DNA from: a virus
DNA: 49,523 nucleotides
IMG/VR virus record: IMGVR_UViG_3300025806_000038
Coordinates: 1 to 49,523 of that record
Strand: one strand, 5' to 3'
How positions within the stretch are numbered: position 1 is the stretch's first letter; the number at the start of each line of letters is the position of its first letter. The notes below the pieces were generated by a model, which saw nothing but the letters and a program-made list of their open reading frames with translations, made no database searches and had not been told where the DNA came from. This document shows positions 1-49,523 of the stretch, one piece after another. A program made the position numbers and the translations under genes.

Positions 1-415
1 TTAAAGCGTCAATCATAGCTCCGCCTGAACCTGCTCCGTCAGAATAAACTACAGATGTCATTCCAGTTGGAATGGTAACTGTAGCTCCTGAACCTTGTTT
101 AATAATAATACTTTGAGATCCGCTGGTAGCATTTTCTATAATCCATACTTTTGAAACCGTATTAGGTCCAATCGTAATAGTGCAAGTTGAGTCTAAAGTT
201 CCAGTATATTTTAAGAACATAGCTCGTCCAGCATCTGCTGAACCGTCTGCTATTGTTGTTGTATGAGTGTCTGCGTTAGTTGTTATAGCTTCTGTTCCAT
301 AACCAAAAGCATCACCAATTAATTCTAAATTAGTGTTAGTAGAATCGCCCCAAGTTCCGCTTTCGTCACCTGTTGCAATTTCTTTTAGTCTTAAATCGTT
401 TGTATAAGCTGCCAT
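1..415 (-). CDS. Tail-fibre-like protein, partial (C terminus off left edge)
   Basis: The frame is open from an ATG at 415 to the left edge (138 codons seen). The N terminus MAAYTNDLRLKEIATGDESG, followed by GTWGDSTNTNLELI and a run of short beta-strand-like segments (TTNADTHTTTIADG, TITIGPNTVSKVWIIEN), is a signature I know from tail-fibre or baseplate-type proteins of marine phages. A Shine-Dalgarno-like AGAGG lies about 7 bases before the ATG. It is the last gene of the left minus-strand block, after adaptor and repeat proteins, which fits a receptor-binding or fibre role. The exact role is inferred, and the C-terminal half that would decide it is not in the window. Confidence 0.7.
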   Translation of the reverse strand, partial: MAAYTNDLRLKEIATGDESGTWGDSTNTNLELIGDAFGYGTEAITTNADTHTTTIADGSADAGRAMFLKYTGTLDSTCTITIGPNTVSKVWIIENATSGSQSIIIKQGSGATVTIPTGMTSVVYSDGAGSGGAMIDAL

Positions 416-469
416 CTTTTACCTCTGAGCATTTATTATGCCATCTTTAATGGCTTATTGTATATTAAA

Positions 470-1120
470 TTATGCGGCCACATCTGTCCAATTTGGAGTT
501 TGAGACTCATCAATATCCTCCCATTTGAAAACATGCCCTAATTCTCCTGTAGCTGACAATCCTGTAAGTGTGGTTGTTGCTGCTGCATTAACTGTTGGGT
601 TAACAAATGGATCGTTTGAAACCATTTCATTTAATTGAACATTAAAAACATTTTCTGTAACTGTTGTAAGTGTACCAACTGCACTTGTTCCTGCCAAACC
701 TGTACTAATGATGATGGTTGCCTCTGCATCAACCAATACTGAAACATTTCCTAAAGTAGAAACTAATGAATTAGATATAGAAACAACAGCTTGAGCTTCT
801 GGGGTAACTGTACCTAAAGCAGAAGTTCCAACCTGACTGGCTGGAGTTATATTTGCTTTACCAGTTACGCTGGCTATTGTTCCTAATGCTGAAGTGCTTG
901 CTAATCCTGATGGAGTAGCATTAGCATCTGCGTTGATTGTGACTGAAACTGCGCCTAATGTTGCATTTAAACCAGCTACTGATGCGACTGCTTTACCATT
1001 AACTCCAGGCGCACCTAAAGCTGATGTAGCGGCTAATCCAGTAAGAGTGATTGGTATAGAGCCTTCGCCCCACCCGAGTTGACCCCAAGTGCCTCTACCC
1101 CAACCGTTAATAAAAGCCAT
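470..1120 (-). CDS. Repeat-containing structural protein (GLxATSALG repeats)
   Basis: The 216-residue product starts MAFINGWGRGTWGQLGWGEG, a Trp/Gly motif common at the start of marine phage virion proteins. It then consists of about six imperfect repeats of 20-30 residues built on G-L-x-A-T-S-A-L-G followed by V/T-rich strands (residues about 25-150, again near 190-200). The C terminus is KWEDIDESQTPNWTDV, a motif also typical of these proteins. The composition (Ala, Thr, Val, Gly, Ser; no Cys) predicts a beta-solenoid or fibrous fold. It sits between a 141-residue structural protein and the fibre-like gene, so an appendage role is likely. No enzymatic motif is seen. Confidence 0.75.
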   Translation of the reverse strand: MAFINGWGRGTWGQLGWGEGSIPITLTGLAATSALGAPGVNGKAVASVAGLNATLGAVSVTINADANATPSGLASTSALGTIASVTGKANITPASQVGTSALGTVTPEAQAVVSISNSLVSTLGNVSVLVDAEATIIISTGLAGTSAVGTLTTVTENVFNVQLNEMVSNDPFVNPTVNAAATTTLTGLSATGELGHVFKWEDIDESQTPNWTDVAA

Positions 1121-1126
1121 TTAAGG

Positions 1127-1552
1127 CTAGGCGATTCTTATAATCGCTGTAGAAGCTGCTGCTGCTGGGAATACAATAGTAAAATCTCCAGCGGTAGATG
1201 TTTTATCGCCACCAAAGTCAATTGTTGCTACTGATTTGTTACTATCAGAGCTGTTATAAATCATACAACCTCTAGCAGTAATAGTAGCAGTACCAAAAGT
1301 TAAATCAGCAAAGTCTGTAAAAGCTGTTGTTCCAGAACTTGTTGGAGTTACATTGGTTAAGTTAGCTCCACCTGAAGTATAGTTAGTACCAGATGCTTGA
1401 CCTGTAGTGGTGAAGGAAGTAGTGGTAGCTCCTAAAGTTGCTGAAGAAGTATACAAAGCTAATTTGAAAGTATCAGCTCCGTTATCAAAGTCATGATTAC
1501 CTTTTAAAAGCTCTACTTTAAAACTTGTTGTAAGTGTTGATGCAATTGCCAT
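1127..1552 (-). CDS. Phage structural protein of unknown role (141 aa)
   Basis: The product opens with MAIASTLTTSFKVELLKG and continues with HDF, DTFKLALYTSSATLG, NVTPTSSGTTAFTDFADLTF and FTIVFPAAAASTAIIRIA. I recognise this block order from small beta-rich proteins encoded in the tail region of many marine and aquatic phages; no function has been established that I know of. It lacks Cys-rich, catalytic or membrane motifs. It lies 6 bases upstream of the repeat protein and 2 bases downstream of the 95-residue gene, so it is co-transcribed with fibre-type genes. A head or tail decoration role is inference. Confidence 0.75.
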   Translation of the reverse strand: MAIASTLTTSFKVELLKGNHDFDNGADTFKLALYTSSATLGATTTSFTTTGQASGTNYTSGGANLTNVTPTSSGTTAFTDFADLTFGTATITARGCMIYNSSDSNKSVATIDFGGDKTSTAGDFTIVFPAAAASTAIIRIA

Positions 1553-1554
1553 AA

Positions 1555-1842
1555 TTATAGTTTCCTAATTAAATCAGAGGCTTCTTTTAAACCCGCTCTA
1601 TCTAATTGATTATTTATTGTAATCCTATCAGATTTTATAGCATTTTGCATATATTGTTCAATAACTTTTTGAATATTGTCTTTGTACTCTTTTACTTGGT
1701 TTTGAACTTCTTCTGGCGCTTCTTCACTTACTTGAACAATTCTTTCTATACAAAGGCTAGACCAAAACTCAATTGGATGGCCTCCCTCTTCTGTTGTATG
1801 TACTTCAATAATCCCTAGTTCGGGTCCAGCTTTATAACTCAT
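1555..1842 (-). CDS. Hypothetical protein, 95 aa
   Basis: The ATG at 1842 overlaps the stop of the upstream gene as TAATG, so I prefer it to the ATG six bases earlier (1848). The product begins MSYKAGPELGIIEVHTTEEG, contains a short hydrophobic patch (HPIEFWSSLCIERIV) and ends in a charged amphipathic helix (EEVQNQVKEYKDNIQKVIEQ). I do not recognise a characterised family. Its place among tail-region genes suggests a small structural or assembly protein. Confidence 0.65.
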   Translation of the reverse strand: MSYKAGPELGIIEVHTTEEGGHPIEFWSSLCIERIVQVSEEAPEEVQNQVKEYKDNIQKVIEQYMQNAIKSDRITINNQLDRAGLKEASDLIRKL

Positions 1843-2582
1843 TACCATTTGTTAGGTTCTCCTACTTTATTTTTTTTAAGGTGGGTATCATGCTTGTCAA
1901 TCATTACAGGTTCTTGATGAACTTTTTTTATATCTAAATCACTTAATTTTTTTACTTGTACAGAATCTTCGTTTTGTAACACCACCAAAGGATCTGCAAG
2001 CCTATGATAGCCGTATAGTTTTTGCTCTGCTGGTACGTCTGTATCTAATAAAGCGCTACTATGAGCAACTTCTACTTGAATACCTTTAGATATACATTTT
2101 GATAACCAAAATTCGCAACAGGCTCTGCCTGCTTCTGCAAAATGCAGATTACCTTTGTAAGAAAAATCTATACCAAATAATTTCAAATTAGCTACTTCAT
2201 TCCAATAAGCAAAAGCTATTGCATAGGCAACCGTATTATTTAAATAAAAACAACTTGTTTGTTCTACAATTTCTTTAATGGGATAACTTTTAAGACCTGG
2301 ACAACGCTCATCTAGTTCACAAGTATAAATAGGGCCTTCATGTTCTGTTAGTAATTTAGACATACTATCGGTTTGACCGCCTGCATCATCAGTATCTAAG
2401 AATCTAGATGCTGGATCCATCATAAATACTCTATCATGATAAATTACAGATGCTACTGCGTTGATAGCCCATACTTCATCAAAGTGAGTTCCATGAGATT
2501 TTGCTAGGTTGTAATCAAACCAACTTTTTCCCATACCCACAATAGCTACAGTTTTACCTTTAAGGCTTTTAATTTTTTTCAT
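1842..2582 (-). CDS. Rossmann-like hypothetical protein, 246 aa
   Basis: The N terminus KGKTVAIVGMGKSWFDYNLA has the beta strand plus G-x-G-x-S loop of a Rossmann-like nucleotide-binding fold. It is followed by FDEVWAINAVASVIYHDRVFMMDP and, near residues 135-185, LKLFGIDFSYKG, HFAEAGRACCEFWL and VEVAHSSALLD. That pattern recalls DUF115-type or other sugar-nucleotide-dependent proteins, but I cannot assign a reaction. The length is complete with no frameshift. It lies between the SU10-type adaptor and a 95-residue gene. A role in modifying a surface glycan or virion component would be speculation. Confidence 0.6.
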   Translation of the reverse strand: MKKIKSLKGKTVAIVGMGKSWFDYNLAKSHGTHFDEVWAINAVASVIYHDRVFMMDPASRFLDTDDAGGQTDSMSKLLTEHEGPIYTCELDERCPGLKSYPIKEIVEQTSCFYLNNTVAYAIAFAYWNEVANLKLFGIDFSYKGNLHFAEAGRACCEFWLSKCISKGIQVEVAHSSALLDTDVPAEQKLYGYHRLADPLVVLQNEDSVQVKKLSDLDIKKVHQEPVMIDKHDTHLKKNKVGEPNKW

Positions 2583-2596
2583 TTTCTCTCCTTTTT

Positions 2597-3268
2597 TTAC
2601 GAAACAGAAGTTCGTAAAGAATCGTAACGATATTCGTCTCTTCTTCCTCTAGCCTCTGCTTGATTCTTTAATCTTAAAATTTCTAGATTAAATCTTTTTT
2701 CATAAAGATTCATCATATCAGCATCACCTTTCATAAAAGTGTAAGCCTCTACTAATGAACCGTATAATAAAGCATTTTTTGCATTTACTGAAATCCAAGT
2801 TCCTGTTGTATCTGTCACTAAAGAAGTTGGTTTGTACAAATAATGAAGTTCAGTTGTATAGTTTTGATCTGGAACTGGAGCAATAATTAAAGTAGATTCT
2901 TTTAAACCAGTATTTAAATCTTTATCAAAATCTCCATAATATAAAGGTCTACTTCTTTCTGAAGAATCTGTAGGATCTGGTGTGTACTCCTGCATAAAAC
3001 TAGGATGTTTTTTATCTAAATAATGATAATCACCATTACTGTCAATTACAGATAATGAAAAAGATAATAAAAAATCATTTGGAGCTGTTAAAAATCTAGA
3101 ACCAGCCGTCATAGATCCTTGTACATTTCTTCTAAAATAATCAAATTGAACTAATTCAAATATTCTGTCTTCTGCTATTTGAATAAAATCATCAAGAGTA
3201 GCAACAAAAGTAGTTTCACTATTTTGCACATAATTTTGTATTAATGTTTTTAGTTCAGATAATGTCAT
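2597..3268 (-). CDS. Head-tail adaptor protein (SU10 adaptor-like)
   Basis: The 223-residue protein starts MTLSELKTLIQNYVQNSE, then FVATLDDFIQIAEDRIFELV, then SRFLTAPNDFLLSFSL. This helical start followed by a beta half with PLYYGDFD and LIIAPVPDQNYTTELHYLYK is the pattern of phage adaptor proteins that connect portal and tail in SU10-like and related podoviruses. It overlaps the zinc-ribbon gene upstream by 4 bases and lies close to the P22 gp4-like gene, forming the connector set of the virion. The family assignment rests on remembered sequence pattern, not a search. Confidence 0.7.
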   Translation of the reverse strand: MTLSELKTLIQNYVQNSETTFVATLDDFIQIAEDRIFELVQFDYFRRNVQGSMTAGSRFLTAPNDFLLSFSLSVIDSNGDYHYLDKKHPSFMQEYTPDPTDSSERSRPLYYGDFDKDLNTGLKESTLIIAPVPDQNYTTELHYLYKPTSLVTDTTGTWISVNAKNALLYGSLVEAYTFMKGDADMMNLYEKRFNLEILRLKNQAEARGRRDEYRYDSLRTSVS

Positions 3269-3606
3269 GATAGTGTAATTGTAACGCTTCCTAATGATGA
3301 TGTCAGTTTATCAACTGTAAAGTTTGTAGGCAGGATTGAAGGATTCATAAAATCATCTTGAAAAATACTAGAACTGGTAACTACTACAAAACCTTCGCCA
3401 GCTTCTGTATCATTATTTGGTCTTGGTTTATATAAAGCTTCAGGATCTGAAACATGAGGCTCTGGCTCTAATTGAGGATGTTTTGGCTCATAACACTCAG
3501 AGCAAACTTTAAAACCTGTCCACTCTTCTTTTAATTCACTAAGCTTAAATTCAAAAGAACATCTATCGCATAGTGCTATAGCAAATTTACCAAGCGCATA
3601 TGCCAT
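3265..3606 (-). CDS. Zinc-ribbon protein, 113 aa
   Basis: The first half holds a zinc ribbon: CDRC at residues 13-16 and CSEC at about 35-38, spaced 18 residues apart, followed by YEPKHPQLEPEPH. The C-terminal half is beta-rich (NPSILPTNFTVDKLTSSLG, SVTITLS). I know this ribbon-plus-PKHPQLEP arrangement from small proteins encoded next to connector genes in many marine phages. The role is unknown; a structural zinc site in a virion or assembly protein is plausible. It lies between the gp4-like adaptor (1-base gap) and the SU10-type adaptor (4-base overlap). Confidence 0.75.
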   Translation of the reverse strand: MAYALGKFAIALCDRCSFEFKLSELKEEWTGFKVCSECYEPKHPQLEPEPHVSDPEALYKPRPNNDTEAGEGFVVVTSSSIFQDDFMNPSILPTNFTVDKLTSSLGSVTITLS

Positions 3607-3607
3607 T

Positions 3608-4279
3608 TTAATTCATCCTAATACTTGGTCGTATTTTAAAAGAGGCTCTATCTTCATCTTGATCGGCAGCTCTTCTAAATTCTTCTTCATATAAAGCTTT
3701 TAACTGAGGAGTTAATTGTGGGGCTTTTTTTAAAGATAAATAATAAGATAAGCCTGCAACAAAACAAGGATAAAATCTAAAAGGCATATCCATAGTATTA
3801 ATTGCAGTATCTGCATCATCCATTCTAATAATTTTATTAAATACCAAAATATCGGTAGAATTTTCTGGGGTTGGCCATACTTTTAAAACAGGAGAGATTG
3901 TTTTGTCTAAAAAGTATTGAGACGGTCTAGCTTGAGTTTCTTTGTTTGGTATATTTAAGTATGCAGATCTACCAACTCTACTGATAGAAATGTCAGTTTG
4001 AACATTATTAACCGTTCTCCTAACTACAACGTCTAAAATATCTATTACATTAGAATTTAAAGTGTATTCAGCTGTTCCTTGAGTAACCGTTTGAGTATCT
4101 TGCTCTATTGTCCATTGATTTAGGCCTCTATTGGCCCATTCTGCAAGCATTAAATTAACACTTCTTATTGCAGTTTTTAGATCGTACCCTGTTCTTAATT
4201 CAAGACCACAGCGCTCGTAAGCTTCTTCAATAAACTCTGTTACGTTTGGTTCAAAATTTGTACTGTTTGAAGTTGCCAT
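3608..4279 (-). CDS. P22 gp4-like tail accessory factor / head-tail adaptor
   Basis: The 223-residue product reads FIEEAYERCGLELRTGYDLK near residue 16, then AIRSVNLMLAEWANRGLNQW, a beta section (TAEYTLNSNVIDILDVVVRR) and a C-terminal helix with ALYEEEFRRAADQDEDRASF. This is the pattern of the P22 gp4 tail accessory family, whose members bind the portal ring after packaging and form the first tail ring. In P22 gp4 also has a muralytic function; I see no catalytic residues to support that here. It is followed by the zinc-ribbon and adaptor genes, which agrees with a connector cluster. Confidence 0.75.
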   Translation of the reverse strand: MATSNSTNFEPNVTEFIEEAYERCGLELRTGYDLKTAIRSVNLMLAEWANRGLNQWTIEQDTQTVTQGTAEYTLNSNVIDILDVVVRRTVNNVQTDISISRVGRSAYLNIPNKETQARPSQYFLDKTISPVLKVWPTPENSTDILVFNKIIRMDDADTAINTMDMPFRFYPCFVAGLSYYLSLKKAPQLTPQLKALYEEEFRRAADQDEDRASFKIRPSIRMN

Positions 4280-4954
4280 TTATTTCTCATATAAATTGTT
4301 AAATGTAATTGATGGATCTAAATAACTTTCATGACCTTCAGCAGAATGCGCCCATTGTGACGGCTTAAAATCTGGAGGTCCTTCACCTGTAACCCATAAT
4401 GCAGGACTTGTTGCCCTTACTCTGTTATTTGGCAAAGCAATCAAGTTACCTTTCCATTCACAATCCTCAGTTATATATAATACATGAGATTGTTTGTGTT
4501 GTGCAGGGTCATCTGCAATTTCATTATTGGTGTAATCAACCGTAAACAAATATTTAGCTGTATAAAATTCTGCTCCTATTTTTGCTAGCCAAGGAGAAGA
4601 ACTTACCCTGTCCATTATTACAACTGAATGATCTCTTGATTCACAATCCCAAGGTTGAACTAAATGATCTTCCATAGGCTTTGGAAACTCTTCCATAGGA
4701 ATATCAGCAACTAATCCTTGAATAGGCATTCTAGCCCACATAGCGCCTCCATGAATGTTTCCCTCGTCCCAATCATCACAATTAGCCTCTTCTCCAGTAA
4801 ATACAACATGGAAGCTTAGAGATCTATCTGGAATAGTATTTACCGCTATTGCAAGCGCGTGTATGTACTCATCTTGGTACTTTTGATGATTGTGAGTAAA
4901 CTCTCTCCTAACCCAGCATTTAAAATGTGGGATGTTACTTATAAGATGTGGCAC
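4280..4954 (-). CDS. Hypothetical protein, 224 aa (tail region)
   Basis: The product contains FKCWVRREFTHNHQKYQDEY near the start, HVVFTGEE, GGAMWARMPIQGLV, a conserved-looking QPWDCESRDHSVVIMDRVSS segment, YLFTVDYTNNEIADDPAQHK and a Trp/Pro-rich C terminus (ALWVTGEGPPDFKPSQW). I recall similar 220-residue proteins in marine podoviruses next to connector genes, always without known function. No membrane segment or known catalytic motif is seen. It abuts the gp4-like gene directly (ATG of that gene at 4279), so it is translationally linked to the connector set. Confidence 0.65.
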   Translation of the reverse strand: MPHLISNIPHFKCWVRREFTHNHQKYQDEYIHALAIAVNTIPDRSLSFHVVFTGEEANCDDWDEGNIHGGAMWARMPIQGLVADIPMEEFPKPMEDHLVQPWDCESRDHSVVIMDRVSSSPWLAKIGAEFYTAKYLFTVDYTNNEIADDPAQHKQSHVLYITEDCEWKGNLIALPNNRVRATSPALWVTGEGPPDFKPSQWAHSAEGHESYLDPSITFNNLYEK

Positions 4955-4957
4955 TAA

Positions 4958-5134
4958 TTAACTTTGATCAGCTCTTCTTCGGTTTGCGTTTCCTGCTATT
5001 ACAGATCCACCTTTTGATTTTTTCATCATGCTTCCACCTTTGGACTTTCTCATGATACTTCCACCTTTAGACTTCTTCATCATGCTTCCGCCTTTAGATT
5101 TTTTCATAATGCTGCTGTATTTTGTATTTTTCAT
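4958..5134 (-). CDS. Tandem-repeat Lys/Gly/Met mini-protein, 58 aa
   Basis: ATG at 5134-5132 overlaps the stop of the upstream 51-residue gene (TAATG). The product is four tandem copies of a nine-residue unit, (M/R)KKSKGGSx with x = M, I, M, V followed by M or I, framed by MKNTKYSSI and AGNANRRRADQS. It contains 15 Lys/Arg and almost no acidic residues. The underlying DNA is a 27-base tandem repeat visible on the plus strand at about 5006-5107. The end, SKGGSVIAGNANRRR, resembles the C termini of the two basic proteins encoded at 5298 and 5693. A DNA- or RNA-binding role in the virion is inference. Confidence 0.7.
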   Translation of the reverse strand: MKNTKYSSIMKKSKGGSMMKKSKGGSIMRKSKGGSMMKKSKGGSVIAGNANRRRADQS

Positions 5135-5289
5135 TATTTTTTACCTTTTTTAACTGTTTTTTTCTTTGCAGGAGCTTTTTTCTTAGGCATATTTAAATAA
5201 ATACGATCTTCTGATACAGGCTCGTCTGGTCTAACTTTTGCATCAAGTCTTGCTTGAATTTTTGGATCTTTTTTTTGTTTTCCTGGCAT
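5134..5289 (-). CDS. Lys-rich mini-protein, 51 aa
   Basis: Start ATG at 5289; stop TAA at 5136-5134 shared with the next ATG. The product begins MPGKQKKDPKIQARLDAKV, has RPDEPVSEDRIYLN in the middle and ends MPKKKAPAKKKTVKKGKK, a histone-like or nucleoid-protein-like basic tail. About a third of the residues are Lys. The start is supported by a GGAGC element eight bases upstream and by tight packing between neighbours. It belongs to a run of five tiny basic genes. DNA condensation or charge neutralisation of packaged DNA is a reasonable but unproven role. Confidence 0.65.
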   Translation of the reverse strand: MPGKQKKDPKIQARLDAKVRPDEPVSEDRIYLNMPKKKAPAKKKTVKKGKK

Positions 5290-5297
5290 ATTTGCTC

Positions 5298-5693
5298 CTA
5301 ACTTATGGTTGTTACCTTTCTTTTATTGTTCATTACTTTACCACATCCTTTGGCAATAAACCCACCATTAGATTTCTTGATTCTATTTTGCTTAGACATA
5401 GCTCTTTCAATAGCATCACCTCTTTTCTTTTCATAAGAAGTTTGAACACCATCATCCATACCAAATTTTTTACTCATAGGTCCTCCTGTGGACTTTTTTT
5501 GCCAGCTAATTCTATCTGGTCCTTTTTTCTTTTTGGCCGCTGCATTGCATTGAGCCTTCGTTGGTCTGCATGCAGGATATGGTCTTTTAGATTTTGTAGC
5601 TGACTTTCTGCCACATGGTTTGCCAGTTTTACAGTCTATCCAACCTTTGCCTTTATTGCGTGAAAACCACTTTTTTAAACCTTCTTCAGCCAT
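5298..5693 (-). CDS. Basic protein, 131 aa (DUF5872-like)
   Basis: The N-terminal region GLKKWFSRNKGKGWIDCKTG then PCGRKSA and KRPYPACRPTKAQC is the pattern of DUF5872-type proteins: a small Cys-containing basic domain found in phages and algal viruses. Residues about 55-75 give KKKKGPDRISWQKKSTGG, and the C terminus gives KKSNGGFIAKGCGKVMNNKR. Start ATG overlaps the stop of the upstream gene (TAATG at 5693-5695). Its last 25 residues match, motif by motif, the C terminus of the 66-residue protein just upstream. Function is unknown. Confidence 0.75.
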   Translation of the reverse strand: MAEEGLKKWFSRNKGKGWIDCKTGKPCGRKSATKSKRPYPACRPTKAQCNAAAKKKKGPDRISWQKKSTGGPMSKKFGMDDGVQTSYEKKRGDAIERAMSKQNRIKKSNGGFIAKGCGKVMNNKRKVTTIS

Positions 5694-5893
5694 TATCGTT
5701 TTCTATTATTCATAATGCAACCTTGACCTCTAATGGCTCCACCAGATGCTTTTTTAACCCTGCTTTTATTGCCCCAGTTTTTAGCGCCTACTTTACGGCA
5801 TTTAACCAAAGCTCCGCTTGCATAAGCAGAGGGCCATTTTTTATATCTTGATTTTACTTTGTGATAACAAGCGTCTTTTGTTCCTTTTGCCAT
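5693..5893 (-). CDS. Basic protein, 66 aa (shared C-terminal KKxxGG tag)
   Basis: The ATG at 5893 overlaps the preceding stop (TAATG) and is preferred to an ATG 12 bases earlier that lies inside the upstream gene. The product starts MAKGTKDACYHKVKSRYKKW, continues PSAYASGALVKCRKVGAKNW, a block I know as common in phage and algal-virus basic proteins, and ends KKASGGAIRGQGCIMNNRKR. Three Cys residues could support disulphides or metal binding. The gene is part of the TAATG-coupled chain of basic proteins. Role unknown; nucleic-acid binding inferred from charge. Confidence 0.75.
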   Translation of the reverse strand: MAKGTKDACYHKVKSRYKKWPSAYASGALVKCRKVGAKNWGNKSRVKKASGGAIRGQGCIMNNRKR

Positions 5894-6195
5894 TAGCACT
5901 TCCACCTTCGTCTTGCTTGACGTATTCTTGAGTTAGGATCATTCCTAGTTTTAGCTGAACTTCTTTTAAGCTGTCCAAGAGATCTAGCGCAATAAGACTT
6001 ACGTCTTTTAGCCGCTTTGCTTCCTTTTTTAACTTTGCCTGTTACAGCAGTTTTTAATTTAGATCCTGGATTGGCTTTACGATAGGCTTTTACACCTTTT
6101 GCTGTCATACCAGCTCCTTTTTTCGTAGGACGGTAATTAGCTCCCTTGCCTCTGGTAGTTCTTCGTATGGGTTTTGCTTTCCTTCGTGTTGCCAT
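5893..6195 (-). CDS. Arg/Lys-rich protein, 100 aa (DUF6321-like)
   Basis: The product starts MATRRKAKPIRRTTRGKGAN and contains GAGMTAKGVKAYRKANPGSK, then RRKSYCARSLGQLKRSSAK and RIRQARRRWKC. The TAKGxxxYRxxNPGSxL ... RRxSYCAR arrangement is the hallmark of DUF6321-type proteins in marine phages. More than a third of residues are Lys or Arg. It is first in the chain of basic genes, directly after a stem-loop at 6207-6231. No Shine-Dalgarno is visible ahead of the ATG. Function is unknown; a DNA-associated virion component is inferred. Confidence 0.75.
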   Translation of the reverse strand: MATRRKAKPIRRTTRGKGANYRPTKKGAGMTAKGVKAYRKANPGSKLKTAVTGKVKKGSKAAKRRKSYCARSLGQLKRSSAKTRNDPNSRIRQARRRWKC

Positions 6196-6206
6196 ATTAA
6201 TTAATA

Positions 6207-6231
6207 TAGTAGCACCACAAGGATGCTACTA
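6207..6231 (-). other. Stem-loop between decoration and basic-protein genes
   Basis: TAGTAGCA at 6207-6214 and TGCTACTA at 6224-6231 form a perfect 8-bp stem with a 9-base loop, followed by the palindrome ATATTAATTAATAT at 6194-6207. There is no U-run on the minus strand, so it is not a classic terminator. It could be an RNA processing site or stabiliser 5' of the basic-protein messages, or an attenuating structure. Confidence 0.4.
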
Positions 6232-6244
6232 CAAAGTTAAGATG

Positions 6245-6544
6245 TTAAGAATGAAAAACAGTTACTCTATCTATATTACTTAATACAACGTGAATACCGC
6301 TTTCAAACAGAACACCTGAATCAGGTATATTTAAAGTCTCAGTATCGTTTGCATTACAAGGAGCAATTAAAAGAGTGGTGCCAGTAACAGAACCGTCTCT
6401 AAAAGTTACAGTACCGTCAGAAGATCCTCCTGCGATTATGTAACCTCTTAATCTTGATCGGCCACCTTGTAATACAGCACCGCCTGTAGCAGCGCTAACG
6501 CTGGTAGCTGTTTTTACATCAGAACCTACAATTCTACCTGCCAT
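6245..6544 (-). CDS. Hypothetical virion protein, 99 aa
   Basis: The protein begins MAGRIVGSDVKTATSVSAAT and continues with GGRSRLRGYIIAGGSSDGTV, TFRDGSVTGTTLLIAP and IPDSGVLFESGIHVVLSNID. This is a small all-beta protein of the sort I recall as a decoration or head-fibre-type protein in marine phages. An AGGAG-type ribosome site precedes the ATG (plus-strand ACTCCTATC at 6550-6558 overlaps the preceding stop). It lies downstream of the 238-residue lectin-like protein; both probably belong to the virion surface. Confidence 0.65.
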   Translation of the reverse strand: MAGRIVGSDVKTATSVSAATGGAVLQGGRSRLRGYIIAGGSSDGTVTFRDGSVTGTTLLIAPCNANDTETLNIPDSGVLFESGIHVVLSNIDRVTVFHS

Positions 6545-6553
6545 TATTTACTC

Positions 6554-7270
6554 CTATCTTTCTATCATTACATTAATGTAATCGACAGTCATAGTTTTTG
6601 CTACTGCTTCACCATTTTGAATACCAAACGAAATAGTGAGGTCTTCATCATTTGGAAGGTTAGTATCTGCAAGAACTAAAGGCTCTGCATTATTAACAGA
6701 GTAATGCACGTTTGAAGTATTTGGGTCAATAAACCAACTTAAAGTAATAAATGTATCATTTGCCATAGTAGCGATACTTGAAGCTGTAGTAGCGGAATTG
6801 TTTTTCTCAACAGAAAGATCAACTGTTGCTGCTCCATCTGCACTAATGAAATAAACACCATCTGTTACATCAAGAGGAGATGTATCAGTTATATGTAATC
6901 CCATAACGAAATCACTTTGAGTTGCATCACTTACTTTAAATCTGCTTGAAAAGAATGCTCTTTTTCCAGCAGCAAGTGTAAATGCTTCGCCTTTTAACTG
7001 TAAGAAGTCTAGATCGTTATCTCCAGCTGCATTAGTAAGCAATAAAGCTCCACCAGCGGATGAAGTAACTGCTTCTGTTGCACTTCCTGTACCAGCTTCA
7101 GTTGTAGTGATTGTCCAATCACCAGAGTTGTACGTCATAAAGTCATTAAAATAACCGTAGTACGTTTGATCCGATGGATATGGTTGAAACATCGGTAAGT
7201 CTTTTTTACTTTTACTAGCAACAGTATTACCTGCCCATAGTATTAGATTTTGAAAATGTGGATTAGCCAT
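6554..7270 (-). CDS. Lectin-fold-like virion protein, 238 aa
   Basis: After MANPHFQNLILWAGN and a linker, the sequence is beta-rich: QTYYGYFNDFMTYNSGDWTI, GGALLLTNAAGDNDLDFLQL, FFSSRFKVSDATQSDFVMGL, GVYFISADGAATVDLSVEKN and AKTMTVDYINVMIER. Alternating strands with a conserved FFSSRFKVSD centre are typical of a jelly-roll or concanavalin-like fold found in phage capsid decoration proteins. The fold call is from pattern memory. An AAAGGAG ribosome site lies 8 bases before the ATG. It is placed shortly after the capsid gene, which supports a head-surface role. Confidence 0.6.
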   Translation of the reverse strand: MANPHFQNLILWAGNTVASKSKKDLPMFQPYPSDQTYYGYFNDFMTYNSGDWTITTTEAGTGSATEAVTSSAGGALLLTNAAGDNDLDFLQLKGEAFTLAAGKRAFFSSRFKVSDATQSDFVMGLHITDTSPLDVTDGVYFISADGAATVDLSVEKNNSATTASSIATMANDTFITLSWFIDPNTSNVHYSVNNAEPLVLADTNLPNDEDLTISFGIQNGEAVAKTMTVDYINVMIER

Positions 7271-7327
7271 TATGAACTCCTTTTATTTGTATTAATGGAA
7301 ACCTTTACGGTCCTCATCAAGCTAATT

Positions 7328-7341
7328 AACTGAATTCAGTT
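7328..7341. repeat. 14-bp perfect palindrome
   Basis: AACTGAATTCAGTT is a perfect palindrome placed two bases past the stop codon of the DUF1289 gene and before the decoration-type gene. It may be a weak stem-loop or a protein-binding site; the sequence alone does not decide. Confidence 0.35.
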
Positions 7342-7343
7342 TA

Positions 7344-7760
7344 CTATGAGGCATCTTCTAAAGCAATAGGAAGTGAATCTTTTGCTTCCAATACTTTATT
7401 TCTTGCTTCTACTAATGATTCGTAGGTTTCTTTAATGATAGGATCCTTACCAAAATGTTCTAACATATCTGCTCCCACCATCTCTATTAGTGCTTGAGCT
7501 GTAATTAATCTACCGTTTATATCTTGAATTTTTGAATTTACTGACATGTTGTTGTACTCCTTCTTTTGTCTTATATCATATTTAACCGCTAGGTCTATAT
7601 TTATTAGTTTCTTTTGTAGATCAGAATAGCTATTCCAATCTCTAATTTCTTCTAAAGTTCTGCCACAACCAGCACATTGTTCGTCTGTTCCATACGTAGT
7701 TGAGCAAACACCTGTGCAGGGGTTTTGGGATAGGGATACAACATCACTAAGAATGTTCAT
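7344..7760 (-). CDS. DUF1289 domain fused to a short helical domain, 138 aa
   Basis: Residues 10-65 match DUF1289: NPCTGVCSTTYGTDEQCAGC, then GRTLEEIRDWNSYSDLQKKL. The four Cys in C-x3-C and C-x2-C pattern suggest a bound metal. DUF1289 proteins are usually about 60-70 residues and of unknown role. Here a second segment (MSVNSKIQDINGRLITAQAL to the end) follows in the same frame, starting with Met72 at 7547, which has its own AAGGAG site. The gene lies downstream of the terminator that follows the capsid gene, so it may have separate transcription. Confidence 0.7.
   Translation of the reverse strand: MNILSDVVSLSQNPCTGVCSTTYGTDEQCAGCGRTLEEIRDWNSYSDLQKKLINIDLAVKYDIRQKKEYNNMSVNSKIQDINGRLITAQALIEMVGADMLEHFGKDPIIKETYESLVEARNKVLEAKDSLPIALEDAS
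7545..7562 (-). promoter_or_regulatory. Internal ribosome site and ATG inside the DUF1289 gene
   Basis: On the minus strand AAGGAG (7562-7557) stands nine bases before an in-frame ATG (7547-7545). It is a better ribosome site than anything seen before the annotated start at 7760. A separate 67-residue protein from Met72 is therefore likely, in addition to or instead of the fusion. Confidence 0.5.
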
Positions 7761-7803
7761 GCCTCAATTCTACATATTTTTATACGAATTGTAAATTTAG
7801 AGG

Positions 7804-7828
7804 AAAAAAAGGGGGCTGTTAAGCCCCC
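7804..7828 (-). terminator. Intrinsic terminator after the capsid gene
   Basis: GGGGGCT (7811-7817) pairs with AGCCCCC (7822-7828) around a GTTA loop, and on the minus strand the hairpin is followed by seven U (7810-7804). It lies 44 bases past the capsid stop, so it ends or attenuates the long structural transcript right after the major capsid gene. There is no U-run in the plus direction. Confidence 0.85.
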
Positions 7829-7871
7829 AATAATTGTAGTTGAGTAAAAAACGCTACAATCAACCGTTCAA

Positions 7872-8774
7872 TTAAGCTCCTTGAGAACCGTAAACGGCTC
7901 TGAAGTTAGAATATCCGAATGAATATCTTTCTCTAGCTTTGTATCTCATGTTTCCAGTATCGAAATCACCTTCTAATGCAGTTTGCATTGGAGATCTTTC
8001 AAAATACTTAAATCCATCAGGACAGTCTGTTTTCAAGAAGAAAGCATCTGTATCTGTTAGATAATGATTTACAACATAGCCATCAGGAATCATACCTTGA
8101 TTTCTGATTGAGTTAATGTCGTTGTCAGAAGTACCAACTCGCCCAGGAGTTTGTAATAATCTGTCAGCAACAAACTGCAACTGAGGTGGAACAATCAACT
8201 TCATTCCTTTTAGTGCAATATTAAGACCTTTATCATCCGTAAATGTAGAGATATTAATTAATGCATCTTCAAGTGAAGTTTCATTAAGATCCGCCATAGT
8301 GGTTGCTCTATTTGCTAAAGTACCGCCGCCCCCTAGAGGGTGAGCAGTATTGATTAAAGTTACACCATCTCCGCCTGTTGTATCAAACGCATTGTTCAAT
8401 ACAGCCGCAGCTTTGATTTGTTTAGTATTAGCCATAGATCTAGCTAATGCTTTTGTGTATCTAGCACCAAGACGATCATACAAATTATCTTCAACAGCTT
8501 CTTCTGTTAGCGCGAATGCTAAAGCAACTGTTTCGTGAGTATAACGAGAAGTATAACCTTCGTTAGCATTGTCAAATCTGACTCCGCTTCCTTCAGCTTT
8601 TACTTCAGCATTACCAAACCCAACGATTAAAGTTTCTTCTTCAAACGCTCTATCAGAACTCTCTGTATCAAAGATTTCTGTATGTTCTGCTTCATACCTA
8701 GCATATTCCATACCGAATAAGGCATTTAGGCCAGGCTCTAATTCTTTCGCTAATTGCGCTCTATTTATTGCCAT
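7872..8774 (-). CDS. Major capsid protein (Mu gpT-like, HK97 fold)
   Basis: The 300-residue product starts MAINRAQLAKELEPGLNALF and contains EARYEAEH-like YARYEAEHTEIFDTESSDRA, an early FGNAEVKAEG/YTSRYTHETVALAFALTEEA section, LARSMANTKQIKAAAVLNNA, IVPPQLQFVADRLLQTPG and a C-terminal RYSFGYSNFRAVYGS. The order 'Y..E...IF....S.RAFEE' then 'ALTEEAVEDN' is the pattern of Mu gpT-like major head proteins. It follows scaffold and two head proteins and is followed at once by a strong terminator, which is usual for the most abundant virion protein. The family call is from pattern memory but the placement strongly agrees. Confidence 0.85.
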   Translation of the reverse strand: MAINRAQLAKELEPGLNALFGMEYARYEAEHTEIFDTESSDRAFEEETLIVGFGNAEVKAEGSGVRFDNANEGYTSRYTHETVALAFALTEEAVEDNLYDRLGARYTKALARSMANTKQIKAAAVLNNAFDTTGGDGVTLINTAHPLGGGGTLANRATTMADLNETSLEDALINISTFTDDKGLNIALKGMKLIVPPQLQFVADRLLQTPGRVGTSDNDINSIRNQGMIPDGYVVNHYLTDTDAFFLKTDCPDGFKYFERSPMQTALEGDFDTGNMRYKARERYSFGYSNFRAVYGSQGA

Positions 8775-8776
8775 TA

Positions 8777-9337
8777 TTAAACTCCTGTAGGATCGACATA
8801 GAAATGCTCATTAAACTTAACTATAACATTTACGTTAGCTGAGCCTGTAGTGCTGTTAGATGGATCAGAGCTAAAGCCCATAATTCTGAAAGTCGCAGTT
8901 GTTGCGGCTGTTGTTCCAGATAATTCCACCGCTGACATACCAGTTTTGGTTGAGCCAGAAGTATAAGAAATATCTGCATTTAAGCCAACATCAGTCTGCG
9001 CTGGAGAACCTGCGCTCTGAATTTCAAATACAGCATTAGGATCATCTACCACAAACGCTACAATATCGGACGATACAGTCCCATCAGGGAAGTAAGAACT
9101 AAAAACAACGTCTCCGCTGCTATCAGTATACTGACAACCCCTAAAGACGCCTACTGATTCATCACCAGCTGCTGCTACTAAAATAGTACCAGTATTAAGC
9201 ATCTTAACTAAATCGCCTGAAAAAATATTCCCAGAAGCGCCAGAAGCAATTTTATATTCCGTCATACCGCCATTAGCGACACCAGAACCTAATTTACCTA
9301 CTACTCTTGCTCCAAAGGGTGCATTTTTGTTAGACAT
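8777..9337 (-). CDS. Capsid decoration / head accessory protein, 186 aa
   Basis: The protein starts MSNKNAPFGARVVGKLGSGV and continues with YKIASGASGNIFSGDLVKML, GTILVAAAGDESVGVFRGCQ and FVVDDPNAVFEIQ. The 'NAPFG.R', 'I.SG....I..GD.V', 'GVF.G..Y.D' and 'DDP...FE.Q' series is one I know from small beta-rich proteins encoded directly before the capsid gene in many phages, thought to be decoration or stabilisation proteins. It ends two bases before the capsid ATG, so the pair is tightly coupled. Confidence 0.75.
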   Translation of the reverse strand: MSNKNAPFGARVVGKLGSGVANGGMTEYKIASGASGNIFSGDLVKMLNTGTILVAAAGDESVGVFRGCQYTDSSGDVVFSSYFPDGTVSSDIVAFVVDDPNAVFEIQSAGSPAQTDVGLNADISYTSGSTKTGMSAVELSGTTAATTATFRIMGFSSDPSNSTTGSANVNVIVKFNEHFYVDPTGV

Positions 9338-9378
9338 AATAAGTCACCTATATTATTTAAAATTAAAAAATTTGATGA

Positions 9379-9852
9379 TCAACTACGTTGACCACCGCCA
9401 AAAGTTACTTTGCTTGATCTCTCTGGTTTTAACATCGGAGAGCTTGGGTCAGATTCTCTTAATAAATCGTTATCTACAGCATCTTGCTGAGTGTGCGCAC
9501 GATCTGCGAAGTAGGAGTTTCTTTCTTCGCGTGTTTCGTTAGGAATCTTAGCCAGCAGCAAACCGCCAACTGAAACTACTCCCGCATGTTTACCGTCATC
9601 TAAAGTAGGAAGCTCGAATCCATCTAACTCTTCGGCTCTGACAAGATCGAAACCTTCTCTCATCCTCGAAGTTACATTTTTCCTGTCTTCGCTACCTGCG
9701 ATTTCAGCTCTGATCCACCTGTAGGTATAACCTTCAGGTGCGGGAGGAGTATCCAACATTGATGGTGGACTCCAGGGTTTGCGAGCAACTTTTTTAGCTC
9801 GAGTGTCGGCAGAACGTGGTGTTCTGTTTAAATCTTTTTTATCTTCTGTCAT
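9379..9852 (-). CDS. Head-region hypothetical protein, 157 aa
   Basis: I chose ATG 9852 because AAAGG stands about 8 bases upstream; an ATG at 9870 lies inside the scaffold gene. The core APEGYTYRWIRAEIAGSEDR followed by NVTSRMREGFDLVRAEEL and GGLLLAKIPNETREERNSYF is a conserved pattern in marine phage proteins encoded between scaffold and capsid. The C terminus is KVTFGGGQRS. Function is not established; a head assembly or minor capsid role follows from position only. Confidence 0.7.
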   Translation of the reverse strand: MTEDKKDLNRTPRSADTRAKKVARKPWSPPSMLDTPPAPEGYTYRWIRAEIAGSEDRKNVTSRMREGFDLVRAEELDGFELPTLDDGKHAGVVSVGGLLLAKIPNETREERNSYFADRAHTQQDAVDNDLLRESDPSSPMLKPERSSKVTFGGGQRS

Positions 9853-9856
9853 AGTT

Positions 9857-10801
9857 TTACCTTTTAACATATTTAGCGTACTCGCCCAGCGGCACGTTTA
9901 ATCTTTTAGCCATTTGAACTTCAGATGGAGACAATTTTACTTGTCTTTTGTTAGAGCCTGGATTACCAGCAACTCTTCCAGCTGAAGCCACCTTTTGTTG
10001 AGGCTTAGATTTAACAGAAGATTCTGTAAACTTCTGCGGGAACTCTTTACGAATTCTCCTATCGACCTCAGTATAGTACTCTTCTGAACCAACGTCAAAG
10101 CCTTCAACTTCTAACTGATTGTTGATTGCCATAGCACCCATGGTCATTACCTCGTCTTGACCAAACCATTCGTTCTTTTCAACCCAAGCTTGTTCTCTTT
10201 CTCCTAACTGAGGAGTAACATTTTGTTGAGGTTGTTGAACATAATTTTGATAATTAGTTTGTTGCTCTTCTTGAACATGTTGTTGATATTCTAGTTGAGT
10301 TTTTGAAGTTGTAACTTTGTTTTCTTCTACTGCTATTTTTGCTAAAACTTCTTGAGCTTTGGCAACCTTTTCATAATCTGCAACTTCATGCGCATTTTTT
10401 AAGGCTGCTAAAGCTTGTGCTTTTTGAGACTTTAGTCTGCTTTCTGCTTCTTGTAGATAAGATCTATCTAAGGTTGAAGATCTAGTTTTTAGATGTTGAT
10501 TTTCTTCTGCAATTCTTTTTGCATACTCATAAGCAGATTCTTGGCCTCTTTCAGCTTCTCTTAATTTTCGAGTAAGCTTACTAATTCTTTTTTGAACTTT
10601 TTCAGAATAGTCTTCTAATTCATCTGTTGACTTTTCTTCTGGCTCTTCAGACACATCTTCAATAGCCTTCTCAGCCTCTTCATCATTTTCTTCTTGTGGC
10701 GCTATATCTGCAATTTTACCGCTAGGTTTTTCCTCTGGTAAATCTACTTCAACAACTTCACCCTCATCAACTATTTCTTCGTTTTTTGCTTCTTCTGACA
10801 T
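9857..10801 (-). CDS. Scaffolding-like protein, 314 aa
   Basis: Residues 1-65 are strongly acidic (EEIVDEGEVVEVDLPEEKPS and EENDEEAEKAIEDVSEEPEE). Residues about 65-175 form a long coiled coil (KVQKRISKLTRKLREAERGQ and following), then a Gln-rich stretch (QQHVQEEQQTNYQNYVQQPQ) and a basic C-terminal helix (LSPSEVQMAKRLNVPLGEYA). An acidic N terminus, coiled coil and basic C-terminal capsid-binding helix are the features of phage scaffold proteins. Its place upstream of capsid supports this. I see no protease motif, so scaffold is presumably expelled or cut by a protein not recognised here. Confidence 0.75.
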   Translation of the reverse strand: MSEEAKNEEIVDEGEVVEVDLPEEKPSGKIADIAPQEENDEEAEKAIEDVSEEPEEKSTDELEDYSEKVQKRISKLTRKLREAERGQESAYEYAKRIAEENQHLKTRSSTLDRSYLQEAESRLKSQKAQALAALKNAHEVADYEKVAKAQEVLAKIAVEENKVTTSKTQLEYQQHVQEEQQTNYQNYVQQPQQNVTPQLGEREQAWVEKNEWFGQDEVMTMGAMAINNQLEVEGFDVGSEEYYTEVDRRIRKEFPQKFTESSVKSKPQQKVASAGRVAGNPGSNKRQVKLSPSEVQMAKRLNVPLGEYAKYVKR

Positions 10802-10810
10802 ATTTGCTCC

Positions 10811-11314
10811 TTATACTGCAAGGATATCGTCAGGATCTAAAATGGTAGCTATCACTTCATCATCATTAATGATTCTGCATTCAGATTCATCACCTAACTT
10901 AAAGCGAGCGCCAGCATATCTTCCTATCAACACCCATTGTTTTTCCTGACACCAAGCCTCAGCGAACTTGCTAGAGTCTTTGTAGCAATCAGGACCCATT
11001 TTAACAACATACCCTACAACCGTTGCTAGAGATTCTCTATCAACCGTTGATTGTACTAAGTGGATTCCACCTTCTGTTACTGCCTTACCTTTGTATGGAA
11101 GAATAAGTATTCTCCATCCAGTCGGTTGAGGCATTCTTTCTAAAATTGATTTATCTAAAAGAGTAGGATCTAAAACTCTTGCACCTTGCTCTACATAAGG
11201 AATTGTTTCCTCGGCAGGGGGAGTTTCTTTTTCTTTCTTCTTGGCTTCGTTTTTGGTTTTGGTTTCTTCTTCTATTGCTTGAGCAACATGGTCAGGTACG
11301 TGTATCTTCGGCAT
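10811..11314 (-). CDS. GroES-like co-chaperonin, 167 aa
   Basis: I start the gene at ATG 11314 (MPKIHVPDHVAQAIEEETKT); the longer frame to 11404 lies within the upstream gene. After a charged N-terminal linker of about 45 residues, the Cpn10 pattern appears: GWRILILPYKGKAVTEGGIH, then ESLATVVGYVVKMGPDCYKD, QKQWVLIGRYAGARFKLGDE-like segment and IINDDEVIATILDPDDI. GGIH corresponds to the mobile-loop hydrophobic tip that binds GroEL. Phage co-chaperonins (T4 gp31 is the type case) adapt host GroEL for folding of the capsid protein, and this gene lies just upstream of scaffold and capsid. The N-terminal extension is unusual compared with a normal 95-residue GroES. Confidence 0.75.
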   Translation of the reverse strand: MPKIHVPDHVAQAIEEETKTKNEAKKKEKETPPAEETIPYVEQGARVLDPTLLDKSILERMPQPTGWRILILPYKGKAVTEGGIHLVQSTVDRESLATVVGYVVKMGPDCYKDSSKFAEAWCQEKQWVLIGRYAGARFKLGDESECRIINDDEVIATILDPDDILAV

Positions 11315-11498
11315 CTTCTTGTATTTTTCCCAGCAGCTCCCTAAATGAATTTTCTGCGTCAACGAGAGAGCTGTAACGTCCACACAGATACTGATATTGT
11401 GCAAAGTCTTTAGCCCCAGCTAAAATAACATCCTTCACACTTTCTTTTTGAGCCTCAAGTTCTTTTAAAAACTTTTGGCTTATCCAAACTACTGACAC
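11292..11498 (-). CDS. Hypothetical protein, 68 aa
   Basis: The product starts MSVVWISQKFLKELEAQKES and contains KDFAQYQYLCGRYSSLVDAE, then ENSFRELLGKIQED. It is mostly helical and amphipathic. I recall similar 65-70-residue proteins in this position in marine phages but know no function. It overlaps the co-chaperonin start by 23 bases, which suggests coupled translation. One base separates its ATG from the stop of the upstream gene region at 11499. Confidence 0.65.
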   Translation of the reverse strand: MSVVWISQKFLKELEAQKESVKDVILAGAKDFAQYQYLCGRYSSLVDAENSFRELLGKIQEDAEDTRT

Positions 11499-11705
11499 TT
11501 AATAAATGCCAGAAAACTTGCCACCATATTCGGCAGCGCCCATACCTCTAGCTTTACCTTTACCCATTCCAGGTTTAGGTGTTGTATTGGCATCAAAAGT
11601 TCCTGCATCTGTTTTTAAAGGAGCAAGACCTTTATTACTGTACCTAGCTTTATTCTTGGTTACAGTTGGAGTTTTTTGTTGTGATATCTCAGTTCTTTTT
11701 ATCAT
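11499..11705 (-). CDS. Gly/Lys-rich protein, 68 aa
   Basis: I prefer ATG 11705 (MIKRTEISQQKTPTVTKNKA) to the longer frame from 11807, which would overlap a separate small gene. The C-terminal half, KPGMGKGKARGMGAAEYGGK, is a glycine-lysine-rich motif I know from marine phage proteins near the portal or capsid genes. The protein is basic and probably disordered. Function unknown; it may bind nucleic acid or a head protein. Confidence 0.65.
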   Translation of the reverse strand: MIKRTEISQQKTPTVTKNKARYSNKGLAPLKTDAGTFDANTTPKPGMGKGKARGMGAAEYGGKFSGIY

Positions 11706-11745
11706 GTTGTTTATTATCTTGGTTAAATAAATTATTTGCAAGTTT

Positions 11746-11880
11746 TTATTTACCTTGTCCTCTATATTTTTTTCGCCTTTGATTTTTATTAGTTCCAGCG
11801 CCATCACTTAAACGACTGTTGCCGATAGATGTTTTTTTCTTAATACGAGTAATTTTTTCTTTAACCCAAGTCTTAGGCAT
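11746..11880 (-). CDS. Basic mini-protein, 44 aa
   Basis: ATG at 11880, stop at 11748-11746. The product starts MPKTWVKEKITRIKKKTSIG and ends GAGTNKNQRRKKYRGQGK, with more than a third Lys/Arg. It overlaps the 39-residue gene upstream by 8 bases. The MPKTWVKEK...KKTSIG...KKYRGQGK order is one I have seen in the same position in marine podoviruses. Likely a nucleic-acid-associated protein, but this is inference from charge. Confidence 0.65.
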   Translation of the reverse strand: MPKTWVKEKITRIKKKTSIGNSRLSDGAGTNKNQRRKKYRGQGK

Positions 11881-11992
11881 TCTTTTTCTTTAACTCTCTT
11901 TCACGAAGTAACAACATCAAGTCATGCCATCGGTACATACGTTTATTAACGTCATCCCAGTACCAACCTTTAACTGTTTTTGTTTCTGGCAT
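11873..11992 (-). CDS. Mini-protein, 39 aa, overlapping the portal end
   Basis: ATG at 11992-11990 lies 23 bases inside the 3' end of the portal gene in another frame; the stop is at 11875-11873. The product is MPETKTVKGWYWDDVNKRMY followed by RWHDLMLLLRERELKKKNA: a Trp/Tyr-rich head and a basic helix. No clear ribosome site is visible. Tight overlap on both sides and a plausible composition argue for a real gene; it is too short for family assignment. Confidence 0.5.
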   Translation of the reverse strand: MPETKTVKGWYWDDVNKRMYRWHDLMLLLRERELKKKNA

Positions 11993-14447
11993 CTAACAAT
12001 TTAAATCTAGCTTGTTGTTCTAATCTTGCTCTGGCAGTTTCATCTCTAAGCTCTGCTATTTCTTCTTGAGAACCAATTCTTTCTCTATCAACATTCATTC
12101 TTTGTTGAGCTTCTTGAATCTTTCTTTGTTCAGCCGCTAAGAATTGTTGTTGCTCTATAGATAGCTCTTGGCCTTTTAACGCAAGCTCTTGTTTTCTAAT
12201 TGCAACTAATGGATCTTCGTCTTGAGGAGAAGCGACTTTCTGATTGTACTCTACTAACAACTCAGCAAGTATTGGAGCTGAGAATTGTGCCAATAGATCG
12301 CCTGCTTGAATAGATAAGTTTTGTGCTTCTTCTGGTGATGCTTGTTGAGCCTGTTGTTGTAACTGTTGGAACTGTTGCATAACTTCTGGCGGCATTTGTT
12401 GTTCACCCAATATATCTGCTTTCATTTGTAAATGTTGCATGATGTGAGAATGTATCAAAGCTTGAACCTGAGCATTCATTTGAACAGGTGGTGTATTCAA
12501 CAAAGACATGTGAATAGCAATATGTGCATCATGATTTTGTTGTGGGAATGCTTGAGCTTGCTGACCTAATAACAATTGGTTGTTTTCAAATCCAGCTTCT
12601 AAAGGAAGTGGATCTGTCGGAGGTGGTGGTGTAAGTATTTGTTCTACGTTGTCTACACCAATCGCTGCATACATTCTTTTATAAGCTTCGTAAGTGCCGT
12701 TAGGGCCATGAACTTGTGGGTTAGATTGTACTAACTGCATCATCTCCTGCGCCATAGCAATTCTTTGTGACTGACTAAATATATCTGGGTTAGATATAGG
12801 GAAGATGTCTACCCTTTGATCAAAGTCAGATAACTTAATTGTTGTTTCATTATTTGCTACTGCATATGGATATTCTTGCGGTAAATATTCTTTAAATACA
12901 TCAGCTAATATTTTAAATTCTTTCTTTTGAGAATTATGTAGCCTTTTATGGATAGCCGATAATACTTTGGTAGATCTTTCTAATAAAGCTAATGTAGTTC
13001 CTACAGGAGCGTTTGGATTACCTTGTCCTGTATTTATTTCTGCAATAGATGCAAATTTTTGACCTGAGTTAACTAGAATGTTTAATAAACTAAGAAGTGT
13101 GCCACTAGGTTCTTTAAATGGTAACGGTTGTATTGAATCTCTAAGAGATCCTCCAGGCGCATCAACATCTCTAAACTCTCCTGGTTGTATAGGAGTATCT
13201 TCATCTCTAATTCTTATACCTCTAGTTTTAAAACCAGCAGGCAAGTTTGCTAAAGTTCCTGCATCAATTAACTGTCTCATAATTGAAGTAGATGCTTTAG
13301 ATAAACCACCAATCATATGAGTTAAACCAAATCCGTAAAAACCTAAACCAGGCAAGAATTTAAAATGTACAAAGTATTCTATTTTGTTTTTAAGTTCGTC
13401 ATCTTCTTTGTAGTTTCTTCTAACAGATAAAACTTCGTTTGAATTAGCATCTATGGTCACGATATAAGGAAGCTTAATTCCTGTAAGCTCACCTTCTTCG
13501 TCAACGTCTTCGTAACCGTCAAGTTCTAAATTACAATGAACTTCGTATAGAACAGATACTTCTCCATCATCGTAAGATGGCTCCATACCAGAAAGTTTGT
13601 CTATTTCTTCTTTGACACCAGAATAGTTTTCTGCGTTATCACCACTTTCTAAATCTATCTTTCTATAAAAACCTAGTGCTTGTAATTTTCTAACTTCGTT
13701 TTCTGATATTTTTACAACATTAGTAATTCTAGGGCAGGTTTCTAAATCGGTTGTATAGTAAGGAACAATTAAATCTTCGGGTGCAATAAACTTAGATACA
13801 GCTCTACCTAAACTTTCATCATAATAAACTTTCTTAAATGCAGATCCTGCTAATGGTAAATAAAATAATAACTGGTCTAATTCTTGATCGAACTCTTCCA
13901 TTACATGAGTAATTTGATAGTTCATAAATTCTTTAACTCTTTGTGCTTGTTCTTCTATCAAAGAATCATAGGCTCCTATGACTTGAGTTTTAACTGGACC
14001 ACCTGACGGTAAAAGTTCTTTATAAGCTTGAGCTTGGAAGGTTGTTACAGCTTCACCTAATAATGGATGTATAACACCAGATGCACCTTCAAAAGGTTCA
14101 GATCTTTCAGCATCAAACCTCATACCTAAATATTCAAGACCGTCTTTATAAGTTTTTTCCCAATCTTCTCTTGAAGCCTTATCTTTCTCAATACCAGCCA
14201 TCAATTCATTAGATATGTTTGCTAGTTGTTGATCGTCTAAAATTTCAGCTAGGTTTTCATCAAATCCTGTTTCTACTTCTTCGGTCATGGTTTCGCCTAA
14301 GATAGCGCTACCATCTTCTTGCATTTCAAAACCTTCTGCCCCTGATTCCATAATTGCTTCAATAGCAACTTTCATATTTTCTTGGCCAAGCGGTACTTGA
14401 TTCTCTTCGTTTAAAACCGTTGGATTAATTTCTTTTTCTATTGCCAT
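11970..14447 (-). CDS. Portal protein (P22-type, 825 aa)
   Basis: The long product has an acidic N terminus, then DWEKTYKDGLEYLGMRFDAE, HPLLGEAVTTFQAQAYKELL, a portal wing/stem region with LDQLLFYLPLAGSAFKKVYY and APEDLIVPYYTTDLETCPRI, LIDAGTLANLPAGFKTRGIR, and a long Gln-rich helical C terminus (residues about 640-810). Length, 'F.GASGVIHPL', and the extended C-terminal barrel/coiled coil match large portal proteins of P22-type podoviruses. The dodecameric ring is the DNA-packaging vertex and docks TerL and the gp4-like adaptor. It follows TerL and a 62-residue gene; its ATG at 14447 touches that gene's stop. Confidence 0.9.
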   Translation of the reverse strand: MAIEKEINPTVLNEENQVPLGQENMKVAIEAIMESGAEGFEMQEDGSAILGETMTEEVETGFDENLAEILDDQQLANISNELMAGIEKDKASREDWEKTYKDGLEYLGMRFDAERSEPFEGASGVIHPLLGEAVTTFQAQAYKELLPSGGPVKTQVIGAYDSLIEEQAQRVKEFMNYQITHVMEEFDQELDQLLFYLPLAGSAFKKVYYDESLGRAVSKFIAPEDLIVPYYTTDLETCPRITNVVKISENEVRKLQALGFYRKIDLESGDNAENYSGVKEEIDKLSGMEPSYDDGEVSVLYEVHCNLELDGYEDVDEEGELTGIKLPYIVTIDANSNEVLSVRRNYKEDDELKNKIEYFVHFKFLPGLGFYGFGLTHMIGGLSKASTSIMRQLIDAGTLANLPAGFKTRGIRIRDEDTPIQPGEFRDVDAPGGSLRDSIQPLPFKEPSGTLLSLLNILVNSGQKFASIAEINTGQGNPNAPVGTTLALLERSTKVLSAIHKRLHNSQKKEFKILADVFKEYLPQEYPYAVANNETTIKLSDFDQRVDIFPISNPDIFSQSQRIAMAQEMMQLVQSNPQVHGPNGTYEAYKRMYAAIGVDNVEQILTPPPPTDPLPLEAGFENNQLLLGQQAQAFPQQNHDAHIAIHMSLLNTPPVQMNAQVQALIHSHIMQHLQMKADILGEQQMPPEVMQQFQQLQQQAQQASPEEAQNLSIQAGDLLAQFSAPILAELLVEYNQKVASPQDEDPLVAIRKQELALKGQELSIEQQQFLAAEQRKIQEAQQRMNVDRERIGSQEEIAELRDETARARLEQQARFKLLDARNKNS

Positions 14448-14635
14448 TAGTGTAGTACTCTTTTTTCTTCTTCCTCAATCATAGAACTTGGGAATGCGTC
14501 AACTAAAGTGCCAACAATTTTAAGATTAAAACGTGTTGCTTCTTTTTCTGCTTGATTCCAGCTTTCTGAAATAATACATGGGCCACTAAATGTTGTACCA
14601 TTATCCTCATATTCTGTAAGAAATATTAATAACAT
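14447..14635 (-). CDS. Hypothetical protein, 62 aa, between terL and portal
   Basis: The product starts MLLIFLTEYEDNGTTFSGPC and holds ESWNQAEKEATRFNLKIVGT, then LVDAFPSSMIEEEEKRV. The 'SW..AE..A......VG.L' pattern recurs in small phage proteins encoded beside terminase genes. It is predicted to be a small alpha/beta domain. It lies one base from the TerL stop and overlaps the portal ATG by one base, so all three are co-translated. Function unknown. Confidence 0.7.
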   Translation of the reverse strand: MLLIFLTEYEDNGTTFSGPCIISESWNQAEKEATRFNLKIVGTLVDAFPSSMIEEEEKRVLH

Positions 14636-14636
14636 C

Positions 14637-16097
14637 TTAATAGTATACCCTCTTTACTGGCGCTTTCTCTCTATCTTCGTAATCATCCCCAAGAGAAACC
14701 AAACCACCCTCTCTGAATCTCATCAAGGCTTGAGTCATAGTATCGCATAGGTCATCATTTTTACCAAAGGGAAATGAAGCACATTCCTCTATCATCTCTT
14801 CTGCAAACTTTCTTTCGGGTGCATAAACCAAACCAGACTCAAAGATAGGTGCAACTGAGTGCATTCTTGTAGACTTGTCATGTCCTCTGGTTGGAGAGTA
14901 ATTAACGACAGGTATACCCAATCTTCTAAGTTCGTGAGTTAAAGGAGTACCCGAAGCTTTTGCCTCAATCAACACCATATCAGGTTCCCAATATTGGTAT
15001 TCTTCGTAAGCTACTCTTTTCAATTCTGGAAAATCCCAACGGTCTTTCTGCGCATCTAATAATATGATGCAATCAGGAGAATCGGGTGTAGGTCTAAATA
15101 CACCCCACGTTGAAATAGCTGAATAGTCTGCTGTTTCTTTTTTACTAAAAGCCGTATCGTAGCTTTGAATAATATAACTTACTGGAGGCAAAGCTTCGCT
15201 TTCCCAAGCATTCCACCACTCTCTTTTGACAATAGAACCTTCTTCAGAGGTAGGTGTCTGCATCCATTGTGCATTCCATTTCTGTACAGGTAAAGAAGCT
15301 TTTACTTTTTCTAATTCATCTATAGACCAGAACTCGGGCCATAAAGGATTTTCTGTTTCAGGAAAGATAGCTGGAAACTCTACAACTTCCCATTGGTCAG
15401 CTGAAGATTCTTTTTGTGAGTCTAACAACTTAGCCGTTAGATCAATTGAACTCCAACGTGTCATCACAAGAATGATAGCTCCACCAGGCTGCAAACGCTG
15501 TCTAGGTCCAGAGGTGTACCATTCCCAACAGGCTTCCATAGCCGTAGGACTCAAAGCGTCTTGCTCAGAATGAGGGTCATCAATAATGAGTAGATCCGCA
15601 CCTCGACCTGTAATAGCTCCTCCTACACCTGCGGCAAAGTATTCTCCGCCTTTGTCAGTTTCCCAACGACCCGCTGATTTAGAGTCTGCTCGTAGTTCTA
15701 CTTTAGGAAAAATCTGTTTGTATTCTTCAGCATCCATCATGTTACGAACTTTACGACCAAACCTTACAGCTAACTCACCTGTATGAGTGGTCTGCATAAT
15801 TTTTCTTCTTGGCTGTTTACCCATAATCCAAGCTGGAAAATAAGTAGAACAAAATTCAGACTTGGTGTGACGAGGAGGCATGTTAATAATAAGCCTGTTG
15901 CATTTACCATTAGCAACATCCTCTAACTTTTCTGCAAATATTTTATGGTGACGGCCACAAATAAACTCAGGCCACATGTGATCAATAAACTCTAGAAATG
16001 TTTCTTGACAACCTTGTTGTTTTTTTAATAACTCAAGACGTTCTTTGAGTATAAGTGTTTCTTTAATCTCTTGATCAGAAAGATGTGCTAGGTTCAA
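14637..16097 (-). CDS. terL: Terminase large subunit (TerL)
   Basis: The 486-residue protein has both motor and nuclease domains. Walker A is MPPRHTKSE at residues 73-81 (the P-x-R-x-x-K-S variant of phage terminases), Walker B LLIIDDPHS at 169-177, and coupling-motif-like VMTRWSS at 211-217. The RNase H-fold nuclease has SYDTAFS (Asp314), LIEAKASG (Glu378) and DDLCDT (Asp449 or Asp452). It packages DNA through the portal using ATP and cuts concatemers. Its ATG overlaps the end of the 999-residue gene by 4 bases. The small subunit is not adjacent but 10 kb away. Confidence 0.95.
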   Translation of the reverse strand: MNLAHLSDQEIKETLILKERLELLKKQQGCQETFLEFIDHMWPEFICGRHHKIFAEKLEDVANGKCNRLIINMPPRHTKSEFCSTYFPAWIMGKQPRRKIMQTTHTGELAVRFGRKVRNMMDAEEYKQIFPKVELRADSKSAGRWETDKGGEYFAAGVGGAITGRGADLLIIDDPHSEQDALSPTAMEACWEWYTSGPRQRLQPGGAIILVMTRWSSIDLTAKLLDSQKESSADQWEVVEFPAIFPETENPLWPEFWSIDELEKVKASLPVQKWNAQWMQTPTSEEGSIVKREWWNAWESEALPPVSYIIQSYDTAFSKKETADYSAISTWGVFRPTPDSPDCIILLDAQKDRWDFPELKRVAYEEYQYWEPDMVLIEAKASGTPLTHELRRLGIPVVNYSPTRGHDKSTRMHSVAPIFESGLVYAPERKFAEEMIEECASFPFGKNDDLCDTMTQALMRFREGGLVSLGDDYEDREKAPVKRVYY

Positions 16098-19093
16098 AAG
16101 TTTTTACCAAATTTTAAATTAAACTCTGGGCCTCTTTGTGAGTTAAGTCCTAGTCCAGCATTAACAAAATATCCCGTATTTGGGTTGTTGTAAATATAAT
16201 CCAGTTGTCCTTTAGCATTTAATAGATTATCAACTACAGCTCTCGCTTGAATGGTTTGAGCGTTACCAACAGACATACTGGGTAAGTTATAACTTACAGA
16301 TCCTGTTGCGTCTCTTCCAGATGTTTTTCCTGCTTGTATTGAAAATGGCCCTATATCTTGGTTGTATTTAATTTTATCTTGCGTATCTCCTAGCTCATTT
16401 ATTTCAGATTGCAAATCTATATTTCCATATTTTCCTCTATTTGAATACCTAAGATTTAAATTTCCTGTAAAGTCTCCATCATCTGATTTGTACGCATCTA
16501 AAGTTACGTTAGTGTTTGGGGCTACATTAAATCTTTTATCAAAGCTTGTTCCGTAATTATTTCTTCTTACATCAACAGGTAGATTTAAATCATCTAACAA
16601 ACTATTAATATAATTTGTTGAAAACTTTCTTGCTCTGTTTTCAATATTAACTTCAGGATTATCTGATTTATAAATATCCATTAAGTCATCTTTGTATTTA
16701 AAATCAAATTGATTAGAAAGATTTTTTTCTATAGAGTCTTGAAAATTTTTAAGCGGAGCGTTGTAGTCATATTCTCCGAACTCGTTTGCAATTGCTGTTC
16801 CATACAAGTCTTTTAAAATATCATCTATTTCTTCGCCTGCATTTAATCTTCTTTCAGTTGCTTCTAACTTACTTTCATTAACAGGCCCTCCAAATCTAAA
16901 TGCATCAATACCTTTTTCTTTAACCAGCTTTCTTATCTCGTCATCAATCTTAACGTAGGTACCATCAAATTTATTGTTAGGCCCCTTAAACTCTATATCT
17001 TTAGGTTTTAAAACATAATCTTTGGGATCTACACCAAGTTCTTTGAGCATTTTATCTATTTCATTTTCGCCTTCTTTAAAAACTCCTTGTAGTAATTTAT
17101 TGTCTTCACCACCTTCTTTGCCTAATCTTTTTGCAGCTGAATCAAAATACATACCATCTTTGCCTTCTTCTACAGCTTTCAAAAAGTTAGCTCTTAAAGG
17201 TAATTTCGTGTAGTTGGTTCTAGTGCTTTTTGCATAAGGATCAATAGGGTATCCTGATAAAGAACTTGTTTTTGGTTTTATTGCTTCTTTAAGTATTTTT
17301 ACTCCGTTGCCAATATCAAAAGTCATTTCATCATTATTTACAACTTCCTCAAAATATCTTAAAGCCCTGTCTTCTGGTGTTCCTGGTCCATACTTTTGCC
17401 TCATAGCAGGAGAGCCAGGTTTAATCGCTTCTAACTCATAAAATATTTCATCCAAGCTTTTGTTAAGAGATTCAGTAAATTTTTTCCCCGTTGCATTTTC
17501 TAAATCTTTTATAGATAAATTATATTCTTCAATATTGTGAATATTTGGAGTAATTTTGTTAAACAGTAAATCATCTTTTTTCTTTGTGATATTTTCTAAT
17601 TCTGCTAAATCATCAGCCAACGAAGGAGAGTCTAAAGTTAATCCTTTTTCTGTTTGTAATTTTGTTATTTCATCTTGTTTTTTTACTTGCGCTTTAACTA
17701 ATCTATTTACCTTTGGATAAAATCTGTTGTATTCCTCCAAACTTTTTTTCAAAGCAACTACTTTTTTGCCATCAAGATATGGAGTTACAGGAAACACTTT
17801 TTTAGCGTCTTTAACAATTTCTTGTATTGTTTTAAAAACATGAAGCGGAAACTCTTCATCTATATTGTCTGGAACGTAAATACCAGAAGTTTTTATAGCC
17901 CCTTCTTTTTTAGCATTTTTTATAAATTGCTCGCGAAGTTTTTCTGGTGATTTTAATTGCGGATATTCTCTCGCAGTTTTAATAATAAAATCTAAGTAAC
18001 TATTATTATCTTTAAGTGTTTCTACCAAAGGAAGCAATCTTTCATCACCATATATTTTATCAATTTGCCTACCAGCTCTTCTTTTTGCAAGCTGGCCTAC
18101 TTCTTCTCCATAATCAGATTGAATTCTAGCTACGTTTAAAAGATTGTCTCCGCCGATAAATTCTTTAACATCTTGTAATTCAGGAACATCTGTTAATTTT
18201 AATTCTGCTGTACTGTCAAAAACAAAATGGTCTTTGTGAGGCTTTTCTTGATAGTGATCATACTGTTTTCTATCTATACCCCTTACATGAAAAGTATTTT
18301 CTTTAATATTTTTAAATTCATCTCCTAATTCTTTTATTTGTCTTGCATGTTTATTACTGCTAACCAACCTTTTACTTATGGCTCCTTGTTGATTAGATTT
18401 TATGTAGTTAGCTAATCTTTGTCGGGTAATTTTATCTAAAGGGTTTCTAGATTCTATTTCATTAATCAGTTTTGGATGTATTTCATCTGCTTCGTCTAGT
18501 ATATTTAATAACCTTAACTCACCTTTAGGAACACCAGCTTTCTTTAATTCGTTTACATAAGTTACTAATTTAGCTTGATTGGGTAATTTTTTACTTGTAT
18601 TAATAAACTTAGCGGCTTTGGATGTTAAGCCTTGGTTGTTAACTTTTGTACCTGGGTAGATCAGTTCTTTTAAAGTCAAAGGCTTAAATTCTTCTACTTT
18701 AGGTACGGGTACATCTTTGACAGCCTCCCCAAAAACTTCAGCTGTTTCTACTTTTGCAGGTAAGGCTCGAGTACTAACAACAGGATCTATTGCTTTGAGA
18801 GCTTTGGCACCACGAAAGAGTCTGAGTAAAGGATAGAGACTGGCAAAACTTAAACCAGCTAAGGCGTAGTTACCCGCTGCTCCTAGAAAGTCTTTATCTT
18901 CTACATTTTTTGAACCCCTAGAACTAAACTCTCCTACTTCAAAGGCTGCAAGTGCGTCTCCGATTCCAGGAGATACACTAATAACTACTTGATCTATAAA
19001 TGGAAGTTCCTCAAAATCACGATAAGCCTCACGAATATTGCCTTGCTTCGCCGCTTGTTTAAGGTTTTCTAGTACTTCTGCTCTGTTTGCCAT
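16094..19093 (-). CDS. Very large putative virion protein with beta-rich C terminus, 999 aa
   Basis: The N terminus (MANRAEVLENLKQAAKQGN) leads to a hydrophobic stretch near residues 70-95 (AAGNYALAGLSFASLYPLLR). The middle, about 130-700, is helical, with LRANFLKAVEEGKDGMYFDS and KIDDEIRKLVKEKGIDAFRF recalling segments of large polyvalent phage proteins. The last 140 residues alternate polar and non-polar residues in strand-turn order (VTLDAYKSDDGDFTGNLNLR, IQAGKTSGRDATGSVSYNLP, YFVNAGLGLN, FNLKFGKNF) and end in Phe, like an outer-membrane beta-barrel. No family is assigned. Position directly upstream of terL and size suggest an injected or vertex protein. Confidence 0.6.
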   Translation of the reverse strand: MANRAEVLENLKQAAKQGNIREAYRDFEELPFIDQVVISVSPGIGDALAAFEVGEFSSRGSKNVEDKDFLGAAGNYALAGLSFASLYPLLRLFRGAKALKAIDPVVSTRALPAKVETAEVFGEAVKDVPVPKVEEFKPLTLKELIYPGTKVNNQGLTSKAAKFINTSKKLPNQAKLVTYVNELKKAGVPKGELRLLNILDEADEIHPKLINEIESRNPLDKITRQRLANYIKSNQQGAISKRLVSSNKHARQIKELGDEFKNIKENTFHVRGIDRKQYDHYQEKPHKDHFVFDSTAELKLTDVPELQDVKEFIGGDNLLNVARIQSDYGEEVGQLAKRRAGRQIDKIYGDERLLPLVETLKDNNSYLDFIIKTAREYPQLKSPEKLREQFIKNAKKEGAIKTSGIYVPDNIDEEFPLHVFKTIQEIVKDAKKVFPVTPYLDGKKVVALKKSLEEYNRFYPKVNRLVKAQVKKQDEITKLQTEKGLTLDSPSLADDLAELENITKKKDDLLFNKITPNIHNIEEYNLSIKDLENATGKKFTESLNKSLDEIFYELEAIKPGSPAMRQKYGPGTPEDRALRYFEEVVNNDEMTFDIGNGVKILKEAIKPKTSSLSGYPIDPYAKSTRTNYTKLPLRANFLKAVEEGKDGMYFDSAAKRLGKEGGEDNKLLQGVFKEGENEIDKMLKELGVDPKDYVLKPKDIEFKGPNNKFDGTYVKIDDEIRKLVKEKGIDAFRFGGPVNESKLEATERRLNAGEEIDDILKDLYGTAIANEFGEYDYNAPLKNFQDSIEKNLSNQFDFKYKDDLMDIYKSDNPEVNIENRARKFSTNYINSLLDDLNLPVDVRRNNYGTSFDKRFNVAPNTNVTLDAYKSDDGDFTGNLNLRYSNRGKYGNIDLQSEINELGDTQDKIKYNQDIGPFSIQAGKTSGRDATGSVSYNLPSMSVGNAQTIQARAVVDNLLNAKGQLDYIYNNPNTGYFVNAGLGLNSQRGPEFNLKFGKNF

Positions 19094-19434
19094 TAAAGTA
19101 ATTCAGGTTGGTAGCCTTCTAGCTGTTTTAATATTTTTTCTTCGTTAATGCTCAATTCTTTAAATGTATCGCTAGATTTTTTCATAAGTTTGCTGCCTCC
19201 AAGTTCTCCCACTCTATCTTCGGCTTGCCCTCTTTTAAAATCTACTTGAGCTTGACGTTTTCTTTGTCTAATTCTTTGTAAGGAATCATACAATCTTTTA
19301 GCTTTTTTTGCAGATAATCCTGTTTTGACAAAAGGACCCCCTGCTAAAGCTGCATAATCTACTGGGTCTGTTGGATCAAAAAAGATATCGGTAACATCTT
19401 TAACTGAAATGGATTCTTCTGGGGGGCTATCTAG
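19093..19434 (-). CDS. Probable -1 frameshift extension of the 339-aa gene
   Basis: This 113-codon stretch is stop-free and protein-like but has no ATG or GTG start; the first usable codon is TTG at 19293 with no ribosome site. Its translation runs LDSPPEESISVKDVTDIFFD, PTDPVDYAALAGGPFVKTGL, SAKKAKRLYDSLQRIRQRKR and ends LEGYQPELL. Directly upstream, the 339-codon gene stops right after a run of ten A. Slipping back one base there joins the two into a protein of about 452 residues. The alternative is one A missing from the assembly. The end overlaps the ATG of the 999-residue gene. Confidence 0.6.
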   Translation of the reverse strand, partial: LDSPPEESISVKDVTDIFFDPTDPVDYAALAGGPFVKTGLSAKKAKRLYDSLQRIRQRKRQAQVDFKRGQAEDRVGELGGSKLMKKSSDTFKELSINEEKILKQLEGYQPELL

Positions 19435-20450
19435 TTTTTTTTTTCGAGATCTGAAAGTATATCGTCAAGAGAATCTCTTTGACTTCTTTGCATTTCCATT
19501 AATTCTAAATCTCTTCTTGATGGTGATCTTGCGTTATCTTTACCACCTCTAAATCTATTAGAATTTTCTAACATTTGATCTAACAATTTTTTTCTCATAG
19601 GAGGGCGTTTAATTGGTCTTCTTGGGTCATCCTGCGTAAGATAATTAAAATTTTGCGCCATAGATACCAATTGATCTTTACTTCTATCTAAATCTCCAGG
19701 TAGGTTCATTAATTCAATTCTTTGTGCATCAGCATCATTAATCTGTTGCACGATCATGTCGTATGATTGTCTATCGTTGTTTGCTAATGCTTCTTGAAGT
19801 TGGTTCTCCAACATTCCAATTCTTGTTTCTATACCAAATATTTGTTGTTGTGGGTCTGAATTAAGAAAGTCAACCATATTTGCATCTCTACCCCCTGACA
19901 TCATCATTCTTGGATCACCTTCCATTTGATTCATTACAGGAGGTGCCATTCTTTCCTCTGACATAACAGGCATTCCAAGATCTAAATTAGGAATTACACC
20001 TGGGGGTACGGCTATTGGAGGTGCTGGCATTCTTTGGGGAGTTGGTCTTCTGTCTACTACAGGAGAGTTAGGCATAATCTCACCTGCTCGTAATTCTGGT
20101 ATAGGCTGAGGCATTTGTTGATTTCTTATTTGTTGTTGCAATCTACGAAACAGACCACTTAATCCTGTAAATCCTCGATTTTGAGGCATTCTAAAATCAG
20201 AACCCATATTGCCTCTAAGTCCAGAAAATGAATCTTTTACCATCCTTTCCATATTTTCTCTGCTACCGTACTTAGAAATTATATTTCTTTTGTTTTCAAT
20301 TGCTTTGTTTCTTTCGTATTCTGCTTTTCTAGCCATTTGTTCAGGAGTTAACGGCATTTCACCAATAGGTCTTGGGGCTTGGGGGGCCATAGGCATAACA
20401 GGTGCTATTTGACCTCTTACTTTCTTTTTTAGTTTACTAAAGAATCCCAT
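19431..20450 (-). CDS. Hypothetical protein, 339 aa (zero-frame product)
   Basis: The product begins MGFFSKLKKKVRGQIAPVMP and is rich in Pro, Met, Arg and Gln, with PIAVPPGVIPNLDLGMPVMS in the middle, MMMSGGRDANMVDFLNSDPQ, a coiled coil (GIETRIGMLENQLQEALANN) and a basic C terminus ending DILSDLEKKN. The low-complexity, positively charged composition is like phage internal or linker proteins. The gene ends at the A10 slippery site. It sits between the 105-residue acidic protein and the 999-residue protein, all ahead of terL. I recognise no family. Confidence 0.7.
   Translation of the reverse strand: MGFFSKLKKKVRGQIAPVMPMAPQAPRPIGEMPLTPEQMARKAEYERNKAIENKRNIISKYGSRENMERMVKDSFSGLRGNMGSDFRMPQNRGFTGLSGLFRRLQQQIRNQQMPQPIPELRAGEIMPNSPVVDRRPTPQRMPAPPIAVPPGVIPNLDLGMPVMSEERMAPPVMNQMEGDPRMMMSGGRDANMVDFLNSDPQQQIFGIETRIGMLENQLQEALANNDRQSYDMIVQQINDADAQRIELMNLPGDLDRSKDQLVSMAQNFNYLTQDDPRRPIKRPPMRKKLLDQMLENSNRFRGGKDNARSPSRRDLELMEMQRSQRDSLDDILSDLEKKN
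19432..19445 (-). promoter_or_regulatory. Slippery A10 site (candidate -1 frameshift)
   Basis: On the minus strand the end of the gene reads GAA AAA AAA AAC TAG. It contains ten consecutive A (19444-19435) and the in-frame heptamer A-AAA-AAC followed at once by a stop, as in known -1 frameshift or transcriptional-slippage sites. The -1 frame beyond it stays open for 113 codons. Confidence 0.55.
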
Positions 20451-20468
20451 TTGAAAATAATATATTAA

Positions 20469-20786
20469 TTAGATGGTAAAACCAAGTGCGCCCTCGCCCA
20501 TTCCAAACATTTCTTCTGCCATTTCTAACTCTTCAAGAGTCATACCGATTTGCTGGAGGAATTGTTCTACTTGTTCTTCGGTAGCACCCTCAGCCATCAT
20601 TTGTTCTACAATTTTCATAATTTGCATGAGGGCTTCCTTAGCCTCGGCTTTTTCTTGCTCACTCAAGCTATCAATTTGTTGTTGTAATTCGTTAGGTAAA
20701 GTTGGGCCTGCTGGAGTCCCTTGCATCATTTGTTGGTCTGGCATCATTACAGGTGCAACGTCCATACCCATCATATCTTCATCCAT
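20469..20786 (-). CDS. Met/Gln/Glu-rich small protein, 105 aa
   Basis: The product starts MDEDMMGMDVAPVMMPDQQM and continues as an acidic, methionine-rich helix (LPNELQQQIDSLSEQEKAEA, EQMMAEGATEEQVEQFLQQI, ELEMAEEMFGMGEGALGFTI). A predicted isoelectric point far into the acid range contrasts with the basic protein encoded next, so the two may interact. AAGGAT stands 8 bases before the ATG. It is the first gene of the long structural operon and follows a promoter at 20885-20914. No family recognised. Confidence 0.7.
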   Translation of the reverse strand: MDEDMMGMDVAPVMMPDQQMMQGTPAGPTLPNELQQQIDSLSEQEKAEAKEALMQIMKIVEQMMAEGATEEQVEQFLQQIGMTLEELEMAEEMFGMGEGALGFTI

Positions 20787-20808
20787 AATTCTATCCTTAG
20801 TGGTTGTC

Positions 20809-20861
20809 GGCAGGTCCTGTCCTAGGGGGGAGTAAAGGAGATATAAATCTTTAGACCTGCC
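20809..20861 (-). other. Inverted repeat in the leader of the structural operon
   Basis: GGCAGGTC (20809-20816) and GACCTGCC (20854-20861) form an 8-bp GC-rich stem enclosing a 37-base loop that contains a run of six C on the minus strand. It lies between the promoter and the first ATG (20786), so it would be part of the 5' leader. It could protect the message or regulate it. Confidence 0.4.
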
Positions 20862-20884
20862 TTAACCGATTTTACAATAATTCG

Positions 20885-20914
20885 ATTGTAACACCTGTTT
20901 TGATGAAATGTAAA
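20885..20914 (-). promoter_or_regulatory. Putative promoter of the structural operon
   Basis: On the minus strand TTTACA (-35, 20914-20909), 18 bases, TACAAT (-10, 20890-20885). It is 100 bases upstream of the first structural gene (20786) and downstream of a terminator-bounded unit. Confidence 0.5.
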
Positions 20915-20930
20915 AAAAATGAAATTTGTT

Positions 20931-21030
20931 TGAGAGAGATCTTGTCCTTGTGTGTGTCTCTACTGGTCTACCAATTTTTTTGTCCCCCCCCTTCAGCCTG
21001 ACCTGATTCCCGATCCGATTTGCCTGACAA
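20931..21030. repeat. GC-rich intergenic module F
   Basis: The shortest and most diverged member of the intergenic module family. On the plus strand it has CTTGTCCTTGTGTGTGTCTC, CTACTGGTCTACC, a run of eight C, and CCCGATCCGATT. No gene; it lies between the terminator of the 71-residue gene and the structural promoter. Confidence 0.5.
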
Positions 21031-21042
21031 ATAGAGTCCCAT

Positions 21043-21065
21043 AAAAAAGGGGGCGTGATGCCCCC
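21043..21065 (-). terminator. Intrinsic terminator of the 71-aa gene
   Basis: GGGGGC (21049-21054) and GCCCCC (21060-21065) form a stem with loop GTGAT, followed on the minus strand by six U. It lies 20 bases after the stop at 21085. Confidence 0.85.
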
Positions 21066-21084
21066 TAATTCCTCCAAGGTTTTT

Positions 21085-21300
21085 TTAGTTGATGTTATCG
21101 GGATTGCCAAGTGGCGGAACTAAGTTCATGCCGATCTGTTCAGCTGTTGGCTGACCCATTAATTCGCGCATCTCAGAGTTGATGCCACCATTTGAAATGA
21201 TGTGCTGACCATTAATGATGAGACTATTACAAGCTGTCTCAATTGCTTTGCCAACTACCTGTTGACCTGTCTCATCATATAAGTTTATTTCTATCTTCAT
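21085..21300 (-). CDS. Hypothetical protein, 71 aa
   Basis: The product starts MKIEINLYDETGQQVVGKAI and has ETACNSLIINGQHIISNGGI, then RELMGQPTAEQIGMNLVPPL. A strand-rich N terminus with an Asp/Gly turn is followed by a helix. AGGAG about 8 bases upstream of the ATG and its own promoter and terminator mark it as an independent single-gene unit. I do not recognise a family. The isolated unit structure is like a phage moron. Confidence 0.7.
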   Translation of the reverse strand: MKIEINLYDETGQQVVGKAIETACNSLIINGQHIISNGGINSEMRELMGQPTAEQIGMNLVPPLGNPDNIN

Positions 21301-21334
21301 TTTGACCTCCTAAAAGTCGTTTGTTTATTCTTTT

Positions 21335-21362
21335 ATTTTAATGATTGGATACAAAATGTCAA
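21335..21362 (-). promoter_or_regulatory. Promoter of the 71-aa gene
   Basis: On the minus strand TTGACA (21362-21357), 16 bases, TAAAAT (21340-21335). The plus strand reads GATTGGATACAAAATGTCAAC across it, sharing the GGWTACA-n4-TGTCAAC block with two other promoters in this region. Confidence 0.7.
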
Positions 21363-21377
21363 CAACTATTTTTACTT

Positions 21378-21548
21378 ATTTATCAGACCAGCTTGGACGA
21401 ACCCTGGAGGCGAAACACCAGAGATCTCCTGGGCTGCTGGAAGCCTCTTGTGTATGTGTAAGGTACCTGCCAGTTGAGCGGCCCGACCCGAAACTGATGC
21501 TCATCCCCGACCCCGACCGCCCATTAGGAATACCAGCAGGTAAATAAA
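21378..21548. repeat. GC-rich intergenic module A
   Basis: Plus strand: CTCCTGGGCTGCTGGAAGCC, then CTTGTGTATGTGTA, then GCCCGACCCGAAAC and CCCCGACCCCGACC. It has much higher GC than the flanking genes and no convincing gene. It separates the 105-residue gene's end from the promoter of the 71-residue gene. Confidence 0.6.
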
Positions 21549-21553
21549 AATGG

Positions 21554-21871
21554 TTAGCTCAAGCACTTATACATCTCTTCCCAATACTCATCGATATACT
21601 CGTAATCCCAGATTGGAAAGCTGCACTTGTCCGAACCCCAAAAGCCCTGGATCTCTCCTTCAAATGTGTCAACCCAAACAGTAGGACCGCCCCCCGCTAT
21701 CATCAACCTAGCGCCTAAGTACTCCCCGCTTCCGTCTATTATGTAGCGGATGCTGTAAGCCTCATAACGACAGTTCTCGTCACCATCTGGGTAAAACATC
21801 ATGCAGCCGTTAGTTGCATCTTCAGCATATGTTTTGCACATGTGACGCAGTTCTTTTTCACAGTCACTCAT
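21554..21871 (-). CDS. Hypothetical protein, 105 aa
   Basis: The product starts MSDCEKELRHMCKTYAEDAT and contains YSIRYIIDGSGEYLGARLMI, AGGGPTVWVDTFEGEIQGFW and GSDKCSFPIWDYEYIDEYWE. The centre (LGARLMIAGGGPTVWVDT) is a pattern I have met in small proteins of marine phages without known role. Five Cys and many Trp/Tyr suggest a compact fold. Its ATG overlaps the stop of the DUF3846-like gene by 4 bases, so the two form one unit. Confidence 0.65.
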   Translation of the reverse strand: MSDCEKELRHMCKTYAEDATNGCMMFYPDGDENCRYEAYSIRYIIDGSGEYLGARLMIAGGGPTVWVDTFEGEIQGFWGSDKCSFPIWDYEYIDEYWEEMYKCLS

Positions 21872-22341
21872 TTGACTAGTTTGATTTGTGACCTGGCCAT
21901 CTCAACAACAGCTTCAGACGCTTGCTTTGCAATCTCTGGATCCTCGCCAAGCTTCTTAGTAACTATCTGGCCGTTCTCGTCTTCATAAGTAAAGCTCATA
22001 AACGGTTCTTCTTTATGGCCTTCATCTTTCCAGGTTAATACCTCTTGCACCTGCGCAACGGTTATGGGCGTATCTTGAGAGTTGCCGTCCTCGTCAGATT
22101 CTCCCGCTATAATAGCGCGTCCTGCATAAGGCACGTCACCCAGGGCAAAGTAACGATTGTCTTTTAACAGCCCTTCATCATCAACGAACATAATAACGGC
22201 ACCACCCAGCGGAACTACATCCATTAAGCTGCATTCCATCATGCTCCTCAGACTCTTATAATCAAAAGACTCTTGGTCCGTTGGTGCTTGCTTCATCTCT
22301 ACCGTTTGATTGAACGGATCTATTAATATTACTTTCTTCAT
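21868..22341 (-). CDS. DUF3846-like protein, 157 aa
   Basis: The N-terminal part MKKVILIDPFNQTVEMKQAP, then DYKSLRSMMECSLMDVVPLG, VIMFVDDEGLLKDNRYFALG and GRAIIAGESDEDGNSQD follows the order of DUF3846 proteins (V-I-D-P...., E-V-x-x-L, NEEG-like DDEG, NR, GxxIIxG). The family is common in phages and mobile elements with no settled role. The last 60 residues carry EEPFMSFTYEDENGQIVTKK and a C-terminal helix. It is first in a two-gene unit behind a promoter at 22374-22402. Confidence 0.6.
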   Translation of the reverse strand: MKKVILIDPFNQTVEMKQAPTDQESFDYKSLRSMMECSLMDVVPLGGAVIMFVDDEGLLKDNRYFALGDVPYAGRAIIAGESDEDGNSQDTPITVAQVQEVLTWKDEGHKEEPFMSFTYEDENGQIVTKKLGEDPEIAKQASEAVVEMARSQIKLVK

Positions 22342-22373
22342 CTTCTTTCTCCTAAATAAGTTAATGAGCTTTT

Positions 22374-22402
22374 AATATAGTTGAATGGTTACATCTTGTC
22401 AA
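22374..22402 (-). promoter_or_regulatory. Promoter of the DUF3846-like unit
   Basis: On the minus strand TTGACA (22402-22397), 17 bases, TATATT (22379-22374). The plus strand reads GAATGGTTACATCTTGTCAAC, sharing the GGWTACA-n4-TGTCAAC block. Confidence 0.75.
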
Positions 22403-22429
22403 CTATTAATTTAAATATCTTTGGACCAG

Positions 22430-22556
22430 TACTGTTGTCCTGGCCAGAGCTGCGTGGCCAGATCTCTTGTGTTTGTATTGTGTGTTTCTCCTAGCCTCGC
22501 AGAGCTAGAAGGCGTATTACCATCCCCGACTTAGATCCCCGACCATCCTGCTGCCC
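22430..22556. repeat. GC-rich intergenic module B
   Basis: Plus strand: GTCCTGGCCAGAGCTGCGTG, CTCTTGTGTTTGTATTGTG, then an IR-like CTAGCCTCGC/AGAGCTAGAAG and two TCCCCGAC boxes. No gene. It lies between the terminator at 22557 and the promoter at 22402. The stretch 22342-22915, apart from this module, holds the candidate small RNA, its promoter, module C and a terminator. Confidence 0.6.
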
Positions 22557-22582
22557 AAAAAAAACCCCTCGTAAAAGAGGGG
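22557..22582 (-). terminator. Intrinsic terminator of a gene-free unit
   Basis: CCCCTC (22565-22570) and GAGGGG (22577-22582) with loop GTAAAA, followed on the minus strand by eight U (22564-22557). No protein gene lies between it and the promoter at 22734, so it ends a noncoding transcript. Confidence 0.85.
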
Positions 22583-22698
22583 CTTTAAGTATGGTGGTGA
22601 CAAGTACAAGTAGAAATATTTCTTTGCCTCTACAGGCGTTGGGCTTTGCCCCTTGTTTGTGAGTCTGATCTTCCGAGACGAGTCATGCACATTTAATT
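22557..22698 (-). ncRNA. Candidate phage small RNA (about 135-140 nt)
   Basis: A strong promoter (22734-22705) is followed, with no gene of more than about 18 codons and no ribosome site, by an intrinsic terminator at 22582-22557. In between, on the minus strand, GGGCAAAGCCC and GCCTGTAGAGGC can each fold as short hairpins, and AGAAATATTTCT is a perfect palindrome (22623-22612). The predicted transcript starts near 22698. The structure (promoter, hairpins, terminator) is that of a regulatory small RNA. The 5' end is an estimate from the -10 box. Family is unknown to me. Confidence 0.6.
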
Positions 22699-22704
22699 AA
22701 GTTC

Positions 22705-22734
22705 ATTATAAAACGATTGGTTACAACCTGTCAA
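22705..22734 (-). promoter_or_regulatory. Consensus sigma70 promoter of the candidate small RNA
   Basis: On the minus strand TTGACA (22734-22729), 18 bases, TATAAT (22710-22705): both boxes are perfect consensus. The plus strand reads GATTGGTTACAACCTGTCAAC, the GGWTACA-n4-TGTCAAC block. Confidence 0.8.
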
Positions 22735-22754
22735 CTACTAATTATAGATCTATT

Positions 22755-22866
22755 TCATCTTCTCCTGGGCCAGCTGCAACCCCCCTGGTGTGTTTGTGTT
22801 TGTGTGTATCTTATGTGTGTGTTAACTGCTTTGCCAAATCCAAAAGCCCGACCCCGATTTCCCGAC
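22755..22866. repeat. GC-rich intergenic module C
   Basis: Plus strand: CTCCTGGGCCAGCTGCAACC, then GGTGTGTTTGTGTTTGTGTG and TTATGTGTGTGTT, then GCCCGACCCCGATTTCCCGAC. No gene. It lies between a terminator (22867-22892) and the small-RNA promoter. Confidence 0.6.
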
Positions 22867-22892
22867 AAAAAAAAGCCCGAATAAATCGGGCT
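22867..22892 (-). terminator. Intrinsic terminator of the 132-aa gene
   Basis: AGCCCGA (22874-22880) and TCGGGCT (22886-22892) with loop ATAAA, followed on the minus strand by a run of eight U that includes the last stem base. It lies 24 bases past the stop at 22916. Confidence 0.85.
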
Positions 22893-22915
22893 AAGATTAA
22901 AGTGAGTTAATCAAT

Positions 22916-23314
22916 TCATAACCTCACCTCCTCTTCTAAAACTTTCATCAAGTCAGCAACTGTCTCTGCCCCAACTTGAGCAATCAAGATTGCGTTGCAT
23001 AAATCAGTTTGAACACTCCAAGAACTTTCTAATTGCAAATAAAAATCTTTGTTTTCATGACGATAATTATAACTATCAGTTAAATTCCAATACTCTGATT
23101 TATTTTCTTCGTTAAAAGAATTTATACCTTTTTGTATTTCATTTCCTATCTCATTAGCTTGTTCAAGTATCTTCTTTTTTTCTTTACTTAACTTGGTCAG
23201 CTTTTTGTAAGTAGGCGATTTTTTAAAACCCTCATTTTTTAATTCCATTTGGGCTTCCATTTTTTTATAGAAACGATTAGCGATTGCCTCTCTTTCTTGC
23301 TTATTGGTTTTCAT
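22916..23314 (-). CDS. Helical hypothetical protein, 132 aa
   Basis: The product starts MKTNKQEREAIANRFYKKME and continues as a charged helix (KKLTKLSKEKKKILEQANEI), then ENKSEYWNLTDSYNYRHENK and a final helix with NAILIAQVGAETVADLMKVL. It is a lysine-rich, mostly helical protein with no recognised family. AGGAGG stands 8 bases before the ATG. It forms a single-gene unit with promoter at 23357-23387 and terminator at 22867-22892. Confidence 0.7.
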   Translation of the reverse strand: MKTNKQEREAIANRFYKKMEAQMELKNEGFKKSPTYKKLTKLSKEKKKILEQANEIGNEIQKGINSFNEENKSEYWNLTDSYNYRHENKDFYLQLESSWSVQTDLCNAILIAQVGAETVADLMKVLEEEVRL

Positions 23315-23356
23315 TTTTATATACCTCCTAAAAGTATGTTGTTTAAATGAAACATT

Positions 23357-23387
23357 AGTATAACACGATATGTATACAAATTGTAAA
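23357..23387 (-). promoter_or_regulatory. Putative promoter of the 132-aa gene
   Basis: On the minus strand TTTACA (23387-23382) and TATACT (23362-23357) with a long 19-base spacer, or TTATAC with 18. The plus strand reads ATGTATACAAATTGTAAAC, a diverged copy of the shared GGWTACA-n4-TGTCAAC block. Confidence 0.5.
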
Positions 23388-23410
23388 CTATTTAAGTAAG
23401 TATTTTTCTT

Positions 23411-23536
23411 CCATCAACGGCGTCCCAGCTCAGATCTGGAAGACGGCAGATCCCCTGGAATCCTTCTGGTGTGTTATCATGTGTTATGCCTTGCAGTAAA
23501 CCCGACCCCCGACACCCGATTCAAATGACCCGACCC
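23411..23536. repeat. GC-rich intergenic module D
   Basis: Plus strand: CCATCAACGGCGTC (23411-23424), CCCAGCTCAGATCTGGAAG, GGTGTGTTATCATGTGTTAT, then six CCCGA-type boxes (ACCCGACCCCCGACACCCGA and GACCCGACCCGACCCGAA). No gene. First of two tandem modules in the 668-base gene-free interval 23315-23982. Confidence 0.65.
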
Positions 23537-23565
23537 GACCCGAATGATTTATCAACCTTTCAAGA

Positions 23566-23690
23566 CCATCAACGGCGTCTCCTGGAAGGATCTGGAAGCT
23601 CTGTTGTGTTGTGTTATGTGTAGCAATACACCCCTCATTTAATATTCTTTAGCTTAGCCCGACCCGACCCGATTTTTTCCTAGCTTTTTT
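23566..23690. repeat. GC-rich intergenic module E
   Basis: Repeats module D in order: CCATCAACGGCGTC (23566-23579, exact 14-base copy), CTCCTGGAAGGATCTGGAAG, CTCTGTTGTGTTGTGTTATG, then GCCCGACCCGACCCGATT. It is followed by a purine tract (GTGGGGGAGAGAGGGAAAGA) at about 23691-23718. The tandem pair of D and E in the divergent region could be an origin or regulatory site. Confidence 0.65.
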
Positions 23691-23796
23691 GTGGGGGAGA
23701 GAGGGAAAGAGAGGGGGGATGCGATTAACTTTCTAATTTCCCATATGTGCGTAAATATAACTATAAAAAATAAATACATTTTGTACCCTAAAACCC

Positions 23797-23825
23797 TTGC
23801 ATATATTGGATACATTTAGTAGTAT
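23797..23825 (+). promoter_or_regulatory. Putative promoter of the plus-strand early operon
   Basis: TTGCAT (23797-23802), 17 bases, TAGTAT (23820-23825). GGATACA at 23808-23814 in the spacer and TTTTGTACCC upstream (near 23779) are inverted copies of the motif shared by the minus-strand promoters. The boxes are moderate matches. Confidence 0.45.
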
Positions 23826-23833
23826 TAAAGAGT

Positions 23834-23881
23834 AAGAAATATTTCTTGCAGTCGATCTTGAACGTTGCGTCCAGTTATCGA
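23834..23881 (+). other. Structured leader of the early operon
   Basis: The leader contains the perfect palindrome AAGAAATATTTCTT (23834-23847) and an inverted repeat GTCGAT (23851-23856) / ATCGAC (23876-23881). The palindrome core AGAAATATTTCT also occurs in the candidate small RNA (22612-22623). The leader is about 150 bases, long for a phage gene. Confidence 0.4.
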
Positions 23882-23982
23882 CTTTAAATAACATAACTGA
23901 AATTGCATGAGTCTTGGTAGTCTGGCTCTTGAAATACAAAGGCTACCATTTTATTAACCCTCAAACTTTTAGGAGAGTAATT

Positions 23983-24417
23983 ATGGGAACAAGAAGTAAT
24001 ATAGCGTATCAAAAACCAAGTGGGAAAGTCGTAGTGATGTATTGTCATTATGACGGCTACCCAGAATACAACGGCAAGATACTTTATAACCACTACAACA
24101 ATCAATCTAAGGCTCATGCTTTAGTAGACAACGGCTATCAGTCTAGTCTTAAAGAAACAATAATAGAATCTAACGAGGGCAGAGTTCATCAAGACCCACC
24201 TCAAACATTTCATTCTATTCATGCATTTTTAATGAATGTTCAGTTCGATATTGAATGGATTTACCTATTTAAAAACAACTCTTGGTATGTAGCTGAAACC
24301 AAGATGATCAAACTACCAAACGGCAGATATGATCTTGCAACTTTACATGACAAAGATTTTACACCTCTTTGGGCGTACTTCACAAAAAATAATATTGCCG
24401 TAGGTGATCAGTCATGA
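23983..24417 (+). CDS. Conserved phage protein MGTRSNIAY family, 144 aa
   Basis: Start ATG 23983 has AGGAGAG 6 bases upstream; the frame extends further up without a ribosome site. The sequence MGTRSNIAYQKPSGKVVVMY then CHYDGYPEYNGKILYNHYNN is a pattern I know from many phage proteins (MGTRS.I, YCH.DGY.E..G..L..HY). Later parts are DIEWIYLFKNNSWYVAETKM and LPNGRYDLATL. No function is established for the family. It is first in a long chain of overlapping small genes and overlaps the next gene by ATGA. Confidence 0.75.
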   Translation: MGTRSNIAYQKPSGKVVVMYCHYDGYPEYNGKILYNHYNNQSKAHALVDNGYQSSLKETIIESNEGRVHQDPPQTFHSIHAFLMNVQFDIEWIYLFKNNSWYVAETKMIKLPNGRYDLATLHDKDFTPLWAYFTKNNIAVGDQS

Positions 24418-24593
24418 ATATTTGGAAGTGTGCAGATTGTGGCAGTCTTGACTTAGGTCAAGATGCCGTAATCAATCCAAATCACTTAAACAAAAATGGT
24501 GGCAGTTTAGTTCATGAAGAAGATATATGTTGGCTTGATGAAGTGTTCTGCAACAATTGTGAAAAATCAGTTAAATGCGAGGTACAAAAATGA
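24414..24593 (+). CDS. Small zinc-ribbon protein, 59 aa
   Basis: The ATG overlaps the previous stop as ATGA. The product MNIWKCADCGSLDLGQDAVI carries Cys at 6 and 9 (CxxC); the C-terminal half has FCNNCEKSVKC, a second CxxC. Together they form a zinc ribbon of a kind found in small phage regulatory or inhibitor proteins. The stop overlaps the next ATG. Target unknown. Confidence 0.7.
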   Translation: MNIWKCADCGSLDLGQDAVINPNHLNKNGGSLVHEEDICWLDEVFCNNCEKSVKCEVQK

Positions 24594-24997
24594 AGTATAA
24601 ATTTAAAGAACGCAACAAGTTCAAACATATCAGAAGAAACATTTTTGATATACCTACAGGGGAGTTAGACACTCCCCTAACTAACGGACATCAAGTCTTA
24701 GAGTTTCTTTTAAATGTAGCCAATAAAGAACGCTACCAATTCAAAGCAAGGGGTAGAGGTAGCCGTAAGTTTTATGGTAATAGCCAAGACCTACCACTAG
24801 AACACGCTGAAAAGATAGCACTTTATCACTCTACAAAAAATAATATTGCAGAGAAAGAACACCAAGAATACAGACGATCTAAGTCAGCTTGGGAGATAAG
24901 TTATAGGCTCAGAGAAATTAAAGATGCGATTGAAGAACATAACGAACACTTTGACAACGACTTAGAAATCAATTTAGAGGTTAGCGAAAATGAGTGA
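24590..24997 (+). CDS. Hypothetical protein, 135 aa
   Basis: Start ATG 24590 overlaps the previous stop (ATGA). The product starts MKYKFKERNKFKHIRRNIFD and has HQVLEFLLNVANKERYQFKA, RGRGSRKFYGNSQDLPLEHA and a helical acidic C terminus (RLREIKDAIEEHNEHFDNDL). The basic head and acidic tail suggest binding to nucleic acid or a partner. No family recognised. Confidence 0.65.
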   Translation: MKYKFKERNKFKHIRRNIFDIPTGELDTPLTNGHQVLEFLLNVANKERYQFKARGRGSRKFYGNSQDLPLEHAEKIALYHSTKNNIAEKEHQEYRRSKSAWEISYRLREIKDAIEEHNEHFDNDLEINLEVSENE

Positions 24998-25130
24998 AGA
25001 AATAAAAAACTTAGTCGAAGATCTTGGTTGGGAATATCAACGAATGTCATCTTGTGGTAGAGAAACATATAAAAATTTATGTCTCAAACTTGGTTGGAAA
25101 TTTGAATTGGAGATTGAAGATGACAGTTGA
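24990..25130 (+). CDS. Mini-protein, 46 aa
   Basis: The ATG lies 8 bases inside the end of the previous gene; the stop is TGA at 25128. The product is MSEEIKNLVEDLGWEYQRMS followed by SCGRETYKNLCLKLGWKFEL and EIEDDS. It has two LGW motifs (residues 12-14 and 34-36) in short helices, which may be an internal duplication. The end DDS-stop is encoded by GATGACAGTTGA, which also contains the next start. Confidence 0.6.
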   Translation: MSEEIKNLVEDLGWEYQRMSSCGRETYKNLCLKLGWKFELEIEDDS

Positions 25131-25281
25131 AAATAAATTAACTATGCATGAGTTATGTAAAAGAATAGACAACGAGTTTGAAGATGTTGATCTATCCATT
25201 CATGACAGTCCAACCAAAGGAACTGTAGCAGTCATATATTTTTATGAAGATAAACTAGAGGAACATAAAGATGACAGTTGA
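25120..25281 (+). CDS. Mini-protein, 53 aa
   Basis: ATG 25120 overlaps the previous gene by 11 bases (ATGACAGTTGA). The product MTVENKLTMHELCKRIDNEF then EDVDLSIHDSPTKGTVAVIY, FYEDKLEEHKDDS has a helix-strand-strand-helix pattern and is acidic. I do not recognise a family. Its own end repeats the DDS-stop/start junction, so the next gene begins the same way. Confidence 0.6.
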   Translation: MTVENKLTMHELCKRIDNEFEDVDLSIHDSPTKGTVAVIYFYEDKLEEHKDDS

Positions 25282-25429
25282 AACTAACCCTAACTATTGG
25301 GATTGTGAATGTGAAACTAACTTTATACATGCTAAGGCTCAAACCTTGGCATGTTCTTTATGTGGAATGACTGAAGATGAATCTCCAGATTCCAGAGTAA
25401 ACGAAATTAAAGAGAGCAAAGATGCTTAA
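25271..25429 (+). CDS. Mini-protein with Cys pairs, 52 aa
   Basis: ATG 25271 overlaps the previous gene by 11 bases through the same ATGACAGTTGA junction, and its first residues MTVE are the same as in the previous product. It has CEC at residues 12-14 and CSLC at 28-31, a possible compact zinc site (WDCECETNFIHAKAQTLACS). The C terminus is acidic. It overlaps the next ATG by 8 bases. Function unknown. Confidence 0.6.
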   Translation: MTVETNPNYWDCECETNFIHAKAQTLACSLCGMTEDESPDSRVNEIKESKDA

Positions 25430-25520
25430 CCTTTTAGAAATACTTTTTGAACTTACAACCCTCTTAGTGCTTGTAGCAATTTTGTATATAATAATAACTG
25501 AAGATAATAATAGGAGATAA
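25422..25520 (+). CDS. Single-pass membrane mini-protein, 32 aa
   Basis: The product MLNLLEILFELTTLLVLVAI followed by LYIIITEDNNRR is one hydrophobic helix (residues 3-26) with a charged polar tail. GAGAG lies about 7 bases upstream of the ATG. It could act in membrane modification, as a superinfection-exclusion or antiholin-type peptide; this is inference from size and topology. Confidence 0.55.
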   Translation: MLNLLEILFELTTLLVLVAILYIIITEDNNRR

Positions 25521-25521
25521 C

Positions 25522-25782
25522 ATGACCCAATATTCAGACCAAGTAGAAAAACGCAGGAAGGAAACCCTGGAAGAAAGAATGGATACCACTCTTACTTGTT
25601 ATTACTTTCAAAAGCATGAAAAGAATAAAGATATAGAAGATTACCGACAGCTTGATTATGCAAGTGGACGCAGAGTTATAACCGACATCAGTAAAGGGGG
25701 AGAACCCAAGACAACACAAAACAAACCTATGCGTAGACATTTATTTATAAATTCATTTGGTAGATATTTTAGAAATGATTGA
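25522..25782 (+). CDS. Hypothetical protein, 86 aa
   Basis: Start ATG 25522 has TAGGAGA 7 bases upstream. The product starts MTQYSDQVEKRRKETLEERM and contains TCYYFQKHEKNKDIEDYRQL, DYASGRRVITDISKGG and MRRHLFINSFGRYFRND. It is a basic, mostly polar protein of no known family. Its stop overlaps the next ATG. Confidence 0.65.
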   Translation: MTQYSDQVEKRRKETLEERMDTTLTCYYFQKHEKNKDIEDYRQLDYASGRRVITDISKGGEPKTTQNKPMRRHLFINSFGRYFRND

Positions 25783-25876
25783 GATAATTGGATATATATT
25801 CGGCGTAGGCTTTCTTATTTGGCTAACCGTACTGATTGGTATTTTTATCGCAGTCAAATACTTTGAGAGCCTATGA
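25775..25876 (+). CDS. Single-pass membrane mini-protein, 33 aa
   Basis: The product MIEIIGYIFGVGFLIWLTVL followed by IGIFIAVKYFESL is almost entirely one hydrophobic helix with Gly/Phe/Ile. It overlaps the previous gene by 8 bases and the next by 4 (ATGA). The second of three hydrophobic mini-proteins in this operon. Membrane location is inferred. Confidence 0.55.
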   Translation: MIEIIGYIFGVGFLIWLTVLIGIFIAVKYFESL

Positions 25877-26040
25877 AAAGATACCGTTATGTAATTGTCA
25901 AACAAGACAAACCTAATGCTTCGCTTCCATATGGCGTAGAAGTTTATCTAAATCAAGACAAAGAACCGATTAAATCTTATTGGTTTAAGACACCCCAAGA
26001 CAGAATAGAAGGCCTTAGAATTGTTGCTAATTATGATTAA
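25873..26040 (+). CDS. Mini-protein, 55 aa
   Basis: ATG overlaps the previous stop (ATGA). The product MKRYRYVIVKQDKPNASLPY then GVEVYLNQDKEPIKSYWFKT, PQDRIEGLRIVANYD has beta-hairpin-like segments and a short helix. It looks like a small soluble alpha/beta protein. No family recognised. Confidence 0.6.
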   Translation: MKRYRYVIVKQDKPNASLPYGVEVYLNQDKEPIKSYWFKTPQDRIEGLRIVANYD

Positions 26041-26137
26041 TCTCGATACAATCCGAGAGTGGTACTTGTTTGATTTGATTCAATATATCTTCTACTCTCC
26101 TAAAAGTATGTATCTTATGAGTGCCACACTCTCATGA
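26033..26137 (+). CDS. Mini-protein, 34 aa
   Basis: The product MINLDTIREWYLFDLIQYIF followed by YSPKSMYLMSATLS is a short aromatic, amphipathic peptide. It overlaps the previous gene by 8 bases and the next by ATGA. It could lie on the membrane face. Evidence is only the continuous overlapping chain. Confidence 0.45.
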   Translation: MINLDTIREWYLFDLIQYIFYSPKSMYLMSATLS

Positions 26138-26208
26138 GTTTCTTATTTTACCTAGCACTATTCTTATACATCCTTGTATTTATTTTAGACAGACCTAACC
26201 AGAACTAA
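26134..26208 (+). CDS. Membrane mini-protein, 24 aa
   Basis: The product MSFLFYLALFLYILVFILDR plus PNQN is a single hydrophobic helix with a polar tail, starting in an ATGA overlap with the previous gene. It is the last gene of the chain and its stop overlaps by 4 bases the end of the convergent terminase small-subunit gene. Very short, so real translation is uncertain. Confidence 0.4.
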   Translation: MSFLFYLALFLYILVFILDRPNQN

Positions 26209-26834
26209 TCAAAACTCTCTTCTTCCTCTAAATCCGTAGCTTGATCTATTACTTCCTGTTTTAGATCTTCCTGTTCCAATCTTTCTAAACTATCAGCCTC
26301 ATCTTCCAGCTCGCCTGGATCCAGAAGACCGTCAGTTTTATTGGCTAAGACCACATTCCCCATCAGCTGCTCAAGTCGTTTCTCTACTTCTTCCCGACTC
26401 ATTTGATCAACCTTCCCGAACATAACTTCTTTTCTATCCACTACAAGACCCCCGACCTTTAATAAACTATTTTGTGCCGATATGGCAGCATTAAAGGACC
26501 CCGCTTCGAGGGCCTTGTCCCTAATATCATATAGATCCTGGACAGCTCTATCATAATTTAACTCATACTTCTTCTTAGCTTCATTCATCAGATAGTTATA
26601 TTCTTTACGAATAGTTGGATGATTCATGAGCTTATTGGCAGATTGCCGAGCATCTTTATACCCAGCCTTATGTGCGCATTCTACGAGAGATAGCCGAGGA
26701 TTATTGACAGCTTGCCAAATAAAGTTTCTTTGTCTGCGATTGAGTGAATTGTCTAGATTAGCGAATTCAATGGGAGCTTCTTCTTCTGGAGAAAGGATAG
26801 GTTCATATTCTAATTTATTTTTTCTATAACCCAT
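26205..26834 (-). CDS. terS: Terminase small subunit
   Basis: The 209-residue protein contains the Terminase_2-type DNA-binding region near residues 28-80: NSLNRRQRNFIWQAVNNPRL, SLVECAHKAGYKDARQSANK, LMNHPTIRKEYNYLMNEAKK. A coiled oligomerisation part follows (RAVQDLYDIRDKALEAGSFN), then LEQLMGNVV and a very acidic C terminus (LEDEADSLERLEQEDLKQEV). TerS rings bind pac or cos DNA and deliver it to TerL. Finding it 10 kb from terL, between convergent early genes, is unusual; most phages keep the pair adjacent. No clear ribosome site is seen before the ATG. Confidence 0.8.
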   Translation of the reverse strand: MGYRKNKLEYEPILSPEEEAPIEFANLDNSLNRRQRNFIWQAVNNPRLSLVECAHKAGYKDARQSANKLMNHPTIRKEYNYLMNEAKKKYELNYDRAVQDLYDIRDKALEAGSFNAAISAQNSLLKVGGLVVDRKEVMFGKVDQMSREEVEKRLEQLMGNVVLANKTDGLLDPGELEDEADSLERLEQEDLKQEVIDQATDLEEEESFD

Positions 26835-26974
26835 ATTGTTTTAAGCATATTAGAGTGAGGGAAATAATAATACCTACCCCCACTTTACCCTAAAGTGTAT
26901 TGAGAGGATACCTTACAACAAATTACTTCGTCAAGATATTTATTACTTATTTATCTATATTTCCTTCTTTCCTG

Positions 26975-27056
26975 TGACAAAAATGAAAAAAATAAAATAA
27001 TCGTCAAACCCGCATTCTTGTCATGTTTTCTTGCGTCATACATTTATGACAAAAAT
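26975..27056. promoter_or_regulatory. Possible operator region upstream of terS
   Basis: TGACAAAAAT occurs twice as a direct repeat (26975-26984 and 27047-27056), and GTCATA-CATT-TATGAC (27035-27050) is a perfect 6-bp inverted repeat. The stretch 26835-27070 has no gene and is AT-rich. This looks like a binding site for a regulator and may hold a weak terS promoter (minus-strand TTGACG near 26999-27004). Confidence 0.4.
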
Positions 27057-27070
27057 AAGACAATAATAGA

Positions 27071-27343
27071 TTAGTCATTATCTGGCGTAAATTCTATGAC
27101 AGTTTCACCTAGTTCTACATACTGATTGAGGATCTCATCTACTAAATGCAGCAGCTTATCATCATCATCTTCTACAAGTTTCTGTAGACTCCACACACAA
27201 TAGCTTAATGAAGTTAAAACAACGCTTAACTTATCCTCGCCTCTTAGTGTGTAATTGTTAAAAAGATTCTCTAAACGCGAAACCACCTCAGCTAGAGTTG
27301 GCTTTTGCATTTTGCTTTGGATTGGCACTACTTTGACTGTCAT
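27071..27343 (-). CDS. Hypothetical protein, 90 aa
   Basis: The product starts MTVKVVPIQSKMQKPTLAEV and is then helical: VSRLENLFNNYTLRGEDKLS, SLSYCVWSLQKLVEDDDDKL, VDEILNQYVELGETVIEF. No recognised family. It is the second of a two-gene minus-strand unit behind the 47-residue gene. Confidence 0.6.
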   Translation of the reverse strand: MTVKVVPIQSKMQKPTLAEVVSRLENLFNNYTLRGEDKLSVVLTSLSYCVWSLQKLVEDDDDKLLHLVDEILNQYVELGETVIEFTPDND

Positions 27344-27357
27344 TAATTAACTATAAC

Positions 27358-27501
27358 TTATTTAGTAGAATTATCTAGGTCTTCTTTTTTGACCTCATTC
27401 GCAACATGACGCATCAATATATCAATAAGTTCTAGCTTTTCAGACCTGGAAAGACTATGGAACTGGCTCACGATTGTTTGTATTAACTCTGTACTACTCA
27501 T
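27358..27501 (-). CDS. Mini-protein, 47 aa
   Basis: ATG at 27501 has AAGGA 9 bases upstream; stop TAA at 27360-27358. The product MSSTELIQTIVSQFHSLSRS then EKLELIDILMRHVANEVKKE, DLDNSTK is a two-helix, Leu/Ile-rich protein. Spacing to the 90-residue gene is 14 bases, so they are co-transcribed. No family recognised. Confidence 0.6.
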   Translation of the reverse strand: MSSTELIQTIVSQFHSLSRSEKLELIDILMRHVANEVKKEDLDNSTK

Positions 27502-27523
27502 ATTTTTATTCCTTATATAAAAG

Positions 27524-27551
27524 CGGGGGATTGTTTCGCCAAGCTCCCCCG
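27524..27551 (-). terminator. Possible terminator of the 67-aa gene
   Basis: CGGGGGA (27524-27530) and TCCCCCG (27545-27551) form a 7-bp stem with a 14-base loop; on the minus strand it is followed by CUUUUAUAU, a weak U-tract. It lies 44 bases past the stop at 27595. Confidence 0.5.
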
Positions 27552-27594
27552 ATACTTATGCAGACTATCCAGCTTAATTGCTGAATGACGCGAA

Positions 27595-27798
27595 CTAAAC
27601 TATTTGAATGTTCTCAAACTCTTCGTTATGAAACATACGGACCTCTTCTTCTGGAAAAGATGACTCAAAGTTTAAGTTTTCTTTGTGATATTTCTTGTAG
27701 GCCCCCACAAGATTATTCGTTTTCTTATCAGCCAGATCGTTCTCAGCCTGGTCATAAGACAAACGCATTAACATATACATATCGCTTGTTCTACCCAT
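27595..27798 (-). CDS. Hypothetical protein, 67 aa
   Basis: I start at ATG 27798 because AGGAGG stands 7 bases upstream; a longer frame to 27831 runs through the promoter. The product MGRTSDMYMLMRLSYDQAEN then DLADKKTNNLVGAYKKYHKE, NLNFESSFPEEEVRMF is helical and charged. It diverges from the plus-strand recombination genes and shares their promoter region, so it may be a regulator or inhibitor. No family recognised. Confidence 0.6.
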   Translation of the reverse strand: MGRTSDMYMLMRLSYDQAENDLADKKTNNLVGAYKKYHKENLNFESSFPEEEVRMFHNEEFENIQIV

Positions 27799-27824
27799 TT
27801 GTAACCTCCTAAAGTTTCTATATG

Positions 27825-27853
27825 TAGACATTATAGACTTTTTCCTTTAAAAT
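27825..27853 (+). promoter_or_regulatory. Promoter of the recE-like operon (plus)
   Basis: TAGACA (27825-27830), 17 bases, TAAAAT (27848-27853). It overlaps the minus-strand promoter, so the two transcripts should compete. Confidence 0.55.
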
Positions 27854-27857
27854 GCAA
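27830..27857 (-). promoter_or_regulatory. Promoter of the 67-aa gene (minus)
   Basis: On the minus strand TTGCAT (27857-27852), 16 bases, TATAAT (27835-27830, perfect). It overlaps completely with the plus-strand promoter at 27825-27853. Confidence 0.6.
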
Positions 27858-27884
27858 TGAAACACATTTACTTAGGAGAGTAAT

Positions 27885-28058
27885 ATGCAAACAACTAAAG
27901 AACAGATAGATGCAATCTTAAATGCATCAAACGAAAGGGAGATCACTAAAGATCGTCTTAACTACACTTTGTTTGAACTGAAGGCTAACATCTCAGATCT
28001 AACAGAGATTGTTAATAAACTTACAGATGCCGTTGATAGCATGAAGGAGGCGTCATGA
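27885..28058 (+). CDS. Hypothetical helical protein, 57 aa
   Basis: ATG at 27885 follows AGGAGAG by 6 bases. The product MQTTKEQIDAILNASNEREI then TKDRLNYTLFELKANISDLT, EIVNKLTDAVDSMKEAS is a long amphipathic coiled coil. Its stop overlaps the ATG of the nuclease (ATGA), and its coding end carries that gene's AAGGAGG site. It may be a nuclease partner. No family recognised. Confidence 0.65.
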   Translation: MQTTKEQIDAILNASNEREITKDRLNYTLFELKANISDLTEIVNKLTDAVDSMKEAS

Positions 28059-28927
28059 AGATAATGCCAGAAATCTTAGAGAACGAAGAACATATGGTCC
28101 TTGGGGATGCTGTCTATTTCCCAGATATGGAACATAACTTCTATCATTCAGTACCAGGGATCTCATCATCAAACATTAGAAGGTTTGGTCAGAGTCAGCT
28201 TCATGCATTTGAAGAAGAACATGAGACTACCCCAGCCATGAAGTTTGGAACTGCTGCTCACTCACTTATTGTTGAGGGAGAGGAAGCTTTTGTGAATGAT
28301 GTGGTGTGCTTGAGTGGATCTCCATACACTAACGCTAACAAAGAGTTAAAGAAGGAGTATGAAGACAGAGGATTAACCGTCATTACTGCTAAAGATAAAG
28401 ACACTCTTTACAGTATGAAAGAAGCCTTGATACCAGAAGGCATTAAACATCTATCAGCTGATGAGGGAGAATACCCAAGTGTGTTCAACTCTCCATTTGA
28501 AAGAGCAATCTTTTGGTGGGAAAAGGATCTATTGCTTAAAGTTAAATCAGATGTGCTTAGATATCCTGTTAATACGCCTCATGAGTCTAACTCTATTATT
28601 CTTGTTGATTATAAAACTACGACTGATTGCTCAGTTCGAGGTTTTACTTCATCTATCAAGAAGTATCAGTATGATCTTCAAGCAGCTTGGTATAAGCGTG
28701 GCTTTGAGAAAGCTGGCTTTCATGTAGCTGATTTTATCTTTGTTGCGCAAGAAAAGAAAAAACCTTTTGCAAGTAAGATCTTCAAAATGAATCATGATGA
28801 CATGACTTCTGGTTGGCTAAAGCTTGAACATTTACTAGGCGAATACAACGCTGTATTAAACGGTCAAGAAGCTACGATCTATAACTCACCTAATATTGTG
28901 ACTGTAGATCTTGGAGATAGGAAGTGA
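28055..28927 (+). CDS. RecE-like PD-(D/E)XK exonuclease, 290 aa
   Basis: Pattern of phage exodeoxyribonuclease VIII-type proteins (PDDEXK-like, DUF3799 family): YHSVPGISSSNIRRFGQSQL near residue 30; FGTAAHSLIVEGEEAF with G65 and H69; KVKSDVL with Asp166; VDYKTT giving Asp185-x-Lys187; and YDLQAAWY with Gln209 and Tyr213. These are the catalytic residues of the fold. The enzyme would resect 5' ends to give 3' single strands for the Sak4-like annealing protein and SSB-like protein at 29.6-30.8 kb. AAGGAGG lies 6 bases before the ATG. The length is normal. Confidence 0.85.
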   Translation: MKIMPEILENEEHMVLGDAVYFPDMEHNFYHSVPGISSSNIRRFGQSQLHAFEEEHETTPAMKFGTAAHSLIVEGEEAFVNDVVCLSGSPYTNANKELKKEYEDRGLTVITAKDKDTLYSMKEALIPEGIKHLSADEGEYPSVFNSPFERAIFWWEKDLLLKVKSDVLRYPVNTPHESNSIILVDYKTTTDCSVRGFTSSIKKYQYDLQAAWYKRGFEKAGFHVADFIFVAQEKKKPFASKIFKMNHDDMTSGWLKLEHLLGEYNAVLNGQEATIYNSPNIVTVDLGDRK

Positions 28928-29157
28928 GCAAGGGGAAACATGATCCAGTAAACCAACCACCCCATTACACTAGGGGCGAGATAGAGTATATACAGGCTAT
29001 GAGATCTATGCTTACGGCAGAAGAGTTTAAAGGTTTTTGCAAAGGTAATGCCGTTAAATATATTTGGAGAGAAGATCTAAAAGGATCTAACATCTCGGAT
29101 CTAAAAAAAGCAGTTGTCTATTTAAATTGGGCAATAGAAAGATTGGAAAATATGTAA
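28924..29157 (+). CDS. DUF3310 protein (T7 gp1.7-related), 77 aa
   Basis: It starts at GTG 28924 in a GTGA overlap with the nuclease stop. The sequence VNQPPHYTRGEIEYIQAMRS, then GFCKGNAVKYIWREDLKGSN and DLKKAVVYLNWAIERLE matches DUF3310: 'P.HY..G.IE.I......G...GN..KY..R...K...DL.KA..YL...I'. T7 gp1.7, in this family, is reported to act as a nucleotide kinase. A role in nucleotide metabolism is possible here. It is followed by a TAATG junction. Confidence 0.85.
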   Translation: MSKGKHDPVNQPPHYTRGEIEYIQAMRSMLTAEEFKGFCKGNAVKYIWREDLKGSNISDLKKAVVYLNWAIERLENM

Positions 29158-29231
29158 TGATAAATTATCCTTGTGGTTGGTTTGATGTAGAACAGTTGCC
29201 TGGTGGTTCTGGAGAGAAAGAAGATGACTGA
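29157..29231 (+). CDS. Mini-protein, 24 aa
   Basis: ATG overlaps the previous stop (TAATG), and the stop lies 8 bases into the next gene. The product is MINYPCGWFDVEQLPGGSGE plus KEDD. Too short for a family; the overlapping context is the only support. The sequence GGAGAG near its end serves as ribosome site for the next gene. Confidence 0.4.
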   Translation: MINYPCGWFDVEQLPGGSGEKEDD

Positions 29232-29502
29232 ACTAAAAAAAGAAAGAGAGGTCTTGGTCCAAGCAAAGTTTTATGTTGATGCTGTAGATCCAAACGCTGC
29301 AAACATTCCAGATTTATTAAGAGAAAAGTTTGAAACCGAGGTAGATAGAAATAAAATATTCTTTTCTATTTGCATACCAGGAGATGATAACAAAATAGAT
29401 CTAGAAAAACTTATTGAAGAAAACAACGATCTCTTACATAAGGTTAAATTTTGGCAAGAACTTTACCTAAAAGCTATAGATCCAAATACCCCAAAAACGT
29501 GA
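29224..29502 (+). CDS. Hypothetical protein, 92 aa
   Basis: ATG 29224 has GGAGAG about 9 bases upstream. The product MTELKKEREVLVQAKFYVDA then VDPNAANIPDLLREKFETEV, FFSICIPGDDNKIDLEKLIE and LHKVKFWQELYLKAIDPNTP is a mixed strand/helix protein. No recognised family. It is the last gene before the plus-strand terminator at 29552-29577. Confidence 0.65.
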   Translation: MTELKKEREVLVQAKFYVDAVDPNAANIPDLLREKFETEVDRNKIFFSICIPGDDNKIDLEKLIEENNDLLHKVKFWQELYLKAIDPNTPKT

Positions 29503-29551
29503 TAACTTCGTTAAGGGTAAACCCTAGGGTAGGGTAAGAAAAGCTTACCAG

Positions 29552-29577
29552 CGGCCTCTCAGAAGGTCGTTTTTTTT
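29552..29577 (+). terminator. Intrinsic terminator of the recE-like operon
   Basis: CGGCCT (29552-29557) and AGGTCG (29564-29569) pair (one G-U) with a CTCAGA-type loop, followed by eight T (29570-29577). A second hairpin, GGTAAG-AAAAG-CTTACC, lies just upstream (29533-29549). Confidence 0.75.
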
Positions 29578-29585
29578 CAAAACAC

Positions 29586-29609
29586 AAAAAAAAGGGGCAT
29601 ATAGCCCCC
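29586..29609 (-). terminator. Intrinsic terminator of the ssb-like/sak4 unit
   Basis: GGGGC (29594-29598) and GCCCC (29604-29608) form a stem with loop ATATA, followed on the minus strand by eight U. It lies 16 bases past the stop at 29625, back to back with the plus-strand terminator. Confidence 0.8.
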
Positions 29610-29624
29610 TTCTTTCCTTATCAC

Positions 29625-30083
29625 CTAGAACGGAGGTTTATCTCCAGGTGCAGCTGGTTTCATCTCTGAAGGTTCCATCTTAATGATTTTAGTCTTCAAA
29701 GAAGTAACAGCTTGGCCCTCGTTATTAGTCCAGTTGTCTTCATACTGTCTAATACCAAGTCTAAGTTGCTTACCAATAAAATCTTTTGCAAGATCTGGTA
29801 GCTTCTTAAATCCACAAGTAAGAGCAAGCCGACTAAATATCTCACTTGCTATTCTTTTTGAATCTTCATTAGCAGACCATAAGTTATACCATTCATTATG
29901 ATCTCGGTAGTTACCGCCATCAATTTGAAAAGTTACCTTCTGCGTCCAATTACCGCTGTTAGATTTATATTTCTCAGCAGCAATAATCTTTGCCTCGTAC
30001 TCACCAGTTGGAGCAACCTCTGGACCTTTCGATTCCATTTGCTCCGCATTCTCAAAAAAATCAACGCCATCAAAATCTGACAT
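29625..30083 (-). CDS. SSB-like DUF669 protein, 152 aa
   Basis: The N terminus MSDFDGVDFFENAEQMESKG then PTGEYEAKIIAAEKYKSNSG, RDHNEWYNLWSANEDSKRIA, and FIGKQLRLGIRQYEDNWTNN follow DUF669: an OB-fold-like ssDNA-binding family common beside phage recombinases. The C terminus PAAPGDKPPF ends like the SSB tip (acidic residue, Pro, Phe), which docks replication proteins. It overlaps the Sak4-like stop by one base. Single-strand protection at the fork or during annealing is the likely role. Confidence 0.8.
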   Translation of the reverse strand: MSDFDGVDFFENAEQMESKGPEVAPTGEYEAKIIAAEKYKSNSGNWTQKVTFQIDGGNYRDHNEWYNLWSANEDSKRIASEIFSRLALTCGFKKLPDLAKDFIGKQLRLGIRQYEDNWTNNEGQAVTSLKTKIIKMEPSEMKPAAPGDKPPF

Positions 30084-30799
30084 TACGCACTCTCCTTACT
30101 TTCAACATTAATAGTAAACCCTAATTTTGCAATTAGAGCAGTTAGATTTGGTTCCTCAAAGGCTTCTAGCTTACCGCTACGGTCTTTGGCTGTGTAGCCT
30201 TGACCTATCCTTGTTTGTAACCACCTTGCAGCTACGGGATTACCGTCATCATCTTGATCTTCGATAACTCGTAGTGCTAAAACCTCATCAAAGAAATACG
30301 TAATTGCATCCCCCAAAGGTTTACTTGCCATCTTAGGACCAAAGAAAAATACACCATCATTATTTTCTTTACCTTCTTTGCAAAGAAATAAGACATGCAT
30401 ATCTAGATCCCTAAATGATCTCATTAGACTTGTAACAGCTTCACTTACGTTTTGATAAGCCATTCTTCCGTCTTTGTTTCTACCTTTCTCATGTACCAAC
30501 AAGATCTCAGAGATCTCTGATACAGAGTCTAAACATACGCTATCGTAGTCTAATTCACCAGATTTAAGAGCAGCATACACTTCTCTTAGATCATCATAAT
30601 TAGATACTTCAATAGCAGATACGTTAGGCGCATCTTTAATGGAAAGCAAGCCAGCTTCCGCACTAATGACTAAAACTCTACCTGGCATACTTTGTGTTGA
30701 GAAAGTTTTACCAGCCCCCGCTTGACCATATACAAGAAGCTTGGCCCCTTGTTGGTCCACCAATTTATCAGGTGTTTTTATCTTATCTTTTAAGCTCAT
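30083..30799 (-). CDS. Sak4-like RecA-fold ATPase (AAA_24), 238 aa
   Basis: Walker A is GQAGAGKT at residues 25-32 and Walker B is YDSVCLDS at 85-92, with Asp91. The conserved LLVYGQAGAGKTFSTQSMPG, VISAEAGLLSIKD and FRDLDMHVLFLCKEGKENND match the AAA_24 family, to which phage Sak4 single-strand-annealing ATPases belong. Its neighbours are an SSB-like protein and, on the other strand, a RecE-like nuclease, which together form a recombination system. Promoter at 30840-30869; the ribosome site AGGAGG is about 8 bases upstream. Confidence 0.85.
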   Translation of the reverse strand: MSLKDKIKTPDKLVDQQGAKLLVYGQAGAGKTFSTQSMPGRVLVISAEAGLLSIKDAPNVSAIEVSNYDDLREVYAALKSGELDYDSVCLDSVSEISEILLVHEKGRNKDGRMAYQNVSEAVTSLMRSFRDLDMHVLFLCKEGKENNDGVFFFGPKMASKPLGDAITYFFDEVLALRVIEDQDDDGNPVAARWLQTRIGQGYTAKDRSGKLEAFEEPNLTALIAKLGFTINVESKESA

Positions 30800-30833
30800 G
30801 ATCTACCCTCCTATAGTTTGTGTAAAAATGAAC

Positions 30834-30862
30834 TTGATTATTATAACCCAAGAAACTACAAT
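30834..30862 (+). promoter_or_regulatory. Promoter of the HTH/primase operon (plus)
   Basis: TTGATT (30834-30839), 17 bases, TACAAT (30857-30862). The -10 is four bases from the palindromic ATATGTAAATCATAT and overlaps the minus promoter's -35, so the HTH protein downstream could control both. Confidence 0.6.
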
Positions 30863-30869
30863 ATGTAAA
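30840..30869 (-). promoter_or_regulatory. Promoter of the sak4/ssb unit (minus)
   Basis: On the minus strand TTTACA (30869-30864), 18 bases, TATAAT (30845-30840, perfect). It overlaps the divergent plus-strand promoter at 30834-30862. Confidence 0.65.
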
Positions 30870-30891
30870 TCATATTATTTAGGAGAAGTAT

Positions 30892-31233
30892 ATGAGCAAA
30901 CAAAACGATATAACTTGGCTAGCTAATTACTATTTTAGGTCCAAGGCTATTGCAACAAAAAAATTAAAGGAGTTAAGTACTATGGGCGTTCAACCAAAGC
31001 ATAAAGAAAGAAAAGTAGATCAATATACGTTATCTGGTTATATAAAGTTTTTAGGTCATAAAAAAGCAGCAGAAGATTTTAATTGTTCTGAAGCATCATG
31101 CAAATCCTGGAGGTATGGATACAGGCAACCATCTATAGCGCAAGCTAAACAGATCATCCAAGCAACAGAGGGAAGATTAGACTTTGAATCTATTTACGGT
31201 TCTATATCTGAAATTTTAGAAGAACAGGAATAG
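30892..31233 (+). CDS. Helix-turn-helix regulator, 113 aa
   Basis: ATG 30892 has AGGAGAAG 7 bases upstream. The C-terminal half reads YIKFLGHKKAAEDFNCSEAS, CKSWRYGYRQPSIAQAKQII, QATEGRLDFESIYG: a helix-turn-helix of the Cro/CI type (A-A-E-D-F ... S-x-x-S-x-x-S-W), where the second helix would bind DNA. The N-terminal 45 residues are basic. It lies directly before the primase gene and beside overlapping divergent promoters, so control of replication and recombination genes is likely. Confidence 0.65.
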   Translation: MSKQNDITWLANYYFRSKAIATKKLKELSTMGVQPKHKERKVDQYTLSGYIKFLGHKKAAEDFNCSEASCKSWRYGYRQPSIAQAKQIIQATEGRLDFESIYGSISEILEEQE

Positions 31234-31234
31234 T

Positions 31235-33355
31235 ATGTTCCAACTCAATATTACCGAGGATGACTCGTCCTTGGATATTGCGCTGGCTTATTATGACGAT
31301 GGATATAATGTAGTACCTTTACAAAGATCTAACAAGAAACCGCCGTCATTTTTAAAAGGCTGGGAACAATATAAGGAAACAAGACCCACTAGGGAACTTG
31401 TAGAGTCTTGGTTTAAAGATAGAGACAATTTAGTTGTCGCATTAGTTTGTGGCAAGTTTGTTGTTGTTGATGCAGACTCACCAGAGGCTATGGATTGGGT
31501 AGAGAAGAATTTACCTGCCTGTCCATTTAAAGTCATAACTGGTAAGGGTATGCATTACTATTATAACAATCCAGAAAACTATACAACCTTTGCAACTAGA
31601 AGGACCAACGAAACACCTATTGAACGACTAATAGATATTAGGGGTGTGGGTGGTCTTATTATTGCTCCATATAACCGTCATGCTAATGGCCAAGTTTATA
31701 AGCCTGTTATGTTTCCAGATTGGAAAGTACATGACCACTCAGATCTTCCAGACTTTACTGAAAAAGAATTCCTACAGATTACAGGAGTTCCTAAGATTGA
31801 TAGCAGTAAACAAACGGCACCTTTCTCCTTGGATGGTGTGTTGGAAGGATCTAGGAATGATGGAGCTGCTAGAATTGCAGGTTATCTTATATCTAAAAAT
31901 GTAAACCTAGAATTTGTTAGAGTCTTTTTACAAAACTGGAATAAGAATAATAATCCACCACTACCGCAGCAAGAAGTAGATTCAGTTGTTGATAATGTTA
32001 AAAGAACACATGACCGTAAGAATCAGATAGCTCCACTATTTATACAGTCAACCGAAAGCATTACACCACCTAAAGATCTATTCTCACCACCAGGTTTGTT
32101 AAAAAACATGTTTGACTTTTGTGAAGATATTGCTCAAGTTCCACAACCAGAACTATCTCTTGTAGGAGCGTTAGCATTAGCAAGTGTTACTTGTGGCAGA
32201 TTATATAGAACAAACATGAATAACTTTTCTAGTATGTATTTTATGGGTGTCGCTAAATCTGGACAAGGTAAAGAGAACATCAAAACATTTATTGAATCTG
32301 TACTGAATGCTTCAGATCAAGAAAAATTAGTGGTTGGTGATGGTTATACATCAAGTGGTGCTGTTCATTCTGTTTTAAAAATAAGACCAACACAAATAAC
32401 TATTATGGATGAGTTTGGTAAAAGACTTGAAGCTATAAGTAATGCTGGTAATACAAACAAAGAGGACGGCATACAAACACTTATGGAAGCTTGGGGGCGT
32501 TGCCATGGGACTCTACGACCAGACAACTATTCACTTATGGCAGTACAAGAAGAGTACAAAGAAAAGATGATGAATAGGGTTACACATAAACCAGCCATTA
32601 CATTAGTTGGATTGTCTGTACCTAAAAACTTTTACGGCGCACTTAACAGCGGAAGGATAGCGGATGGTTTTCTTAACAGGTTTGTGGTTGTTGAATCTAA
32701 TGAACCAAGACGTGTTGGAGATCTAAAAAGATTTAAAGAACCACCTACAAGTATAGTCAACTGGGTTAATTATGTTCGTAGAATGAAAGGTAATTTATCT
32801 GATGCAGCAAGAGATAATGCAGAGTTAGATCTAAACCAAACTGTACTAGAGTTTGATAAACCGTCAGAAGAATTGCTACAAGACTTTGCTCGGGAGATTA
32901 TTAAAAGACAAGACATATTAGAAAAAGATAACTTAGAACCCTTGCTCAGTAGATCCAGAGAAAAGGCTATGAGATTGTCTTTGCTTGCCACCTTAGCTTC
33001 TAGTGCTGATGCAACAAAGATTACAGCCGATATAACTAAGTGGGCGATTGATTACATTAGATACTATGATCTTATGTTTATTGAAGCTTGTAGAGATAAG
33101 GTAGCAAGTTCTGCAACAGAGTCTAAAATTAAACAAGTCTTATCATTTATTAGATCCAGAAATGGAGAAGGTATATCTAAAAGAGAAGTAGATAGGCATG
33201 AACTATTCAGAAGTATGAAGTCATATGAAGTAAAAGAGATTATTGAAAGATTAAAAAATGCTGGAGAAATCCAGGAAATTGAAATAAAAGTTGGGGGTAA
33301 GGGTAGACCAACTAAAAGGTTTGTTGCCGTAGATCCTAACTTCTTTGAAGAGTGA
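31235..33355 (+). CDS. Primase-polymerase / helicase fusion, 706 aa
   Basis: Residues about 12-185 are a bifunctional primase-polymerase (Prim-Pol, PF09250-type): VVVDADSPEAM with Asp79 and Asp81, ITGKGMHYYY with His107, and LIDIRGVGGLIIAP with Asp134. Residues about 197-262 are a PriCT-like linker (LEGSRNDGAARIAGYLISKN). Residues about 290-560 carry a helicase-like DUF3987 ATPase: Walker A VAKSGQGKEN (339-348), Walker B ITIMDEFGK (389-397). The C-terminal part looks like a winged helix (KREVDRHELFRSMKSYEVKE). It probably primes and unwinds at the phage fork. Confidence 0.9.
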   Translation: MFQLNITEDDSSLDIALAYYDDGYNVVPLQRSNKKPPSFLKGWEQYKETRPTRELVESWFKDRDNLVVALVCGKFVVVDADSPEAMDWVEKNLPACPFKVITGKGMHYYYNNPENYTTFATRRTNETPIERLIDIRGVGGLIIAPYNRHANGQVYKPVMFPDWKVHDHSDLPDFTEKEFLQITGVPKIDSSKQTAPFSLDGVLEGSRNDGAARIAGYLISKNVNLEFVRVFLQNWNKNNNPPLPQQEVDSVVDNVKRTHDRKNQIAPLFIQSTESITPPKDLFSPPGLLKNMFDFCEDIAQVPQPELSLVGALALASVTCGRLYRTNMNNFSSMYFMGVAKSGQGKENIKTFIESVLNASDQEKLVVGDGYTSSGAVHSVLKIRPTQITIMDEFGKRLEAISNAGNTNKEDGIQTLMEAWGRCHGTLRPDNYSLMAVQEEYKEKMMNRVTHKPAITLVGLSVPKNFYGALNSGRIADGFLNRFVVVESNEPRRVGDLKRFKEPPTSIVNWVNYVRRMKGNLSDAARDNAELDLNQTVLEFDKPSEELLQDFAREIIKRQDILEKDNLEPLLSRSREKAMRLSLLATLASSADATKITADITKWAIDYIRYYDLMFIEACRDKVASSATESKIKQVLSFIRSRNGEGISKREVDRHELFRSMKSYEVKEIIERLKNAGEIQEIEIKVGGKGRPTKRFVAVDPNFFEE

Positions 33356-33810
33356 AATTAACTGTTATTCCTATGTCTATAAAAGATGCAAATTTATTTG
33401 TAGAAAATTTTCATAGGCATAACAAACCAGTCAGAGGAGCTAAGTTTGCTATAGGAGCGTCATTTAATAATGAATTAGTTGGAGTAGCAATTGTAGGAAG
33501 GCCAGTTGCTAGAAAATTAGATGATGGTTTTACAGCTGAAGCTGTTAGGGTTTGTGTGAATGATGATAGCCCAAAAAATTCAAACTCTTTTTTATATGGT
33601 AAATGTTGGAGAATATGGAATCAAATGGGAGGGAAAAGGTTAATTACATATACCTTACAAGAAGAGTCTGGTTCTAGTTTAAAAGCCGCAGGTTATAAAA
33701 TTGTTGGTCAAACTGGTGGCTGGGATAAAGGTAAAGGGTGGACTACAAGACCTGGAAGAGAGTGGCAGCCAGTTACAGGACAAATGAAATTTAAATGGAT
33801 AAAGGAGTAA
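33352..33810 (+). CDS. XF1762-like / GNAT-like protein, 152 aa
   Basis: It starts at GTG 33352 in a GTGA overlap with the primase stop. The product MKLTVIPMSIKDANLFVENF then HRHNKPVRGAKFAIGASFNN, ELVGVAIVGRPVARKLDDGF, VRVCVNDDSPKNSNSFLYGK and RLITYTLQEESGSSLKAAGY is the pattern of phage XF1762-type proteins, which resemble GNAT acyltransferases. The acetyl-CoA loop would be near RRxGxA-like NSNSFLYGK. Substrate unknown. In other phages this gene is also linked to replication genes. Confidence 0.7.
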   Translation: MKLTVIPMSIKDANLFVENFHRHNKPVRGAKFAIGASFNNELVGVAIVGRPVARKLDDGFTAEAVRVCVNDDSPKNSNSFLYGKCWRIWNQMGGKRLITYTLQEESGSSLKAAGYKIVGQTGGWDKGKGWTTRPGREWQPVTGQMKFKWIKE

Positions 33811-33812
33811 TT

Positions 33813-34274
33813 ATGAAAACACCATCATTAGAAAGCAGAGAAGATCAGAAACGAGAAGAAAGAGTAGCAGGATTTTTAGAGGGCCTTTGGGGAGTTAGTT
33901 GTCATAAATTACCTACAAGTTATTCACTAGATTATTGGATAGAGTCACAAGAAAAAAACTATTGGTGCGAAGTTAAATGTCGTACCTTTGCGTATGACAA
34001 GTATGACACTTTGATAATTTCTACGAATAAACTTAGAAAAGGATCTTCGTTTGCATTAGCAACAGGCGTACCATTCATTATTGTTTATGCTATGACTGAT
34101 GGTATTTATATGCATGAATGGAAGAAAGACTTTGTTTATGATGTCAGAATGAATGTAAGTGATAATCCGACTTATGACGAAGATAACGAACCTTACATAC
34201 ATATACCGTTAGAAGAATGGATTTGCTTATCAGATAAGCCTTTGGGTATGGACCGTAATGAAATAGGTTTCTGA
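33813..34274 (+). CDS. PD-(D/E)XK nuclease-like protein, 153 aa
   Basis: ATG 33813 has AAGGAG 8 bases upstream; the longer frame from 33795 lacks a site. The core is YSLDYWIESQEKNYWCEVKC: Asp40 followed by Glu53-Val-Lys55, the D...ExK active site, with a conserved-looking helix (EERVAGFLEGLWGVSCHKLP) carrying Glu upstream. This suggests a small endonuclease or Holliday-junction resolvase-like protein. The C-terminal half has FIIVYAMTDGIYMHEWKKDF. It ends in a TGATG overlap with the next gene. Confidence 0.65.
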   Translation: MKTPSLESREDQKREERVAGFLEGLWGVSCHKLPTSYSLDYWIESQEKNYWCEVKCRTFAYDKYDTLIISTNKLRKGSSFALATGVPFIIVYAMTDGIYMHEWKKDFVYDVRMNVSDNPTYDEDNEPYIHIPLEEWICLSDKPLGMDRNEIGF

Positions 34275-34447
34275 TGAGAAAGAATGCACCAACAACCAAA
34301 CTTACTAAAGAACAAGAAGCCTGGATGGAGAAACAAAAGTTATATGCAACTCACCCTATTTATAATAATGCTTTAATTAGAAAGATCTGTAATAATTTTG
34401 ATGGGAAAGTAATTGAAGTAAACGGCAGAAGTATTACCCAAGCCTAG
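34274..34447 (+). CDS. Hypothetical protein, 57 aa
   Basis: ATG overlaps the previous stop (TGATG); the stop lies 14 bases inside the end of the convergent 1134-residue gene. The product MRKNAPTTKLTKEQEAWMEK then QKLYATHPIYNNALIRKICN, NFDGKVIEVNGRSITQA has a helical first half and a short strand pair. No recognised family. It is the last plus-strand gene of the replication operon; I see no terminator after it. Confidence 0.6.
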   Translation: MRKNAPTTKLTKEQEAWMEKQKLYATHPIYNNALIRKICNNFDGKVIEVNGRSITQA

Positions 34448-37400
34448 AAGGTCTACCGAATAACTGTTCGTCTAGATCTAATCTTTCTTGTGATAAAGGA
34501 TCTAGGTTAGGCATTTCAATTGATGAAATATCTGGTAGAGGTATGTTTTGAACAACAGGTGCTTGAGTTGAGCGTAAGTTTTGTCTTGCTTCTTGTTCTA
34601 TATCTTCTACTCCAGTAACAGTTTGATTTATTAAATCTTTTGCAGGATTTAATAATTCTTCTAATTCTAATTTGGTAACGGCTCCATTCATAATATCTCT
34701 GGTTATAGATCCAGCTTCTTCAGCTTGCAAACCCAACTCTCTGATTAAAGTTTGTCTGATTGCTTGTTCGGTCATATCAACAGCAGTTATGACCGAACCT
34801 TTGTCTGTTTTAGATGCCACTTGTACAAAAAATGGAGAGGCGAATAGTTTTCTAGCAACAGCTAAAGATAGAACCGTAGGCAATACAGCTATTGGATTAA
34901 GAGCCAAGCTAGCACCAATACCAGCAGCAACCAATCCACCAGCTGCTCCGCCTCTTCCTGCTTCTTGTTTAGTTAATATATCAATTTGTTTTTGAAAGTT
35001 TCTAAGACTTTGAGTAAGCTCTTTGCCAAACATAGCATCTAGAGTTTCATCTCCATAAGAATCTAAAGCTGTTTTTAAATTGCCTGGTTTAAATAAATCT
35101 GTAATTCTACCCTTACCATTTAGATCTATAGATTTAGACAAAAGCTTCTGCATACTTGCTTGCTGTATGCTGGTGAACACTTCATCGCTTACGGTATCTT
35201 TTAAGATTTGAATGTTTGCATTAGCGTTAGGTCTAAAAATTATGTTAACCGTCTCGTCTATTCCTTTTAACGGTAGGTCTGAAATAGCTCTATTAGATTC
35301 TAATTTAATTCTATCTTCGGAAGCTTTAGCCAATTGTTTTAAGCCTTGGACAAATGCAAGGCCTTGATCACTAGAACTTAATCCTTTGATGTTAGTTGTA
35401 AAATCATTTACTAAATTTTTAATGTCTTGAGGTTTTAACCTTGGATTGATTTTATTAACTTGAGCGATAGTGTCTCTTACAAGTTTAGCTGTGTTTCTTC
35501 CTGTAGCAGAGTCAGTAAATAATGAATCTAATTTGCCAGGATAATCTCTTTCAAATTTATTTATTTGTTTTGCAAATTCAGTAAAATTAATTGACTCGTC
35601 AACTACATCTGTTGATGCTCTAAATGCATCAGCAAATAATCTTTTTTTAATTTGTGATTTAAGTGTTTGTTCGGCATTAGCTGGTTTACCTGCCTTAGCC
35701 ATATACTCGTCATATTGTTTTAAACCAGCAAATATGTCATCTAAATTTTTCTTTTCTCCATTTAAGATAACTTTTTTATAAACATCATCTGCATCAAATG
35801 CACCTTTCTGAGAATTAGAAATAATTTTTTTAATTTCTAATCTATCAAATGGAGCCATTCTTTTAGCAGCAATTCCATTTACTTCTCTTAATTGAGCTAT
35901 TGCATTATTTACTTGTTTTAAAGCTAAGTTGTTAAGGCCTTCATCAAAAAACTCAAGATTATCTCCAAAAGCGTCTGGATTTAATTCTTGATTTCTTTTT
36001 AATACTTTACCTAATTCTATATTAAACTGAGATTCTCCTTCAATTTCTAATTTACTAAGTATGCTATCTGGTTGTCCTCTTTTAAAAACTTCTCCATTTT
36101 GATTAACTCTAGTGTCATCAAGCTTACGCATAATGTCGATAATAACTTTTCTTTCTGGGCTAGCCTCTAAAGTATCTCTTGATATAGTATTTAGTTTTGA
36201 GTAAGCATTTCTTACATGAGATAAACTTACGGGTTTAGTTGGATCGGCTACATCATTTTGAAATTTCATAAGTGCTTGTTCTATTTTTGCAACAATACCA
36301 CCATCTAATTCATCTCTGTTGTTTACCCCCCAAAGATAATCAGATTTTTTATGACTATCAATTAATTTTCTAGAATCTTCAATACTGTCATTAATAATAT
36401 TTCTAATTACCCTGTCTAAGCTAACCGCTATACTTTTATCTACTCCAGTTTTTCCCTCTATAGATGTAAGCTCGCCAAACATACCATCAACATTTCTATA
36501 TTTTTGACCAAGATCTATAATTACTTCTCTTCTTGCTCTTGATAAATTATTTTTTAATTCTTCTCCCAACATTCTTCTGGTTGGAGCGTCACCATAATTA
36601 CCAACTTCAATTGCATCATCCACAACATCATCTAATAATTTTCTTAATTGTTGTGTAACAGTTTGTTCTTTTAATCTTAATTTTTGTAAGCTTGCTTGCA
36701 CCTGTTCATCAAGACTACCTTTGGTTGCATCTGAAATAGATTTTTGTAGTAAAGCATTTTCACCACCAATTTCTTTTAATAAACTGTCTACTTCTGCTCT
36801 TAAATACAAGGCTGTTTCTTTATCCCTGGTGTTACCAAGCACTTGTTCAGAAATATCTTGTAACCTTCCAGGAAGCTTTCTACCTAAAGTTGCTTGAGAC
36901 GCAAGACCAGCAAAATCAAATTGTTTTACTTTACCGTCCCTAATGGCTTTAGCAATTTGTTTTTCTGTAGCCTCTTTGCCAAGACTTGCATCTAATTTTA
37001 AAATATCATTAGCAGACCTACCTTTAGCCATCTGTCTGTTTAATCTTAAATCTTTTGTTGGTGCGTTCTTACCTAAAAATAATTTAAACCCCATCCCAAT
37101 AAGTTCACCTACACCTTGACCAATAGATCCAAACAGAAACTCACCACCAAATAGATCTTTTAATTCGTCTCTTTCTTGAAGTTGAAAACCTTCTTGATAA
37201 TCTAATGCTTCTTCCGCAGCTTTACCTACGGATGAGCCTGTTCCAGCAGCAACCATTCTTGCTATTCTGGCTCTACCGCCAAATGCAGCTGTTAGTCCTT
37301 TAATGATTCTTAATTGAGGAGACATAAGAGCAATTGCTCCTCCTATGGGTCCAGCAATACCAGCAAAGTCTGCAAGATCTCCAGTTTTAAAACCAAAATC

Positions 37401-37838
37401 ATTTTCATCAATAATAGTATTTAACGGTAATTTTGACCCGTCAGAAAGCTCTCTATATTGAATAGGCAATCCTAGCTCTTCTAAACCTGTAGGGGTTAAA
37501 GCTACTTGTCCTTTAGTGTTTCTTGTAAAACCTGAAGATCCTACAAAATTACTTAAAACTTGATCTTGTTCTTTAAATCCAATAATTCCACTTGTTTCAG
37601 CTCTGGCTAATTGCGCTCTTAAATTTCTAAGAACACCTTCTTTTTCTGTTCCTTTATCTACTTTTCTTTCAAACTCGCCTCTAACGCCTGTTTCATAATC
37701 AAAATTTAATTTGTCATAAAACGGAGAAACAGCGCCAGTTGCAATTATTGCTTTAACTTTTTTCTTTGCTTCATCTTCTGTATCTGCATCTACGAACTCA
37801 AATACATCCTCGGCAATATTAACTTTGTACCTAGGCAT
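34434..37838 (-). CDS. Very large internal virion (ejection) protein, 1134 aa
   Basis: The product begins MPRYKVNIAEDVFEFVDADT, with an N-terminal small domain, then hydrophobic Gly/Ala-rich segments at about residues 150-200 (FAGIAGPIGGAIALMSPQLR, IIKGLTAAFGGRARIARMVA) and again near 985-1020 (GGLVAAGIGASLALNPIAVL). The middle 700 residues are coiled-coil helices. This combination of huge helical body and membrane-capable segments is typical of podovirus internal proteins that are ejected to form a channel across the cell envelope. It is last in the right minus-strand block, with two other such proteins just upstream. No lysozyme motif seen. Confidence 0.65.
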   Translation of the reverse strand: MPRYKVNIAEDVFEFVDADTEDEAKKKVKAIIATGAVSPFYDKLNFDYETGVRGEFERKVDKGTEKEGVLRNLRAQLARAETSGIIGFKEQDQVLSNFVGSSGFTRNTKGQVALTPTGLEELGLPIQYRELSDGSKLPLNTIIDENDFGFKTGDLADFAGIAGPIGGAIALMSPQLRIIKGLTAAFGGRARIARMVAAGTGSSVGKAAEEALDYQEGFQLQERDELKDLFGGEFLFGSIGQGVGELIGMGFKLFLGKNAPTKDLRLNRQMAKGRSANDILKLDASLGKEATEKQIAKAIRDGKVKQFDFAGLASQATLGRKLPGRLQDISEQVLGNTRDKETALYLRAEVDSLLKEIGGENALLQKSISDATKGSLDEQVQASLQKLRLKEQTVTQQLRKLLDDVVDDAIEVGNYGDAPTRRMLGEELKNNLSRARREVIIDLGQKYRNVDGMFGELTSIEGKTGVDKSIAVSLDRVIRNIINDSIEDSRKLIDSHKKSDYLWGVNNRDELDGGIVAKIEQALMKFQNDVADPTKPVSLSHVRNAYSKLNTISRDTLEASPERKVIIDIMRKLDDTRVNQNGEVFKRGQPDSILSKLEIEGESQFNIELGKVLKRNQELNPDAFGDNLEFFDEGLNNLALKQVNNAIAQLREVNGIAAKRMAPFDRLEIKKIISNSQKGAFDADDVYKKVILNGEKKNLDDIFAGLKQYDEYMAKAGKPANAEQTLKSQIKKRLFADAFRASTDVVDESINFTEFAKQINKFERDYPGKLDSLFTDSATGRNTAKLVRDTIAQVNKINPRLKPQDIKNLVNDFTTNIKGLSSSDQGLAFVQGLKQLAKASEDRIKLESNRAISDLPLKGIDETVNIIFRPNANANIQILKDTVSDEVFTSIQQASMQKLLSKSIDLNGKGRITDLFKPGNLKTALDSYGDETLDAMFGKELTQSLRNFQKQIDILTKQEAGRGGAAGGLVAAGIGASLALNPIAVLPTVLSLAVARKLFASPFFVQVASKTDKGSVITAVDMTEQAIRQTLIRELGLQAEEAGSITRDIMNGAVTKLELEELLNPAKDLINQTVTGVEDIEQEARQNLRSTQAPVVQNIPLPDISSIEMPNLDPLSQERLDLDEQLFGRPSRLG

Positions 37839-39850
37839 TATAAAGTTGTCTCAATATAACCTGCGGAGTTTTCACCAAGTTTATAGTTTTCAATATCATC
37901 AAAACTAAAACCAAGAATTCTATTAATTAATGATTCATTAGCCATTAATGCTGGAGAATTATATCCTCCTTGTCCTATTGCGTTAGCTCTTGAAATAACC
38001 GTTGATTGATCTTTTCTCATACTTTCTACAATATTATCTCTGCTGTTAGTTAATAATTTAGAAAGTTCTGCTGGTGATGTCCATATATTTACATTACCAA
38101 ATATCCTAGCAACAATATCTCTGTCCAAATTAGAAATAGTTTTACCTGATTCTCCAAGAATTTGTCTTACAGATCTTTGTGCCGTTACATCAAGTATGAC
38201 TTGCGTTTTAACTGCTGGGTCTAAGTTTTCCCATTTTGTTTCCCCATAACCAGCAGCATTTCTTAGTTTGTCGTTAATTTTAGAAAGAAAACCTCTTGCT
38301 CCAAAAGCTCCAGGGTCTTTTATGTCTTCATTAAGAATTTGATTAATGTCACTAACAATTCTTTCACTTTCATCAAATTGAGAAAGGGCATTTCCTATAT
38401 CGTCTTCAAATCCAGTAAACGTTTTTATGTCGCTTGGGTCTATACCTTCAGCTGCTTTATTACGCGCTTCTAAGTCTGCTTCAGCTTTAGCTAACCTCAA
38501 CTTCATACGGTAATCTCTTTCTTCTTTATCGGCCATTAGTTCTCTTGCAGCTCTTTCTTCAGCAGCTTTAGATGCACCACCTGCAAGACCTGCGCCCATT
38601 TGACCAGTTCTTGTAAGCTCGCCACCTACGTTTCTAATAAAGTTAAGAAATCTATCAGAACCAAAGAATCCTGGTTGATCTAATTTTCTACTTATAGGAT
38701 CATTTTGCTTTCTAAGTTCTTCTTGTTCTTCAATACTTGCACCTACAATAGGCATTTCAATTTCTGGAAGTTTAGGAATTGCAGCATCATCTATTGTTGC
38801 TCTAAACTCTTCTTGAGATAAGCCTCCAAACTTAGCTGCATTTTCTGCTAAAGTATCGGCTTCAGTTTTATCTACATCTACTTTTTGTTCTATCGGTTTA
38901 ATTTCATCTAATAGAGTTGCAATCTCATCATCTTGTTCTAATCTTCCTTCAGGCAATAAATTTCCAAACTCATCTCTGTCAATCATTTCTTTTTGATACT
39001 CTAGTCTTCTAGTTTCCATATCAAAAGGGCCACCCTCTAAACTTAAAGTTTCGCTTTCAAACCTAGGAGTAACTCCAGAACTTTCAGTAACAATCGCTTC
39101 ATCTACAACGTCAGCACTAGGTCTAGTTGGCCCAACAAATTCGTTAATTTCTGATTGAAAGTCTTGAATTTGTTGCTCAGGTTTATCTTCAAAAACTCGG
39201 TCAACTCCAAAATAATCAGACATTTTTTCATCACCAGATCTTAGTGCATCAAAAAACATATTTGTTGCTGATGTTACATTTGGATTAGAATAAACATTTT
39301 TTGCTTTCTCTTTTAAGTTTTTAGATTGTTCTTTTAAGTTTTTAGATTGTTTTAAAAGATTTATCATTGATCTTGATCTTTCTTGATCTGTTGGCACATA
39401 ACTATCGTATGTTGGTTTAAATAAATCTATACCGCGTAGCCCTATAGAAGGATCAAACTCTTGTTTTCCTCCAAACTCTTTTAGAGGTTGAATACCAAAA
39501 GTTTCGCCAAGTAGTCTTGATCCACCCCTAATAAATGGTTCTGTACCTCTTAATGCACTAAATCCTAAATCTGTTAAATTTGTGCCAAGATCTTCTTGTG
39601 CTTGAAATCGGCCTATTTGTGGAGCATCTCGTTTTTGAAACTGTTGTAAAATAGATAAGACCGCAGGTCCTTTTTCTAAAGTATCATCATATAAAATTTT
39701 GTAAGGATTAAACAAAGGAGTGTTTATAAAATCTGGCTGTTGACTTAAATCAATTAGAATCTCACCAGTCAACCTATCTCTTATTTGATAATCGCCAATT
39801 GTCCTAGCGCCACCACCATTTGCAAACATTCTTCTATTAAGAAAGTTCAT
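37838..39850 (-). CDS. Large internal virion protein candidate, 670 aa
   Basis: The product starts MNFLNRRMFANGGGARTIGD, a start (RRMFxxGGG) I know from marine phage ejection-type proteins. It has a disordered acidic middle (residues 190-400) and a helical section with NVGGELTRTGQMGAGLAGGA, KAAEERAARELMADKEERDY, LRLAKAEADLEARNKAAEGI and DRDIVARIFGNVNIWTSPAE. Its stop overlaps the ATG of the 1134-residue gene. Likely partner of the 349- and 1134-residue proteins in the ejection apparatus; no enzymatic motif is seen. Confidence 0.6.
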   Translation of the reverse strand: MNFLNRRMFANGGGARTIGDYQIRDRLTGEILIDLSQQPDFINTPLFNPYKILYDDTLEKGPAVLSILQQFQKRDAPQIGRFQAQEDLGTNLTDLGFSALRGTEPFIRGGSRLLGETFGIQPLKEFGGKQEFDPSIGLRGIDLFKPTYDSYVPTDQERSRSMINLLKQSKNLKEQSKNLKEKAKNVYSNPNVTSATNMFFDALRSGDEKMSDYFGVDRVFEDKPEQQIQDFQSEINEFVGPTRPSADVVDEAIVTESSGVTPRFESETLSLEGGPFDMETRRLEYQKEMIDRDEFGNLLPEGRLEQDDEIATLLDEIKPIEQKVDVDKTEADTLAENAAKFGGLSQEEFRATIDDAAIPKLPEIEMPIVGASIEEQEELRKQNDPISRKLDQPGFFGSDRFLNFIRNVGGELTRTGQMGAGLAGGASKAAEERAARELMADKEERDYRMKLRLAKAEADLEARNKAAEGIDPSDIKTFTGFEDDIGNALSQFDESERIVSDINQILNEDIKDPGAFGARGFLSKINDKLRNAAGYGETKWENLDPAVKTQVILDVTAQRSVRQILGESGKTISNLDRDIVARIFGNVNIWTSPAELSKLLTNSRDNIVESMRKDQSTVISRANAIGQGGYNSPALMANESLINRILGFSFDDIENYKLGENSAGYIETTL

Positions 39851-39851
39851 G

Positions 39852-40901
39852 TTAGTTTCCTTGGCCAGGTACTAAAGCTCCGTAAGCAGAGAAAGCTGCC
39901 CCAAGACCTTGAGCGCTTGGATCAGGAGCCATACCGTATGTAGAATCAATCTGACTTCCTGCTTGTTTGTAGCCAGGCAGTAAAGAACCAATACCCTGCA
40001 TAGTTTGTAACGGCCTCATTTGCTGTTGCAACTGTTGAGTAAATTGTCTTTGATTTTGTAGATCTGCAATATTTCTACCAGTAGCACCTAGGCCCATTAA
40101 CTCAGATCTTTGACCTCTGTTTAATGCTTCTAAGTTTTGACCAATACCAGCAAGTTGACCGCCATATCCTGCTAACTGAGATCCTAATTGAGAAGCGCTA
40201 GCTCCTTTTTGTGCGCCTATACCTAACAGACCTGAAGCCGCAGACCTTTCTGCTTGTTTTTGTCTTGCAAATTCTCCAAGACCTGTTTGTTGCGCTTGTG
40301 AAAAACCTCTTGATCTAATGTTTGATAGTGCATCACCTAGACCTCTACCAAGCGCTTCTCTTCTTTCTTCAGCGCCTAGCCTTGCCCTAGATCCAAAAGC
40401 TGATTCGCCACCAGCTGAAATAGCTTGCGCTCTTGCCGCTATATCTTGTTGATCGCCAGCTTTCATTACATCATCAATAGTTTGTTGAACAACTGCGTTC
40501 TCGTAAGGATTGTAGAATTGTTCTGTCATGCTAGGATCATAAGCACCTACGGTACCCTGAATAAGATCTTGAGCTTGAGTAAAGTAAGGATCTTGTAATT
40601 GTTCCGCTCTTCTAGATTGTTCTATAGCTTGATTAACTAAATCTTGTTGTTGAGTAAAGAATGGTTGAAATGCACCAAGGCCAGCTTGCGCTCTTTGTCT
40701 TGCTTGAGTTTCTAATGGATCTAAACCAGCTGTTTGTTGTAAAGGAACATCACTTCCTATTAAGTTAGCACCAGCTTGTTGTAATTGATTATAAAAACCA
40801 GGAGTGCCGTCAGTACCAAAATATAAAGCCCGTACAAGCGGGTCTGTTATTGTTTCGGCTGTTACCTGACTTTGAAGTACGGGATCTACTGTATTAGCCA
40901 T
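39852..40901 (-). CDS. Internal virion protein candidate, 349 aa
   Basis: The product is Gln/Ala/Gly-rich: MANTVDPVLQSQVTAETITD, then LDPLETQARQRAQAGLGAFQ, RAQAISAGGESAFGSRARLG, QTGLGEFARQKQAERSAASG and a C-terminal QGLGAAFSAYGALVPGQGN. The repeated 'A..G..' helical pattern and composition are typical of podovirus ejection proteins. Its ATG overlaps the stop of the LysM gene (TAATG at 40901-40903), so translation is coupled. Family unassigned. Confidence 0.6.
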   Translation of the reverse strand: MANTVDPVLQSQVTAETITDPLVRALYFGTDGTPGFYNQLQQAGANLIGSDVPLQQTAGLDPLETQARQRAQAGLGAFQPFFTQQQDLVNQAIEQSRRAEQLQDPYFTQAQDLIQGTVGAYDPSMTEQFYNPYENAVVQQTIDDVMKAGDQQDIAARAQAISAGGESAFGSRARLGAEERREALGRGLGDALSNIRSRGFSQAQQTGLGEFARQKQAERSAASGLLGIGAQKGASASQLGSQLAGYGGQLAGIGQNLEALNRGQRSELMGLGATGRNIADLQNQRQFTQQLQQQMRPLQTMQGIGSLLPGYKQAGSQIDSTYGMAPDPSAQGLGAAFSAYGALVPGQGN

Positions 40902-42724
40902 TATGCCATACTCCCTGAAGCGTTATACTTTTCAAATGTGTCCATTAGTTTATTCATTACATTTACACCTTGTTCTCTATCTGGTTGACTGGATGCTATC
41001 AACTCAATACCTTTTTTTGTTTTATTAAATTCAAAACCACCAGCGCCGTTGTTAGCAGCAGCCGTCATAACAAACTCGCCATCACTAAGCATAGCAGGTA
41101 TATCATCAGAGGTTCCTGTACCAGGACCAACTGACTCACCACCATTTCGCATATCTAGTTCGCCTATTGCAGCTAAACCACCCTCAAAAAAACCTTTGGG
41201 CTTTCCATTATTTTTAATGTAAGCAGATAACTCATTAGTTTTGTAACCTTTGTTTTTTAAGTCTGTTTTAGTAACGGCAATATAATTATTTCCATCAATA
41301 TGCATAAATTTAGTGCCTTCGCCTTTTGCGCGAGCTTTTTTAAATGCTTTGGCAAAAGCTTCTTTTTGACTTGCAGTAATTTTTGCTTTAGTGGCTGGAG
41401 ACAATTGATCCGTCCAAGTAGTGTCTTTTAAAATAGCCGTAATATCTTTGTTTGCTATACCACCTCCATTAAAATATTGTCTGCCGTAACCTATTGGACC
41501 ACCAAAGGCCGCAGCTTTTCTTACACCTAAATCAAACCCAGCAAATACAGGAGCTGGATTAAGATCTGGTCTTACTGATTGTCTAATGTCGGTTAAACCA
41601 CCTTCGGTTTTCTTTGCTGCATCTTTAACAGCTTTACCGTATAACAAAGCTAAAGCAGCCATTTGTGGGTTTATGCCATATCCTCCTCCGCCCCCACCAG
41701 AACCAGATAGTAATCCATCTCCACCAGGACCTGTTCCTAATGCTTGTTCAACAGATTCTGGCAAAAGTTTTGCACTTAAATATTCTATCGGGCCTTTACC
41801 TTCTAAAGGACCTTGCTCAGATCCAATACCAGTAACTCCTCTAATTACGTTTCCTGTTTTATTTAAAATAGTTCCACCTGGCATATTTAAAGTTTGACCA
41901 GCTGATATAACATTAGGATCAGTAATTCCAGGATTAGCCTCCATAATAGCTTCTACGGTTGTATTGTTATCTGCTGCTATTTTACTAAGAGAGTCACCTT
42001 GTTGCACTACAGTTCTTTTTGGAGCAAGAGGATTAAAGCCTTGGGGTCCTCCTACATAATCAACAAATTGTCCTGTATTTACATCAAACTGACCTGTTCC
42101 CCCACCAAAAGCTCCAAAGTATCCTTGTTGCTGGTCGCTTGCCATACCTTTTAGTACGTTTTTACCATATCCAATTGGATTAAATGAAGTTTTACCAGCA
42201 GCGTCTGTAACAGATCCTATACTACCAAGAGAATCCATAAATCCTCCACCAATATTTTTAAAATCGCCAGAGGTTATAGATTTAAGCGCACCATCTTTAC
42301 CAAACACACTTTGATTACCACCAGCCATTACGGTCATAATGTCACCTAAACCACCTTCACCTTTAGCAAGTTTAAGCGCAGCATTACCTTTTTGATAAAC
42401 AGCAGCAAACGGTTGCCAAGGTCCAGGGATAACAGCTGCAATAGGCGCTACTTTTTTAACAACCTTCTTAACGCTTTTAGCTAGTTTTTTCAAAAAGCCA
42501 AACTCTGCTTGTCCTGTAATAGGATTGATAGACATGCCTTGACCCACTTCATATTCTTTCGGATCCAAGCCAACTGCTTGCATTTCTTTCTTAATGAGTG
42601 ATTTTGTTTTGTCTGATATGACTGGAGGAACGACCATCTCGCCTTTTGCAACGTGAGCCATAAAGCGATCTTCGTTGCGTCCTAAAGCTGCTAAGCCTTT
42701 TCCTGAGTTGTCTACTATATTCAT
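40901..42724 (-). CDS. LysM-domain virion protein, 607 aa
   Basis: Residues 237-282 form a LysM domain: KRTVVQQGDSLSKIAADNNT, TVEAIMEANPG, ITDPNVISAGQTLNMPGG, which binds peptidoglycan-type glycans. The N terminus has FMAHVAKGEMVVPPVIS, and the C terminus has GTGTSDDIPAMLSDGEFVMT with AAANNGAGG, both blocks I know from marine phage virion proteins. A hydrophobic Gly-rich stretch (VAPIAAVIPGPWQPFAAVYQ) lies near residue 92. It is probably ejected or part of the needle, contacting the cell wall. Start ATG is 14 bases from the oxygenase stop. Confidence 0.7.
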   Translation of the reverse strand: MNIVDNSGKGLAALGRNEDRFMAHVAKGEMVVPPVISDKTKSLIKKEMQAVGLDPKEYEVGQGMSINPITGQAEFGFLKKLAKSVKKVVKKVAPIAAVIPGPWQPFAAVYQKGNAALKLAKGEGGLGDIMTVMAGGNQSVFGKDGALKSITSGDFKNIGGGFMDSLGSIGSVTDAAGKTSFNPIGYGKNVLKGMASDQQQGYFGAFGGGTGQFDVNTGQFVDYVGGPQGFNPLAPKRTVVQQGDSLSKIAADNNTTVEAIMEANPGITDPNVISAGQTLNMPGGTILNKTGNVIRGVTGIGSEQGPLEGKGPIEYLSAKLLPESVEQALGTGPGGDGLLSGSGGGGGGYGINPQMAALALLYGKAVKDAAKKTEGGLTDIRQSVRPDLNPAPVFAGFDLGVRKAAAFGGPIGYGRQYFNGGGIANKDITAILKDTTWTDQLSPATKAKITASQKEAFAKAFKKARAKGEGTKFMHIDGNNYIAVTKTDLKNKGYKTNELSAYIKNNGKPKGFFEGGLAAIGELDMRNGGESVGPGTGTSDDIPAMLSDGEFVMTAAANNGAGGFEFNKTKKGIELIASSQPDREQGVNVMNKLMDTFEKYNASGSMA

Positions 42725-42738
42725 TTTTAAATTTTACC

Positions 42739-43446
42739 CTATTCTTCTATACATTTTAACCAAAATACAAGTAAGTATCTGTTTCCTGATTCTACCGATA
42801 GGCCTCTATGCATATGGGTAAAGCTCGGAAATATTAGAGCGTGGCCTGTAGGTAATGGTTCAACTGTACCACGATTTAAAAACTCAGTCCCGCCCCCTTC
42901 GTACTCACCTGTATTTAAGGGGACAACCATACTAATGTCAGCGCTTGCATCATGATGCCAAGCACCTTGTTTTTTATCCTTTAAATTATAATTAGCTATT
43001 TGTATTCCGCCACCATTTACGTGCCTGTTCCAAATATTTAAGAATATAGGATTACCTATAGTATATATTGTTTGAAACAAAGATTGATAGATTTCTGGAC
43101 AATTATCTTGAAAAGTTATTTCTGGTATTTGTCTTAAAGTATCTTCTTCTGGATTGGGCTGAAAGCCATAAAAACTTTCTAAGTTTTGTATTTCATCTAA
43201 CAATATAGAACAAAACTTTTGTGAAAAGAAAGGAACCGTATATACATCTTTTAACGGCTCTTTTATAACTTCGTGTAGTTTTGTTGGTTTTGGGTTGTTA
43301 CTTCCTTGATTATTATAAAAATCTATTATGCTTGGCAAAGACTCTTGAACCGCATTAAAAGTTTCTTTTTCTATATACCAATCAGCAGGATGCTCAAGCA
43401 GTATATTTTTAGTTTTATATTCGTTTTTTATAGCTAACTCAACCAT
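42739..43446 (-). CDS. 2-oxoglutarate/Fe(II) oxygenase-like protein, 235 aa
   Basis: The C-terminal half carries the double-stranded beta-helix motif: AWHHDASADISMVVPLN with His164-x-Asp166 as iron ligands, YEGGGTEFLNRG, LPTGHALIFPSFTHMHRG with distal His213 (or His211), and SVESGNRYLLVFWLK with Arg223 for 2-oxoglutarate. This is the prolyl-hydroxylase-type arrangement. Cyanophages and pelagiphages often carry such genes in structural regions. The substrate is unknown: a virion protein or host protein. It overlaps the 114-residue gene by 8 bases and sits between gp10-like and LysM genes. Confidence 0.8.
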   Translation of the reverse strand: MVELAIKNEYKTKNILLEHPADWYIEKETFNAVQESLPSIIDFYNNQGSNNPKPTKLHEVIKEPLKDVYTVPFFSQKFCSILLDEIQNLESFYGFQPNPEEDTLRQIPEITFQDNCPEIYQSLFQTIYTIGNPIFLNIWNRHVNGGGIQIANYNLKDKKQGAWHHDASADISMVVPLNTGEYEGGGTEFLNRGTVEPLPTGHALIFPSFTHMHRGLSVESGNRYLLVFWLKCIEE

Positions 43447-43783
43447 TATTAAAGTTAGTGATGTTTATAGATATATCTCCACCTGTAATAATATCTATCT
43501 TACCTAATGATAATGTCGCCTCAAAACCAAAATCATTTGTTCTTTCGCCTATATCAACCCATTTAGATCCTGTATAAACCTGTAAAACGCCTAAAGTAGT
43601 ATTCCATATAATACTGCCTGGTAAAAAGTTAAATTGAAGTTTGTCCGCATCATTAACTTGTTGAGTGCTGTCAATATCAACTGCACCTAAATTAATTTCT
43701 AAAATTCTTGTAAGTCTGTTAAATATATCGGGGCTAACTGAACCTACAGCAATTGGAAGTTGCGTTTGTAGAATCTTACTCAT
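43439..43783 (-). CDS. Hypothetical virion protein, 114 aa
   Basis: The product starts MSKILQTQLPIAVGSVSPDI and contains LNRLTRILEINLGAVDIDST-like helix and LPGSIIWNTTLGVLQVYTGS, KWVDIGERTNDFG, then SLGKIDIITGGDISINITNF. The IIWNTTLGVLQVYTGSKWVD segment is a common strand motif of fibre- or tail-tip-associated proteins. Its ATG overlaps the gp10-like stop (ATGA). A small tail-needle or tip role is inference. Confidence 0.6.
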   Translation of the reverse strand: MSKILQTQLPIAVGSVSPDIFNRLTRILEINLGAVDIDSTQQVNDADKLQFNFLPGSIIWNTTLGVLQVYTGSKWVDIGERTNDFGFEATLSLGKIDIITGGDISINITNFNNG

Positions 43784-45654
43784 CTCTTGCCGTCAGTTCT
43801 TACATCAATCCTTGTAGCTCCTAATCTCCAACCAATACCTAAATTACCGTTGTTTGCTGCATCATCATCTGACTCAAATCTTAAAACCATTTGCCTTGCT
43901 CTGCCCCTAACAAATGCCTGTTGAGTGTTTGCTTGTATAGAGCTTGTTGAATTGACAGACAAAGAATCGCCTGGATAGTTTCTTGTTTTAACTACAACAT
44001 TTACAGATCCATCTTCGTTGCTGCTTTGTAAAAATTTAAAATCAGGAATAATTTTTTGTATAAAAGTAAATTGTTCTCCATCACCTAAATCAAAATCAGA
44101 GCTTTCTATAAAAACATTAGTCATAGGAGATCCGTCATCATCAAAGCCAGTTTCTTGCTGATAAAGATAACCGTTGCTAACGGCTCTAGGGTAATTTTCT
44201 ATCCCAGCATCTAGCCAAGCTGTTCTACTTAATGATCCATAAAACCAAACATTTTCTGCATAATTGTAAATAACATACTTGTCTATTTCGTCACTAGAAG
44301 AGGAACAATAAAACCAACCCACTTCATTTTTATCTGCAATAGTAAAAGCATTAATCTTAAAAGATTGAGTTAAATTAATATCAGAAAATACATAATCTTG
44401 AACGGTACAAGGAACTGTTTGCACACTACCGTTGTAAAGGTAAAAGTTATTGTAGCTCATCCAGAATACGCCTTGAGGAGCTGTAACAGCTGCTTTAGGG
44501 CCTAGTAATCCTGTTCCTTCATTAATTAAATTAACTCCAAATGTGAATGGAGGACCAATAAACTGCATACTATACAAAGCAGTATCGGTCCAAACTAATA
44601 TTTCTTGTCTAGATTTAACGGCACCAATAATAGAAGATCCAGAGGATAGTCTTAAAGATCCTGCTGTATTTGTCGTTTGAGGTTCAAAATCTAAAGCATT
44701 TTCTTGATCACTAAATGCAATTAACATAGGATCAACAGTCCCAGTTCTAGTACCTCCTGATAGAGGGTCTGCACCCAATACAATTAAATGACGATCTTTT
44801 TCTGAAGTAATAACTTGTAAACCTACGGTTGGTACTTGATTAGCCCCAGCTGTAGTAGAAAGATTAACAGCTCTGGTTGTAACACCATTATTTTCAACCC
44901 ATCTAAAAATGCCTCCACCCCTTTGATTAATGATTAAATCTTCTCCAAAGTTGTCATGAGTCCATAATCTAAGTTGATTAGTAGAAGATAATGCTGTTGC
45001 AGATCCAAAGGCTCCTTCTCCCCATCCATTCAAACCCCAACCAGTACCAGGCACATAAACATCCAGACCCACATTCAATTGATATGTGCCAACGGTTGAT
45101 CCTCCACCATTACCGCTATCGCTTGAATTAGCTGTTACTTCAGCTCCGCTAGTGTCCTTAGCTTCAATTGTGTAAGAATTAGCATTTACGATTGTAGCTA
45201 TTTGATATTCTTGATTAAGTACTGTAGCAGTAATATTACCGCCTAAAGATGCTGCTCCTGAAAATGTTACAAAGTCATTTTGTACTGCCCCATGAGCTGT
45301 ATCAGAAACGGTAATTGTCGCATCTCCATCTCCAACCTTAGCAAAAGTTACGTCTCCAGCGCTGGTTGTAGATCTAATAGGAGTAACATCATTAAAAGAA
45401 GATCCTTCTTCTATATAGTATTTCCAAGTTGTACCTAAACCTAAGTATTTTGTTCCAGCTAATGCTATCCAAGGATGCAGCGCTCTACAAGTTCCTAAAA
45501 AAGTATTGTTATTATCTTTAGCCCAACCACCAAACTTTTCGGGCCTACCTTTTCTAAAACGAACAAGGTTGCAGTCAAACCAACCGCCCTCGTTATCATA
45601 ATCAGTACCTTCTCTGTTGATACCTGGTTTAAATATTGCTTTCTGTAACGTCAT
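43780..45654 (-). CDS. P22 gp10-like packaged DNA stabilisation protein, 624 aa
   Basis: The start MTLQKAIFKPGINREGTDYD, NEGGWFDCNLVRFRKGRPEK, FGGWAKDNNNTFLGTCRALH and WIALAGTKYLGLGTTWKYYI is the signature of P22 gp10-type hub/stabilisation proteins. Strand-rich repeats follow (VPGTGWGLNGWGEGAFGSAT, LRLSSGSSIIGAVKSRQEIL, VWTDTALYSMQFIGPPFTFG, SYNNFYLYNGSVQTVPCTVQ). In P22 gp10 closes the head after gp4 binding. Residues about 85-180 (VTFAKVGDGDATITVSDTAH and following) look like an inserted immunoglobulin-like domain. The start overlaps the end of the PD-(D/E)XK gene by 26 bases. Confidence 0.85.
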   Translation of the reverse strand: MTLQKAIFKPGINREGTDYDNEGGWFDCNLVRFRKGRPEKFGGWAKDNNNTFLGTCRALHPWIALAGTKYLGLGTTWKYYIEEGSSFNDVTPIRSTTSAGDVTFAKVGDGDATITVSDTAHGAVQNDFVTFSGAASLGGNITATVLNQEYQIATIVNANSYTIEAKDTSGAEVTANSSDSGNGGGSTVGTYQLNVGLDVYVPGTGWGLNGWGEGAFGSATALSSTNQLRLWTHDNFGEDLIINQRGGGIFRWVENNGVTTRAVNLSTTAGANQVPTVGLQVITSEKDRHLIVLGADPLSGGTRTGTVDPMLIAFSDQENALDFEPQTTNTAGSLRLSSGSSIIGAVKSRQEILVWTDTALYSMQFIGPPFTFGVNLINEGTGLLGPKAAVTAPQGVFWMSYNNFYLYNGSVQTVPCTVQDYVFSDINLTQSFKINAFTIADKNEVGWFYCSSSSDEIDKYVIYNYAENVWFYGSLSRTAWLDAGIENYPRAVSNGYLYQQETGFDDDGSPMTNVFIESSDFDLGDGEQFTFIQKIIPDFKFLQSSNEDGSVNVVVKTRNYPGDSLSVNSTSSIQANTQQAFVRGRARQMVLRFESDDDAANNGNLGIGWRLGATRIDVRTDGKR

Positions 45655-46111
45655 TTAATGATTCTAGTTTTGGTGTTTTATTCACATATAACAAAGTTTC
45701 TAATAAAGATTCTTTAGAATCTATTTTTTCTAAACTGCCTATAGTTTTTGCGTATTCAGTTGAGTTGTTCTTTTTATCAACAGGAACAAAAATAACTTTA
45801 TTTATCGGCAAAGCAACCAAACAGAAAAAGTCTATTTGACCGTCTCCATATCTTACCATTTTATTTTGTCTAGTGTTATTAGAAGTTCTTCGTCCAGATC
45901 TTATTTCCCAGCGGTAGTAATCTGCTTTTTTTCTTTTATAAATTTTATTTGTTGTTTTAACTTGAACTCGATAAAGTTTACCTTGGTGATCAAGTATTAA
46001 ATCAGATCTATGATTTGATGGAGACATAATAACTGAGTCGCAATATCTAAGCATGTAAGATGCTGCTAGATATTCACCAGCCAAAGCAATTCTAGCTGTA
46101 GAATGAGGCAT
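45629..46111 (-). CDS. PD-(D/E)XK endonuclease-like protein, 160 aa
   Basis: The core GEYLAASYMLRYCDSVIMSP, NHRSDLILDHQGKLYRVQVK, TTNKIYKRKKADYYRWEI matches the PDDEXK_5 type: Glu13, Asp37 (RSDLIL) and Gln50-Val-Lys52 as active site, followed by a basic segment. These are small nucleases of unclear role, sometimes group I intron or phage-borne. Found here between lysozyme and gp10-like genes, in the middle of a structural block, its role is not obvious. Confidence 0.7.
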   Translation of the reverse strand: MPHSTARIALAGEYLAASYMLRYCDSVIMSPSNHRSDLILDHQGKLYRVQVKTTNKIYKRKKADYYRWEIRSGRRTSNNTRQNKMVRYGDGQIDFFCLVALPINKVIFVPVDKKNNSTEYAKTIGSLEKIDSKESLLETLLYVNKTPKLESLNDVTESNI

Positions 46112-46138
46112 AAGCCTTTCCTATAAATTTAACCGCTG

Positions 46139-46603
46139 TTAAACCTTACCCCATTCTTTGCCTTCAAACAATAAAGACTCAGCGTTTCTTCTTCTAACCA
46201 AGCCTTCATTTACTTGTTTATTTACTTTATTCCATCTTCTCATTTGATTAGGTACCTCTTCATATTTACCTTCGTTTAAAACCTTTAACAAGGTAGAGCT
46301 TTTTAAATTAGCAGGTCCAAGGTTGTATACCCAAGACACCAAAGCATCAAACTGAGATTGATTTAAAGGCACTTTTACAAGAGAGTTTACATAATGCTCG
46401 TACTCATCTTCTAATTCTTGCCAAAGCATAAATTCAGCTTTTTCTTTAGACCAAACATCACCTTCTTTAACATCTTTGGTATGGCCGTATCCTATTGTCC
46501 AAACGCCTGCTGGACATTTATATGCAACTGCTTGACCGTCATCATTAACAGGCAAGCCTTCAAATTTTTTGATGATACAAAAACCTTCGTCTGAAGTATG
46601 CAT
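46139..46603 (-). CDS. Endolysin, T4/P21-type lysozyme, 154 aa
   Basis: I start at ATG 46603, which overlaps the upstream stop (TAATG); a longer frame to 46747 lies over the membrane protein gene. The product has GFCIIKKFEGLPVNDDG with catalytic Glu15, AYKCPAGVWTIGYGHTKDV with Cys30 in place of Asp and Thr36, EDEYEHYVNSLVKVPLNQSQ, FDALVSWVYNLGPANLKSST and LVRRRNAESLLFEGKEWG. It is a normal-length phage lysozyme (GH24) that cleaves peptidoglycan. Its start lacks a signal peptide, so it needs the upstream holin-type proteins. Confidence 0.9.
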   Translation of the reverse strand: MHTSDEGFCIIKKFEGLPVNDDGQAVAYKCPAGVWTIGYGHTKDVKEGDVWSKEKAEFMLWQELEDEYEHYVNSLVKVPLNQSQFDALVSWVYNLGPANLKSSTLLKVLNEGKYEEVPNQMRRWNKVNKQVNEGLVRRRNAESLLFEGKEWGKV

Positions 46604-46818
46604 TAGGTTCCGAATACTATTGTTACGAAAGCAATTAATAAAGTTCCCATAAAACCGAAAGTCCCAAAAACTGCCATTCTTAGGGTTCTGTTTAAATCGT
46701 TCATTTCTTGCTTTATCTCTGCTGTTTCTTTGAATATACTTTTCCATCTTTCCTCACACTTGGCTTCGTGAGATTTTAAGTCTGATGCAACAGATTGTAC
46801 TGTATTTCTATTCGCCAT
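46603..46818 (-). CDS. XhlA-like membrane protein, 71 aa (lysis)
   Basis: Start ATG 46818 (MANRNTVQSVASDLKSHEAK) overlaps the previous gene's end by 11 bases. The N-terminal half is a coiled coil (CEERWKSIFKETAEIKQEMN), followed by RMAVFGTFGFMGTLLIAFVT, a single membrane helix near the C terminus. This topology is like XhlA or holin-associated proteins. It lies directly before lysozyme, so it is likely a lysis component. Confidence 0.65.
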   Translation of the reverse strand: MANRNTVQSVASDLKSHEAKCEERWKSIFKETAEIKQEMNDLNRTLRMAVFGTFGFMGTLLIAFVTIVFGT

Positions 46819-47296
46819 CTTTTTTATCACCCGTATTGGATGCGCCAAAGTAAAACGATATAACTGCTGATGCCAACCCACCTAAATATCCTAACACTAA
46901 ATTAATTAAAGCTTCAGAGTTTTGCTCTGGCGGTTGTAAAGTTACTAAAAATATATAGCCCATAAATCCACCAACAACAGCAATACCCATAATTCTAGCT
47001 GTCCAATCTTTGTTAAAAGTTTTTCTAGCATCTTGTTTTTCTACTGTTTCTAATCTAAATATATCTACATCTAGCTCTTTCATCTGAAGTTCAAAATCTT
47101 GTTCAGCTTTTTTAAGCTCTAACATTTGTTCTGGAGTAGCTTCTTGTATAGCCTTATTAATAGACTTTGGATCTGATTGACATCCAAGCACACCAGCAAT
47201 AACGGACGCTGCTTGACCACCTAACGGCCCACCTAATGCAGATCCTAAAGTTGGAGCAAGCGCTCCTACTACATTTTTAATTAAACCAAATTTCAT
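46808..47296 (-). CDS. Holin-like protein (3TM GTA-holin type), 162 aa
   Basis: The N terminus is Gly/Ala-rich (VVGALAPTLGSALGGPLGGQ) and CQSDPKSINKAIQEATPEQM leads a soluble helix. Two hydrophobic segments follow: IMGIAVVGGFMGYIFLVTL (about 108-127) and ALINLVLGYLGGLASAVISF (about 134-153), then FGASNTGDKKDGE. This is the arrangement of the GTA-type three-membrane-segment holin family. With lysozyme two genes downstream it probably releases the endolysin. Confidence 0.7.
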   Translation of the reverse strand: MKFGLIKNVVGALAPTLGSALGGPLGGQAASVIAGVLGCQSDPKSINKAIQEATPEQMLELKKAEQDFELQMKELDVDIFRLETVEKQDARKTFNKDWTARIMGIAVVGGFMGYIFLVTLQPPEQNSEALINLVLGYLGGLASAVISFYFGASNTGDKKDGE

Positions 47297-47298
47297 AA

Positions 47299-47652
47299 TT
47301 ACCCCGCTAATGGATTTTTATTTTCTAATTTACTTTCTAGTTTAGTAATTTCCTTATCAAGAGATTGTAGATCAGCTTTAATAGTAGCTATATCTGTTTT
47401 TATTTCAGTAACATCTGGAACAGAAATGCCGTCTATTTGTTTTTCTAAATACTGTACAGACTTTTCTATACCTGCAAATCTTTCCTCAATAACTTTTTGT
47501 TTTTGTTCGGTATCACCTATACCGCCTATTTGAGCTTCTAGGTTATCTAATCTGTTAACATACTGAGCGCCTTGATAGCCAAAGCCAGCAAGCGTTGTAA
47601 CAATACCAACAAGAGCTATTAATTGCGTTGTTTTATTTTCAAACCAATTCAT
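47299..47652 (-). CDS. Membrane-anchored coiled-coil protein, 117 aa (spanin-like)
   Basis: The product MNWFENKTTQLIALVGIVTT has one N-terminal membrane helix (residues 9-26), then a long coiled coil: RLDNLEAQIGGIGDTEQKQK, ERFAGIEKSVQYLEKQIDGI, ADLQSLDKEITKLESKLENK. An inner-membrane anchor with a periplasmic coiled coil is the topology of i-spanins such as Rz. It lies first in the lysis set, next to the holin-like gene. No second, lipoprotein o-spanin gene is seen. Confidence 0.6.
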   Translation of the reverse strand: MNWFENKTTQLIALVGIVTTLAGFGYQGAQYVNRLDNLEAQIGGIGDTEQKQKVIEERFAGIEKSVQYLEKQIDGISVPDVTEIKTDIATIKADLQSLDKEITKLESKLENKNPLAG

Positions 47653-47661
47653 TTCAGTCTC

Positions 47662-49523
47662 CTATAATGTTGGCTGTAATTCTTTTAATTCAGTCAAAGT
47701 TTTTATGCTTTGTCCTGCTAGCCCATAAAAAGCCGCAGTATTATCTGAAAGGTTGCTATTAGTATAAATGCTTTTTGGTTCATACCAAAATTCTTTTTCA
47801 GGTATGTTTACTGCTCTATAACTATTAAAACCTGGCAAAAAGCCCATAACCGCTATAATAGCGTTTTCTGAACCATACTCTCCAGTTTCTTCTTGTTTAG
47901 CTGCAACTTGTTCTTGAGCTGTTTGTAAGTTTTGAGCAATAATATTTTCAACGGTAGTTTCTGAGTCAGAATCAACAGATGCAATAGATGTATCCATCTG
48001 ATCTTGAGTTGTTTCTGTTGTTACATTAGCAACTGTTACTTCTGTTGTTACCGTTTCTGTTCCTACTGTTGTTGAGCCAAAAGAAGAATCTGATACAGAC
48101 ATACTGCTCATATCAAGAACTTGATTGGTTTGAGCCGTAGATGATGCAAACTGATCTGACATGCTAGGGGAGCTGCTTGTACTAAAACCAGCTGTAGATG
48201 AGTTGTTTACGGCATTTCCAGCAGCCACGTTATTGCCTGTAGCATGTATAGAATTACCAGCGTTAGTACCGCTAACACTTTGATTTGCGGTTCTTATTGT
48301 AGATGCAACCACCCTAAGAGCCACTTCTCTACTAATTGAACTTTCACCTTTTGTATTTTCTCTTTCAGCAACTTCAAACTCTTCTTCAAATACATCTTCT
48401 TCTATAATTTCTTCTTTCTCTATTCTCTCTTCTTCTATTTCAGCCTCAGCCAGTCTTTCTTCTATAGCTTCAAAAACCTCCTCAACGACCTCTTCTTCAA
48501 AAATTTCCTCTATAAACTCTTCTTCTGGTTCTTCTAATACTGCAATATCTTCTTCTCTTCTAGTTTCTTCCTCAAACCATTCTTCTAATTCTTCAATAGT
48601 TTCTAGCTCAATAAAAGTTTCAGGCTCTCTAAAGTCTTCTACCAAAAATGTTTCTTGAAAAATAAACTCTTCAATAATTAAATCTTCCACAGGAATAAAT
48701 ATTTCTTCACTCGGCATTTCAAAATCTGGTATCAAAGGAAATGGATCTACAAAATCATCTTGACGAAACATCTCTTCAAAAATTATTTCTTCTTCAAACA
48801 TAAACTCTTGTTCTTCAAAGTGCTGTTCGTCAAATTCAAATACAAACTCTTCAAACATCGGTTCTTCTTCGTAGCCAAACTGCTCTTCTTCTTCATAACC
48901 GTAATGAAACTCATCTTCTTGAAAATACCCCACGTCTTCTTGTTGGCTGTAGCCAGGGCAGAATGGGCCATACTGAGGATCTAAATCGCATTGCTGGTCA
49001 TCATATGCATCCCAATAATAGGGGCAAGACTCATCATAAAGAGAATTTATATTACATTGTTGCGTTAATAAAGCATCTGCATAACCGCTACAACTAGAAT
49101 CATTTAAAGGATTGCTGCAATCAATACCGTTGCCACTACCTGCGCCATATAAAGATCCACCATTTTCTAGCGTGGTATTGATAGATGTTGCATTCCAATT
49201 TTTATTGACGCAAGAAGATGAGTTGGTTGTACCTGTACCGCATTCATCATGATAGTAGTAAGTATAGGAGTCATCTTTGTTGGCTCCCACTTCACCAATT
49301 AATACATCATGATTAATAATATCTAAATGGCCGTAGCGCAAATCAAAAGAATTATTATTCCAAAGTATTATCTCAAAGCTGTTGTCTGATGCTCTGTTGT
49401 ACTCCCTAAGGTCATACCAACCGAATATCATTTTGCTTGAGTCTCCCCAAGACTTCATACGAGAATTGTTGTCTCTAATTAAATCGGTCCAGAAAGCGTA
49501 TATGGTATAGGTGTGTTGTCCGT
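47662..49523 (-). CDS. Nidogen-domain adhesin with acidic tail, partial (N terminus off right edge)
   Basis: The frame is open through the right edge (at least 620 codons). The Met at 49458 is internal: upstream in frame are GQHTYTIYAFWTDLIRDNNS. Residues up to about 110 form a NIDO-like domain (FGWYDLREYNRASDNSFEII, LWNNNSFDLRYGHLDIINHD). Three Cys repeats of about 22 residues follow (CSNPLNDSSCSGY, CNINSLYDESC, CDLDPQYGPFC). Then about 190 residues rich in Glu/Phe (EDEFHYGYEEEEQFGYEEEP onwards), a Ser/Thr/Asn region, and a C-terminal AVMGFLPGFNSYRAVNIPEK. This resembles surface adhesins in marine phages; a receptor-binding role is inferred. Confidence 0.75.
   Translation of the reverse strand, partial: GQHTYTIYAFWTDLIRDNNSRMKSWGDSSKMIFGWYDLREYNRASDNSFEIILWNNNSFDLRYGHLDIINHDVLIGEVGANKDDSYTYYYHDECGTGTTNSSSCVNKNWNATSINTTLENGGSLYGAGSGNGIDCSNPLNDSSCSGYADALLTQQCNINSLYDESCPYYWDAYDDQQCDLDPQYGPFCPGYSQQEDVGYFQEDEFHYGYEEEEQFGYEEEPMFEEFVFEFDEQHFEEQEFMFEEEIIFEEMFRQDDFVDPFPLIPDFEMPSEEIFIPVEDLIIEEFIFQETFLVEDFREPETFIELETIEELEEWFEEETRREEDIAVLEEPEEEFIEEIFEEEVVEEVFEAIEERLAEAEIEEERIEKEEIIEEDVFEEEFEVAERENTKGESSISREVALRVVASTIRTANQSVSGTNAGNSIHATGNNVAAGNAVNNSSTAGFSTSSSPSMSDQFASSTAQTNQVLDMSSMSVSDSSFGSTTVGTETVTTEVTVANVTTETTQDQMDTSIASVDSDSETTVENIIAQNLQTAQEQVAAKQEETGEYGSENAIIAVMGFLPGFNSYRAVNIPEKEFWYEPKSIYTNSNLSDNTAAFYGLAGQSIKTLTELKELQPTL

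Follow-up and report, generated by a model that had tools for sequence, protein, structure and literature searches.

CCCGA arrays between the cassette genes of an uncultured marine phage as candidate packaging elements

What purpose is served by a family of GC-rich noncoding modules that recurs between the small genes of a phage? The modules were recognized in one IMG/VR virus record, a linear fragment of 49,523 bp, all of which was analysed and is called the window here. Its phage genes include portal, terL, terS, Prim-Pol, exonuclease and Sak4-like genes. By portal and TerL, the nearest cultured relatives are the Pelagibacter phages HTVC023P and HTVC027P, phage DSL-LC04 and the roseophages CRP-901/902, and no DNA similarity to cultured phages was found among 50,697 phage records. 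Genes run leftward from 20.4 to 23.3 kb and rightward from 23.98 kb. GC skew tracks the coding strand in the window and is uninformative. The ORFs at the two ends of the record join in frame, and a circular record was considered; it was rejected because relatives show that about 5-6 kb is missing between these ORFs.

Modules, promoters and cassette genes

The features to which the text refers are these:

20885..20914, - strand: promoter-like TTTACA-18-TACAAT left of module F, facing the leftward gene block
20931..21030, + strand: module F (degenerate), with AGAGATCTTGTCC, TTGTGTGTGT and CCCGA/CCGATCCGA
21048..21066, - strand: intrinsic terminator-like hairpin between the 71-aa gene and module F
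21085..21300, - strand: cassette gene of 71 aa, family f4, between F and A (23/28 loci)
21335..21362, - strand: leftward promoter TTGACA-16-TAAAAT with a conserved TGTATCC spacer
21378..21540, + strand: module A, with a CCTGG/AGATCTCCTGG part, TTGTGTATGTGT and 4 CCCGA
21554..22341, - strand: cassette genes of 105 aa and 157 aa (DUF3846) between A and B
22374..22402, - strand: leftward promoter TTGACA-17-TATATT
22430..22555, + strand: module B, with a CCTGG/AGATC part, TTGTGTTTGTATTGTGTGTTT and 2 CCCGA
22565..22580, - strand: terminator-like hairpin adjoining module B
22705..22734, - strand: leftward promoter TTGACA-18-TATAAT (12/12)
22750..22870, + strand: module C, with CTCCTGG, TGTGTTTGTGTTTGTGTGT and a CCCGA array
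22874..22892, - strand: terminator-like hairpin adjoining module C, with CCCGA within the stem
22916..23314, - strand: cassette gene of 132 aa, family f2, between C and D (28/28 loci)
23411..23543, + strand: module D, with CCATCAACGGCGTC, a GATC/CCTGG part, TGTGTTATCATGTGTTAT and 6 CCCGA including CCCGACCCGACCCGA
23566..23672, + strand: module E, a tandem copy of D, with CCATCAACGGCGTC, CTCCTGGAAGGATCTGGAAG, TTGTGTTGTGTTATGTGT and CCCGACCCGACCCGA
23709..23732, + strand: conserved noncoding core, GRGGG..RATGCKATTAAY, right of the last array
26205..26834, - strand: small terminase (terS) gene, with + strand CCCGA boxes at 26393, 26415 and 26451

The original prediction held that six modules share three parts in a fixed order. 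This is true of modules A to E, in which a cluster of GATC/CCTGG words, a TTGTGTT stretch and a CCCGA array follow one another, always on the + strand. Module F is only a partial, degraded copy, reading AGAGATC...TTGTGTGTGT...CCCGA once, with a degenerate CCGATCCGA; copies of F in relatives hold two CCCGA, and F is better preserved in loci L008, L077, L095 and L108. A pattern that requires CCTGG or AGATC, then TTGTGT or TGTGTT, then at least two CCCGA matches the + strand at 21448, 22467, 22789, 23470 and 23604, which correspond to modules A-E, with no further + strand match and no - strand match in the whole 49.5 kb. Dinucleotide shuffles of the whole window gave 0 matches in 100 shuffles, and 2000 shuffles of 20.8-23.8 kb gave a mean of 0.002 modules versus the 5 observed. 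Modules D and E share the predicted 14-mer exactly and form a tandem duplicate at offsets of 127-156 bp. Their supposed GC-richness is clear for A, B and D (0.54-0.57) and weaker for C, E and F (0.48-0.49), compared with a window mean of 0.365 and with 0.31-0.47 in the adjoining genes.

Leftward sigma-70-like promoters lie just beyond modules F, A, B and C (at 20914, 21362, 22402 and 22734). Because these promoters face left, the modules are upstream of them and follow the point where the preceding unit ends or terminates. Placement between one unit's end and the next unit's promoter applies to F, A, B and C. The promoter of module D, near 23378, is a variant form, and module E has none of its own. 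The cassette promoters have GTTGACAnnnTGTAWCC in common, and with its -35 element this sequence occurs in the window only in the module region.

A scan with the gene adjoining module E retrieved 40 related loci, most of which match the window in their modules and in module polarity. The modules are thus present and conserved in relatives: related marine phage contigs carry two to seven each, in the order and polarity of the window. They were not found in HTVC023P, HTVC027P or CRP-901. Little speaks for a mobile noncoding element, as had been proposed, since the modules stay in one zone left of terS in every relative. A scan of 84,980 prokaryote genomes with one strict pattern gave 10 isolated matches, none module-like among those inspected; these appeared to be chance matches, and a host or mobile origin was rejected.

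The genes between the modules differ among related contigs. In 28 loci, families f2, f3 and f4 are nearly constant and f9 is common, and other genes vary between the same modules; for example, the 157-aa DUF3846 gene, the second between A and B, is replaced or missing in relatives. Two modules may also abut without an intervening gene. The setting therefore fits the suggestion of spacers in moron-like cassettes, with variable genes that have their own promoter and terminator between conserved elements. It also resembles the PeSL intergenic cassettes of T4-type phages that were reportedly described by Arbiol et al. in 2010 and are said to consist of a promoter plus stem-loop: in both, repeated intergenic elements with a promoter and terminator lie between small variable genes. 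Unlike PeSL, the element here is a three-part array that is outside the transcription unit and is tied to terS. Perhaps, as in T4-type intergenic cassettes, the modules are repeated DNA kept as boundaries for cassette exchange by homologous recombination; the varying gene content between them would fit this, and among the phage's genes are those for an exonuclease and a Sak4-like annealing protein. We regard this as quite improbable, because recombination leaves unexplained the polarity, the synonymous selection in terS (see below) and a conservation at the level of words rather than sequence.

The CCCGA box in the zone left of terS and within terS

CCCGA has a single cluster outside the modules, in the terS gene, which is 2.5-6 kb to their right. 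Summed over 17 records, the word is nearly confined to terS and the ~7 kb left of it and is nearly always on the + strand. Between -7 kb and terS, its density is mostly 1-6.7 per kb, compared with ~0.05 per kb elsewhere, and the complement TCGGG does not follow this distribution by distance from terS. In + strand genes between the modules and terS, CCCGA occurs in the sense direction 54 times versus 27 expected, and TCGGG occurs 2 times versus 2.7 expected. In terS, by contrast, CCCGA reads antisense, so the DNA strand, and not the transcript, is the common denominator of its occurrences.

This strand logic bears on the possibility that the modules act as RNA, in the form of 3' UTR hairpins, rut-type terminators or antisense RNAs. 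Some modules do adjoin terminator hairpins, and their first part sometimes folds. However, the modules have no Rfam match above the gathering score, and the first part has no common fold across 92 module copies. A hairpin with covariation in this part, plausible by eye, was unsupported by folding, and the part is better described as a GATC/CCTGG word cluster. An RNA element is accordingly disfavoured and seems very improbable.

A PHROG match (3e-8) underlies the terS assignment, together with a Pfam match that is borderline, in 16/36 members, and homology of the window's TerS to the annotated HTVC027P terS product (34% identity, E 3e-17). The predicted TerS structure (mean pLDDT 64) had no PDB match at E<=0.001 and was left out of the evidence.

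The presence of CCCGA in terS is forced by synonymous codon choice. Given genome codon usage, 38 boxes were seen in eight genomes versus 0.45 expected, which makes CCCGA the most enriched of all 5-mers; each gene holds 3-8 versus 0.02-0.2 expected, written with unusual codons, and the excess has P < 1/3000 in each of 10 genomes. When synonymous codons were shuffled within the gene, CCCGA was still the top 5-mer (59 versus 8.8 in family A, 140 versus 30.4 in family B), and the opposite strand had 0 CCCGA in the same test. The two families, which are ~45% identical, comprise ~107 terS genes with 2-10 boxes each, none reversed; the effect is even stronger in the sister family (4-10 boxes, none reversed, in ~50 genes). 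Within a family, TerS proteins are ~80% identical and the genes are thus not independent samples, so the independence of this evidence rests mainly on there being two families. In a gene-by-gene test of 703 ORFs, terS is the most CCCGA-enriched true gene in 17/17 genomes, and its only competitors are ORFs laid over the arrays. GATC/CCTGG words are weakly raised in terS. The terS genes of HTVC023P and HTVC027P, two phages without arrays, have no enriched word; boxes in terS and arrays co-occur in both families and are absent together from these module-less relatives.

The modules might instead be upstream regulatory DNA, that is, clusters of operators or activator sites through which a regulator other than TerS co-controls the leftward cassette promoters with the GTTGACAnnnTGTAWCC sequence. 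Two features suggest such a role: a leftward promoter follows closely downstream of F, A, B and C alike, and the cassette promoters have a conserved spacer. Yet tandem modules (D/E, and B/C in L077, L093 and L108) have no promoter between them, the distance from module to -35 varies from ~40 to 130 bp, and no promoter accompanies the boxes in terS, most of which fall in the 3' half of the gene. Such a regulator seems unlikely to account for the modules.

The invariant part of the module

In a sister lineage, the CCCGA arrays are kept, and the middle is TATATATA, GTCTATAGTCTA or TATTCTATTC in place of TTGTGTT; alternative middle words in this second lineage include GTCTATA. Therefore, TTGTGTT is not the core. 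In the relative G029, GATC never occurs in 23.4 kb, where 81 are expected. The GATC part is thus missing and dispensable in this one relative, which keeps its CCCGA arrays. With the middle varying by lineage and the GATC part absent in G029, the CCCGA array is the invariant part. The GRGGG..RATGCKATTAAY core, nearly unique per genome with 27 distinct copies across both terS families, comes after the last array in both lineages.

These differences also bear on whether the modules are replication origins. On that view, the arrays would be iterons, and the phage's Prim-Pol primase (PF09250) would use the TTGTGTT stretch as its template. The D/E pair, together with AT-rich DNA at 23740-23795 between divergent promoters, would then be the origin. 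Prim-Pol is encoded in the window and in most larger relatives, the pRN1 ORF904 family of Prim-Pol enzymes starts at GTG in T-rich templates (PMC8076596), and the tandem D/E modules and the conserved core are at the point of divergence. TTGTGTT as a GTG template was at first favoured; it was dropped because TATATATA or GTCTATA stands in its place in relatives that share this Prim-Pol. Moreover, CCCGA boxes are absent around the primase gene and enriched in terS, and the GTG motif of pRN1 is not needed for origin function (PMC4234260). In pRN1, a stem-loop of 100 nt that comes after the replication gene serves as the origin (PMC4234260); the two systems are alike in the replication-protein family, in GTG within T-rich DNA and in a nearby noncoding element. 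In contrast, the modules lack a common fold and are ~8 kb from the Prim-Pol gene. An origin is thus possible but rather unlikely, and for the D/E pair, which was suggested to be part of one, the evidence points more to packaging.

Arrays as a putative packaging signal

The suggestion that the modules are binding sites is supported by their fixed order and polarity, their drifting spacing, their retention in relatives and the selection of their box inside a coding gene. On these sequence patterns, the modules are probably pac-like DNA elements (we put the probability at about 0.55), whose essential part would be the polar CCCGA array and which would be read by the phage's packaging initiator, most likely TerS. 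Two features expected of pac sites are present. Boxes are inside terS in 17/17 genomes and in the ~107 genes, with arrays up to ~7 kb away, and the repeated short word selected within coding DNA is the top 5-mer in both terS families.

We infer that TerS, alone or with TerL, recognizes CCCGA arrays, and that the boxes in terS and the five or six intergenic arrays form a zone of ~6-8 kb where packaging starts. This zone would mark phage DNA for the terminase and probably also its direction. The GATC/CCTGG cluster and the low-complexity middle (TTGTGTT, TATATATA or GTCTATA), perhaps a deformable segment, may help to shape the complex. Because most arrays are just upstream of a leftward promoter, binding may also dampen these promoters, which would parallel the repression by SPP1 TerS of its own synthesis.

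Short repeats in terS that serve as pac are already known. The pac site of P1 consists of seven TGATCA/G hexamers inside pacA, around an IHF-bent segment (PMC10028697). As in P1, copies of a short repeat are inside the coding sequence of a small packaging protein and GATC words are involved (PMC10028697); the hexamers flank a bent cleavage segment, much as the modules combine arrays with a low-complexity middle. Unlike in P1, the box is CCCGA and polar, most copies are in five or six intergenic arrays kilobases from terS, and GATC is dispensable. In SPP1, pac comprises pacL, pacC and pacR with three sets of direct repeats and overlaps late promoters and the start of terS (gene 1), and TerS binds both sides of the cut and also turns down its own production (PMC6316719; PMC4737164). 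The phage studied here likewise has direct repeats, with arrays near promoters and boxes in terS, but SPP1 has one site at the start of terS, whereas here there are many sites, other repeat words and terS boxes mostly in the 3' half. For SF6 TerS, sequence specificity is low (PMC4737164), and a TerS with a strict 5-bp code cannot be taken for granted. At several kb and with five or six arrays, the zone is also unusual next to the cited pac sites, none of which exceeds a few hundred bp, and this weighs against a pac reading.

T7 has arrays of short repeats (SRL/SRR) beside its terminal repeat, near the packaging/processing site. The CCCGA arrays are similar in being short-repeat arrays that would be near such a site, and differ in that no terminal repeat is known beside them and that boxes are also inside terS.

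A search for CCCGACCCGA found no phage report among the papers covered. What appears to be new, in that it was not found in the literature searched, is a polar 5-bp code that extends over five or six intergenic arrays and terS, with interchangeable middles. A bolder possibility, offered tentatively because it seems on balance improbable, is a distributed polar packaging zone in which a terminase-recognized array accompanies every small cassette between terS and terL, and each incoming cassette brings its own packaging and regulatory site. The boxes would then couple packaging to promoter shut-off, and packaging sites would template cassette exchange.

It is still an open question by what means TerS picks out its own genome, with few pac sites known beyond the model phages. 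In this uncultured marine phage clade, comparative genomics by itself singles out a polar 5-bp code. The occurrence of CCCGA in the packaging gene as well suggests that the elements are landing sites for the packaging machine and not random repeats. TerS specificity thereby becomes testable with one protein and short DNAs. A search for polar words that are over-represented in terS relative to its own codons may offer a general route to the packaging signals of metagenomic phages.

Noncoding elements and a tiny ORF

The window carries a noncoding core, GRGGG..RATGCKATTAAY, at 23709-23732. The core is common to two deeply diverged lineages and is almost unique within each genome; it is a candidate cut site or origin element.

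The region at 22565-22705 comprises a promoter (12/12 match) and a strong terminator separated by ~120 nt, with no conserved gene between them. Possibly this region encodes a small RNA; alternatively, it might be a remnant of an 80-aa cassette gene that relatives carry.

In module A, one of the three-part intergenic elements, the CCCGA boxes overlap a tiny ORF (~20-24 aa) on the - strand at 21490-21590. The predicted peptide has a transmembrane-like end, ..YLLVFLM[AGS]GR.., and the ORF is also present in the sequences read from relatives L032, L093 and L178. Judged from sequence, it looks conserved across lineages.

Repeats near terS and a putative DNA-modification gene

Between terS and terL, at 12373-12565 and 14888-15304, the Pelagibacter phage HTVC023P (L170) carries a different set of intergenic repeats of its own. 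The repeat is CTTGAGAATACATACCGAAAATTTTTTGCAAA, in ~3 copies, and a search for enriched words in HTVC023P terS found none clearly enriched. The terL-terS gap of DSL-LC04 (L393, 14329-15029), a freshwater relative, is repetitive and GC-rich (0.64), and its words are quite different.

The gene at 33352-33810 in the window matches the Mom DNA-modification family (PF25680) and adjoins a PDDEXK nuclease-like gene.

GATC sites in a relative

One relative is distinguished by its GATC count:

G029: IMGVR_UViG_3300034375_003959, 23391 bp, locus L362

GATC occurs 0 times in its 23.4 kb, versus 81 expected, whereas GATC numbers are normal in all other relatives. This absence points to strong GATC-targeting restriction in the host of G029.
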